Assembly: GCF_963678975.1 (NCBI RefSeq)
Contig: NC_089281.1
Coordinates: 24,656,765 to 24,720,764, forward strand
Origin: Dysidea avara
Lineage: Eukaryota > Porifera > Demospongiae > Dictyoceratida > Dysideidae
Length of the DNA: 64,000 bases
Reading direction: 5' to 3'
Positions 1 through 64,000 of the stretch are shown one piece after another. The translations under genes and the position numbers were made by a program. The notes beneath the pieces were generated by a model, which searched no databases, was not told where the DNA came from, and worked only from the letters and a program-made list of their open reading frames with translations. Position 1 is the first letter of the stretch, and each line of letters starts with the position of its first letter.

Positions 1-375
1 TATTTCTTGGAATCCGGAATCTTGCCTGAAATTTCGTGGGATTCGGAATCTCGTACAGGATTTTAAGGTCGTGGCGGACCCCTCGCACTACACACATACG
101 CATACAACAATAAATGCATAAGCTGATACATATACTGACCCTTACTTTATACGTATCGATATTCAGTGGAAGGTAATCTCCGAGGTACTCTCAAGCTCGA
201 TCACAAGTTGAAATAGTTTCCATGTAATGCCCACTGGACGGTGAACGACGTCATCAATGTTATTTACTCTAACTAATACGCATCATACGTTGGCTCAACG
301 CAACTGGATCACGAGGAGTCGGTGTTGTGTTTGCAACGAAGAGTGCTTGTACTGTTTTATTAACTGAGTTATATC
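1..375. other. 5' flank of the MEPCE-like gene
   Basis: Non-coding flank upstream of the first ATG. The first 90 bases hold imperfect repeats of a GGAATCCGGAATCTT-like word and a CAGACCCCTCG-like word that recurs near 57230, so the left edge is probably part of a dispersed repeat. No clear TATA box or other promoter element was recognised. Confidence 0.4.
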
Positions 376-3300
376 ATGGACGAGGAAGCTAAACCGAGTA
401 CGAAAGACGGAGAAGTAAAGTCGAGCGGAGAGGAAACGCTACTAGCTAAGCGTCGTAGAAGTTCAGAAGGAGTGAGTCCTGCGTCAAAAAAGAAAAGACG
501 CAATTCACGTAACTTCAAGTTGGACGGCAAAAGTGCTAGCAAAAAGCACAAGAAAAAGGGCCCAGCTGAACTGACATTTCATTTAGGGGGATCTATAAAT
601 GACCCCCTTAATTTAGAAGGCTTAAGTGGATCTGGTCATGACTGTACAACATGCCCGCCATCACCCACATTACCACAGCAACAACCATCACCGCTCCCTC
701 CACACATGAGAAGGGACCCCCTCAATTTGGAAGGAACAATTAAAGATCACAAGAAGGGTCATTCAAATGAGAAACAGAAAAGACGAAAGCGTTCAAAAAG
801 TCAGAGAACTCGCTCAGTATCCAAAGGTCCAGAGCAAAGTGAAAGTAAGGCAGTACTATCTGACGATGCTTTTCAGACAACTTCAGCAGTAGATGACAGT
901 AGGGTAAAAGTTGAAGACCAGCAGGTATCTACTGAACGTGTATCTAACAGTACTAGTGGTATTGCTACATCAGGATCCAATGATGATAATACTTCATTAG
1001 TATCAGCCAAACTACAGAAAGGAAAAGGATCCAAGTTCCGTTATGGAAACTACACCAGGTACTATGGGTATCGCAATAATGGAAGCTTTGCATCAGATAG
1101 CAGATTAAAGTTAATGAAGAAAGAATGGTTTGAAGGTAAAAGTGTGCTGGATATTGGATGTAACACTGGGCAAGTTACCATAGAAATGGCTCGCACTTTT
1201 AATCCTAAGAAAATTTGTGGTATTGACATTGATGGTGAGCTGATAAGAATTGCAAAGAAGAACATGATAAGAGTCATCCCACTGCCATCAGCTAGTGGAG
1301 AGGGGCTGATACAGTTTCCAGAGTCATTTTCTAAAGTGTATGGACCAATTGCAATTCCTAATAATGATGAATCTTCTGGAGAATTTCCTAACAACATCAG
1401 CTTTAAACAGGTTAGCTTAATTTCTTGTTCAAAATTTCTTACTACTGAATGGGCCTTAGCTAATAACGTTTCAAATGTCAAAACGCCTATCACCATTTTG
1501 TAGCAACAACAGTACATTCTTAAATACATGGAAAAACTACACTGTAAAAGAAGTGCTTTAATGCACAACAGCTAATAATAATGGTGTCCAGCACTATTTG
1601 AAGAGTTTTGTCCTTTTTGGCAAAAAAGGTAATAGTACTCCTATGGCACTTCATAAATGTACGTTTATGTATTCATATACTTTTCCTCTGGTATGACATT
1701 TATTCTTGCGTTTGTATTGAATTGTGTGTTTTCTTTGTAGGAAAATTTTGTTCCACTTGATGACTCTGCAATGGCTGAGGAAGAACCAAAGCATCATGTG
1801 ATCTTGGCACTTAGTTTGACAAAGTGGATCCACCTCAACTGGGGGGACAGTGGCATCAAGAGGATGTTCAAGAGAGTCTACTCCAGTCTGCTACCTGGAG
1901 GAATGTTCGTATTAGAGCCACAACCCTTCTCATCATATGCCAAGAAGAGGTATCTAACGGTAAGTACTCAGTATTATCTAATAGGCTACTACGGTTTTAA
2001 CATATCATGTTGGAATCCATTATAGAACTTGAAGAGTAAACAAATTGTTTGTACAGTAACAATACTGATCAAGACACATGGTAGTGTGTCGTGCGGCCAA
2101 GAAATCCAGTGTACCACACCATGAGTATATTTACAGAAAGAAACAAGATGCGATTTTCACACATACGTAGCTGCGTGCATTGGAATCATATTTATACTGC
2201 AAACGCCCTCCACCTTCAGCACCCCACATACCAAATTTGAGCAAGATTGCCTAATGCAATCATGAAATATAAGCCTTCAAAATCTGGCTTAATTTCTTCT
2301 TCTTTTTCTCCCCTTTGTTTAGGAGGCTCGGGGAGCTTAGATTATTCTTTTCGCACACTTTACAAAAACCATTATAAAATGCAATTGCGTAGTTTGATTG
2401 TCTTGAGCCTTGGTTCACTTTAAGAACATTTTGCAGCACAATTGTGTACCAAGTTTAGTGCAAATCTGATTAATAGTCATAGAGCTATGGACGATTATTT
2501 ACATTGAAAAACGTGACTTGTTGTCGTGCCTACAAGGTAAACCGCTTTTGGGAATAGCTTTATAAAATCGGTATGCATATAGGTTAACCATCATAGCTCA
2601 AACCTTTTGTGGTTTAAAAGAAATCGCATTAACAGCTATAGAGTTACAAGGCAAAAACCAAGCAACTGGTAAACGGTGGGGTTGAAATATTCTAATAGAA
2701 CAGTCACCACAGGGTAAAAAAAGTGCATGAAAATGTTGAAAAAAGTTATTGACCAGCATTTGAACCAGGGACCTCCACATATTAAAAATATATACAAGCA
2801 CTACATATATATTACAACTTTGTATAGCCATGAACAAGCAAGTACAAAATTATATTGACTCATCACTTTTACAATCACATTATTGCACTTGTAATTAGAT
2901 AATTGATTTGTATATTGTAATTATCTTTTTTCCTGAGCATACCAGTAGGGTTGATTACTCAGTATAAATAATAAATAAATAAATAAATATCAGTATAAAT
3001 TGTCTTTAGTATTAGATCAGTAGGTATTTTTTAGTATTGGTAGAGCACTAGTTTGATCATATCATCTTTATTGCATCTGTAGATAAGAACAATGATTTGT
3101 GTAAAAACAAACCTGTTTTGGATATATTATTTAAACTACAAAAAGAAGTAAGATCCACACAAAAACAGCCCAACTGTATAAAAAGGGTGCGGCCTTCAAA
3201 AAGCCTGGGTGAAAAAAGTTATGAAATCAAAGGTGGCAGCCTTGAAATGGCTGCAGTGATGTTAATGGTAATAAAAAGGCTATTATTAAAATTTATTATT

Positions 3301-5415
3301 ATCCATATCATGAAATGGCTGCCACCTTTGATTTCATAGCTTTTCACCCAAGCTTTTTGAAAGCCATGCCCTTTTTATACAGCTCAGATTTTTTGTGTGA
3401 ATAACAATACCGTTAAATTCGCTGTCATACTTGCATACATATGTACTGGCGTACGGGTATTGGGACTTTCCTCAATGTGTTCGCCATCAATTAGCAAGGT
3501 GTTGATTTAGCTCTATATGTACTTTAGCAGCACTTAACAGGAAGGCATTAAGTTTTGGCAAAATTGTTTTCTTTCATGGCAAGATAATGAAATGCACATA
3601 GCACGCAAGCCCCGTAGGCTACTCTTTATAAGGAGGCAAACAAAATGCTATAAATAATTTACTGCATATTTACTCCAAGAGGAAGTAATGCATACGTACG
3701 TACTGGCTGCTATATTTCTTGCGTCGGCTATTAATTTAAATTTTCATGTATCTTCCTTGCCCCTCATAGCATGAGATATTCCAAAACTACTCCAGCATCT
3801 CATTCAAGCCAGAAGAGTTTAGTGACTACTTACTCAGTCCTGAGGTTGGCTTTACTGAGTGTTTACCATTGGGAGTACCAGAGAACCCATCAAAAGGTAA
3901 ATAGTGAAGTGTAATCATTACTGCTGGTGACTTCTCAAGAGTATGATTGAAGTAAATTATCCATGTACATGTTAACATATTGTGCTGTGGTTGCACTAGT
4001 GGTATGACAAGAGTATGTACAGTGGAACCTCGATTATCCGAACACCAAATCGACTGCTCTATTAGGGTATTTTGTCAAAAAGTGTATGTTTTATTAGAGT
4101 AGTTGAGCAAAGCTCAGTATATAAATGTATGGATATTCGATCTTACGTACTTTCTATTATCCGAACACCTTTCCCCCCCAATTAGTTCGGATAATTGAGG
4201 TTCCACTGTAATAACTTTACAAACATTTCGGAGTGCCATTGTTTCTGCATACATGCGATAATGGCACACATAGATACAAAGGTAGGAAGCATAGTCAGCA
4301 CTACAAAACACTTTAGTGTTAGTTACATTTGTGAGATTGTAAGATGGGGTGCAACATTGAAGGAGTGCAGTAGCACTGAATGGAAATTCTTCATGGCGGC
4401 CAATTGTAGTTATTGTTCATGCTGTGTTCTAGTCTCATGTGGTCCACATGAAGGGTACATGTCACTATTGTATTTGCAGAATATACTACATAGAATAACT
4501 TCTTGGCTATATCCTATTCATGGAACTCAACAGTGGCTTATCATACCATTGTTGTTCATCATTTGGGAAGGTATCCCAGTACCCAAAGAGGTTTAGTGCA
4601 CAAACCATTAGGCTCACGTACAATGTATTCTAATTTTTTAGCAAGGTTTTTATATGTGACCGGATCTGCGAAAACCCGCACAAGCCTGAATTTCCAGTAT
4701 AAAGCATTGAAAACAATTGGGTGAAATATTTGCATATTATTGAGAGTAAATTTTGGAACGCCTCTTTCTTAGTGAAGGAAGGGACTAACAATAAAAACTC
4801 AAGAGGAGTTGGAAAATCTTTGTTTCGTTGCAGTAGACCCAAGGATACACAAATTATGAGCGTCTGTTTACATCACATCGAAGTGATCGTATGCAATTGA
4901 TTTTTTTCACAAATTTTGCCTTTGTATGCAGTGAAGAAAGGTGATAGAAGGACAAACTTACCCAGTAAATGATTCCCCTATCCATGGCAAACACGATGGT
5001 GAAAATTTCAGCCCATTACGTAAATCCGTTTGTAAGTTACAACTGTTTTAGTAAACAACTGTAATTTATTTTCCCTATACTTGCTGTATAAATCGATTTT
5101 TCTGTTGTTGCTACTTTGTAGGGCTGTAACTCCGAAGGTTATTGACTTATGAGGCTGAAACTTTGCCAGAAGGTGTACTTGGCTAAGCAGATTATAAATA
5201 TTTAATAAATAGGAATTCAACAAATGCACTATTGTGTCGGGTTTTCACAGATCTGGTCACATATCTGTAATTCAACATTTTGTTTTGATATTTGTACAAC
5301 AAAAGATTGTTATTTTGTATGTACAATCATCTTGTTCATCTTTTACATGTTGCTTGTTTCTATTTCAGGATTCCAACGTCCATTGGAGCTCTACATCAAG
5401 GGTGGAGAAATATGA
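376..5415 (+). CDS. MEPCE: 7SK snRNA 5'-gamma-methyl capping enzyme (MEPCE/BCDIN3 family)
   Basis: Four coding exons: 376-1410, 1741-1959, 3770-3896, 5369-5415; 475 residues, all phases consistent. The N-terminal ~215 residues are low-complexity and basic (KKKRR-type nuclear signals) and hold two copies of DPLNLEG (residues 76-82 and 114-120). The Bin3 methyltransferase domain begins with RYGNYTRYYGYRN (222-234), followed by SAM motif I VLDIGCNTG (257-265) and, in exon 2, LSLTKWIHLNWGD and LLPGGMFVLEPQPF. The C-terminus ends GFQRPLELYIKGGEI, matching the family's usual end. Known family role: nuclear S-adenosylmethionine-dependent methylation of the 5' gamma phosphate of 7SK RNA, stabilising the 7SK RNP that restrains P-TEFb. 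Introns 2 and 3 (1.8 and 1.5 kb) are filled with repeats. The start is the first ATG of the exon; the paralogous BCDIN3D is less likely because of the long basic N-terminus. Confidence 0.93.
2050..2840. repeat. Dispersed repeat, copy 1 (intron 2 of MEPCE)
   Basis: This stretch opens with ATCAAGACACATGGTAGTGT and closes with a GGTTAACCATCA...AAACCTTTTGTGGTTT segment. The same ordered blocks recur, diverged, at about 26985-28080. The two copies show it is an interspersed repeat rather than unique intron. No long ORF and no clear termini were identified, so its class is unknown. Confidence 0.6.
3154..3401. mobile_element. Inverted-repeat MITE-like element
   Basis: The two halves are an imperfect palindrome: the left arm (CTGTATAAAAAGGGTGCGG, then GAAATCAAAGGTGGCAGCC) is mirrored by the right arm ending CCCTTTTTATACAG. 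Arms are about 100 bp with a short AT-rich centre. It lies in intron 2 of MEPCE. A longer relative with similar ends spans about 28305-29270. Confidence 0.7.
4020..4208. mobile_element. pogo/Tigger-like MITE, copy 1
   Basis: A 189-bp element with terminal inverted repeats CAGTGGAACCTCGATTATCC (left) and its complement at the right, flanked by TA on both sides. The CAGTGGAACCTC terminus with TA target duplication is typical of pogo/Tigger-type Tc1-mariner elements. It is non-coding. Internally it holds the word TTATTAGAGTAGTTGAGCAA shared with the copy at 10161-10409. It sits in intron 3 of MEPCE. Confidence 0.8.
4651..5265. mobile_element. 615-bp terminal-inverted-repeat element
   Basis: Left end TATATGTGACCGGATCTGCG is mirrored at the right end (AGATCTGGTCACATAT), with about 35 bp of paired terminus including a GAAAACCCG block. 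The interior has no convincing ORF. It is inserted in MEPCE intron 3, about 100 bp before the last exon. Confidence 0.65.
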
Positions 5416-7166
5416 AGGACCTTACCACACTCAGCACAGCAGTTCAACACTTGCAGCATACACTTTTACACATAGAATGATTATATGGAAATCTGTAATC
5501 AAATGTCAGTAATACTATTTGTTAAATTTAACACTAACCAAATAATTGTGGCTTTTAACTTCATTGTAATTTAGAAATGAATGTTGAGGTTACAAAATGA
5601 AGAAGCGTTTCTTTCGATGTTACCAAGTTACATTTGGCATGTGTTGATTTTTAACTATCTCAAGTAATGCCGTCTCAGACAACCCACCACATACACAGAA
5701 TCAATTTACGCAAGTTTATTAGTATTGCTCTGTGAAAATGGCACAGCCTGGAAGGACAGCAAACACTGCATTACAGACCAACATTGCATGGCTTTATGTA
5801 GGACATTATAAAGCCATCAGGCCAAGTAGCTGGGTATTAAGTTAAAGTTGCCTCTTATACAAGTGTAGTGGTCATTATGTCTCTTACATGATCTGTCAAA
5901 ACGACAGACCAACATGCAACATGGTCGGGATCAGTTGTTGGTATGTATACATAATAGTAATTTATATCACCTTTTAAATGCTCATAATGTCAGACCCATT
6001 TTCAATTTGGTTGGTCATTGTGGTTTTTGGGTCAGAAAATGACAGGCTGTTATTTTGAACTCTGCAAGAGTAGTTATGCATTCATCTGATTGTGACCCAT
6101 TTGGTACCTTCATGCACAAGCAACGGTACTATATTCTTAACTCTGAAATGATCACTTTAGTTATTAGTGAATGACACTTAGCTATGAATATTTGAGTGCA
6201 TGCTAGTAGTTGCATAACTTATTTTGGAATGAATATGCTTTGAACTGATATTATACAGAACCCCAAAATGAAAATTATGATATTTGGAACAGTGTCTTAA
6301 GAAAGGGAGAGTTAAAACCTATAGAATTGGAAGCTAATACTATCAGTTTTTTTTTGGGTTTGTAAAATTAGTTGTACGCATCACAATAATATATTATAAA
6401 CAGCTACAGATGTATACATATGTATTCAATTGATTGAGTTTCATCACTGTTATTTGTACCTCCAGTTAAATTGTTCAACCCCCAGATCCATGAGTAGGGC
6501 ACTTGCTTTTTACTGTACAAATATAATACTAGGCAGGACAGTAACAGGAAATCTAGTTGGTGGCCTAAAGGAGCTGCACATAACTTACCATTAAGATCAT
6601 ATACTGCATTGTAGCCAATGGAAACTGACATGGTTTTGCGGTTAAAAGGCACCCCACAGATCTACCATCCATAACAAAAATTCAAATACATATTATACTG
6701 TAAAGCTTTCATAATGTAATAACATCAACACCGCTGGCTTCTCAATTGATTTCAAGATTTATATTAAAGTATTAGGTAAAAAGTACATTTAGATGAAGTT
6801 TGCATTATGTACATAAAAATTGAATGCATTATCCTATCCCACTAGGGACCTGTGAGAAGGCACTTGAATACCGGTAGTTAGAAACATGTAACTATAACAT
6901 GAAAACTTGATCTCCAGCAACATGCAGGCCACAACAGCCAAGATCTGAAATCTTTTCTGCATACAATCTGTACTTTAACATCGACTTCTTACCAGCAAAT
7001 GGTTTTATTCTGTGAATGCTATCCCACTAAGGAACTGTGAAAAGCATAAAGCCTGTGAACACAGGGAGCCAGAAACATGTAACTATAATGTGAAGAATGT
7101 AGAAAAATTATAATGCAAACAAAATGTAGTACAACATTGCCAAACTTATCAAAATAACTCTAGCTA
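5416..7166. other. Intergenic region between MEPCE and sideroflexin A
   Basis: No gene was recognised. Around 6835 and 7020 there are two related segments (CTATCCCACTAGGGACCTG / ATCCCACTAAGGAACTGTG followed by CAGAAACATGTAACTATAA-like sequence). Related segments recur at 20365 and 25515, which marks a dispersed short repeat. The two flanking genes converge here. Confidence 0.5.
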
Positions 7167-10100
7167 TTACAATCCTTTATTAAAATAAACAGCCTTCACA
7201 CCTGAAGGAATTGTTGACTGAACTTCTCTTTCCAGTTTAGCAACTGATATTGAACTAACAAAAAAAGGCAACAAGTCACAGTTTGTAATGTGTATGTATC
7301 TGACAAGCATCCTACGTACATGATGGACACTCACCTTTGTTGGGGGAAAATTGCACAGCATAGTGGATTAGCAAACATCAAACTGTATACAATGACATTA
7401 TGACAAACACAAGAAGGTAGTAGTATACTTACAAAAAGCCAGCAAAGAAAATCTGGATTGATGGATTAAGTACAGGCCATCGCTAAGTAGTAAAACCACA
7501 ACACTACACATTAATACTGCAGTTCTTGTACCTTCAATATGGTTGTCTTCTTGTGAAGGAGTTCTATTATAACTGGAGTAATCACTGAATAAGCCAGAGA
7601 AGTAACACGTGATTACGTTGTCATAAGTGACAGCTTACACATTGCAGGAGCTGCCATCATAACACGAGAAAATACAACTTGGGATATTGCCTTTCTAGCA
7701 GCTACCTGCAGCAAGTAATGACTAGCTAGTTGTGATCACAATTTTGTGACACACCTTTGACTTTCCAAGTTCATTTCCTTCACTGTCTTTAATGTCAATT
7801 CCCTCTATTAGATTCCTACAGCAAGCAACTGGTATTCATTATGTAAAAAGCATTGTAGTGTTTACTTTTGTCTTATCATAGGAATATTTATACAGTTGGC
7901 AATAGCAACTGCAAAATATGGTACATATCGTCCAATCAATGATGGTACAAACTGAGGGAGAAGATGTCATACATGCTTAGAGACAGACACAGACAGACAG
8001 ACACATGCACACACACAACCTTGCTCATCCTATTCATAGCCAGAGCTGAAGTCACAGCACCTCCTGTAGCACACACGTAAGGGATGGCTAACTTCCTGCA
8101 ACAATAGAAAGACAAACAGTTCAACATATACCAGTGAATGTTCTTCTCCTACAAGGTGCTTAACTGTATCATTAAGCTCTGACCCATACTGCATATGCAC
8201 ACATACTTCATCACATAACAGGAGATTGTTATAATGCCAGACCACAAATATGGATTTGCACAAGCAAAGGACACAAACTTATCTACAGAAGGTAACACAT
8301 ATCCAAATAAGTGCGTGTGGCTCACAAAAGAAGCTGGGATGCAGCATGACTAGATTATGAGTTGTTACATGTCAACTGAACCGGTTTGAACTCTGTTACA
8401 CAAGGTGGTTACCTTAAGGAAATCGCTTCACCACTTCTGTTAGTATAGTTGACGCCAGCGTTAAATGACTGGTTCATCCATTGCCAGAAAATGACTGCAC
8501 TGGGTGATCTAGTAGGAAGAAAGAACTAGATTTTCAGCCCTCATACCCACAGCTATACACATGATAACAGTTGTCTTCAATACTGTTGATATCTAAATAG
8601 TACCTCAAAGCTAGTGGTAAGTGAATAGCACATATCATACAGTACAACAGTACTGTATAGTAGGGACCACAAAGGAGTGGGGGTGGCCCAAAAAAATGTC
8701 ATCCAAAAACCAGCCTCAATTTTCCCTGACGACGATGAGGCAGTATTGTTTAGGTAAAACTAAGCCCAAATAAGCTTTGAGATCAACCAAAATGCTTTCA
8801 ACAAGTTGCTATATACAGATTTTTTTTTTAATTATTGAATAGAATTTTCTACTGACTGAGTAACTGACTGACTGATGCCTTCAGACAAGCGTAACTTCTG
8901 CAAGGCTACGGGCTGTTTGACGTCGCTTCAGCCCAAAAGGTTCCTTTTGGCATACTGTAGTACATACAATGTATTCTTCATGGACTTACCAGTGTCCTCC
9001 TTTGTGTCCCATTCATCTTTGCTGACAGCGAAAGGTGTCGATTTGGCAGTAGCACATGACAGCTTCCCTACATAACGGAAATCGTCCATATTTTTCATAG
9101 TGGCTACTTTGATTGCAGAGGTGCTTTTCAAACAGTTCTTGATTCGTATTGCTATGTAACAGGTTGAACATAGCTGACAACGAAGAGTAAAGGATATTTC
9201 ACTTTTCATTGGTAGCTGGGGTGTGTGGTGCTTTTGATGTGGTATGAGTGGGTTCACTAGTCATAATCATTTTATTTTACAAAAAGATAATAAAAACAAG
9301 TACGCAAAAAAATTGGAATTTTCAACTAGAGTAGGGACCATAGCACATCGATAAAAAGTACTGAAACAAAATCACAGTAAAACAATATGAAGTGTTATAT
9401 CCCTACCTTATGGTATCTTAAGCACAGTAGGGATATAACACTTCTTATTGTTTTACTGTAATTTAATGTTGTGCACTACTCCAGCTTGTTTCAGTACTTT
9501 TTATTGATGTGCTATGGTCCCTACTCTAGTTGAAAATTCCAATTTTTTTGTGTACTTATGAAGTATCACTACTGGACAATGATCCATGCTATTACCATGA
9601 AATTCCCATGATCCTATGAAATCCCCATGAAAGTTGCAGTCGGTTTTTTTTTCATGGGTAATGAAATACCCATGAAATACTGGAGTAAAATAATGTACCC
9701 ATGAACAACCCATGAACGAGTGAGTTTTCATGGGTTTGTATACATACAAACCCACGAAAACTCACTTGTTCATGGGTACATTATTTTGCTCTGTGCATTT
9801 CATGGGTATTTCATTACCCATGAAAAATACCAAGTGCAACTTTCATGGGTATTTCATGAGAATCATGGGAATTCCATGGTAACAGTTGTCCAGTAGTGTA
9901 TAATGCTACACTCTGAACACTACCTGAAGGGTTCCATTGCACTGCTTGCAATTTCCCTCAGTTCGCTATCCTGGCTCTCAAAGAATTTTCCTTCTCATAA
10001 GAAGACAATGTTATCAGAATGTGCTGCATTCCACAGTTTAGCATAGTATGCATATGTTCATGTTAGGCTGATTTCTGAGAAACCAGCTAAAAAGATTTTT

Positions 10101-10999
10101 TTTTTCTCTCAAGAAAAGTAACATGTCAGAGCAGACTACATGTACAGTTTATGACAAATACAGTGGAAACTTGATTATCCGAATACCAATTAACCGAACA
10201 CTCGATTATCCGAACACCGATTAACCGAACACTCGATTATCTGAACACCAATGACTGCTCAATTAGGGTATTTTGTTAACAAGTGTATGCTTTATTAGAG
10301 TAGTTGAGCAAAGCTCTGTATATAAATGTATGGATGTTCAATTTTACGTACTGTTCGATTATATGAACACCTTTTCCCCCAATTAGTTTGGATAATCGAG
10401 GTTCAACTGTATATGGTGAAATGTTTGATTGGCCAAATAAAATCATATATACCTTTTATGAATGAAAAGATTTTTAAGCTGTGCTATAAAGGAGCCAAAA
10501 TTTCAGGAATTTTTGTAATTTAGAGGAACCAGGCCAATACTTCATGTTAGCCTTAAATCAATTACCCTTATAATGCTAGGAAGTTAGCTTACTGATAAAA
10601 CGTCATCATGAGTCCAGTGATGACCATGTTACCTGGTACTTGGAATGACATTCTACCAGGAAGGAACATCAGTTCTCCAGTGTCTGGATGGAATGCAGAA
10701 CTGTATTGACGTTTAGCTTTCCATATGTCATCAACAGTGGTGTTGGCTGGAGCCCTACCTTCCCTAACATGAAACTCAAATTATCAATCACACTAACAGT
10801 TAGTCTGGTCTCACTTGTACAATGCTAGTAATTCCTTGACTTTATAAAGCTGTTTAGTACTGAGTAATACGTTTCTGGGGTCGGTGACTTCAAAGAAATG
10901 AGTGGCTCTCCCAATGTAGGTGGACTGGTCATACCTGGGTTTACTGAGATCAATTATCGGAGCCTGAGACACTAGTGTTCTTCCGTCAACGAATGGCAT
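7167..10999 (-). CDS. SFXN: Sideroflexin, copy A (mitochondrial serine/amino-acid carrier)
   Basis: Eleven coding exons, in transcript order: 10999-10815, 10763-10593, 8508-8413, 8095-8020, 7951-7866, 7815-7755, 7705-7639, 7584-7532, 7482-7433, 7382-7335, 7254-7167; 326 residues, against about 320 for animal sideroflexins. Family marks: [20 protein letters not shown] near the N-terminus, [46 protein letters not shown]-free carrier body with [10 protein letters not shown], and the C-terminal VYFNKGL. Sideroflexins are multi-pass inner mitochondrial membrane proteins; SFXN1/3 import serine for one-carbon metabolism. Intron 2 (2.1 kb) carries two palindromic elements and a pogo-like MITE; the other introns are small. 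No frame breaks are seen, so it looks functional. A near-identical paralogue lies 13-23 kb downstream. Confidence 0.93.
8860..9250. repeat. Dispersed repeat, inverted relative to 14430-14550
   Basis: On the minus strand this contains a CCTGTTACATAGC block followed by AATATGGACGAT. The same blocks, in the same order, occur on the plus strand around 14450-14530. Short open frames here do not resemble known proteins beyond each other. It is in intron 2 of sideroflexin A. Confidence 0.5.
9298..9557. mobile_element. Palindromic MITE (AAGTACGC ends)
   Basis: A 260-bp element whose halves are near-perfect reverse complements. The left arm runs from AAGTACGCAAAAAAATTGG through GGACCATAGCACATCGAT, and the right arm mirrors it and ends GTGTACTT. 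Arms exceed 100 bp. It lies 10 bp from a second palindromic element of unrelated sequence. Confidence 0.75.
9567..9898. mobile_element. Full-length palindromic foldback element
   Basis: A 332-bp near-complete palindrome centred near 9735 on TTTGTATACATACAAA. The outer ends are CACTACTGGACAAT and its complement, next to TA on each side. The arms are built from many copies of CATGGGTA/CATGAA words (for example TACCCATGAA). No ORF of interest. It is inserted in intron 2 of sideroflexin A. Confidence 0.8.
10161..10409. mobile_element. pogo/Tigger-like MITE, copy 2
   Basis: Same family as 4020-4208: CAGTGGAAACTTGATTATCC at the left, GAGGTTCAACTG at the right, TA on both sides, and the shared interior word TTATTAGAGTAGTTGAGCAA. 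The left end is expanded by tandem ATTAACCGAACACTCGATTA-like units. It lies close to exon 2 of sideroflexin A. Confidence 0.75.
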
Positions 11000-12712
11000 C
11001 GCTGTTCAGTCCTGTCGGACTCTATGATCCAGTCGTGTTGAAATCAAGCTGAAATCATGATAGACTCCCTTAGTCAAACCTGATTGACCTAGAGACTGAC
11101 ATACCCCACCCCTGATACTCCACTATAGACGAACTTATTAGATTCCACATTCAAGCCAAACTGGTTCTCCGTCCTGCCATCGCAAACTGAGTAATTTTCG
11201 TTTATTCGGATATTTTCGGATATTTTCGGATACTAGGCCTCCTAAGTTACATGTAACTGAGTGAGCTATCAGCAGCTTGAGACCCCCACTTACAAGATTA
11301 TCATTGTGCTGTTCATTGGGTCAAGTCTGCCGATTGCAGATCAGTGCTGGCATGCAGTGTTTCATCTATAACTTGACAATTTTACTGGCACGTTTGGTGA
11401 TCGTACATACTCATACAATTGTCCATGTGCTGTTGGTGAAGGGGTAGACCCTCCCACCTTTGTGGGTAATAAATACTACTGTACAACGCCAGGCCTTCTT
11501 TCCCATATACGTGACAAGATTAAAAACTGATGGTGTACTCTTCATCAGTTTTAGTCCTGACTATGTAGTAGCATTGCTGCTCATGTACTCCATGCACCTC
11601 CACTCCATTTTGAGATTCTATTTATTAGAACAAACCACTATATCCCAGCTACCCACTGATACTATTGAATATGATATGATTTCTCCATTAAATATTTCCT
11701 GAACATATATATACCAGTTTTTGTAAGCTGTATATATTATTCTGTACCCATATGACTCAGTGGAATTTAATACCAAAAGTTGGAGACCTTAGCCCTTAAG
11801 GACCGGCATGAAAACTATGTTGCGAGACTAATAAACACATTTTATGACTGAAGTGATTCCATATAACTGAAATTATGTGTCACAAGAAAAAGGACTATAA
11901 TGACTGTTTATAAATGATAGACAAGCTGCTATATAGCCAGTCCTTTAATTTCGCATTGTTGCTGGCTACTCGTCGTACCAAGTCTAAAGGCTACATGCAT
12001 GCAAAGTGCAGCAATGAACTTGGTCTTGCAGTGCTCAGTACATTAAGCCTAGTCTTGCATCCACTAGTGGACCATATACTGAGAATATACCCCAGGTATA
12101 TGGTGGGACCTTTTCTGTATACTGCAGACTGTGCTGTGATACAGGTATATATACAAATGGATAGCCCTAGCTATGCATCCAGCTAAAGAGAGCAGTACTG
12201 AAAAGTAGTAGTTGACCCAGCCTACAGATTAGTCTATAGTAGTTGACTATGATCGGATTGGGAACTTCATCTAGTAGCTAGTTGATTTAGTATACAGATT
12301 AGGAGCTCCGGAAGGTGATTAATCTTTACCCCAATCAGTGATTGACTCCAATTCCCCTAATCAATTTAAGAATCTGCTGGACAGACACTATATAGTAATA
12401 TAATACGATATGATTTTTAAATGGGTAAGTTTATAGCTAACTACTTTATTGTGTGTATGATTTAGATGTATAGGCCACGCCTCTATTCAAAATTTACAAT
12501 TACAATTATGATCATGGGCCCTTGCCCCCATATCATTATAAGCGCCTCCGCCACTTATAGCCCGAGCGCGCCCCTGAAGCAATTAATATAATAAGTTAGC
12601 ACGTGTGTAATACGTCATTGATAAGTGATTAGCTATAAGTACGGAAGGCATATGCAAGACGAAAGGCAAGATCGAAGAAGTTTGGAAGAGTTCAGCAAAA
12701 CTACTGTGCTAC
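11000..12712. other. Divergent spacer between sideroflexin A and the PAP2 gene
   Basis: No gene was recognised in this 1.7 kb. It contains both presumed promoters. A GC-richer patch at about 12475-12580 (ACGCCTCT, GCGCCTCCGCC, GAGCGCGCCCC) stands out from the AT-rich surroundings and lies 130-240 bp upstream of the PAP2 start codon. A TATTTTCGGA word is repeated three times at 11205-11232. Confidence 0.5.
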
Positions 12713-15700
12713 ATGAGGCCAGTGAAGACTCGAGCTACTTGTGCGCTACAGTGTTCTCATTTTGTGACATTTCTATGGACCGCATCAGGTTTTGTCGTGT
12801 TCACCATAGTATGGGGCTGTACTGATGGCGGATACTATTCGTCCCTTCCTTTATTTTTCTTCCTATTCGCTTACTGTTACGGAACATCCATTTTAAAGAA
12901 AACATTCTGTGGAGTTGTGATGAGTAATGTTAAGATAAATGTCAACCACTTGTTGAAAGAAGACAAACGAGTCGTAATTTTACTTCTCTCGTATTTACTA
13001 CTGAAGGTTCTGTTACAAGTAACCTGCCCAGATTTGGAGAATTCCAATGGTTCACCTTTGTCATTGGTACTATTTACTGTCTTATTTATAGCTGTATACT
13101 TATTACCAACAGTCATTCAAGCATTTAGTAAAATGTTTTTAACAAAACAGAGTAGTAAATTTTCATATCAACTTACCAGCAACTTCTCAGGATTTTTCAG
13201 AGGATTAAAACAGTGGAGGTCAAGCATTGCATTCACCTTTTGTTTATTCATAATAACATTAATGTTTGATGCAGATATTAGCAGTATTTTACGCTACGTT
13301 GGTAAGGGTATGGAGTGTTGGCCTGTACTTGTCCCACTTAATGAAATGGATAAATTGCCCTACCCACTACAACATGCTTGGGTGAAGACTTGGAACATTC
13401 ACTTTGAGAACTATAGGCCAAGTTGGTTGGTGGAGTATTGTTTACACTATGGAAGAGAACTAGGAGAAGTGGCTCGTCTTCTCCCCATGTTAATTGGTAC
13501 ATACATTTTAGCACAGCTAATATTACCACAAGATTGTAAAGTGGTAAAGAAGACCTTGTTTGCTAGCATTACTGGTGTGGTGATGGGTGGAGTGGTATCT
13601 GCCAGTTTCAAGATCTTAATACACCGCTATCGACCTAATGCATATGGTAATCCATACATGTGGACAGGTCCAGGAGCAAAAGTCGTCAATCACTGGGAGT
13701 TTTCAAAACTTGACTTGTCTTTTCCCGCAGGACATACCACTGTGACAAGTGCAGTTGCAACATGTCTGTTTTCAACTATAATGGGTAATTGTAATTGCAG
13801 AAAATCACTTACAGTTTGGCTGATCTTGTGTTTTTATTTTTATCCCATTATCGTCCTACTGAGTAGAGTGACTGACTGCTATCACTGGACTTCAGATGCA
13901 TCATTTGGAGTGAGTTATTTAATTTTTGCCAACCAGACAAAGCGTGGATGTGGGTGGCTATATGTGATTTTGAGGCTTTAGGTTGTAGGTTTTCTTTAAT
14001 GAAAACATTGTAGAGTTTCTTAGTTAATTGTGGCTTTCCATTATGTGGTGATTATATCATAGTACAAGGAAATCCACATTGTAGTTATAGAGGGCTTTGC
14101 ATATGAAATAATTTAATCCATTTAGGGATCATAGAAATTTAAAGTAGTAAAAAGGAGGTCACCTACACCTACAAATATGCTAGTGGACATTTAATCCCTA
14201 ATTCAGTTAATCAGGGTCCACTAGTATATCTGCAGGTGTAGGCGACTCTAATTGTTTCACTACGTACTTTTTATTTCAATGATCCCTAACTGAACTCAAA
14301 ATTCCTCATTTACTTTTTTGTAACACAACTATGACTGGTGAACTCACATATACCACATCAATATAGAAAGCCATGAAATTAATTATTTTTACGTCTGACT
14401 TGCCCAACTATTAATGAAAATGAAGTGATTTGTTTTAAGCTATATTCAGCCTGTTACATAGCGTTACAAATGAAGAACAGTATCAGAGGGGTCTCTGCAA
14501 TCAATTCAGAAAATATGGACGATTCTCATTATAAAATATGGACGATTCTCATTATAAAATGGTCTTGTGGTGCCCAACCCTCCCCCCCAAAAATGTCCGC
14601 ACCAACTCATAGATTTTTTTTGCACACTGAAATGTTAATAACCACTACATAACTTACGTGCATTGTAAATCGATACTGGCTGTGCCATCTATTTGTCATT
14701 ATTTAATTAGCTACTTCATTTTCCTTAAGGATATAAAATACTCATGGAAGAAACAGTAACAGAAAGGTTTACCATATCAAATTGGAAGAGGAATGAAAGT
14801 ATTTTTTCCTGAAACAAAGTCTTGAAGGCACTCTCTTGGCAAGGCTTCACACGCAACTGAGTGACAGCAGAAGAAATTGCTAAAGAAACAGACTGTTTCT
14901 CATGGTGATATGGTTTGCGTGTCATTACTGACATGACGTGGCAAAATCTCATTGGTACTACAAAGATTCCAAATTTATTGAGATTCTGTAGATCCTTTTT
15001 GGGGGGATAGGCACCATGAGACTAATTATAAATGTGATAGTCAGCATAGGGAAGCCATAATGTACTGCCACAAATTGACATTTTGGAGATGTCAGCAAAA
15101 AGAAATGGGACACAAAAGTTGGACAAAGGTAAATCCATGATGCATGCTACTGCCCAGAATATTCTCAAACATTTAGCTATATCACAAATAAGATAAGAAT
15201 TACTCAGAGACAATGGGTATTAATTTGATGGTTATTTGGTAGACAGATAATGGAAGTAGCATAGCTATGAATATTTTACAACAAGTGGCAGGAAAGAAAC
15301 AAATGAATATAGTTACAGCCAGACTTATATCCTAATTAAATTTCACTATTATCCTGTGATGTCACAAGATGCATTCTTCTTATACCACTACACGTATAGA
15401 ATAGTGTAGAAGGGGAAAAGTACAAGAAAATAATATGCATGGATGCTAGCTATTCCTGTTCGCTATAACAGGATCACTATTGCTTTATTATAGTGGTAAT
15501 GTTTACCTTGTGTGGACACCAAAGTATGTACTTTATTTTCCATATGGTGAAAGGGTTTTGTATGGAAATAGTGTAAAAATAATTTTAAAACTTGGGAATA
15601 GAAATCACTGAAAAAGGTACAGAAACAAGGGTTAAACAAGCCAGCATGTTAAACACACAGAGATCTCTATTTGGACTCAATGAATATGGTAGCTAGAGAC

Positions 15701-17497
15701 TAAGGAAAAAGTAGTAGTTTTATATAAATCTGGGGCAGAGAAGTACTGATAATGCTTCTATATAAATGTTTATTTTGAGTCCAAATAGAGATCTAACATG
15801 CTGGCCATTGTTTCTTTACTTTTTCAGCGATCTCTATTCCCAGTTTTAATCTTTTACACTAGTTTATTTAGTAGTCATGCACAGTACTGTATTATTTCCT
15901 TACAATTGAATGTACTTTGTACTATACAGCGTTGATATAATCCAACTATAGGCAGCATGCTGTGGTGAGCAGTAGTATGGCTTCTGATATACATGTTACA
16001 GCTATGTGATCATAATAAGTGTGGTATACCCAACAACATTGGTATACTGTGGTAGTAATATACGTAATTAACGATATAAGGTTTCTAAATGAACATGTTA
16101 ATATGAATAGATTGGATACTTATAAACACATAGCTATTAACACATTGGTTAATATCCTTAAGTCAGAAGATCAATGGCAAAGTGAACCTACCAGAAGTAA
16201 ATTTGCTTCAGAATGCATGATTGTTATCATTGCAATGTGCATTTAAAATAGTTCATGGACATGAAGAAAGACATAGGAAGGAAAGTATGTAGTTTTTATT
16301 CCCAAAAGTACTCACGTTTTGCTCTAACCTGTAGGAAAAAATAAGAAGATGAACAAAATGGCTCAAAATGGTAGATTTCAGTTCTTAAAAAGGTACTTTT
16401 TATAGTGGACTCAAACACTACTTCCAAATTAACTTCTAAGGTGGTGTTTAGGTGAGTGTTCAATTAGGATTTTGGAAAAAAAACATATATAATAGGCAAT
16501 CTCTATTTGTAAACCATTACATGATACTGGATGGTTATGAGTAACATGTTATTATAATTCTTGGGGAAAAGTGACAGTTATGAAAAGTATGTTACTTTCT
16601 TTATTGTAAAAGCAGCATGTTTGAACAACTGGGTATTGTGAGATTCTAAATTGTCACACCAACTCATACTGTTAGATGCAAATGCAGTGTGGACATATTC
16701 AAAAATCTTATGTGGAGTATGTGTTTTAGCAATACACAAAGCCATGCCCACTTGTTGGGATTGTATGTTACTCTCTGTGGGCATGCATGGTGTCATTCCT
16801 ATGCTAGACCACTAATTGTGTCCCCATATATGCATGAGTGGAGAATTAGATTTTTTTTTCATATCCCTACAATTTATGGTTAACCTACATATGCTTCTTG
16901 TTTTTAATTAAACTGGGTCACATCCAGGTAGGAACTGGGTCCTACCTGGATTACTGTCGGGTCAGCAGTACTGACCTACTTACAACTCTGCATCCCACTG
17001 TATAAACATTGTTTAAACAGTGAAGCTTTATTAACAGGGTTGGGCAGGTAAAGTGTCAGGTCATAGGTCATAGAGTACATAGAGTACACCTTAGGTCATA
17101 GAGTACATAGAGTACACCTTAGGTCATAGAGTACACCTTAGGTCATAGAGTACACCTTAGGTCATAGAGTACACCTTAGGTCATAGAGTACACCTTAGGT
17201 CATAGAGTACACCTTAGGTCATAGAGTACACCATAATCAGTATGTTTGAGACTGACTTGACTTATAACCACTGTGTGAAGATGGTCTTATTAAAAGGTGG
17301 CTGTTAAGTGTTTCTTTGTAGTTGTAGCACTGTTATTCTGATTATCCTTTAGTGCATGATGATACTGTGGATCAGTTTGAATTGCTTGTAATTTGTTGTA
17401 GATATTTCTTGGTTATGTGATTGGACATGTGGTGGTCTCCAAACTGACTACTCAAGTGGAAGAACAAGAACAGTCAAAGCAGGTGTTACTGATATGA
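12713..17497 (+). CDS. PAP2-superfamily membrane lipid phosphatase
   Basis: Two coding exons, 12713-13909 and 17402-17497, giving 430 residues; the donor after ASFG and the acceptor before IFLGYVIGH keep frame. The protein is strongly hydrophobic with several membrane segments. All three PAP2 catalytic motifs are present: K-x6-RP (KILIHRYRP), the PSGH-equivalent SFPAGHTTVTSA, and SR-x5-H-x3-D (SRVTDCYHWTSD) followed by FGIFLGY, as in the polyisoprenoid-phosphatase-like branch. Expected role: dephosphorylation of a lipid phosphate or diphosphate in the endomembrane. The N-terminal ~250 residues (another set of hydrophobic segments) are unusual for simple PLPP proteins and I cannot assign a subfamily. 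The C-terminal tail is uncertain: an internal CAG|GTGTTA at 17480-17485 could be a donor to a further exon. The ATG at 12713 is the first in the long frame. Confidence 0.85.
14122..14291. mobile_element. Short palindromic MITE
   Basis: Left end TTTAGGGATCATAGAAATTT and right end AATGATCCCTAAC are inverted repeats. The inner CACCTACACCTAC is mirrored by GTGTAGGCGAC. About 170 bp, in the PAP2 intron. Confidence 0.65.
14425..15215. repeat. Repeat-derived block in the PAP2 intron
   Basis: The left part is the plus-strand relative of the repeat at 8860-9250. It contains a 26-bp tandem pair around 14511-14555 (ATATGGACGATTCTCATTAT twice). On the minus strand short frames resemble those of the 8.9-kb copy (both hold MDLP near a cysteine-poor hydrophobic stretch). 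Probably a decayed transposon; class unknown. Confidence 0.45.
15569..15862. mobile_element. Palindromic MITE, about 294 bp
   Basis: The left arm (AGTGTAAAAATAATTTTAAA, GGGAATAGAAATC, CCAGCATGTTA, AGATCTCTATTTGGACTCAA) is mirrored by the right arm (TTGAGTCCAAATAGAGATCT ... AGTTTTAATCTTTTACACT). It lies in the PAP2 intron. Confidence 0.7.
17058..17232. repeat. 19-bp tandem repeat array
   Basis: Eight to ten head-to-tail copies of AGGTCATAGAGTACACCTT. The first units are irregular, with extra TACATAGAG insertions. It is in the PAP2 intron, 170 bp before the last exon. The unit does not encode an open frame of note. Confidence 0.9.
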
Positions 17498-19133
17498 AAA
17501 CGATATTTTAAATGGCAAAGTTGTATAAGCAACTAGGAAATGTCATGTATAATTATAGAGTTCCATGCACATGATGACATGATCACCAATATTATTATTT
17601 GTTTCTTGAGAAAATGATGGGTAGTGAAATTAAGTACATACATATTTACATCCAGGTCAATTAAAGTACTATAAACAAAATACACTTGCATTTCAACAAA
17701 CATGTATATTAGAAAGTAGTTACATAAAGCCTTGTATATCTAGTGCTTTCCAGTTAATAATGTATGGGTCTCTTGTGTGATTGCAGAGAAGTTGTTAGCA
17801 TCACATGAGGACACTATTCTCTAGAAGTAAATATTTTCTGTGTGTCCGACTATGCTCACTGTATTACCAGCAATAATCACTTGTTGTCTTGTACTCTAAT
17901 CCATGAAGTGCATTACAAAACATTATAAGCAATTGTAAACAACTTTAGTAAGTTTGCTACAGAACATATAGCTAATTTTACAAGGGATTTTTGAATATTA
18001 TTGCTAAGCCCCATGACCTTGTTATGGTCACATATATGCGATTTTTACCTTTGCATTGCCCATTAATATGATAGAATCTGTATACAGTTGACTGCTCAAC
18101 AAAGCTTCAGCTCTGCTACTGCAGCAGCAGCAGCAGATTCACCCCAAAACAGTGTGCTACTCATCATGACTTTGGAATCACCTACCTGTCATAAATTCCT
18201 TACCAACAAACAAAAATTTACAAAACATCTGTGAGAACACTACTCTGTGGATGCTATCCCACTACTCTGTTTAACATGTTCATTTCATCTTCTATATATG
18301 TCCCGTATACATGCCACCAATGCTCAAGACAACCAATTTCCACTTTCTTTGCTAATTATTTAATTAATTTTATGATTGTATGTAAACAAGGCAAGAGTAA
18401 TGTAAACAAGTCAGAGCCAGGCGTTCCAATGTTAAATGTTATGCAATTTTAGAGTATTCCATTCTTGGAAATACTACTGAGTTCTGGAAATGGTGATATG
18501 ATTATTCTCACAATTATACTTGATTTCATGTAGTAAGATTAATCCCAGATCCACATATATATACTTAAAACCCTTACAAACCTTTTTTTTCAGCAGAAGT
18601 AGATTCAGGGTGGGTTTCTGAGGTTTCCAGAAACTGGTCAAGTATTTTCAGTCAGGCATTTTTGCCTTCAGTGATTTGCAAAGGTATCAAATTCAGGTTG
18701 AAATATATACTCAATAGAGAAGTCAACTACCCTAATAGAACAGTCATAATTTGTATGTTAATTGCATCTCGACTGTTTAAGACCTAACACCTGAAATTTT
18801 TCCTAGGACATGCCCCCTAATCTCCAGAATGGTATTCATGTCTGTTGCATGCCTTGCACTACAAACCTATGCTCATTCTAAAATGTTCCAATACATTTCC
18901 AGTATCATGATCGTCATCCACTCAAATGTTTTATAATGACAAGCAAGCATCAACTGACTCAGAAAAAGCCCAGCTATTCAATGATTACTTTTACTCTGTG
19001 CTCTCATTTAGTAATCAACTAATAAATGATTTTGACACAACATGAACACCTGCGTAGTTCTGACAAGACTCCAAGACATTGAAATATCCCAATCTGATGT
19101 ATTTGATATATTCTTATATACATCCCTCGACAC

Positions 19134-19256
19134 AATTGTAACTGTGGAAAAGTACTTACAGTTTGGCTGATCTTGTGCTTTTATTTTTATCCAACTATAG
19201 TACTACTGAGTAGAGTAGCCAATTGCTATCACTGGGCTTCAGATGCATCATTTGGA
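19134..19256 (+). pseudogene. Duplicated fragment of PAP2 exon 1 (3' end)
   Basis: This stretch matches about 13787-13909 closely and can be read in the same frame: LTVWLILCFYFYP, then SRVANCYHWASDASFG directly followed by GTGAGT. The catalytic SR-x5-H-x3-D pattern survives. There is no upstream remainder of the gene, so on its own it is a fragment. Together with 20830-21129 it repeats the gene's exon 1 end / last exon order. It could be a decayed partial duplication or an alternative 3' module. Confidence 0.75.
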
Positions 19257-20339
19257 GTGAGTTGTTGTGTATGATTTATGCTCAAAATTATTCTTGAAAT
19301 TTAACATAAGTTTTTTTTTAGTAGGTAATGGCTGGGAGTTTGGGGAATGAACAGCTGAATTGTGTGGGCTTGAGATTTGAAGCTTTAAGTAATCGCGCAT
19401 GACTTTTTTGTAATGTATAGTTGCCAATAACTAAATCAATTTGGTGGTATAGTTAATAGTGGGGAGGGCCCCCACTCTCGGTATAATTGAGACATGTGTT
19501 ACACTTGATTGTGTGTGACTGCAACCTATGTAGGTGTGTGTGATGATATAGTAGCCTATTTGGTATAGATGAATTTATATACCTTCAAAGCAAAAGTACA
19601 TTTTCCATATGCATTGTGTTCCAAAGTGTGCCACTCAATCATGCTATATTGACAAAGCCCACAAAAGTACTCAAATGACACCAATCAAACCCACTAAGAG
19701 AGCTCTCAATAACATTACCATGCATAGAAATAAAAAAACGACAACAACAACAACAAAAATAAATTAATGATTGGCCAACTATATGCACACAATTGTCTAC
19801 AATTTCAATAACTATCATGTGACCTGATTGTGAAAACTTATACCAAAAGTTAACTCTTGCCTATACATTTTGAGCGTAATGTACACTCATAGAAAAATGG
19901 TAATTAAATGGTAATATCTCACCAAGCTTGATATTTGCATATTTTCCCTGAATATCGAGGCATTACCTTTCAGAGCATCTATAAACAAAGAAGTAGCCTT
20001 TACAATTTACTTAACAGTGGTTTTAGATAAGTTTCGAACAAGTGTTGCTGGATCATGGTCCTCACAAGGAGTGAAGAATGGGGTGGGTGGCTCAAATGGA
20101 TGAGTATCGTAATGGCAAGTTCAGGTCAAATTAGGAGCTCTAGATGGACTGCAATAGCATAAAATATACATTTCACGTTACGTTAACATAACTTTACTAA
20201 CCACTCCAAGCCAATAATAACGTTGTCTGAAGTCACTCCAGTGTCTTCCTATGGCCTTTAAAGTGATGTGTGGATTTTGACTTACAGAAGTTCCTCTCCA
20301 GGAAGCAGACCTGGTTTGTTCAAGACAAATATAGTGTGA

Positions 20340-20470
20340 AAATTGTTAGCCAAATAGTGTAGCCAACTATCCCTCTAGGGAGGCAACAAGTTAGCCTGTG
20401 AGTCAGAAACCTGAACCTGAAAACTATGCTGAATGCAGAACAAAATCCCATACCACTTGATCCACAGACA
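20340..20470. repeat. CCCTCTAGGG short dispersed repeat
   Basis: The block CAACTATCCCTCTAGGGA, then TAGCCTGTGA, then GAGTCAGAAACCTG and AAACTATGCTGAATGCAG recurs in order at 25505-25630. More diverged versions lie at 6835 and 7020. Length and spacing suit a SINE-like repeat, but no polymerase III boxes were verified. Confidence 0.5.
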
Positions 20471-20829
20471 GCTTGCAGCCTAGGCAAGTGCCTGATGAGC
20501 CATCTGGTGCTAGTGTTATTTTACAACTTGTTTATGTGCCCAAAAGGAAATATGGTCACATGTGGCTTATACCTAATTTTTTCATCTGCTGCCAATTTAA
20601 ATCACAAGCAGTTATCTAGCTTTATAGCCTTCCAGGCCATATGATTTACAACTCTTATAATTGATTGAGAGACCACGCTGAGTGAGAGACCACGCTTGGA
20701 TGCTGTAATTATTTCCGTTTGCATGAGCATGGGTAACGTTTTATGCCTTTATATACATGTTGATGTTAGCTTATGTAGTGTGTATTTTATCTCTGTCAAG
20801 GTTTTACAATAGCCTATAATTTGTTGTAG

Positions 20830-21129
20830 ATATTTCTTGGTTACGTATACGTGATTGGACATGTGGTGGTCTCCAAACTGAATAGCTACTCAAGTGAAAG
20901 AACAGTCAAAACAGGTTTTGCTGATATGAGGATGACAATGAAACTGTATATTATAATAATACTGTTCAGTGTTCCCATGCAGGGAATGTACGTGTACACT
21001 GTTATACAACTAGTGTTGTGTACAATAGAATATTTTATCACTATCATGAGTTTTTATCATGATTATCACAATAATATAAAGTTCAGCATGAGACCATACA
21101 AACAGTTATTTATGCAGACAAACAATTGA
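20830..21129 (+). pseudogene. Duplicated last exon of the PAP2 gene
   Basis: Begins after the same TTTGTTGTAG acceptor as the exon at 17402 and reads IFLGYVYVIGHVVVSKLN; a 6-base insertion adds VY relative to the parent. The open frame continues to a stop at 21127-21129, much longer than the parent's 31-residue tail. The extension is hydrophobic in part and not recognised. Confidence 0.65.
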
Positions 21130-22157
21130 AGGTGTCTTTTAGTATTTGAGTGTTAATCAGATGGCTGCAGGTTCAAGGCTGTAGCTGCCCAGGTCCACTC
21201 ATGGATTTTTTCTCCTTTATCAACCTTTTCAAGCATACTTTATGAAACAGGCACAGGCACTTGTGCTGTAAATCCTTAATAAATAAAGAAAATAAATTAC
21301 TAGTTGACAGTTTCTTGGCTTATTGTAGGATAAAAGCTGTCATTCAGTTATGCTACTCTAAAAGTGTATATTTCATCAGCAATTTATGGTGATGTATTTT
21401 TGTGTCTGCAGCAGACTGCCTTAGCAGGTGTCCATCAGTATGAACACAAGTAATATAGCATGTACTAATAATGTATCCATTAGTACACACTAATGCATCA
21501 GCAGTGTCGGCATTATTTGATGTGAGTCATGCATGGTACATAATATATGCACAAAATTGATGACATAAATTCCTTGCTGCATATATATATATATAGTTAC
21601 TCTTGAAATTAGCTTTTAGTGTGGGAGTTACGTGATTTTCTGTTGAGTATAGTTGAAGGGTATATAGTTAAAACATAAATCACTGAATGTCATAATAATA
21701 AGTCTGGCGGAAAAATGTGGCGCTATAGACTAAAACATAATGCTCGTAGCTTAATATCATTAAGTATTACTTGAATTTCTGTCTCCTCTACAAATAAAAA
21801 GATGAAGTATGGTAAAAGATAAAGTCAGACAACGAGTGATGCTGCATGATGGTATTACAAGTCTTCTTGTTTAGCTACTTTAGGCCAACTACTGGTGTAC
21901 TGGTGACATACGCATTATCACTAAAAGGTTTTGTGGTCAGAGCACTCATATGGTTGCATGTTGTCAAACAGCACAGCATAATTCATACATAAATACTGAC
22001 TGTATTTATTCCGTCTATGTTTAGGTGTTGGAACTAATAGTCCAAAAATTCTACTTAGACTCAAGCAAAAACAGACCACAGCCCCAAATAGTGAATAACA
22101 TTAGAGTCATTTATAGATTTGAGGTTCGTTTTGTCTCGTTATAGGGAGTTTTTAAAA

Positions 22158-22212
22158 ATAGTTGTTCCAATACTGAATAAAGACGGAGTCAGAATATGTA
22201 GTATTGGAACAC
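22158..22212. repeat. Short inverted repeat upstream of the galectin
   Basis: TAGTTGTTCCAATACT and AGTATTGGAACACTA form a 14-16 bp stem around a 22-base loop, 110-165 bp before the galectin ATG. It may be a MITE remnant or a regulatory hairpin; nothing decides between them. Confidence 0.45.
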
Positions 22213-22232
22213 TATTTTTGCTGTGCAGGTAC

Positions 22233-22239
22233 TATATAA
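22233..22239 (+). promoter_or_regulatory. TATA box of the galectin gene
   Basis: TATATAA lies 84 bases before the ATG at 22323, at a suitable distance for a start site near 22265. This is one of the few textbook TATA boxes in the window. Confidence 0.5.
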
Positions 22240-22322
22240 ACCTTTATAAGAGCGTCACATTTAATTCACTGCTCTGTCCTGCAGTAAACGGTTGACTGTA
22301 ACTAGTAAAGCCAGATAGAGAG

Positions 22323-22712
22323 ATGAATTTCACATTGCCCGAGTTCGATGTTGGAGTAGCAGTAGAAGTTAAGTATACTGCTCCACAAAATGACAGAGTT
22401 CAGTTTGTTCTAATGAGAGATTCTGAGAATTACATGATTAATATTGCCGCTTGATATAATACCAAGCAGTTTTTATTGAACACCAAAGAAGGAGGTGCTT
22501 GGGGTGAATTAATAGATCTTTCTGATCACTTCAATTTTGACAGTGGAATTCCAATAGTCATAAGAGTTGAAGTAAAGGAAGGATATTTTGATGTTTCTGT
22601 CAACGGTAGCCATGTACACAAGTTCCTGTACTGGTTATCAGTTACTGACATTGTCAAGGCAGCATTTTACTCAGAAGCCAAGTTGGAGACCTTCTTTGTG
22701 TATTATCAATAG
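22323..22712 (+). pseudogene. Galectin, single exon, interrupted by an in-frame TGA
   Basis: One continuous 130-codon frame apart from TGA at 22452-22454 (codon 44). Upstream reads MNFTLPEFDVGVAVEVKY and RVQFVLMRDSENYMINIAA; downstream reads YNTKQFLLNTKEGGAWGELI and IPIVIRVEVKEGYFDVSVNG. This is the galectin carbohydrate-recognition fold: the order N-x-A-x-x-Y-N, VLNT-like, G-x-WG and the later VSVNG strand match. The stop falls where the conserved arginine of the sugar-binding motif normally sits, and one C-to-T change (CGA to TGA) explains it. The frame is otherwise intact, and a TATA box (22233) and AATAAA (22883-22888) flank it, so the break may be recent or polymorphic. Galectins bind beta-galactosides and in sponges are linked to cell adhesion. 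A 79-codon product could also start from an ATG at 22476. Confidence 0.75.
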
Positions 22713-23730
22713 ACAGTATACAGGACAGTATACAGGACAATATAGTAGTTTGTGTATCCTTATTGCACTTTGTAATTGTTTATTATCACATAGCTAGCTG
22801 TGTAACTTGCTTGCTTGTAGTTTTGTGTATGCTCTTGTATAGCTACACCTATAAATATTGTAGCTAAAAAAATCAATCAATCAATAAAACACGTAGAAGT
22901 GGCCATCAACAAAAGCATGCTGCTTACAAAGTGCTGAACCAGATATCATCATGTGCCATGACATTATACCGATATACTCTACCATCAGCTGCATGTTTTA
23001 GTGGGGGTCTATTCGCTGGCCCAATGAAGACTGCTCTATGGCCATTCTTACAATCTGATCAATATTCTATTGCACAACGTCAGAACAGATTGCATGCAGG
23101 GACAGTGTGATGTTCCAAACATTGGCCACAACTGGCCAAACCAAAAATCGTTTGGTCATTGTTGTATATAATGTTGTAGATGATCCAGCAAAGCTGGGCT
23201 GCCATCACACAAAAAGTTAAGTGTTAGTGTTGCAATATCCCATTTCATGCCCTTCAAGAGGCCCATCAAGTAACTTTAAATAACCTAGTAGCTACATATT
23301 ACATATTATTATGAACCTCAATATACTATGTGCTGCTTATTTATTAGCAAGTATGGTATATTTAATTGAGGGGTTTGATTGCTGTTGAAACTACAACAAC
23401 CAAATGACAAAAATTGATGATGTAATGTATATATAGCTGAAAGTCACTTAATAGAAAAATGAATGAGATAGTCATGCCATTTACAGCATAACTGACATGT
23501 GTGCTAAAAATTTTTGGAGGGGAGATAGAGGGATAAAGAGCCCCTCTTGACTCCTTGAATCTCTGTGCTAAAACGTCTTGATGACAAATTTATATGGTAT
23601 TTTCTTTTAATGATTGAAATACCATGTAATAAACAGCTGTATATGTACATACAAAATAAACAATATGCAGAAATATAAAATATAAGTTAGCAATAAACAT
23701 AAATAGCATTCAATATATTTCAAATAATAA
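22713..23730. other. Intergenic region after the galectin
   Basis: Contains the galectin polyadenylation signal AATAAA at 22883-22888. An open, coding-like stretch runs at about 22913-23110 (plus strand, stop TGA at 23108), with MTLYRYTLPSAACFSGG; I do not recognise it. The rest is AT-rich with no visible gene. Confidence 0.4.
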
Positions 23731-30608
<6,878 letters not shown>

Positions 30609-30793
30609 CGCAGACACCGTTCACCGTTGAGTTCGATAACTTACGTACAGCTGACTAAGCTGCCACAGACGAGTCGAAAAGTAGGAGGGCCGTAGGTGTG
30701 TCGCGGTACGTAATCACTAAGGGAGGTATTAAATAGAACAGCACAGCTTCAGTCTTGTCACCTCGTCGCTGTTGTGTGAAAATTTACATCACT
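30609..30793. promoter_or_regulatory. Shared divergent promoter of sideroflexin B and FANK1
   Basis: 185 bp between two outward-facing start codons. No TATA box is evident; the region is GC-richer than the local average (CGGTACG, GAGTCGAAAAG, CTCGTCGCTG). Both 5' UTRs must lie within it, so coordinated or mutually dependent transcription is likely. Confidence 0.6.
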
Positions 30794-33022
30794 ATGGAAG
30801 GTTGTTGCTTTGTATGTACAGTGTTTAGCATATTCTTAATTTGTGTGTATACTATCTCTTATGGGTGAAGATTGTGCTAGCTATTGTCACTCACTAACAC
30901 TTGTTTGCGTATTTCCGTTGTAGTACCGAGCAGGCCTGATCCGCCAGTGGTCGGCAAAGTCACTCATTACAGCATCGAGCTCTACTGGAAGAGACCTAGC
31001 CAAGGATCAGACAAAATTAGCTATTGCATTCAAGAGGAAGAGTCTAGTGCAAAAGGGGGTGGATATGGGGCTGTGTACAAGTATGAACTGGTGTATTTTG
31101 CTATAGTATAAAGCTCAGCATGTGTTTTTGCAGTGGTTTTGCACTTAGCCACACACTGACTGGCTTGGAACCACAGACACAGTACAAGTTTCGACTCAGA
31201 GCTGGTAACAGCATGGGATATAGCCCATGGAGTCCTACTATTACTGTAGCCACAACAGGTACGAACTGGACTCTGTAATTGCTTGAAAAAGACTTACACT
31301 ATAGGGTACTTTTTTTCTTTGATGTTCTTTTGATAGGCATGCCAATCACAGGTGAAACACTTCACAGGGCTGTCAATAGGGATTCGGTTGAATCAGTAGT
31401 TGAAATTTTAGAAGCCGTGTAAGCCATTACCTTACTCCTCTTATTGCTACTTGACACATTTCGTGTAGGCCTAACTTAGTTGATGTTACAGACAACTTTG
31501 GAAATTCTCCTTTAATGGTTACCTGTCGGCTAGGCTCTGTGAAGATGGCAAAGGCTCTCCTTGATCATAATGCTGACATAGACTTCACAAATAAAGCTGG
31601 ACATACCTGGTATGTGTGTGGAGGATGTATTAATTGTGTGTTCTTCGTATTAATTATGTGGGAAGAACACGTGTTACTTTCTTGCTAAGAACAATCTGTA
31701 TGTTTTGTTCCTAGTGTTATGGAGGCTTGTTACTATGGACACTTATCAATTGTGGAGTTACTAAGAGAAAAAGGAGCATCATGGCTGACAAGGGATAAAG
31801 GTGGCTTGTCTCCAATACACTGGGCTGTAGATGGTGGTCATATTGATGTAGTACAATACATTCTAAATGACGGAATGGATGTAAGAAACTGACTGTGTGT
31901 CCTGATTGTCATACAACTTTTAACAGGTTGATGACACAGATGGTATATCTAAGTGGACCCCACTCATGAGGCTGGGTAAATATATAGTTTTATGTGGATA
32001 TCTTAATTTAATAATGATTATGTTACTTTAGCCTCACTGGGTGGTAGTATACAGATGGCTCAGGTACTGATTGATCGTGGGGCGAAGGTTAATAAGTTGG
32101 ATAATGAAGGAAAATCAGTTTTAATGGTAATGGTAGATTATTATAATATTAATTAGCTAAGTGTACCAATATAGCTTGCCACTTTGAGAAGTAATGAGCA
32201 ACTTGTGAAACTATTACTAAAGAGTGGAGCAGATGCTCAGTATAAAAATGGAGTAAGTGCTTTTGGGTGTATCCATTCACTGGACTACTGGACTTGATTT
32301 ATTGTCTTTTATGGCCAGACTTGACTACAAAAAATCAACTATTTAAATTCACGTTATTAAAATCCTTGTACATTATAGTGTACTTGAGTGGAAATGATTT
32401 GTACCACCAACACAGTACAACTAGCACTATGCAATGTTAACACTGTCCATCTTCTCTAACTTTCTTTTTATAAAATATAGTAAAGTTCAGTCAGTTTTGC
32501 AAACACATTTTGTAACATACGTAGCTTTGATACATGTACACTGTAGCATTGTATTTAGCCATTTTAGCAGTCTACGTATTACTTGATTGGCAGTTCTTCA
32601 GTACATAAAGTAACCCTACCTGCCTGTCGGATAGTAAGCAATTCTCTGGCTAACTTTAATCTATAGTTGTATTTCTGAATGTTATGAACTCTTACTATTA
32701 GAACAGACCATTAAACTATAGAGACTACAGTTAGCTGTACAGTGCATCTCTAATAAGACATTGAGAAATTGAGCATGTGTAAACAAAGTGGTAGTCGTAT
32801 GGCTGAAAGGTATTAGGCAAAATTTGTGAGCCCAGTCCAGTGAATCGATACACCTGTTATTATTTCTTTCTAGTATGGAAAAACGGCTCTTGATTTTGCT
32901 ATGACTTTTAACCGCAAGGTACGTAATAGTGAAAATATTCTAATGTCTACACCTAACATAATTTTTAGGAGCTGATTTCAACCCTGGAGTCACATACAAA
33001 TGTAAACAATGAAGAACCATAA
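30794..33022 (+). CDS. FANK1: FANK1: fibronectin type III and ankyrin repeat protein
   Basis: Eleven coding exons: 30794-30800, 30924-31080, 31134-31258, 31337-31418, 31469-31609, 31715-31880, 31927-31975, 32032-32126, 32175-32252, 32874-32918, 32969-33022; 332 residues, against about 345 in mammals. The N-terminus reads M-E-V then PSRPDPPVVGKVTHYSIELY, a fibronectin III domain (about residues 3-95, ending LEPQTQYKFRLRAGN...YSPW). Then follow about six ankyrin repeats, with ITGETLHRAVNRDS, GNSPLMVTC, GHTCVMEACYYGHLSIVELL, GGLSPIHWAVDGGHIDVVQY, WTPLMRLASLGG, GKSVLMLATL and GKTALDFAM. In mammals FANK1 is a testis-enriched nuclear/cytoplasmic regulator of apoptosis and spermatogenesis; the role here is inferred from orthology. 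The first coding exon contributes only 7 nt (ATGGAAG) with a weak GTTGTT donor, so the exact start is the least certain part. It converges on the next gene (160 bp between stops). Confidence 0.92.
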
Positions 33023-33182
33023 GAACTAATATCACAGGCAACCTGGTCACTTTTATCATAGCTCAATATAGGTCACAGTTGACTAATACATACTATCATG
33101 TACAAAGATTACACATCATTTCAGTGGCTTGCAGTATATAATATTGTATATTGTCTTAAGTGTGTGATACATAATGATGGAG

Positions 33183-34940
33183 CTATTGTTCATCAATCCC
33201 TGACCTGGAAGAGACGATTGGAGTAGAACTAATCAAAATACTACTGCCTACTACCCTTTCAGGATCTTCAGTGTTCTCAATGTTAGCAACTTGATTTGCT
33301 TCACTAGCCCCAGTTGATTGAGTAGGGTCAAAAATTTCTTCTGTTGTAGTGTTCAGGACGTCGTCATCTGTATCGTAACCATCTTTGTCATTTTCAAACT
33401 ATGACACATATTGTATTCTGTATATTATTGAGTTGATTACTAACCTGTTGATAAGTATTAGGCTGCTTTTTAACAAGCTTAGGTGTCTTGGTTAGACTAC
33501 GTTTGAAGGTGTTGATTGCACTTACTACAACATCGCTGGTTCGTCTTACAGCATTTCCAGTTGTTCGTCGTAGAGCTTCTTTCCCTTTACCCAGTAAATT
33601 AGTTGTTTCATCATCTCTAGGTTTATGAAGCAATTTAGAATTTGAACGATCATATTGAGGACTCGTTGGTGGTGGTTTGGCAGTAAAAAAAGATTTTGAG
33701 CTGGTAGCATCAAATGCAGGATATCTACAAGGATTGTTTCATTATATTAAGTCATTAGTAATAAGTTACTCTTACTTGAATTGTTTACTTTTATGATACT
33801 TACTGTGACGAAGGCCCTTTTTCTTGCGATACTTACACCATATAGTGAGCAAGCCAATAGCACACAGACACAGGAGCACTGGTACCACACCACCCAGAAC
33901 AATACCAGCAACATTACGAGCATACTGAGCTCTAAAATTAAATCCAGTCTCATCAGAATCATAAACTGTTAAGATTTAAATATCAGATGGACTAATAGAT
34001 CAATACTCACCTATCATAAAAGCTGTAGATGGTTCACTACTTGCATATAATATATCATATTCATCAGTCGCATTGCGATAAGCCATCAACACAGCGCAGT
34101 AACTACAGTTAGATTTAAAGGCTGCTACCACCACTGGTTGTACTATTACAGTGTTTGGTAGAGAAGCTGCATCATAGGTATGATAACGAAAGTCAGCTGG
34201 AGTTTGTGAGCCTCGAGCATTATCCAAATTTGGGAGTTGTCCCACTGGAGTGTTGTGAAGAAATACTATCATTCCATCCATGTCTTTCTCCACTAGGAAG
34301 AACTGAAGCTCATACCCACTAAACACACAGATTTAATCAAACATTCATGTTTATATTATAAGTACATTTTACCTTACTGGACCTGGCTTGGTGGAACTAG
34401 CAAATAATGAAATAGTAACAATTATCTGATCTCCACTAGTTCTTGTGACCAGTTCTGGAGCTGGTGGTGCCAGGGGAACTAAACCACATCACCAGTATGT
34501 CATGTTACACACGTGTACAACTCACGGTCATATTTTGTGGTAAATGTTGTGTGACTTAAATGTCTAGTACCAGACTCATCCTTCTGAACTACAACACACG
34601 AATAATTACAATTAGGCATCAAGTTACTGATCCAGACTCTAGACAGCCCATGTGGATATTCCTCTCTCACTTGACTTTTATCAGTGGTTGAAGTTTTGTA
34701 TGGTGTTTCATAGGTCAGTGTACAGTTGCACTTTGTGTATACTATGTAGTAAGGATTTCGAATACGAGATAGTTCTATTTCAGCTGAATATCGGGTAGTT
34801 TCTCTAACTATTATCCCAGCAGCAGCAGCTGTTAGAATTATACCCTAATATAACATACACCTCTAATAGTACGCACACAGCTCACCTGAAGCATAAATTG
34901 CTGAGCTAATTAATAAGAATATTCGAACCCAGGACTTCAT
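33183..34940 (-). CDS. Type I single-pass membrane protein, function unknown
   Basis: Seven coding exons: 34940-34886, 34828-34526, 34478-34373, 34318-34011, 33965-33776, 33724-33445, 33398-33183; 485 residues. A signal peptide (MKSWVRIFLLISSAIYASA) leads an ectodomain of ~255 residues with a cysteine pair in YTKCNCTL and a second in NCNYSC. A fibronectin-III-like segment follows (PLAPPAPELVTR, then GPVSGYELQFF). One transmembrane helix spans about 275-300 (NVAGIVLGGVVPVLLCLCAI), followed by a basic juxtamembrane KYRKKKGLRH. The cytoplasmic tail (~185 residues) is basic/Ser-Thr-rich, then acidic, with no catalytic domain. The layout resembles the juxtamembrane part of receptor phosphatases or other adhesion receptors, but I do not recognise the gene. 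Exon 2's acceptor was chosen at AACAG|CTGCTG because the nearer AG would introduce a stop. Its ATG lies 53 bp from that of the selenoprotein gene. Confidence 0.8.
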
Positions 34941-34993
34941 TAGCTAGTCTGTTATCACACCGGCTACTTCACACTTTCTCCTACTTGGTTAAC
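34941..34993. promoter_or_regulatory. Very short divergent promoter
   Basis: Only 53 bp separate the ATG of the membrane protein (minus) and the ATG of the selenoprotein (plus). The 5' UTRs must be tiny, or the two transcripts overlap at their 5' ends. No TATA box. Confidence 0.55.
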
Positions 34994-35719
34994 ATGGAAA
35001 CAGGAGAATTCGTCAATTTAGCGGGATTGAAGGTGTACAACTCTAGTGGCGCACAAATTCCCGCGACAAACCTTGTCCCTTCACCCGGCCAGAAAGCATC
35101 GCTGTTGATATTTGTAAGGAACTATGCCTGAGTGGCGTGCCAGTTACAGATGGCTGCACTTGAGCCATTACAAGGTGGCCTCACCGCAAGCCAAGTAAGA
35201 ATCATTTTCATTAGTTCATCAACACCACTGCAAACTGAAGAGTTTCTACTGAAATCAGTTGTCCAGTTTCCTGGTGAACTATTCTCAGATCCAACACTGA
35301 ACATTCACAAGGTGTTTGGTCTGAAGCGAGGAATATGGCGGTCACTGGTTACCCCACTTTGGCCAGGATTTAAACAATATGGCATGATGGGAATAATAGA
35401 AGGGTTTCGACTAGGACTGGAGTTTTCACACTTGGTTGGTGATTCTTGGCAGCAAGGTGGAACATTTGTAATATCCTCAGAAGGCAGGGTGATGTTTGGA
35501 GACACAGAGGAATATCCAGGTGACTGGAAAGCAATGGACAAGGCACTTCAGTCTTGTGGAATGGATGTCAATGTTGATTATCAAGCTGCCATTCAAAAAT
35601 GGTTGAGTCTCAGGCAAAGTAGACGGTCACAAGAGTCTGAAAGACAAACCAATCACAAATTTTATCTGTTTTGGGTAACCTTCGTCATCATAATTTGTGC
35701 CATTCTTTGGTGTACATAG
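34994..35719 (+). CDS. PRXL2/SelU-family selenoprotein (AAED1/PRXL2C-like), in-frame UGA = Sec46
   Basis: Single exon, 241 residues when TGA at 35129-35131 is read as selenocysteine. The frame is open on both sides: 45 codons before (METGEFVNLAGLKVYNSSGA ... SLLIFVRNYA) and 195 after (VACQLQMAALEPLQGG ...). The motif FVRNYA-U-VAC is a U-x-x-C redox pair, aligned with the C-x-x-C of PRXL2C (AAED1) after a conserved FVR. Downstream marks of the AhpC/TSA thioredoxin-like fold follow: IFISSSTPL, FSDPTLNIHKVFGLKRG, GDSWQQGGTFVISSEGRVMF. The C-terminus adds a membrane anchor (FYLFWVTFVIIICAILW), unusual for the family. A SECIS element lies 28 nt after the stop (separate entry). Expected activity: thiol/selenol oxidoreductase. 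If the UGA were a stop, only a 45-residue peptide or an N-terminally truncated protein would result. Head-to-head with the membrane-protein gene, tail-to-tail with RNF4. Confidence 0.88.
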
Positions 35720-35737
35720 ATCGACAAGTAATACTTC

Positions 35738-35797
35738 AATGCATTTATGAAAGCTAATTGAGCAACTTACCCAAGTCATTTAGCTGGATTTAAGCAT
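35738..35797 (+). promoter_or_regulatory. SECIS element (selenocysteine insertion) in the 3' UTR
   Basis: 5' ATGAA (35747-35751) faces 3' GGAT (35786-35789), giving the non-Watson-Crick quartet U.U, G.A, A.G, A.G. Above it, AGCTAA (35752-35757) pairs with TTAGCT (35780-35785); after one T.T mismatch TGA (35759-35761) pairs with TCA (35776-35778). The apical loop GCAACTTACCCAAG carries the conserved AA at 35764-35765, 12 nt after the quartet. Below the quartet, past a small internal loop, ATGC (35739-35742) pairs with GCAT (35793-35796). All canonical SECIS parts are present with proper spacing. A folding program would confirm the type. Confidence 0.85.
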
Positions 35798-35943
35798 GTA
35801 TACATTGTCAACCTTTTGTGTACCCATGTGTAGCTCAAGTAATATAAAAAAATCACAGTTGTAACTTGTAATATTACAACACTATTACAATATGGAAGTG
35901 TAACGGATACGGACATGCGTGTGTTCAGAATTATGTTGAAAAT

Positions 35944-38900
35944 TTAAATGTACACTGGGTGGTATGATCTGTTTGTCAACTTTTTCCGGCAAGTTGGACA
36001 TTGATGAAGCTCTTTGATTGTCTTCTTGATGCACTCATTACAAAACAAGTGGCCACACTGAGTAGACACCAGAGTTCGACCAGCAGGTTGAAACTATGGA
36101 ACAAAAATAGTATGCATCTTTCCCATAGGTATAGCTCAATTTACCTGCTCTGCTTTGTCCAGACATATTGGGCAGATAACATCTAGGGCAGTTTTAACTG
36201 CTGTTGTTTGTTCTTTTTCTTTGTTCTCTTTAGCTGGTCTCCTATGAATCATGCAAAACACTTCTATAGCAATTATATCATGACCAACAAACCTTGTTGT
36301 ATTTCCCTAGCTTACATCACAACAAATTTGCAAAGCTGTTACAACACTACAATTGTCACATGCCCATAGCTTGTTAATGGGATCAAAATAAAATGCCTCA
36401 AAGAGGAAGTGACTTTATAATATCACACATACATGGTCTAATCAATGAAGTGGTCACTAAAAGTGCAGTTTCAGCTAGTTTCACCATGGGGAGAACTTCA
36501 ATTTGGAGAGTACACGATAACTATTAAGGTATTTACCTTACCATGTATGTAATCATCATACCACTATGAAAACATGAACACACCCACACCCACGTATGCA
36601 CATGACACACATACATACAAACTATACACAACATGCAGAAACAGTTATAGCTAAAATGGGCTGTGTTGATGTGACTGTCTGAAGTCACAAAAGTACTACA
36701 AGCATGGGTCACATTCTACTAGCCTCTATCTGGGAGCTTCCCACACTCAACCCAAACAGTTGCTATAATAACACGATATGGCAGATGTGCTCATTATAGT
36801 GTATGTGCATGTGTGTACACCACATGCACAGACATACACAATTACACACACTATGTATACTTGACAAACACTCACCACACCATACACACTACATACATAC
36901 ATACTTTCTTGGTTCCTTTGCTGGAGAAACTATAACAGTAGCTCTTTCAGTAGCTCTTTTTATTCCAACAATTTCTACACCAGAGAATCTACAACTGGGC
37001 CGTTCATTAAGATATTCCTGTTCAGGCATAATAGGAACCTAAAAGAAACACAAAACACATTAAACACTTGTAGTACACACATATTGAACACAAAACATTT
37101 AACAATTAGGTGACAAATTGGTTTCCAAATTTAAATTGAAACAAACAAATTTAACGGATGATTAATTGAGAGTGTGGCCCAAGTACAAGTCATCAAGACA
37201 TTTTCCCATGGCACTTGTATAGGGATGTACTTCAGGAGATTCAAAGTGATCATCATTATATTCAAATAGACAACATACTTGAAGCCAGCATCAGCCAGAG
37301 AAACATAACATTGCCTACATGAATTGCTTTTATTAAATTTTCAACACATTAGAAAATCAACTAAACTAACATGCACACATAACCACCTCATAGCAAATTA
37401 CATATCAAGCATTAAAATACTTTGATAGGGTTTATGGATCAAATTTCTGCTATGTTATGGCATTGTACACAAATTCAGTGTTGAAATTAAATGAGGCCTA
37501 TAAAAATGGACCCCATGGTGTTCAGAATTCACAGTCAAATTGGCCATGAAGAAATGGAGCACTTATCAGCTCTATCAAAAACACTGTCCTGTTGGCTCCT
37601 TACTAGGCCACTACCAGTTGTGTGTGGTGTCTCCTTGATTGAATGTAGTTGAACGAGTATTGCTAGCACGAGTATTGCTAGCACGAGTATTGCTAGCAGC
37701 TGAATCAGATTCAGTGAGGAAAATGAAAGTTATATGTGTTCACTTTTGTCTTCAGGGAAAGCCATAATTTGTGGAATAACTTAAGATACATCACACTGAG
37801 GGTACTACATAGCAGGCAATCTTATAACTTCAAAATCATGCTGTTAGTAATGAAGGTATAGCTTTAGACTTTTGATGCAAAATATTAGCCTGTAGTTCTC
37901 CATTAGACCACTTAACTATATTACACAGTATGTCAGCCTAGTTGTGACATTGAAGCTGACTGACCAATTTTACTAAAATTTAGGCTGTCCACCCCTATTC
38001 ATTGTAAAATTGTTGCAGAAAGCACGTATGAAAACTGCACAATTTTAGATACAGCAGCACATACTGCCTCCCACATACAATTTCATAATCAAGTTTTTAA
38101 ATTGTTCCAAGATTTACCTTGGCCCTTGTAAGTACTTTTAACTGTAAACATGCGTGCATTTGAATTGGTACATCAAAGAATAATAGAAAAATAATATGAA
38201 TATTAAAGTTCAAATTCTATCAAATGTAATGTAGCCTCTATAAAGCATAGAAACATCTAAAAGTGACATCCTGAAATGTGATAAGTTATTCCTATAACCT
38301 TACTCCAGTCACTGGTAAGGTGTAGGACTCTTACTCTGACAAGGTGCTGGCAAACAGTTAACATCATAAAAATACCCACTATTGTTCATTAATACATAAT
38401 TTTATTTACTGATCTGTCAAATTATAATCCAGAAATGCTATTATAATGGCATGATAGGACCCAATTTGAAACATGCAGTAAACAAATCAATTGAAAGCTT
38501 TGTATGGCACATGTGTAGTTGTATACGTACTATCACATGATTCACACACAGAGACAGCTTACCATGCTGGATGTGAGATCAACGACATCATTATTATCAA
38601 CAGTTAGGTCAACTACCTCAGGGCCACTACTGGGATGTCTTCTTGTGTCTACAGTAATGACATCAACATTATGGTGTGGATATTAAACCACATATACAAA
38701 AGAGGAAATTCTAGGTAAATGGAAACATTTAGGATGTGTAGATTGTGTACATGTGTAACAGTGCAGCCATGGCATGTGGAATATCGTGACATTTTGTATA
38801 TAGCAAGTTGTTTGTGCATACACACACAAATATAATTTTACAAGTTGCACGTGTGTGTGTGTGTTTGTTCGTTCATTCAAAGACTAATGTGAACTAAGCT

Positions 38901-39669
38901 ATAATAACACTTTCCTTCACACAGACACACTACACAATGTAGAAACAGCTACCCACATACACCACCATAGATCTGCTTTCATTCAATTTTCATTACATTC
39001 ATGATTTTGACCAATATGGTACTACTAACAGACCACTGCAATAGTGTGTGTAATTTACCATATCCTGTCCTCTCTATACACCACAAAAGACATCACCACT
39101 GCACATATTAACTATTGTACACCTGCATGGCATGACGCCCACATACACCACACCAACACAAAGGTATAAATACAGTACTTGTACAATGGTGAGATAATCA
39201 GCATTATTGATTTCACAGAGAATTTTTGTACACGGTCAGTTACTAACGTTATTGTTGAAAACCTCCAAGATGCAATGTAATGCCAACCCCCTAAACTCCA
39301 CACATCACGGTACAAAAGTGTACACAGAGCACAAACATATTCTGTGCAAAAAAAAAAAAAAAGATTACTTGTTTCATTCATCACGACAATTGAGGGTTCT
39401 TCTGTTAAAGAAGAATCTGATAGGTTGACTATAGTACGATTGGATGGTTGGCTGCTCGCAGCACTGCTAGTATTCCTCTGTTCAGTACGCAACATTCTGG
39501 GAAGAAATGGTGTTGCGGGTAGGCCCTCGTCGTCCTCGTCCAATAAACTGTTGTCCGCCTGGACGTTTTCTACACTCGACGCCATTATGAATGACACTCG
39601 AGGCTGTTTCGTTCTGCGTTTTCTATCAGTACCGTCAGAAACTTTCCTTTTTCTAGGCGTTTCAAGCAT
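35944..39669 (-). CDS. RNF4: RNF4: SUMO-targeted RING E3 ubiquitin ligase
   Basis: Five coding exons: 39669-39369, 38648-38563, 37038-36905, 36241-36145, 36093-35944; 255 residues. A basic N-terminus (PRKRK, RKRR) is followed by SUMO-interaction motifs: TIVNLSDSS (79-87), SIVVMNE (93-99), EVVDLTVDNN (111-120) and DVVDLTSS (121-128). The C-terminal RING has CPIC (197-200), C219-x-H221, C224-x2-C227 and CPTC (238-241), and ends RKKLTNRSYHPVYI, the RNF4 signature tail that completes the RING dimer. The family binds poly-SUMO chains and ubiquitylates SUMOylated nuclear proteins, acting in DNA repair and PML-type body turnover. Intron 2 (1.5 kb) is AT-rich with a 15-bp triplicate at 37653-37698. 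Starts 235 bp from DNAJC28, divergently. Confidence 0.94.
37653..37698. repeat. 15-bp tandem triplet in RNF4 intron 2
   Basis: Three copies of CGAGTATTGCTAGCA in direct succession, followed by AGCTGAATC. No function inferred. Confidence 0.8.
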
Positions 39670-39904
39670 ATCTGTTGTGACGTGTTAAATAGAACATATC
39701 AGATTTATGGGTGGCATAGAACTCACCGTATACGACGTTTTCGTCTAATCAAATGTCTTCGTCTACCGTAGAGCTCGTTACGTTACGTCAGGGCGTACTT
39801 CTTTCCTGTGGCTCCACTTCGGTACTTTTTATACCGTTTTTAAATTTAGCACGTGATCATTTACATATTCAATATTATTTATGATTGTGGGGTTTGTTTG
39901 ATCG
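39670..39904. promoter_or_regulatory. Divergent promoter of RNF4 and DNAJC28
   Basis: 235 bp between outward-facing ATGs. The part nearest RNF4 is GC-richer with CG dinucleotides (ATACGACGTTTTCG, TTACGTTACGTCAG), and a CACGTG box lies at 39850-39855 within AGCACGTGATC. An AT-rich stretch adjoins DNAJC28. A CACGTG plus CGTCA combination suggests bHLH and CREB/ATF-type input, by motif only. Confidence 0.45.
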
Positions 39905-41190
39905 ATGTTTGCCTCAAGAATCAGTTTAGGAAACCCACTGTCTCTAGTGTTTATAGTTAGGCAATTATCACATCATAGTAGCGAATATGAGTCAGCTCTG
40001 AAGCTACTGGAGGTGAAGGCGGAGTGTGGAGAGGTGGATATCCGAAGGGCCTACCTTGACAAAGCTAGGATATACCACCCTGATTCTTCTTCTGGTTCTG
40101 CAGATGCACAAAAGTTTTCAGAGGTATTTGTTTAGTCTCCTAATGTTTACTGTTATACAAAACATGCATAGTATGTATGTTGTAAATAGTCTAATTAATG
40201 TGTTTATTTTACAACCAGAAGTGTTTTGCATTTTCATGTGAGATGTTTTAATAGGTGCAAGAAGCCTACAGGATTTGTATGCAGCAGGCTAAAGAGGTAC
40301 AATTATCTGCAGACAAAACGGCGGAGATAATTGAAGATGAATTGACGGCCTTAGACCACAGCTTAGCATTTGGTGGTAGGTCTCGTAAACTGCAACACCG
40401 ACGTTATTTAGAGTACACTGCGGGGGGTACTGGAACCACACTGTATCAGAGACACAAGGCACACCAGCAGCAGAAATGTGAATCAGCTACAGAAACTATT
40501 TTTGAACACAGTGTCCGTAAACATTTTGAGAACAAGGAGGAAAAAATGCCAGCAGTCTTGGATAAGAAGCAACAAGCAACTAATTCAGATGTTGAGTACA
40601 CAAGAAAGCAAAAGTTCAGTAAAGGAATGGATAGGCTTGTTAATGATTTAATATTGGAGTCAATGTCGAGGGGTGAATTTAACGATTTGCCAGGTACTGG
40701 TAAACCTTTGTCCCAACTAAAGGAGCCACCAAACCCAGTATTGGATAGAACCACAGAAAGACTCAATCAAATTTTAGTAAACACGGGGTTTGCCCCTCAA
40801 TGGGTGACCCTTGGTAAGGACATCAACACACAAGTGAACCAGTTAAGAAAAAAGATTTGTATGAAATGGAAACAGCTTGGTCCACTGCCTATGGACTTGT
40901 ACAACACTAAGAAGTGGAACGAGTTTTTAGCTGAGTGTGAATGTGACTTGGTTTTAGTTAACAAAATGGTGGACAAGTTTAACTTGATCGTACCCATCCT
41001 TAACCAGCAGAAAATTCACTACCAGTTACAGAGACTAGTCTCTCAGGTATTAACTGATAACCCAGTACCCATTGAACATGACCCTGATGACACACTCACA
41101 TATACCCACCAGTGGACCTATGACATAAAGAGCAAATTTAATGAACTGTATCAGTTTCTTCTATCAAAGATTGAATTCACAAAAAAGTAG
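39905..41190 (+). CDS. DNAJC28: DNAJC28-type mitochondrial J-domain / DUF1992 protein
   Basis: Two coding exons, 39905-40123 and 40255-41190; 384 residues. The N-terminus (MFASRISLGNPLSLVFIVRQ) is basic and hydrophobic, like a mitochondrial presequence. A J-domain follows (about 27-90): SALKLLEVKAECGEVDIRRAY, the catalytic YHPD tripeptide context, and VQEAYRICM across the splice. The DUF1992 core reads GMDRLVNDLILESMSRGEF-N-DLPGTGKPL and TTERLNQILVNTGFAPQW. The family is a J-protein cochaperone of HSP70, associated with organelle/Golgi or mitochondrial function; the precise role is not established. Its stop lies only 62 bp from the DCTN1 stop on the other strand, so the 3' UTRs must overlap or be extremely short. 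Confidence 0.92.
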
Positions 41191-41252
41191 TAGCATTCAT
41201 CAAATATTTACAGTATAATGTAATTTGTGTACAGCTGATCTGATTTTTAAAG

Positions 41253-44200
41253 TTATTTCACTAATGCTGTGTGTAACATCCATAGTTGTTCAGCAGTCAT
41301 TAAAAGGGGTGTGGGTTGTGAAGGGGTGGGGCTCCCTTGAGCTGGACCCTTCTGTATCCTAATCCTACCAATCAGCTGTGGATTTGCAGTCTCATCCAAT
41401 GCCTGAGGGCCAATCATACATGATTACTTAAAAGTTAATGGGAGTACTTACCTTGCTGAAACTAGGTGAGACAAATGACGTTACATCAGTGTTAACAAGC
41501 CCCCCAGGCAACTGTGAAGCAAGTAGCACTTTCCCCTTCTCTAGTACCTGCAGTAGAATGGTATAATCATGTTTGGGTATGCAGTTAAAGGCAAGTACTT
41601 TACACACACCTTGGCTTTCCTCAATTTCAGCTCCTGTTTCTGCTGTAGTTGTTTTTTGAGTTGTTTCTCAGCAGATACACCACTAGGTTGGGTGATGTCA
41701 ACAACATATCTCACTGCACTGAACTGCATGCAATCCTACAAGTATGTATATGTGTGTTATCAATTGAGTGTAGTGTGTGGTGCATGCCATGCATAGCATA
41801 TGTGTATACTGTAGCTTTGTGTGTCCTTTGGTTAACAGGGTAACTCTGGGGCAGTTGGTTGAAGTCCCATAATTGAATAGACTCATCCATATTAGGAATT
41901 CATCAACTGGAAGTATCCATTGTCATAATAATAATTATGGTGCTGCCAGAGTATCATAAAAGTATTACAAGATACGACCACAAAACTTTAATTGAAAATT
42001 TCACTCAACTACCTCCTATTATTGTACTAACAGTTTTGTTATATATAAGTTCAGAAGACCTTATACAGTTCTCAATCAGAGGAGGTACGACACACATTAA
42101 GTGCTATAACAAAGAATTTGCATATTTTAACTTCTAAACTGATGCTTAATCTGGCTGCACAGGATTATGGAGACCTTGAATACAATTTCTGATGCTATTC
42201 TCTTCCATTGTTTTCTGTTTCATGCGGTAAGCTCTTCATCACATGATGACATCTCCAATTGTCCTGTGTACTACTAATATCAAACCAAATATCAAACCAC
42301 TGGGGCTTACTGAAGTATATATCTACACCTAAACCTTCTGTACAAACCATCTAGCATAGACAATTGTTTCTGATAAATCACAAAACAGCTGCAGGCCTAT
42401 TGGATACTAGGACACTCATGTGAGCTCATAGGATTTGTAAAAGCACTTTTTGGAGGGTCTCATTGAAAACCAAGTGCCAATTAAAAGCTTTTCTTATGCG
42501 TAATTTAATGGTGTGGTGACAGAGCTTCAGTGTAACAGGGAATTTAACAACTAGCCATATCGCCTGCATCATGAAATCATGAAACTCAAAAAGACCATCA
42601 CAGAAACTTGGAACCTCCAATACGAGTAAATTTACTCTTGATATAACTGATCATATAATGGTTCTGTTATATCAGTAAGATAGTCAAAATAGATGATGTG
42701 AAACATACCTCCATTACATTGTTTGTTGTGTAATATTCTCATGGTTTGTACCTGATTACATGGCCCAATTGGTGTAATCATAAGGTTTTGTATTTGCAAG
42801 TGTACACGTATAGATGAGTGTTTGGTAATATACCACTTGTTAGGGAGTGCCCAATGGCAACATCCTGTCCCTGACTACGTATGTGGTGGAGACCAGGGAG
42901 GATCAGGGTTCCAACAATCAATGCATACAGGTTATGCTTAAGTGCAAGAAGGAATGTATTTTGTTTTCAATGATTCAGGCCCCTATCCACCTGTCCTCTA
43001 AACAAAAGTTTATAAATAGGGTATTTGGCATCTCTTGATTAAGTGTGTGTATTTCCCATGAAAGGTTGGGAATTTTTTTGTTGGATGGACAGTGCACAGG
43101 GCTGTGTCGCACGCACGTGTGTGTGTGTGCATGCATGTGTTGTGCTCACGCGTGTGCGTGTAGCATAGTGAAGTGCGTGCACACGCATGCATCCAAGTTG
43201 TTGTTATAGTGGTATGTTACCTTCTGCACATTCTCCACTTCCTTTTGCAGTTGCACAACCTCAGAATCAGCTGTTGGCTTCCGTCGAAGAGACAACTTTG
43301 GCAGTGATGCCAACTGAGCCTGCAAACAGAGAACACGCAAGCATGTACATACCAACCACCAGGCACTCCTTACTCGAGCAATCTTAGCTTTCAGTGCAAG
43401 GTTCTCCTCTTGTGAATACTGTAGGCATTTATTCAATGATTCAAGCTGTAAAGAAAAATGCATAGCATACGAGTAAATATAGAGACTTGTTTTACAACTC
43501 AGCATATATACAATGGGCTCAGAATATTAGCAGATCATATCATGCATGTCATGGGTACCCCCACCACGTCATGTGCTTGGTTATCACCAGGCAGCACCTG
43601 GGGTGCACCATTGTGGAGTTCAAACATATCACATGCCATAATGACATGAACAAGATCTCATCACATGCTAGTGGTGACCACTCTTGTTAGTAAAATGTTA
43701 TTTACGCAGTAAATAAAATTAACAGAATACTATAAGATACAGGGATAGTGGGGTGGACAATGGGCACCATGCATCGTCTTTTAGTATTAGCAGCATGCAT
43801 GTGCATCCTATATACATGTTGTGCTGGTGAAATTGTTAGAGTCGGGTACAGTATCCTTGATAAATCAAGCCATCATGCTGAAAACATATAAATACCTACC
43901 CACTCATGCATATATCTGGTAACCCAGAACTAATGGAGCTGCTTGGCCAGGTAGATTGACCATGATGCTCGTTACATCGCCATAGTCATACGATAAGTGT
44001 AATGCACAAACTGTGCACTAACTTGGTCAGGTACATGTTCTGGACTGCCCGCTGTTTCTCAAATTAAGCCAATCGCACACCAGGACTTGGGTAAGAACAG
44101 CCAACATAATAGGATGTTAATTTGATATATAGGGGGATGTATGTACCTAATAATATGGTTACAAAGACACGTAAGCTATAAGTATATGACTGCAAGTTTT

Positions 44201-47200
44201 TGGGAGCTCCCTTTATTATCATAAGAGAATTCTTATGAGAGTACCCCAATACCTTTGTGGTGAGTTGCGGAGAGTCCTGAAGTACAATGGTACCACCTGT
44301 TGATCCAGCCACTGACCCACCAGCATGGCTAGCAGCTGCTGAGGATGGGGTAGCCCCTCTGCTACCGGTCTGACCTAAACCAGACATAAATGCTGCCACA
44401 GTATCACCTACAAACAAACAAAAATATAAATATGTTTGTCCCTTTCCATATGGCAAACAGACAGAAGCTAGACTATGCTGTTTGGAGATTATACCATTAC
44501 AAACAAATTTTCTCACTAGCAGTATATCGTGACCCCATGATTCCAGCGATTGATTTCCTTGACTGAAGGTCCAGCTTCTTTGTCAGTTGTGTTTTCTCTT
44601 GTTCTAAAGCGTCAATGTCACCTTGCAACACATCCATCGCCTTTTCAAATTTCCTATGAACAACAATACAAAACAGCTGACCGTTTAACACACAATACAC
44701 AATAGCTTAACATCAAACTAATGTTGCATAGCTCTTGCTTACTCTTCTTGGCTTCTAATACATTGTTCTAGTTCTATAATCCTATCTTCTTTTTCCTTAA
44801 GCTGCACATGAACCTAGTAACCAAGTAACGGAAAACATATCAACACTAGTTACACTACATTGGAAGAGATTAATGTGTTACTTATGCATACGTATATGGG
44901 TTGCACCTTTCGTTTACAATGCTTGAAAAACACAGCTGGACAATAGACTAAATAAAAGGATCAGATTCCAAATTTCATGTAATAGTAACTATGTACATAC
45001 GTATGGTTTCTGAGTAGAAATTTCAGTACATGTCTACATTCTCATTGGAACTTTGCAAAGACTTTTCACAAAAGTATTTGTAATAAAAGGTTACAGCAAT
45101 TATTTTTAGAACATGGATAGTTGAAAAGCTCACACAACTCAGAAAGCAATCAGTTGTTGCCTAATGGCTGCATTCAACCACCAACAGTATTGCTGCAGTG
45201 GTAAACAGTGACGTGGGTGTGGATGAAAAACCAATGATAGTATAAGTTGATGTGGCCAACAGTAGTATCATGAGTGGTTTGCATATATTTGGTGAATAAA
45301 AGGTGACAACTATCCACACATGGCAATAGCAGTAAGCCAGCAGATGTAACAAGGACTCCCAAGCGACTGAAAGTAACATCATGAACAACTATTAAGTGAG
45401 ATCTGAGAGTGTCAACTTATTTCTTAGCTTGAGCCACTGGGTTGGAGCATGATCAGAGAATAGAGCAGCTGTTAATTCAATATGGCATATATGAAAGCTG
45501 CTTTCTTACAAGATTCTTTTAAAGACTGTAATTGTATTATCATTTAGAAAACTGACAAAAAAAAAAATGACAATAAAAATGCACATGAGCATGGCATGTG
45601 GGATCATTATGATATGCAATAAAGCTTGTCAAATTTACGCACACAAAAGCCTTCTATTACACAACAGGGGATTGCACTAGTCCTCAGGGGATATCGGTTA
45701 GCGACAGTAATCTGACACTGTATACCATCAAAGCAAACAACACAACAGCTGGAAAAAAAATTAACATCTGTAACAATTTATCACTTGTACATTTTAATGG
45801 TGATGTCATTGCAACATTGTGTGTTCATAAAGAACACTTGACAGTCTGCCTAGCTATTGGCTATGGCTGTTTCACATGATAATGTGTAGTAATTGGATTT
45901 GTTGAGAAGAGAATAACACAATACTATTACCCAACCCAAAATATTCACACACAGAGAACATCAGTGAATGGATGAGATATCTGTGATACAAGATAATGTT
46001 GGATGGAGCTCTATTCAGACCAATGTGCACATGTTTGCACTGCTGAAACTCCTTTGGAAATTATAATGGGACATGTGTACAGTGTAAATCCTTTTTACGA
46101 ATCTCCTTATAATGGACATGTAAAGGTATTGCAACTTGCTAACTGTCAAGAATGGATGGAGCCAAATTCAGGGGAACACTTTAAAATTTCAGTAAAGGTT
46201 ACCCCTTCTAAATGTATAGTCCTGAATTTGGAGAGCATATTTAAGTTCTTGTGTAGCATGTAGCCTGCAGTCATTGGTGACTTACTCTGCATACAATGCA
46301 GAGCACAGTTTAGTCACACATTGTAAGTTTATTAACGAATGTGTGTTATACCTCACTGCCAGCATTTTCCACTTTCTTCTCCAGTAAACCAATCTTGACT
46401 CCAGACTCACTTAACTCTTGAGCCTGATAAGCAACAATTAGACATAGTGAAAAATGTTCAAATCAAAACAGATACTTATTAAGAGCACACCTTGATTTTG
46501 ATGGTTTTCTTCAGTTCAACAATATCTTGATTCTTCTCCTCCACTTTGTAGCGTAGTCCTTCAGTGTCACTTAGCTCTGCCTTCACAGCTGCAGCACGCA
46601 GCACACAAGGTGCGGGCTGAATAGATTGACAACAAGCAAGTATGTTTAATAGGTAATGTAAATTACGTCCTATACAATGAGTTCATAATAAAAATACAAA
46701 AAACAAATAGCGAGGGCTGCACATAACATTGAATAGACACAATGATCTTTGAACAAATTAACACTTTTACTGAAGATAGAGAACTGTTACTGAAGATAGA
46801 GAACTGTTGATTGATAGGTATTGAGTACTGTTGATAGGAGCAAAACAATTAATAAGGTGCTCACTGTTTTCTTACTATGAACTCTTGCCTATAAAGCAAA
46901 TATATGCACAGTGTGTGCACACAAGGAAAAGCACAAAAAAAGTGTCTGGGGCACATAACAAGGAGCAGTACAAGGGATGAAAACCTTTTTACAAGCCCAC
47001 GATGATGGAAGATTTGTGAACTGAAACTGTTGACTAAGTGGAACTGTAAGCAACACATGATGTTCATACTCTTAGTGAACATTACTCATAGTGATATCAC
47101 ATTGTGAATCCCTCTATGTGAATTATATTACGGATGGATGGCACCATAATGTACATAGACTGACAGACGGACAGACATGCAAGACATGAAGACACATACC

Positions 47201-50200
47201 AGTGCCTCCCTAGCAGAGTCGGTATCATATTCACCATCCTGTGTAGCATTTGCTATTCGATTCAGTATTGTCAGAACAGCAGACAACGCAGCCCTACAAA
47301 CACAACACCTACTATCACCACCATGGTAGCCATCACCAACTAACCTCATCCCATCTTGAGAACCATCACCTGGAGGAGTGGGAAGATTACGGATCATCTG
47401 AGCGGACACTTCACGATAAAGTTCCTCCACTACGCCACTAGGTAGCAGCTCACCATCTGATGAATACAAAAAGGAGTAGATATTATAATACTCATCAATA
47501 GGGTCATTAACAGGTCCAATAATCAGGTGGTGCTATTATTGTGACCTACCTTGACACAAGAGTACATAATAATAGAGTGGGGAGAAGAGTGTCTAACTTC
47601 AGTGGATTCACCAAACTCACAGCGCTCAGACCTTGTGCAATCAACTATAGCCACCAAAGGTGACAAATGGCTTGCTCTATGAAGGAGGTTGTAATACTTC
47701 TACTGCTTCAATTAGGAAATATCAACAGTCTTCTGTTCACTTGAAGGTATTGATTTATTACTAGAAGTTTTATGGATTGAAGTAGGAGGGTTTGAGCGCA
47801 GTGTGTTTGTATGGAGTATATTAAGAGTTACACACTCTCCTCCCTCTTCTATTATTATGTACTCTTGCTTGACATAAGAGTATGTAGTAACTATAATGAG
47901 AGGTGATCCTATTATTGAAAACATGAACTACATCTTATAGAACCTACTTGATATGGTCAGGTGCTCTTATTAAGGATGTGGTCATTTTCAATGTAGTTTT
48001 TATTGGGAAGAGCTGTCTGGTGATTGATTATTCAATATTCACTGGAAAATGTTTCCAGAAATCATTGTAAAACCAGCCAAATTAAAATCTTTCGGTTTTG
48101 TATATTGTGAGGATGGCAAGAGATGGAGTGCAATTAGCCCGAAGTGTACACAACCACACTGAAAAAGCCATGCAAATATCAATCTTACCTGAAAGACTGT
48201 TTGTTTTCTGGCTGGCCAGTAGTTGCAGTTTCTGCATACCATCTTGTATGACGTGGAACAGCTGTGAGCACTGCTGCAGTGATGTCATCACCTACAGTGG
48301 GTGGAGCATTTTGCAAAAGCGGGTGTGGCTATCAGCAGCACAATTAATGCATACCTCAGCACCAAACTGAAATTTCTTCCTGCTGTCTCCAGCTGGAATC
48401 TTTCTCTTAATCTGTAACAGTCCAAAGTGCAGTGTAATGAACAACATCATTCACAACTGAATACAGCTAAAAACTGTACACAGAGGCCTGGCTAGCTATT
48501 AAGTCATTAGAGCTTAACAAGGTTTACAAATTGGTTTTCAGATTACTGGCTAACTCCTCCATAGCATGTGAAAGGAATGGATTGTATTTGATGCAATAGG
48601 ATGTTATACATGCAGACTGACTGGTTGCCATTAACAAACAGAAGCTGTAGCTCATCTCTCCCAGAGGAGACTGAGTGTGGCGCCCGACTAAACATTGGGT
48701 GGCCTACAGTTCGGGTTGTAGGGATTTTTTCCTTGTGTGTTTGAAGCCGAATTTAGCATGCAGATGATTATTACTGTCATGGTCCCAGAGTTTCAACATA
48801 ATTACTTTGAGGTTAAACAAAACCAACAAATATTTTCTGTAAGCCAATCACAGTACAATCAACAGATATGATATTGGTATACATTATGAAACAACTACAG
48901 TTCTTTGTGATACACATAAAACAGGTAGTTTAAAGTGATGGGCTACTTCTAATATTAGAACTAGGTGTGTACAGTGCGTTACTATGGTGATAGTACTAAC
49001 CCGGCGACACACTTGTGCGACGTCACCACCATGACTCTCAAGTTCCTTCAGTTGTGTGGCAAATGTGCAGACTTCCTAATGAATGAATGATAGTGACATG
49101 ATCAACCAATAATAAACAAGACACCCCCTGCACCACACAACTATGCACACACACATATACACCACACACAATGTGTATACAGGTGTTGTGCACACACACA
49201 GTGTGTGTGTGCACGCGCACGTGTGCGGTGTGTGCGTGTGTGTAATTCATACACCCACACACTGCACAAACATACAGACATACGTATGTACATACATACG
49301 TGCACTACATATAGTTACCACCACATGCACACTGTCACAACTTACAGGTATGAACAGTTTAATTTGCAGCATTTTGACAATTGCAGAATCTGTGCTTGCC
49401 TGGAACACTCGCAGATAGTCAGATAGAAATTCTGACGACGAAAATGGCTGTTCTGCTAGTTGGGTATCAAGCAAACCCTGCAAGTAAAACACATACACTT
49501 ACCAGGCCATGTACCATACGCATGCAAGCATGTACGCAACATGGACAGACAGACTAACACAAACTGCACACACATACACTACCTCAAAATAGTTGATAGC
49601 TTTTTCCAAGCCAGCCAGAGAAACAGTCTCATCCAACTAAACACAATAAACAGTAAATTCAGAAAAGAAGTTGCTATATAAATGTACCATTTCTTCCTTT
49701 AGTAGTCCAACCAGCACATCTAGGGACCTCTCATGAAGTGAAAGCTCATCTCTGTGGCCACCCATCTGTCTGTATAGCTCTACCTCACAACAACCAAGTA
49801 TTCTAAGAAATGACCATCCCAGCTAAATACATTGCATATTAAGTATATTTAAATTACACATACACATAAGCAGTGGGCCGCACGACGACACCCTAAACAT
49901 GTTGAAAATCAAGTCAGGATGACCAGGCCCACAAAAATTTAATGTTAAACGTGTATACAAGCTCATATGCATTACACCTTATAAAATAAAGACGACACAA
50001 AAATGACTTGTCAATGCAATGGAGGGTCTTTTTAGAAACAAAGCCCCACATGGCACCACACACACTCACACACACACGCAAGCACAAACCTCTGCACCCT
50101 ACTGACAAGCCTGATCAGATGACACAACTTGTTAGCCAAGTGTGTAACAAATGCCAACCTCTCTCCTTCGGTGGCATTAGTCACATTAATCTTTTCCTCT

Positions 50201-53200
50201 AGTTTGTACTGTAGGTGGAAAAGATGACATCACTGAGAAACTAATCCCCACAATCAAACCTGATGCCTCAGTTGAGATAGTATGAGGTCAGCTTTGAACA
50301 GTAACCGTGGTAACAGCATCAAAGTCAATATGGCATCATAGTCACCTCCCGAAGTGAGGAAGGAACTTGGCATGAATGACTTGAGCAAGTTAATATGATC
50401 CATTGATTGCTGAGCTTCAAGTTTGCGTAGCTCAAACTCTACAGTCTATTAACAATATAAATACACCCATATGCATATGTAATGGATAAAGCGGTTCACA
50501 CATTTCCCCAAAATTGCAACTGAAATACGACAGATATCATGAACATAGATTACAGATAGTAAGAAACCTTCCAATATAATTTTTTTTTGTATTGGAGAGT
50601 ACAATTAGACTAAGCACAAAAACTAGCCACAAACACATCATAATCATGAAGCACAACAGATGAGAACATTCATTTTGCGAGTTCCTATCAGTGGCTTTTA
50701 CTTTTACTATGCAACTTGCTTCTTGCTTCTAACATGCTTTTGTATAAGCTATATATTTCCCGGTAACCCCTGCATGTAGGCTTCTGAATATATGGCACCT
50801 TTTGACAATAAAAGCTCTTACCGCGTCATGGAATTATGTTATGATATACAGCAGCATATCACGACTATCATCTCTAGATCTATTTAGTGACAATATATAC
50901 TCACTCTGGAGTGTGCCTTCATAGAGGAACTCTTCAGTTGTCGGTTGAGAGTGAGGACCGCATGAGAGTGAGCATCAAGTTCATGTTGTTGTTTACTTGC
51001 TCCCTTCAACTGTAGCTCCTCGATGGTTGCCTGTTGGTTCTTTACCAGCTCACGGAACTTCTCGATCGTCTGTTGAAGATCAACTATGACCTCCTGGGCT
51101 GCATCTACTTTACGCTCCGTCTAGAATAAATAGTAGTAAACAGCTAAGTAATTGAAACACTAGAGGGGAAGGAACCCATATCAACAAGAAGGTTTAATAA
51201 AAACGTGTGTACTTAAATAATTTCTAATTTACCAACAATCAAATTAGCAACTCAGGTGGGAGGATTTTTGTATTAGCTGACTCAGAATACACTATATAGC
51301 CCATGGCTAGTTACTAAGAGTTACGTAATGGCAACATTCAACCAACAATGGTAGTATATAAATCATAGATGTGGTGAGAAAAAACAACAAGCGGGGAGGA
51401 GATGAGAAACTAAAAATTAAGTTTATGTGGCTTAATGTTGCAATCTTGATACACAAGGCACTTGGAACACTTCTCTTCACTCATTTACACATATAGATGT
51501 TTACACACCATAATTATGCAGTTATTTACTCTAATAGAACACACAGTAATGATTTGAAAAATTCAAAATTTTAAAAAGGGTTTGGGATCACTCTGAAGGA
51601 CTGACCTATACTGCCAAGCTGCTATAACAAAAAAGTGATGATATTTTTAGCATCCTTCATTATTATCCTAGCTCCTATACAGTACTACTGTATTGCATGA
51701 ATATACATGTGGTGACACCCACCTCCCTGGTCTTGTTCAACTGCATGTCTAGTTCCTCTCTCATGTCATGTTCCAACTCTACTCTTAGCTCTTCCTGCTC
51801 TTCAGCGATATCTCTTAGTGCTTCAAGATCAGCCACTGTCTCTTCCAGCACTTCGATACGTTCCTCCAATTGTAGGTTCTTGTCTGTTAGTTTCTCCACC
51901 ATCTCTTCTGCCCCCAAAGCATCATCCACCTTTATGTAAGAACACAGTAAACCAATATGTGTGTAGTTGCATGTACGCAAAATGTGTGTGTGTGTGCGCG
52001 CACACGCGCACACACGTGTGCACATGTACAATGTCTGTATGTGAGATTCTACATGTTTTGGTACGGTGTGTATGAGTATGGGTTGATTCCTCTACCTGCT
52101 CTTTCAACTCATCAATAGTGTCTTCGGCTTTCGTTAGTTCTTCCTTGAGGGAATCATTTCGTTGTTGAAGAGTAGTCAATTCTGTGCTGGTCTTCTCCAA
52201 CTCTTTATTGGTATGTTGCAGCTCAGATTTGTCTTGTTGTGAGATGTCCCTCAACCTTGTAACAGTGTGTGTACATGTCACTGGTATGGAGTGAGATTTT
52301 ACTCACCTCACTAAGGCCTCCTTCAGTCGATGGTTCTGTTGCTCCAGTTGCTTAGTCTGATAGCCTGCAACTGCCCCTTCAAGACCTGAGTAGAATCAGT
52401 TCATCATACTTTTGAAACTGGTACACCATTCAAGAATTTGAAATTTTACAGTACACGCTAATTTTCAAATTATATGGGTTTGATTCATACCTGATTCACT
52501 AATTTCATTCTTCATGATTTCCAGGTCAATAGTCAATTCTTCAACCTTTTCTTTTAATGCTTCACACTCACTGTTCAAGCTTTCAGACTGTCCAATACAA
52601 TATTCTATATGTTTCAAGCAACATAAGATTTCCTTACCCGTTCTTCTGCCATTTCTTTATCAAGGGTAGCCATCTCTACGGCATCACTAAGGTCTCTCAA
52701 TTCTTCCTCGACCTTCTCTTTAGCTTCTACAGCTTCTTTAGCTTCTTTCCTGACAACCTTCAGTTGTTGCTGTAGCTCTCCTTGGGATTCCACCCAACGT
52801 TGCTTGTATTCTGTCATCTACAAGGCGGAGAATTAGAGGACAATTGATGAGACTTGCTCACTTGTTGGAGTTGCAGTTTGGCTCGCTCAAGCTCCTTGAT
52901 CCTAGCCTTGTCCTCTGCTCTCTTGCGTTGCAGGATGGCCAACTTCTCTTCTAGGTCCTTCACCCTTGCTGCATCTCCACCGCTGCCAACTGACACAGGC
53001 TCCTCCACTATTGTCTAAACACGTAGTGTACATCATATTGACAACACCAGGTAATATACACAATAGGTCTAACCACCAATGGTAAATGGTTTTAGTAAGA
53101 TGACTTCTGATTCAAAAATCACGGATTTAACATTTAGCATTTTTAATATGAGAATTAGCTAGTCCTACCAGGCCAGACTGTTGTACTGTCATTAGGTAGG

Positions 53201-54213
53201 GGTACCTAGTCTCATGTGGCCAGACCGCTTTTTTTTCCATGTATTGGGTGGAGAAAAAAGGGTCTGGTGCGACTCCAATAGCTGTTTACTTCTGAGCCGT
53301 CCCCAGACACTGGGGACGCTAATTGAATAACATTGGCCGCAAAGGAGGCGCTGATGACGTCAGTAAGTAAACTCAAGATGGCTTTGATCTGTTCGTCCTT
53401 TAAACGAATCTTAATTTGCTTCGATGTCTCTTTTATAACGTCTTGAAAGTTCATCCTCATTGTGTAACAAGACTCACAACCGGAGTAGGAGTGTACGAAT
53501 ACTTCATTGTTTTACTGACGTCATGGCGCCTCCTTTGCGGCCAATGTTATTCAATTAGTGCCCCCAGAGTCTGGGGATGGCTCAGAAGTAAACAGCTATT
53601 GGAGTTGCACCAGACCCTTTTTTCCCCACCCAATACACCGAAAAAAGCGGTCTGGCCACGCGAGACTAGGGAGTACCTAGTGAGGTCTGGCCACATGAGA
53701 CTAAAGTTTCACCTTAACATCACAGAGAATGCACATCAAATAAGATAACAAGTAGAGCACCTGTTCTTTAACTACTTCTTTACTAGGTAAGGTTGGTTGC
53801 GATGTTGACTTCATTGAAGTTGGTGCACTTGGAGTAGAAGTTTTGCTAGAATCTCCGGCTGCACTGGGTGGCTTCCTTATCTGTGCTGGACTACCTCGTG
53901 GTGAACGTTTAGACAGTGAAGATGGCATGGGTATCCTAGAATCAGACTTTGTGGGCTGAACACTGTCCAACATCATGATTTGGTTTTGTCGCACAAATAA
54001 GCCACAGCTATCTGGACAGGTAAAATACTGTTTTCCCTGTATAGATCCATTGTTTTTTCCTTTAGGCTCGCCCAACTGAATCCCAATCCACTTCCCAGGC
54101 GCGAAGTCTGTTGTTCCCACAAACTTAACAATTCCTTCTAAGTTTTTGTCCTTAACGAAAACTCTACCACCAACTATGATTGGTTTTCCGCCAGCATCGG
54201 TCTCATCTGACAT
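41253..54213 (-). CDS. DCTN1: Dynactin subunit 1, p150Glued
   Basis: 28 coding exons, in transcript order: 54213-53761, 53014-52862, 52817-52638, 52587-52491, 52385-52307, 52255-52096, 51929-51723, 51120-50905, 50445-50260, 50208-50098, 49822-49688, 49636-49583, 49477-49346, 49075-49001, 48411-48355, 48291-48189, 47456-47345, 47293-47200, 46616-46491, 46423-46352, 44813-44743, 44653-44517, 44407-44253, 43445-43374, 43319-43221, 41735-41610, 41547-41452, 41402-41253; 1235 residues with all phases consistent (human ~1278). Exon 1 encodes the CAP-Gly domain ([40 protein letters not shown]) and a basic Ser/Pro linker. Exons 2-8 are coiled coil 1, which contacts dynein intermediate chain; the middle is a globular region; exons 19-25 are further coiled coil; the tail ends [17 protein letters not shown]. 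It links dynein to microtubules and cargo. Exon 11's acceptor was taken at TATTTAG|CTGGGATGG to keep frame. Human-like CAP-Gly GKNDG is GKNNG here. Confidence 0.93.
41736..43220. other. DCTN1 intron 25 with an exon-like plus-strand stretch
   Basis: This 1.5-kb intron is mostly plain AT-rich sequence. At 42846-42930 there is a GC-richer open stretch on the plus strand, bracketed by TTAG and CAG|GTTATG, reading [20 protein letters not shown]. It looks like one exon of a fibronectin-III-like domain but no neighbour exon was found. 43110-43190 is a GT/GC-rich alternating purine-pyrimidine tract. Confidence 0.4.
44814..46351. other. DCTN1 intron 20
   Basis: A 1.5-kb intron without a recognised element. 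A plus-strand open frame at 46003-46263 (86 codons) lacks any family resemblance and any exon context; I treat it as chance. Confidence 0.4.
49140..49262. repeat. Alternating CA/TG/CG simple-sequence tract
   Basis: CA-rich then TG-rich runs meeting in GTGCACGCGCACGTGTGC at 49210-49227, with both runs partly complementary. A similar GCGCGCACACGCGC tract lies at 51986-52020 in another DCTN1 intron. Such tracts can form hairpins or left-handed DNA; no coding content. Confidence 0.7.
53206..53670. mobile_element. Long-arm foldback element in DCTN1 intron 1
   Basis: Arms of about 150 bp: left TAGTCTCATGTGGCCAGACC, then GGGTCTGGTGCGACTCCAAT and GCCGTCCCCAGACACTGGGG; right mirrors these and ends GGTCTGGCCACGCGAGACTA. 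A further terminal copy (GGTCTGGCCACATGAGACTA) at 53684-53703 suggests nesting or slippage. The ~130-bp centre reads, on the minus strand, [20 protein letters not shown], resembling the start of RecQ-type helicase genes of invertebrates. It shares termini with the larger element at 54324-55968. Confidence 0.75.
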
Positions 54214-54479
54214 GTTTGGTGTGTTAGTTCCAAGGTTCAGGAGGTTGCTACTCCGTATTAGCGAGTGTCCTTTATTTAGAGTGATCTCGCGTGATCAGAT
54301 TACTGGCACGTGATAATTCATGGTAGTCTCGTGCCCAGACCGCTTTTTTTTTCTTTTTGTGTGGGGGCGGAGAAAAAAGGGTCTGGTGGATCTCCAATAC
54401 ATTTTTTGTGCAGCCGAATCTACAACTTTTGGAGATCGTTGATAGTGGTGATGAATTTCTCCGCCCCCACACAAAATTT

Positions 54480-55251
54480 ATATTTATTCTTATTACTGAT
54501 CATAACCATGTACATACTGAAAACTACAACACAAAACACGTCTTATCAAACTTAACATACTACCACTGATGTACACCTATGATCTTTATGACATACTTTT
54601 CTTCATAAAATCAATCCAGCATCCATCTAATCATTTCAATATCAGTAACTATGTCAACTTTTGCCGCAATCCTACCAGATCCTCCACCAGTAACAAGCTT
54701 CAACACAATTTTACATCATCCAACAAACAAAGTAACTTCTACTTTAACAGATTACCAAGAACCTACAACAGTCTACCAGTACTTGACTTAAATCAACCTT
54801 TTTCCACCATTAAATCACAGTTACTCAAGATCTTCTGGCAGCATTTTACTAACAATTTTAACTCTGACAATCCTCACAGTATGCACTTTGTTTGCCCTTG
54901 TAGTACCTGCTCCAAGTCTCCTCGCCCACCAAACTTCAGCAGTAATTAATTATTTTTTTCTTCTCGCTCTCTCTTAAAATAAGTACTTAGCTATATAAGT
55001 GAGTTTATTATTAAATACACATGTAAGTTTTAAAATTATAGGATAGTTCAACTATATACCAAACGTAAATGTATGTAATAACCTTAGCCAGCTAACTTAA
55101 TTTCATTGTAATTTTATACATTCAATTGTAAATGTAAGTTGTACGTATACTTTTTCTGGCTGTGGGCACCAGTTGCCCACAGACCATTAATGCAGGCCTT
55201 GCCTGCATTAAAAAGCAGTTAAAAAAAATAATAAAAAAAAAATAAAATAAC
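54480..55251 (+). pseudogene. 5'-truncated LINE fragment
   Basis: An open frame at 54569-54949 carries the YFNRLPRTYNSLP motif common at the C-terminus of LINE reverse transcriptases, with a Cys-rich end (CPCSTC). About 300 bp of 3' UTR follows, with a hairpin-like CTGTGGGCACCAGTTGCCCACAG (paired 8-bp arms) and an A-rich tail ending near 55251. The reverse transcriptase catalytic core is absent. Confidence 0.6.
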
Positions 55252-55305
55252 ATACTACTACTTATTACCTAACTATATACTTATTACTACCTATACGTAC
55301 TTAAC

Positions 55306-55796
55306 TTAACCAATGTCAAAGTCAGGAAATTCGTCCTCAGCAGTAAGCGAATACTGGCGGAGTATCATTTTTGCATTGTACCTCCACAAAGTCACAGACA
55401 GTTGCTGGAGAAGTTGGTGCCTAGCAAACTTTCGAGGTAAACCGTTTCTAACAGTTGTTCTGTCAGCTATGGATCCTAAAATTGATAGGGCATATGGTGA
55501 CCAAACACCAAAGGTCTCACATACAAGAGGGATAAAATCTCCTCCATTATCATTCACAATGTCCTGGTATTGGTTGTCCTTAGCTATCTCACCAACAGCA
55601 GCGGCCACCCCAGCCTGAGAAGAAGCAGAAGATATGACAGCAGACTGAGTGGTACTCCTGATGGAGAGATCAAAATAGGCAGGACTACAAGATGAAAGTC
55701 AGGGTGGTATATGTCGCCAGGACGAGATCGGTCAGATGGAATGCCTTGCTCCCTAAGAACACCAGGGTGATCTTGGAGCAAGGCATGGCCGTACAA
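55306..55796 (-). pseudogene. Frameshifted C-terminal fragment of a second non-LTR reverse transcriptase
   Basis: Two overlapping frames: the first has HPGVLREQGIP and SRPGDIYHPDFH, the second has GGDFIPLVCETFGVWSPYAL, RTTVRNGLPRKFARHQLLQQ and LWRYNAKMILRQYSL. This ordered set is recognisable from C-termini of reverse transcriptase ORFs common in cnidarian and sponge genomes. The frame shift near 55600 marks it as dead. Confidence 0.5.
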
Positions 55797-55968
55797 CAGA
55801 CACTAAAGCATTATGACGCTGGATCCTCAAGGGACCATGAGAGCACCCCAGCAGATGATCACCAAACTGGTCAATGACAGATAGACAAGTACAGAGAGGT
55901 AAAGAAGGGAACAAAGGAATGCCAAGCCACAAACGTAAAAGAAAAAAAGCGGTCTGGGCACGAGACTA

Positions 55969-57908
55969 AGTTCATGGCTGCTGTTTGTAAATGAAACTTA
56001 TGGCGGGATTTTACTAGTTCATTAGGTCTAGCTGAGGATCTGGCATAGCTGGTTTCATTTTGGGGGGTAAAAGAATTTATGCCGGGTCGAAAAATCACAT
56101 GCGAAATCTTCAATAGGCTAACTGCTACTCTCTACAATCCTTTACAGACTTTTTAGCACTGAGAACATGGAACAAGCAATCCATAGAGTCAAACTGGCTG
56201 AGCTCTCTACAATCAGCTCAGTGAGACTTGCTTTACACACTTACGATTTATCCTTTGTCAGGCAGTTATCGACATCCAATTTTTAAGAACGATTAGGTGA
56301 GAGCTGTTTCAATATGTCCAAAAATGGTATGAGGGTGGTAAGTAGCAATTTTTTTATTAATACTTTGAAGAGATTGAAATATCAGTGACTATACTGTAAA
56401 AGCATACACTCAACTGCAGTCCAGTCAGCTAGTACATGATATGTAATATGATCAGGATAGCTAGCTATGCCATACTTTCCAGGCCAATATCCATAGGCAA
56501 ATGTTGTGAATGAGATGGACTAACTGGTCCCACTCATTTTGATATGGTCGAGTGAACGACAAAGCTGCAAAGCATCATGTATTTGCTTCTACTGATAAAG
56601 AATACAGTAGGTACTAATTATCTGGACAGTGATTGTCCAGACTCTCAATTATCCGAATACTGTTCTATTAGAGTATTTGAAAATTGCTCTGTATGTTCTA
56701 TTAGCTAAACACAACTGTGTATATAAATACGTAAGTGGGATTCACTAGACTGACAAACTCACTTATCTGAACACATTCTGACACACAGGTGATCGGGAAT
56801 CCATACATTGCATGCATCCTTACTTTCATTACCCAACTGTGCCTGACTGCTCTATTAGAATATATTTTATTTTATTTATTATTGTTTTTCAGTACATAAA
56901 TTATACTGGCTAATGCTACCAGTACATGAAATTAATTATAAGTTAGTTATTACTTCATATGTTGGTGATGGTGACGCTCTTGAACAGTGGCAGCAAGGAC
57001 CGGCAAAGGTAATGGAAGCTATGAACATTAGTACCATCAAATTGCTGTATGAAATGATCCCACATGAAGTTGTAGATTTGTGTTAGTGGTGTTTGTAGAC
57101 AGAGATAGATCTATTTTAGGTAATGAGTTCCAAATATGTGGTACACGATGCAAATACAGAAGTATACAATAAATATATGGAACTTTTCAACAATTTTCAG
57201 ATTCCAAAGAGGGTTGTACGAGATTTCAAGGGAGTTGCAGACCCCTCGGTTCTGAGCTATGTTGGAGGAACATGATCATTTTTTCTGGATGAGGTATTAG
57301 AGTACTAAACTGGCCATACCGGGCTCAGTAAAATAATGTTCAGTGAAATGTGATGACTGCATGTTGCTTAAGACTTAATAAAGAACATAATGTGGACCTC
57401 AGCATACCTGTAGCTAGCAATACCAATCCATTGTAACCATGTATCGCTGTAATTCTGTATGCTGTAAAGTAAGTGCTTTAACACAAACTCAAGAGATCAC
57501 ATGATTAAAAAATATATAATAATATTATGCAGGCGGTGACAATACACTGTAAATTACAGACTGTCAGTTTAAACATAAATATACTTTTCCTAGCCATGTC
57601 CACTATAGATCTATGAAGGTGCAATAGTCAGAATAACTACTCTAATACAACATACAAGTTAACTACTCTAATACAACACACACTTTATCCACAGTAATTG
57701 CATTTATTAGTGACAGTAATAAAAAATAAAAAAATCTATAAGACTTCATGCTTATACATGTCCTCCACTAAGATATTTAACTATTGGGTGATAGCCATTT
57801 TCCAATGGTCAGATGCAAATATATCGACTAATGTGCATATGAAAACCTCTGCAAGATCTAAATTTATTAAAATATGAGTTGATTTGCTTAAACTTTAGAA
57901 ATTTCTAT
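55969..57908. other. Intergenic region before the STYXL1-like gene
   Basis: No gene was recognised. A decayed pogo-like MITE lies at about 56605-56790 (TCCAGACTCTCAATTATCCG, TGTTCTATTAGAGTATTTG, CTTATCTGAACAC). Around 57200-57240 there is a TTGTACGAGATTTC...CAGACCCCTCG block resembling the window's left edge. The rest is AT-rich. Confidence 0.45.
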
Positions 57909-58871
57909 TCACGATTCACATATTTGTTTGTTATTAGTCCATTGTTGTAGTTGGTCATAGTACACCAGACTGTGGTCTATTTTATGACAGATGTTATGAA
58001 CATGTTCCCATGCTTGTTCCAAGCTCATATGACACATCATTGTCAGATAGGCTAGCACCACACTAGCAGACCGTGAACGACCTAACATCTTGATCAGGAC
58101 ACGGGCAGATGGAGTCTCCTGTGAAGCACTGTCAATAAAACGTACAGCAGCATTCCAGCAACCTGCCATATTCTGATAGTCCGTGTCCCTCACATCACAT
58201 TTAAGAACTGAAATCCCTGTCAGCTGTCCCCAGTCTAATAGCTGGTGTTGGGAGACTATTACGTGTGTAACGTGTAACTTGTGCAGGTAGTCTGCCTCTA
58301 GTGGTACTACACGAGATGCTAGGTAGACATGTTCAGTAATATGGTGGGGCAGTGGCATCATCTCCATGAATGTTATTTGACCACAAAGAAAGTCGTATTG
58401 CTTTTGGAAGCCATCATAACCTCCTTCCAAGTACCACACCTCTCTTGTCTTATCTGCTATTGTAATGCAGAAATACTCAACTGGGTTAACTTGCTGGGAT
58501 CCTCCACTGGAATCAGCTGTCACTTTGGCTACAGATAGGCGGTCCTTCTTCAGGAATTCCAACCTTTTGGCTAACCAATGCGCATGTTCTCGCGCATTTT
58601 CACCGTCGCCATATACCACTACCGGATTTGGATTCTCAGGTCGCAAGCACTCCTCGATCACTATATGGATAAACTTTAACAAGGATGCTTCTTTTTCTTC
58701 ATCAGTCAAGCTGGGTGACCATGAAGGGTAATGGATGGCAGACACTATGTGACCAAGTTGGTATTTTTCCTCGCTTCTTGTGTCGATCACTAAATGGTGT
58801 TCGTACAGTGGTAGATTAAATAACTCTACGGGGGGAACAGCTCTAAAGTGCACCTCCATCACCCAGATCAC
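57909..58871 (-). CDS. STYXL1: STYXL1 (MK-STYX)-like rhodanese / dual-specificity pseudophosphatase
   Basis: Single exon, 320 residues. The N-terminal rhodanese domain (about 10-160) has LVIDTRSEEKYQLGHIVSAI and VVVYGDGENA, where the usual catalytic cysteine after VVY is glycine 88. A dual-specificity phosphatase domain (about 170-312) follows, with HITEHVYLASRVVPLEADYL and MCHMSLEQAWEHV. The signature HCxxGxSRS reads IKMLGRSRS (260-268): histidine is Ile260 and the nucleophilic cysteine is Lys261, while Gly264 and Arg267 remain. Both active sites are therefore dead, as in vertebrate MK-STYX (which has FS instead of HC). The family acts as a non-catalytic regulator, in stress granules (G3BP1) and mitochondrial apoptosis in mammals. 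A methionine at residue 5 is an alternative start. Lies 98 bp from a divergent kelch gene. Confidence 0.88.
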   Translation of the reverse strand: MIWVMEVHFRAVPPVELFNLPLYEHHLVIDTRSEEKYQLGHIVSAIHYPSWSPSLTDEEKEASLLKFIHIVIEECLRPENPNPVVVYGDGENAREHAHWLAKRLEFLKKDRLSVAKVTADSSGGSQQVNPVEYFCITIADKTREVWYLEGGYDGFQKQYDFLCGQITFMEMMPLPHHITEHVYLASRVVPLEADYLHKLHVTHVIVSQHQLLDWGQLTGISVLKCDVRDTDYQNMAGCWNAAVRFIDSASQETPSARVLIKMLGRSRSASVVLAYLTMMCHMSLEQAWEHVHNICHKIDHSLVYYDQLQQWTNNKQICES

Positions 58872-58969
58872 ACGCCCCTAGAAGTTCTTTTTAAAGAAGA
58901 GGCGCTTATAGTGGGCGGGGGTGCGCCGAAAAAGTATGTCCGAGATTCGAGACCCTTGATCGCGACAAA
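58872..58969. promoter_or_regulatory. Divergent promoter of STYXL1-like and KLHDC2-like genes
   Basis: 98 bp between the two ATGs, with a GC-rich core (GTGGGCGGGGGTGCGCC at 58911-58927), an Sp1-type GGGCGGGG box, no TATA. One short element must serve both transcripts. Confidence 0.6.
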
Positions 58970-61900
58970 ATGTCTGGTTTATTGATAGAAAATGACGCAA
59001 AGGAGATACCTCCTAGGTTTGGTACTTCATCTTGTATAATAAATGACCAATTATACGTGTGGAGAGGGTCTACAAACATTCGTAGTGGTTCTGAAATGAG
59101 AACAGAAGCGAAATCTTTATATTCGCTAAACATAGCAACGCTAAAATGGAAAGTTGTTGCTACCAATGGAGAGTTACCTAAAGCTACAGCAGCTATGGAA
59201 ATGTGTGCTATTGAACAAACAATCTACGTATTTGGGGGGTGGGAGATGTTTGGAAGACATAACGACGTGCACCGCCTCCCACTAGATGACAAAATGACAT
59301 GGGAACTTGTGAAGCCAGTCAACCCAACTGAAGCCCCTTTGAACAAAGACAAATTTGGAATGGTAGAACATGATGGAAGGTTAGTGGTGTTTGCTGGAGC
59401 AGCTGAGGCAGATATCAGACAATCAAAACCAGGAGTGATGTTTTTTAGCTATGACACTTATGGGTTTGGCTGGACGAATGAATTACATGTGTTTGATCCC
59501 AAGACATGTTAGTAGCGTATTGCTTGTTTACTTATAGCACTTTATCTTTATAATAGGTGTTTGGTGTGTGCCAGACACAACAGGGGAAACCCCACAACCT
59601 AGTGCAGCATCTTCGTTCACTAAAGTCAGCCCACATTTGGCAGTGTTGTTTGGTGGAAGGCAGAAAGATGGTAGAGTAAATGATCTTGCTATCCTCGATA
59701 TGGACAAATGGGTACAATAAAGTTTGTATGTGTATGTGTAATAGAGTAATTACTAATAATTAGGTTTGTAATTGTGTTGTGATGCTGCTATGATTTGAAA
59801 CCTTTCATATTAATCACAATTTTTTTCCATATTTATCAGCCAAATGTTTGTGTTGAATTGAGAAACCTGCTATCACCTGAATTTTAACATCTCGATATAG
59901 TTTATCTGCATCAAAACAGCTTTGGGTATGTCCCTCTAAAAGTCAAGGATACCATCAAAAGTGGTGGTAAAGAATTGGTTGCAATGATGTTACCCTGAAG
60001 GCTGCATCTGTTTTCAACCTGGCTGTTTGATATAACAATTGTTTGTTTCTTGGCATATTTTTAAGTCCCAAAGCCTATGGCTGACTTTGGGGTTGTTGAA
60101 TAAGCCTATGGCTGACTTTGGGGTTGTTGAATATTCTATTAGAGTGTGGCTGTTCTATTAGAGAACCTCAATAGCAAGGTAGAAATTAGGGAGCTGGATG
60201 TTTAGATTCAGAGGTCTCCTTTTCTGTGCTAGGTGACTGTTCTATTAGAGTATTGATTGTTACAGTACAAAACCAGTGGAGGGGGAAAATGTTGACAAAA
60301 AGCGTATTGAGGAAGATTTAATGTATGAAAATCATGATAAAACACAGTAGAAAAAATACGTTGTACATATGAAAATGTGATACAAAAAGCATAAAACTAT
60401 GTTTGAAAACAAGGTCAACTCTAATTGGGTCAGTACATCATAATTACCAGTTACTTGTTTCAATCACAAAGTCACAGTAACAGTTCTTTAGGCTGGTTAC
60501 CAGTATAGAGGTCTTCAGAAGAATCCAAAACACATATATTTATGGGATGCCTTTACATCTGAGTTTACACATGTAATAGCCGTGATGTTTTATGGAACAC
60601 TAGGTCACTTTGGATGTCTAAAACATGGGATGTTATATTAGCATCTTGAATGAGTGCAAATTGGCTACTGAACAGATATGTTGTTAAGCACTATATACCC
60701 ATATTGTCTGTGGAGTATTGTGGCTGAAGCTGCTTAACTGTGGCTGGTGGGGTGAATTTTGTATTTGGCCGAAAATGTCTTGGGGACTAAAGCACACTTA
60801 GTTACTGACTTTTCTTCAAAATGTAATGTTGGACAGTCATACTGACAAATATCCATCCTTCACTGTTGCTTTAAGCAGTCTCTAACAACCATATACCAAG
60901 ATCAAGTTACAATAATTCATACGTCCAGAGTCTCAAAGCGCATCTGTTATTTTCACACAGTTTCTTATATTTATTGTACTGTAAATAATTGTAACTATTG
61001 CATAACGTATGCTCAGACGTAATGACGTCCCGTTAATATACGTGTTTCTGAAGACCTCTATAACCAGTAATAAAGGCATGGCCGGGTCAATTGAATGACA
61101 TAAAGTATAAAGAATTCTATTGAGTTTTGCTCTATATCCCTGCATTAATTGAAGGAGCAGTATATGACAAAAAACAGTCATTAGAAGCATCATTTAAAGT
61201 GAAGTTGGTCCCAGATGCTGAGTACTTTATTTGGCACTAAAACTGCTTTGATGCATGTAGCAGCTGATGAGAAAATCAGTGGGAATTAAAGGAATGAATG
61301 GTCATACAAACAGCTTTTCAGCATCATGTAATAGCTTTTATTATCTTTGTGCCAGCTGGTTATAATGTGCAACTTTAGGAAAGATATATAACTTGCTGAT
61401 TATGAATACATTTCTTAAATAAAGGTTTTAATTCTACGTATATTGGTGACTTTCGTATATGTATAGTTTATGGATATGCATTTGATTAGACAGTTTAGTC
61501 TGTGTTTTATTACACACTACTATCATCATTGTAGGTATGGAATGGAGTTTTTCATCCACTCACTCCACAAACTCTCTGGCCAGAGGGACGATCATTCCAC
61601 AGTGCTGTCAGTTTACTTGACCCAACAACTGTACAGTCTTCATCATCTCCGAAACTGCTTGTACTCTGGGGACTAAGTGATGGTACGGTACTATTGCTGT
61701 GTTAATTTATCCATGCCAAAACAGTAAAGCTGTGGAAAAGGGTGTGTGCGGCTAAAGGATTCACATTTTTTTTGACAGCTTAGCTGGTTTGGCATGTTTT
61801 TCTTTTGGAATTTGCAAGCCCCGAAACCAGCATGATTTTACACAAGGGCGTAACCAGAAATTTTAAATAGGTGAGGCAGACTCCGGGGGCAGATCTAGGA

Positions 61901-64000
61901 TTTTGCTAAGGGTAGTAGAAGTGACCACACAGTGTGCAAAGCACACTCTGCGAAATGCGAAGCATTTTGCCTTCTAGGGGGGTCTGGGGGCATGCCCCCC
62001 CAGGAAATTTTTAAAAATTAGGTGTTTCAGGTTTGAATCTGGAGGCAATTTTAGTCATACTATGGTAATAATTATTGCAAAGAATGTGCACTGGAAAATT
62101 AATACAATTATTATGTACAATAGCTGAATGTACAATAGCTGAATGTACAATAGCTTATATACCTTCTGTAAGTGCATGCCCCTTGGAGTTTTGAACTGTC
62201 AAAGAAGCACTTAGTTAAAGCTCAGGTGTTGACTGAGGCTGAGAAGAATGAGCAGCAGACCCTACAAGCATAAAGGGCAGTACTTGATCTATAAGACAAA
62301 GCTATTCTCTAGATTAGTTAGTTATTACTAGCCTATTATATGCAAAACTAGCATTGGTGTGCTTATAATAGAATACTTTGGAATTGATTATAATAAAATT
62401 AATACCTAGAATTAACTAAATTCAACCCATAAACGTAGAATGGCCTTTTGGTGCTTCTTTTTTGGTTGTTGTGACCATAGACGTAGCAAGATATTTTTAG
62501 ATAGGGGGCCGGCTCTAGTTTAGTGTTGAAGAGCAAAAAAAAAGTCAAAACCTACTAAGAATGGCTGCCCTCCACTAAATAATAATTTGTATCACTGATA
62601 AAGTACATAAAAATCCTTATTCACAACTTCATAGTTTGCCACACTGCTTCTCTGAATACTGCAACTGCATTATTAGAGTAAGTGACTGCTCTATTAGAGT
62701 ATCTTGATCTTTTTTGAATTTACAATCATAAAATCACAAGGGGGCTCCAGCTCCCCTTGCCCCCCAGCTTGCTACGCCTATGGTTGTGACTCAATGTGGT
62801 CCTCACTCTGATCATCCATTTTTAGTAACAAAAAAAAAGAATTACCAAACCATTCAAAAATTCTAATAAGTGTCAACTGTTGTTTGTAATGAAGCAGTAC
62901 TGAGGGTAATTTGCTATGGATGGATTCGTACTAATTTCCATGGTAACATATAAATTGTTGTAACATTAAGTTTCAAGTATCAAAAAGTCCACTACTAGCT
63001 TCTCACTTCAATTACTAATATTTGGTGAAGCAGCTGCCTCACCTGCCTACATGGTAGGTACGCCCCTGTTACATATATGTCTATGTGCTACGTACATAAG
63101 CATCTATAGCCATATAAGATGTCACAAAATTTTCACCACAAATCACCCTGTAGAGAGTTCAGCTACAAATAAATCATCTGTAGAGATTTCATCTACAAAA
63201 CAAGTCACCCAGTAGGGAGTTCAGATACAAACAAGTCACCCTATAGAGTGTTCAGTTACAAGCAAATCTCCCTGTAGAGAGTGCAGCTACAAGCTGTAGC
63301 CGTACTCTCTACAGGGGGATTTGCTTGTAGCTGAACTCTCCACAGGGTGATGTGTTTGTAGCTAAACACTTTATAGGGTGACTTGTTTGTAGCTGAACTC
63401 CGTACTGAGTGATTTATATATAGCTGAACTCTTTACAGGTGACTGAATTCTCTACCGAGTGACTACCCTGTAGAGAGTTCAGCTACTAACAAGTCACCTG
63501 TAAAGAGTTCAGCTACAAACAAATCACCCTGTATAGAAATAGCAAAGTATTACTACTGAACTATGAATGCATGAAAACTGCATTTCTTAGTTGCAGTATA
63601 ACACACACTTGTCTGTCATGTATGCCCACACCAGCTTTCCTTGGCCACACAACATGTGACTTGATGTTTACACTACTTCAAAAAGGTCTGCTGGTTGAAT
63701 GGATGACAAAGACTTCATGTGTAGAACAAAACCTGTAGAAAAGATTACATGAATATTTATTATAAACCACTTGTTGACTTTTGTAGCTTGGTGTATGAAT
63801 GTACACATTATATGGAAGCATCAAAAATTGTATCCAGTATTTTAATATTGCTATAGCTGGTGGGTATGGTTAGATTGTTTCGATAATAATTTCAGCCTGA
63901 AATATTATTTAGCAAGGCGGTGTAGTGTATTTGATGTTTACAGGAAAACCTGTTGGCAATGCTAACAAAAATGAGCGTAGTGGAGAAGTATTAGACGATG
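58970..64000 (+). CDS. KLHDC2-like kelch-repeat protein (3' end outside the window)
   Basis: Four coding exons seen: 58970-59507, 59557-59711, 61535-61682, 63944 to beyond 64000, about 299 residues so far. The kelch beta-propeller blades show the usual glycine pairs and spaced tryptophans: IPPRFGTSSCIINDQLYVWR, IEQTIYVFGGWEMFGRHNDV, HDGRLVVFAGAAEADIR, YGFGWTNELHVFDPKTC, HLAVLFGGRQKDGRVNDLAI and WPEGRSFHSAVSLLD. The order GW-NEL-HVFD, then FGGR--DGRVNDL, then GRSFHS matches KLHDC1/KLHDC2, substrate receptors of CUL2 ubiquitin ligases for C-terminal glycine degrons. That role is inferred. The first blade has VWRGS where VWGG is usual. Exon 4 joins as SDG|KPVGNANKNERSG. Intron 2 (1.8 kb) and intron 3 (2.3 kb) are full of repeats. 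Confidence 0.82.
60500..61066. mobile_element. Inverted-repeat-bounded element in kelch-gene intron 2
   Basis: ATAGAGGTCTTCAGAA near 60510 is mirrored by TTCTGAAGACCTCTAT near 61050, with the adjoining CCAGT/ACTGG also paired. About 570 bp between; no transposase frame was seen. Confidence 0.55.
61843..63070. mobile_element. Nested TIR element in kelch-gene intron 3 (outer)
   Basis: The left end CAAGGGCGTAACC...AGGTGAGGCAG is mirrored at the right end by CTGCCTCACCT...GGTACGCCCCTGT. Near the left end is a GC-rich block (CTAGGGGGGTCTGGGGGCAT, GCCCCCCCAGG) common in invertebrate repeats. A second element sits inside it at 62471-62790. No intact ORF. Confidence 0.6.
62471..62790. mobile_element. 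Nested TIR element (inner)
   Basis: GACCATAGACGTAGCAAGAT at the left and GCTTGCTACGCCTATGGTT at the right are inverted repeats, with inner GGGGGCCGGCTC / GAGCTGGAGCCCCC-like pairing. About 320 bp. It is contained within 61843-63070, giving a relative age order. Confidence 0.7.
63146..63536. repeat. Inverted satellite block of ~30-bp units
   Basis: Repeated units of the form CCTGTAGAGAGTTCAGCTAC followed by AAACAAATCA run in one direction from 63146 to about 63287, then in the opposite direction (TAGCTGAACTCTCCACAGGG) to about 63470, then forward again to 63536. The switch at 63287-63305 (CTACAAGCTGTAG) makes a near-perfect palindrome. Lies in intron 3 of the kelch gene, 400 bp before exon 4. 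Confidence 0.8.

Follow-up and report, generated by a model that had tools for sequence, protein, structure and literature searches.

An intronless gene with an in-frame TGA in Dysidea avara, probably encoding a tail-anchored selenoprotein of the PRXL2/SelL superfamily

The selenocysteine (Sec) forms of SelU in vertebrates all belong to SelU1, according to the part of PMC3316567 drawn on here. In the corresponding part of PMC3473315, Sec SelU3 is given as common and Sec SelU2 (C9orf21-like) as found in Trichoplax only, in one gene, so that a Sec form of the PRXL2C branch in early animals is, with Trichoplax SelU2, already published. The same portion of that source lists four Sec SelU genes and one SelL gene for Amphimedon, and describes a Sec family, named AphC-like, from sponges only. 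SelL, as presented in the section of PMC2397514 used here, forms a diselenide bond and is known from aquatic organisms only; UxxU forms also occur in a peroxiredoxin-like (Prx-like) family of marine bacteria (PMC2398784, in its relevant excerpt), and prokaryotic and algal selenoproteins are covered, again in the excerpts used, by PMC13188914 and PMC7539508.

Here we describe a gene of the sponge Dysidea avara that is quite likely a functional animal selenoprotein gene, encoding a tail-anchored UxxC Prx-like enzyme of a lineage of its own, apart from PRXL2A, PRXL2B, PRXL2C and SelL.

The window gene, its hairpin and its C-terminal tail

The window, by which we mean the whole 64,000-nucleotide stretch analysed, lies on contig C10 of a genome of 550.8 Mb in 108 contigs. 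The gene and its 3' flank show the following features:

34994..35719, + strand: single-exon coding sequence of 241 residues plus a TAG stop, with one in-frame TGA (frame, homology, start context)
35129..35131, + strand: TGA codon 46, very probably read as Sec, the putative attacking residue of U-V-A-C (aligned with the PRXL2B cysteine; seven relatives)
35138..35140, + strand: TGC codon 49, putative resolving cysteine (aligned with the second cysteine of the PRXL2B motif)
35660..35713, + strand: C-terminal hydrophobic helix, residues 223-240, putative tail anchor (hydropathy and single-sequence model)
35739..35797, + strand: SECIS-like hairpin, with lower helix 35739-42/35794-97 and quartet 35747-50/35786-89 (pattern and fold)
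35752-61/35776-85, + strand: helix II of the hairpin, with the apical AA at 35764-65 (pattern and fold)

From the ATG at 34994 to the TAG at 35717-35719 the frame runs for 242 codons including the stop, with the TGA as its sole interruption; the start stands in a favourable context (AAC-ATG-G), in-frame stops lie upstream of it, and no intron is needed for this reading. In Pfam, AhpC-TSA_2 (PF13911) matched residues 63-168 at 51.8 bits (gathering cut-off 27), placing the protein in this superfamily, and AhpC-TSA matched residues 32-112, a segment spanning the TGA, at 30.6 bits. The best match to a solved structure was PRXL2B in PDB entry 9us9 (phmmer, window residues 35-194, E 4.4e-8), in which U46 pairs with the first and Cys49 with the second cysteine of the C-x-x-C motif; we take this entry to be the human protein, its database record giving the enzyme name only. 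The next match, 9usa, has serine at both motif positions. The TGA therefore stands over the redox cysteine of homologs, with homology on both sides, as the first-pass annotation of this locus had proposed, and together with the hairpin, the Sec machinery and the relatives described below, UGA 46 is very probably read as selenocysteine. Automated annotation would probably end such a gene at the TGA or place its start beyond it.

The 3' hairpin (35747-35789) begins 28 nt past the stop and consists of ATGA, a 10-position helix (nine Watson-Crick pairs and one U.U), an apical GCAAC with the AA on the 5' side of the loop, and GGAT. Folding gave pair probabilities of 0.87-1.00 for eight of the nine helix II pairs and 0.77 for the remaining one, and of 0.93-0.98 for the lower helix; an extra small helix in the loop, with two pairs at 0.38, would make the hairpin form-2-like in the usual naming of SECIS forms. 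A strict SECIS pattern of our own writing gave two matches in 128 kb of window strand, this hairpin included, against a mean of 0.6 in shuffled windows (n = 30), and a slightly looser version was matched by 42 of 20,000 sequences made by dinucleotide shuffling of the 250 nt that follow the stop; since the pattern was written, and its thresholds fixed, after the hairpin had been seen, these chance figures are somewhat generous. The hairpin claimed in the first-pass annotation, including its spacing from the stop, was confirmed, and pattern and fold both support a SECIS in the 3' UTR. Against it, Rfam returned no SECIS in the 64-kb window, and the 111-nt stretch did not fold with unusual stability (z -0.56). 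Across the genome, Rfam SECIS_1 likewise gave nothing among the 150 candidates scored out of 14,648, and was also silent in 14 controls, all prokaryotes; with several likely Sec genes in the same genome and with prokaryotic controls, this negative carries little weight.

At the protein's C-terminus, hydropathy reaches its maximum (mean 2.35 over residues 223-241) directly after a basic stretch, and a single-sequence model predicts one helix at 196-240 that is confident from about residue 221 (pLDDT 93-97 over 221-241), in agreement with the membrane-type helix noted previously. The remainder of this model is poor (mean pLDDT 40.7 overall), and the tail helix is therefore the sole part used. 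A tail anchor calls, at the level of sequence, for a single hydrophobic helix no more than about 30 residues from the end of the protein, which fits the helix seen here (223-240 of 241), and the simplest reading of this predicted helix suggests a tail-anchored enzyme facing the cytosol. Among the papers listed by searches of the family literature that were worded without a membrane anchor, we found no tail-anchored PRXL2 or SelL member.

Elsewhere in the window we noted a PAP2-domain gene (12713-13981, +), a DJC28-type gene (40255-41190, +), a CAP-Gly gene (53701-54213, -) and a gene combining Rhodanese and dual-specificity phosphatase domains (57909-58871, -), together with a dinucleotide repeat at 29301-29630 that translates as a long poly-CV frame.

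Selenocysteine machinery and relatives in the same genome

The genome contains a tRNA-Sec with anticodon TCA, scoring 75.8 bits (cut-off 47) with a model that also weakly matches all 14 controls and exceeds the cut-off in five of them. Five SepSecS-family exon matches, one holding a TGA, lie at C10:30001307-30003156; the SepSecS model also matches three of the 14 controls, B. subtilis among them. With tRNA-Sec and SepSecS-type exons both present, the organism very probably uses selenocysteine. Another 22 tRNA-Sec matches, which at 39-46 bits do not reach the cut-off, were seen on C5, C6, C8, C10 and C11, several of them clustered with equal scores; they probably represent other tRNAs with a long arm, or repeats derived from tRNAs.

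Relatives of the window gene were found in genome profile searches with PF13911 (six matches) and NF040769 (two matches). PRXL2A, on C12, reads RRPG-U-SLCRQ, with TGA at the active site, and PRXL2B is present in four copies on C13 that read RRFG-U-[EQ]LCRLGA; three of them form a tandem array and the fourth lies some 0.55 Mb from it. SelL, on C12 (26057166-26057624, -), reads LRHLA-U-LP-U-R with two TGA codons. Together with a PRXL2C gene on C5, described below, and the window gene itself, TGA occupies the active site in eight of eight superfamily members found, a count from an exon-by-exon search that may have missed others. The window gene is single-copy: in a search of its own genome, its protein finds only itself at E 0.1.

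Several details of these and other loci were recorded alongside. The tandem PRXL2B genes lie within C13:6419000-6428900, at 4546, 5757 and 7336, each with a TGA in its active site; the second has another in-frame stop near its C-terminus (VILE-stop-FNIRPE), and the SECIS-like hairpin of the third lacks the AA in its apical loop. As read, the C12 SelL is extended at its N-terminus by about 145 residues, and its own SECIS-like hairpin stands about 20 nt past the stop. Apparently two GPX genes are present on C5 (loci C5:4671983, C5:28645120 and C5:28648816), one a Cys form (VNVASYCGYT) and the other carrying TGA where GPX enzymes usually have Sec (VNVASQ-U-GLA); the TGA form is the locus at C5:28645120, to which C5:28648816 adds an exon. 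A weak Rdx/SelW-type match at C6:34979670-34979786 (-), at 22.8 bits, reads CTGCRWD-stop-SWLNTAQQIL-stop with one TGA and one TAG, and is probably a pseudogene.

These genes also served as controls for the SECIS pattern. In its strict form, the pattern misses five likely SECIS elements, that of SelL and those of the four PRXL2B copies; a relaxed form recovers four of these five downstream of their coding ends, namely SelL and three of the four PRXL2B, and the fourth PRXL2B hairpin is matched only when the demand for AA is dropped. Neither form gave a match within about 900 nt of the PRXL2C 3' end, nor in the stretches scanned for GPX and for PRXL2A, the latter taken without its last exons. Among the Rdx-family loci, one strict match adjoins the exon at L019; the other four gave no strict match, with one relaxed match upstream at L018 and none at L020-L022. 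The background amounted to two strict and 12 relaxed matches in 177,326 strand-bases, window included. In an alignment of the genome's SECIS elements the 3' quartets are misaligned, and four of its seven rows come from one gene family.

The PRXL2C gene was located with what we take to be the human PRXL2C sequence, a provisional version used both for searches and for defining the PRXL2C insert:

C5:24942500-24952400, reverse strand, about 8250-8290 in that stretch, and C5:24933500-24943400: C5 PRXL2C gene (exon matches)

This query matched two C5 exons (E 0.009 and 0.05; 23.5 bits for the best) and reached the window at E 1.1e-4 and 29.6 bits. Further PRXL2C-like exons on C5 include the sequence TGNSSEHVKSSMIGGTLKS...QGDIKQQGG, which corresponds to the insert of the human protein, and an upstream micro-exon that reads HFL-U-YICQEYIR (E 0.007) and has good splice sites, with a poly-T/AG acceptor before it and a GTAAAC donor after it. 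Between two of the C5 exons, apparent coding fragments of mobile elements were visible by eye. The insert, S-x-x-SPHxKS...G-x-L-x-S before QGDxxQQGG, is present in the C5 gene and absent from the window protein. Although the C5 model is incomplete, wanting the first coding exon and about a dozen residues after the micro-exon, these matches point to an intron-bearing Sec-form PRXL2C distinct from the window gene. An orthologous relationship between the window gene and PRXL2C would presuppose no other copy in the genome, and the C5 gene, with its PRXL2C-specific stretches, is such a copy. The PRXL2C/AAED1 identity given in the first-pass annotation was therefore dropped.

Family placement and alternative readings

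Aligned with eight other rows, the window protein shows 22-29% identity to each. The trees built were small and long-branched (SelL very long), with some rows of provisional sequence and some joined from exons by eye. In the 11-row tree, human PRXL2C and the C5 gene pair at 90/95 with the window gene outside, and the window gene groups at 85/83 with SelL and a provisional consensus of bacterial SelL-related proteins, unstarred and on long branches; the 10-row tree, built without that consensus, places it with SelL at 84/85, again unstarred, and a 9-row tree groups it with the genome's SelL and the consensus at 95/94. A clade of the window gene with PRXL2C is not rejected (p-AU 0.142), on small trees with provisional and joined rows. 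Profiles of two to four rows scored the window protein at 66.5 bits for the SelL-related group, which includes the provisional consensus, 41.3 each for B and C, and 8.0 for A. Single-sequence phmmer gave 49.3 bits for the provisional consensus, 36.3 for PRXL2B and 35.8 for PRXL2C, and blastp gave 52.8 bits for human PRXL2C, 48.9 for PRXL2B and 45.4 for the consensus. NF040769 matched window residues 25-185 at 74.5 bits, under its cut-off of 120; it scored the genome's SelL at 127.5, a provisional human PRXL2A at 45.5, a PRXL2B fragment at 48.4 and the provisional human PRXL2C at 82.3, a value which, set against that of the window protein, means that this profile fails to separate the branches. 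Comparison with PRXL2A, PRXL2B and PRXL2C supports membership in the superfamily but not assignment to the AAED1 branch. On these sequence comparisons the window gene most likely encodes a Prx-like oxidoreductase with a UxxC motif; within the PRXL2/SelL superfamily it would form a branch of its own, lying somewhere between PRXL2 and SelL, for which the trees give weak support.

Other placements have to be weighed against this one. That the gene belongs to the SelL-related branch proper, as a UxxC cousin of SelL, is possible, given the tree groupings and the best small-profile score described above; yet the window protein reads UVAC with a single TGA and not UxxU with two Sec, its NF040769 score is below the cut-off that the genome's own SelL passes, and the grouping is unstarred in the two later trees, next to a very long SelL branch. 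A sponge-only selenoprotein of the AphC-like type, reported in 2012 from Amphimedon, Oscarella and Suberites, would be thioredoxin-like and Sec-containing as well, according to the part of PMC3473315 used here. This reading is unlikely, because that part gives AphC-like proteins no homologs in other eukaryotes, whereas the window protein matches PRXL2B, and gives the Amphimedon genes two or five coding exons, whereas the window gene has no introns. It is quite unlikely that the gene is PRXL2C/AAED1, or a retrocopy that arose from it recently by intronless duplication, even though the window protein shares a QQGGT stretch with the provisional human PRXL2C, scores slightly better with human PRXL2C than with PRXL2B in blastp, and outscores any single C5 exon with the human PRXL2C query, and even though a clade with PRXL2C is not rejected. 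Against it, the PRXL2C with the diagnostic insert sits separately on C5, the pair of human PRXL2C and the C5 gene (90/95) leaves the window gene outside, and the C5 copy (its exons joined by us, and incomplete) gives the window protein a score of no more than 9.5 bits, which argues against a recent retrocopy.

Two further readings would remove the selenocysteine altogether. A single base change suffices to turn a TGC or TGT cysteine codon into TGA, but a pseudogene of this kind is highly improbable with 195 open codons after the TGA, a SECIS-like hairpin rightly placed and seven relatives in this genome whose TGA occupies the equivalent position. Splicing could also take out the TGA in frame, as 26 in-frame GT..AG pairs of at least 35 nt span it, and the donor-like GTAAGG at 35114, with an AG at 35149 or 35164, looks good; this is hardly credible, since the putative introns would be 36 or 51 nt long and would delete an active-site motif conserved in the family, and the family match continues across the TGA site when no intron is assumed.

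Searches outside animals returned no relative. Pattern scans matched 1, 39 and 75 stretches in viral contigs and 43 and 343 in bacterial and archaeal genomes, none of which was confirmed; plasmids and phages searched with the window protein, plasmids searched with the provisional bacterial consensus and the provisional human PRXL2C, and PHROGs gave no match. A recent bacterial origin finds no support in these plasmid, phage and prokaryote searches, of which the pattern scans were narrow.

Proposed function and comparison with described families

As a UxxC enzyme on a branch between PRXL2 and SelL, the window gene product would be made by a ribosome that inserts selenocysteine at UGA 46 under direction of the SECIS in the 3' UTR, yielding a thioredoxin-fold, peroxiredoxin-like member of the superfamily. 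Enzymes of this family work by selenolate attack, a resolving cysteine and a thioredoxin-type reductant. By analogy, the selenolate would attack a peroxide or disulfide, Cys49 would then resolve the intermediate by forming a selenenylsulfide, and reduction by a thioredoxin-type donor would restore the enzyme. The C-terminal helix would insert post-translationally into an intracellular membrane and leave the enzyme in the cytosol. We tentatively propose an undescribed early-animal selenoprotein lineage, tail-anchored, with a UxxC motif, distinct from PRXL2A, PRXL2B, PRXL2C and SelL, and possibly acting at membranes as a selenium-dependent reductase of lipid peroxides or endoperoxides. If this is right, the animal PRXL2/SelL superfamily would have more Sec lineages than usually listed, one of them seated in a membrane, and a natural membrane-bound selenoenzyme would be at hand for comparison with GPX4-type protection. 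The TGA at the active site of all superfamily members found in this genome bears on whether Sec or Cys is the ancestral state.

Among described systems, the sponge AphC-like proteins resemble the window protein by description only, as thioredoxin-like Sec proteins outside the standard families, and differ in that the reported Amphimedon genes have introns, according to the part of the 2012 report used here. SelL and the bacterial SelL-related proteins (NF040769) are tree neighbours with a near full-length profile match; SelL is UxxU (ULPU in this genome), whereas the window protein is UxxC and under the NF040769 cut-off. PRXL2B, the prostamide/prostaglandin F synthase (SelU3), shares the C-x-x-C equivalent with Sec first, at about 28% identity, but the copies in this genome have introns, and the two C-termini read carry no membrane tail. 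PRXL2C/AAED1 (SelU2, C9orf21) shares the thioredoxin-like AhpC-TSA_2 domain, the active-site position and QQGGT, and has Sec forms both on C5 of this genome and, in the portion of PMC3473315 cited, in Trichoplax; in contrast to it, the window gene is intronless, is without the PRXL2C insert and ends in a C-terminal helix.
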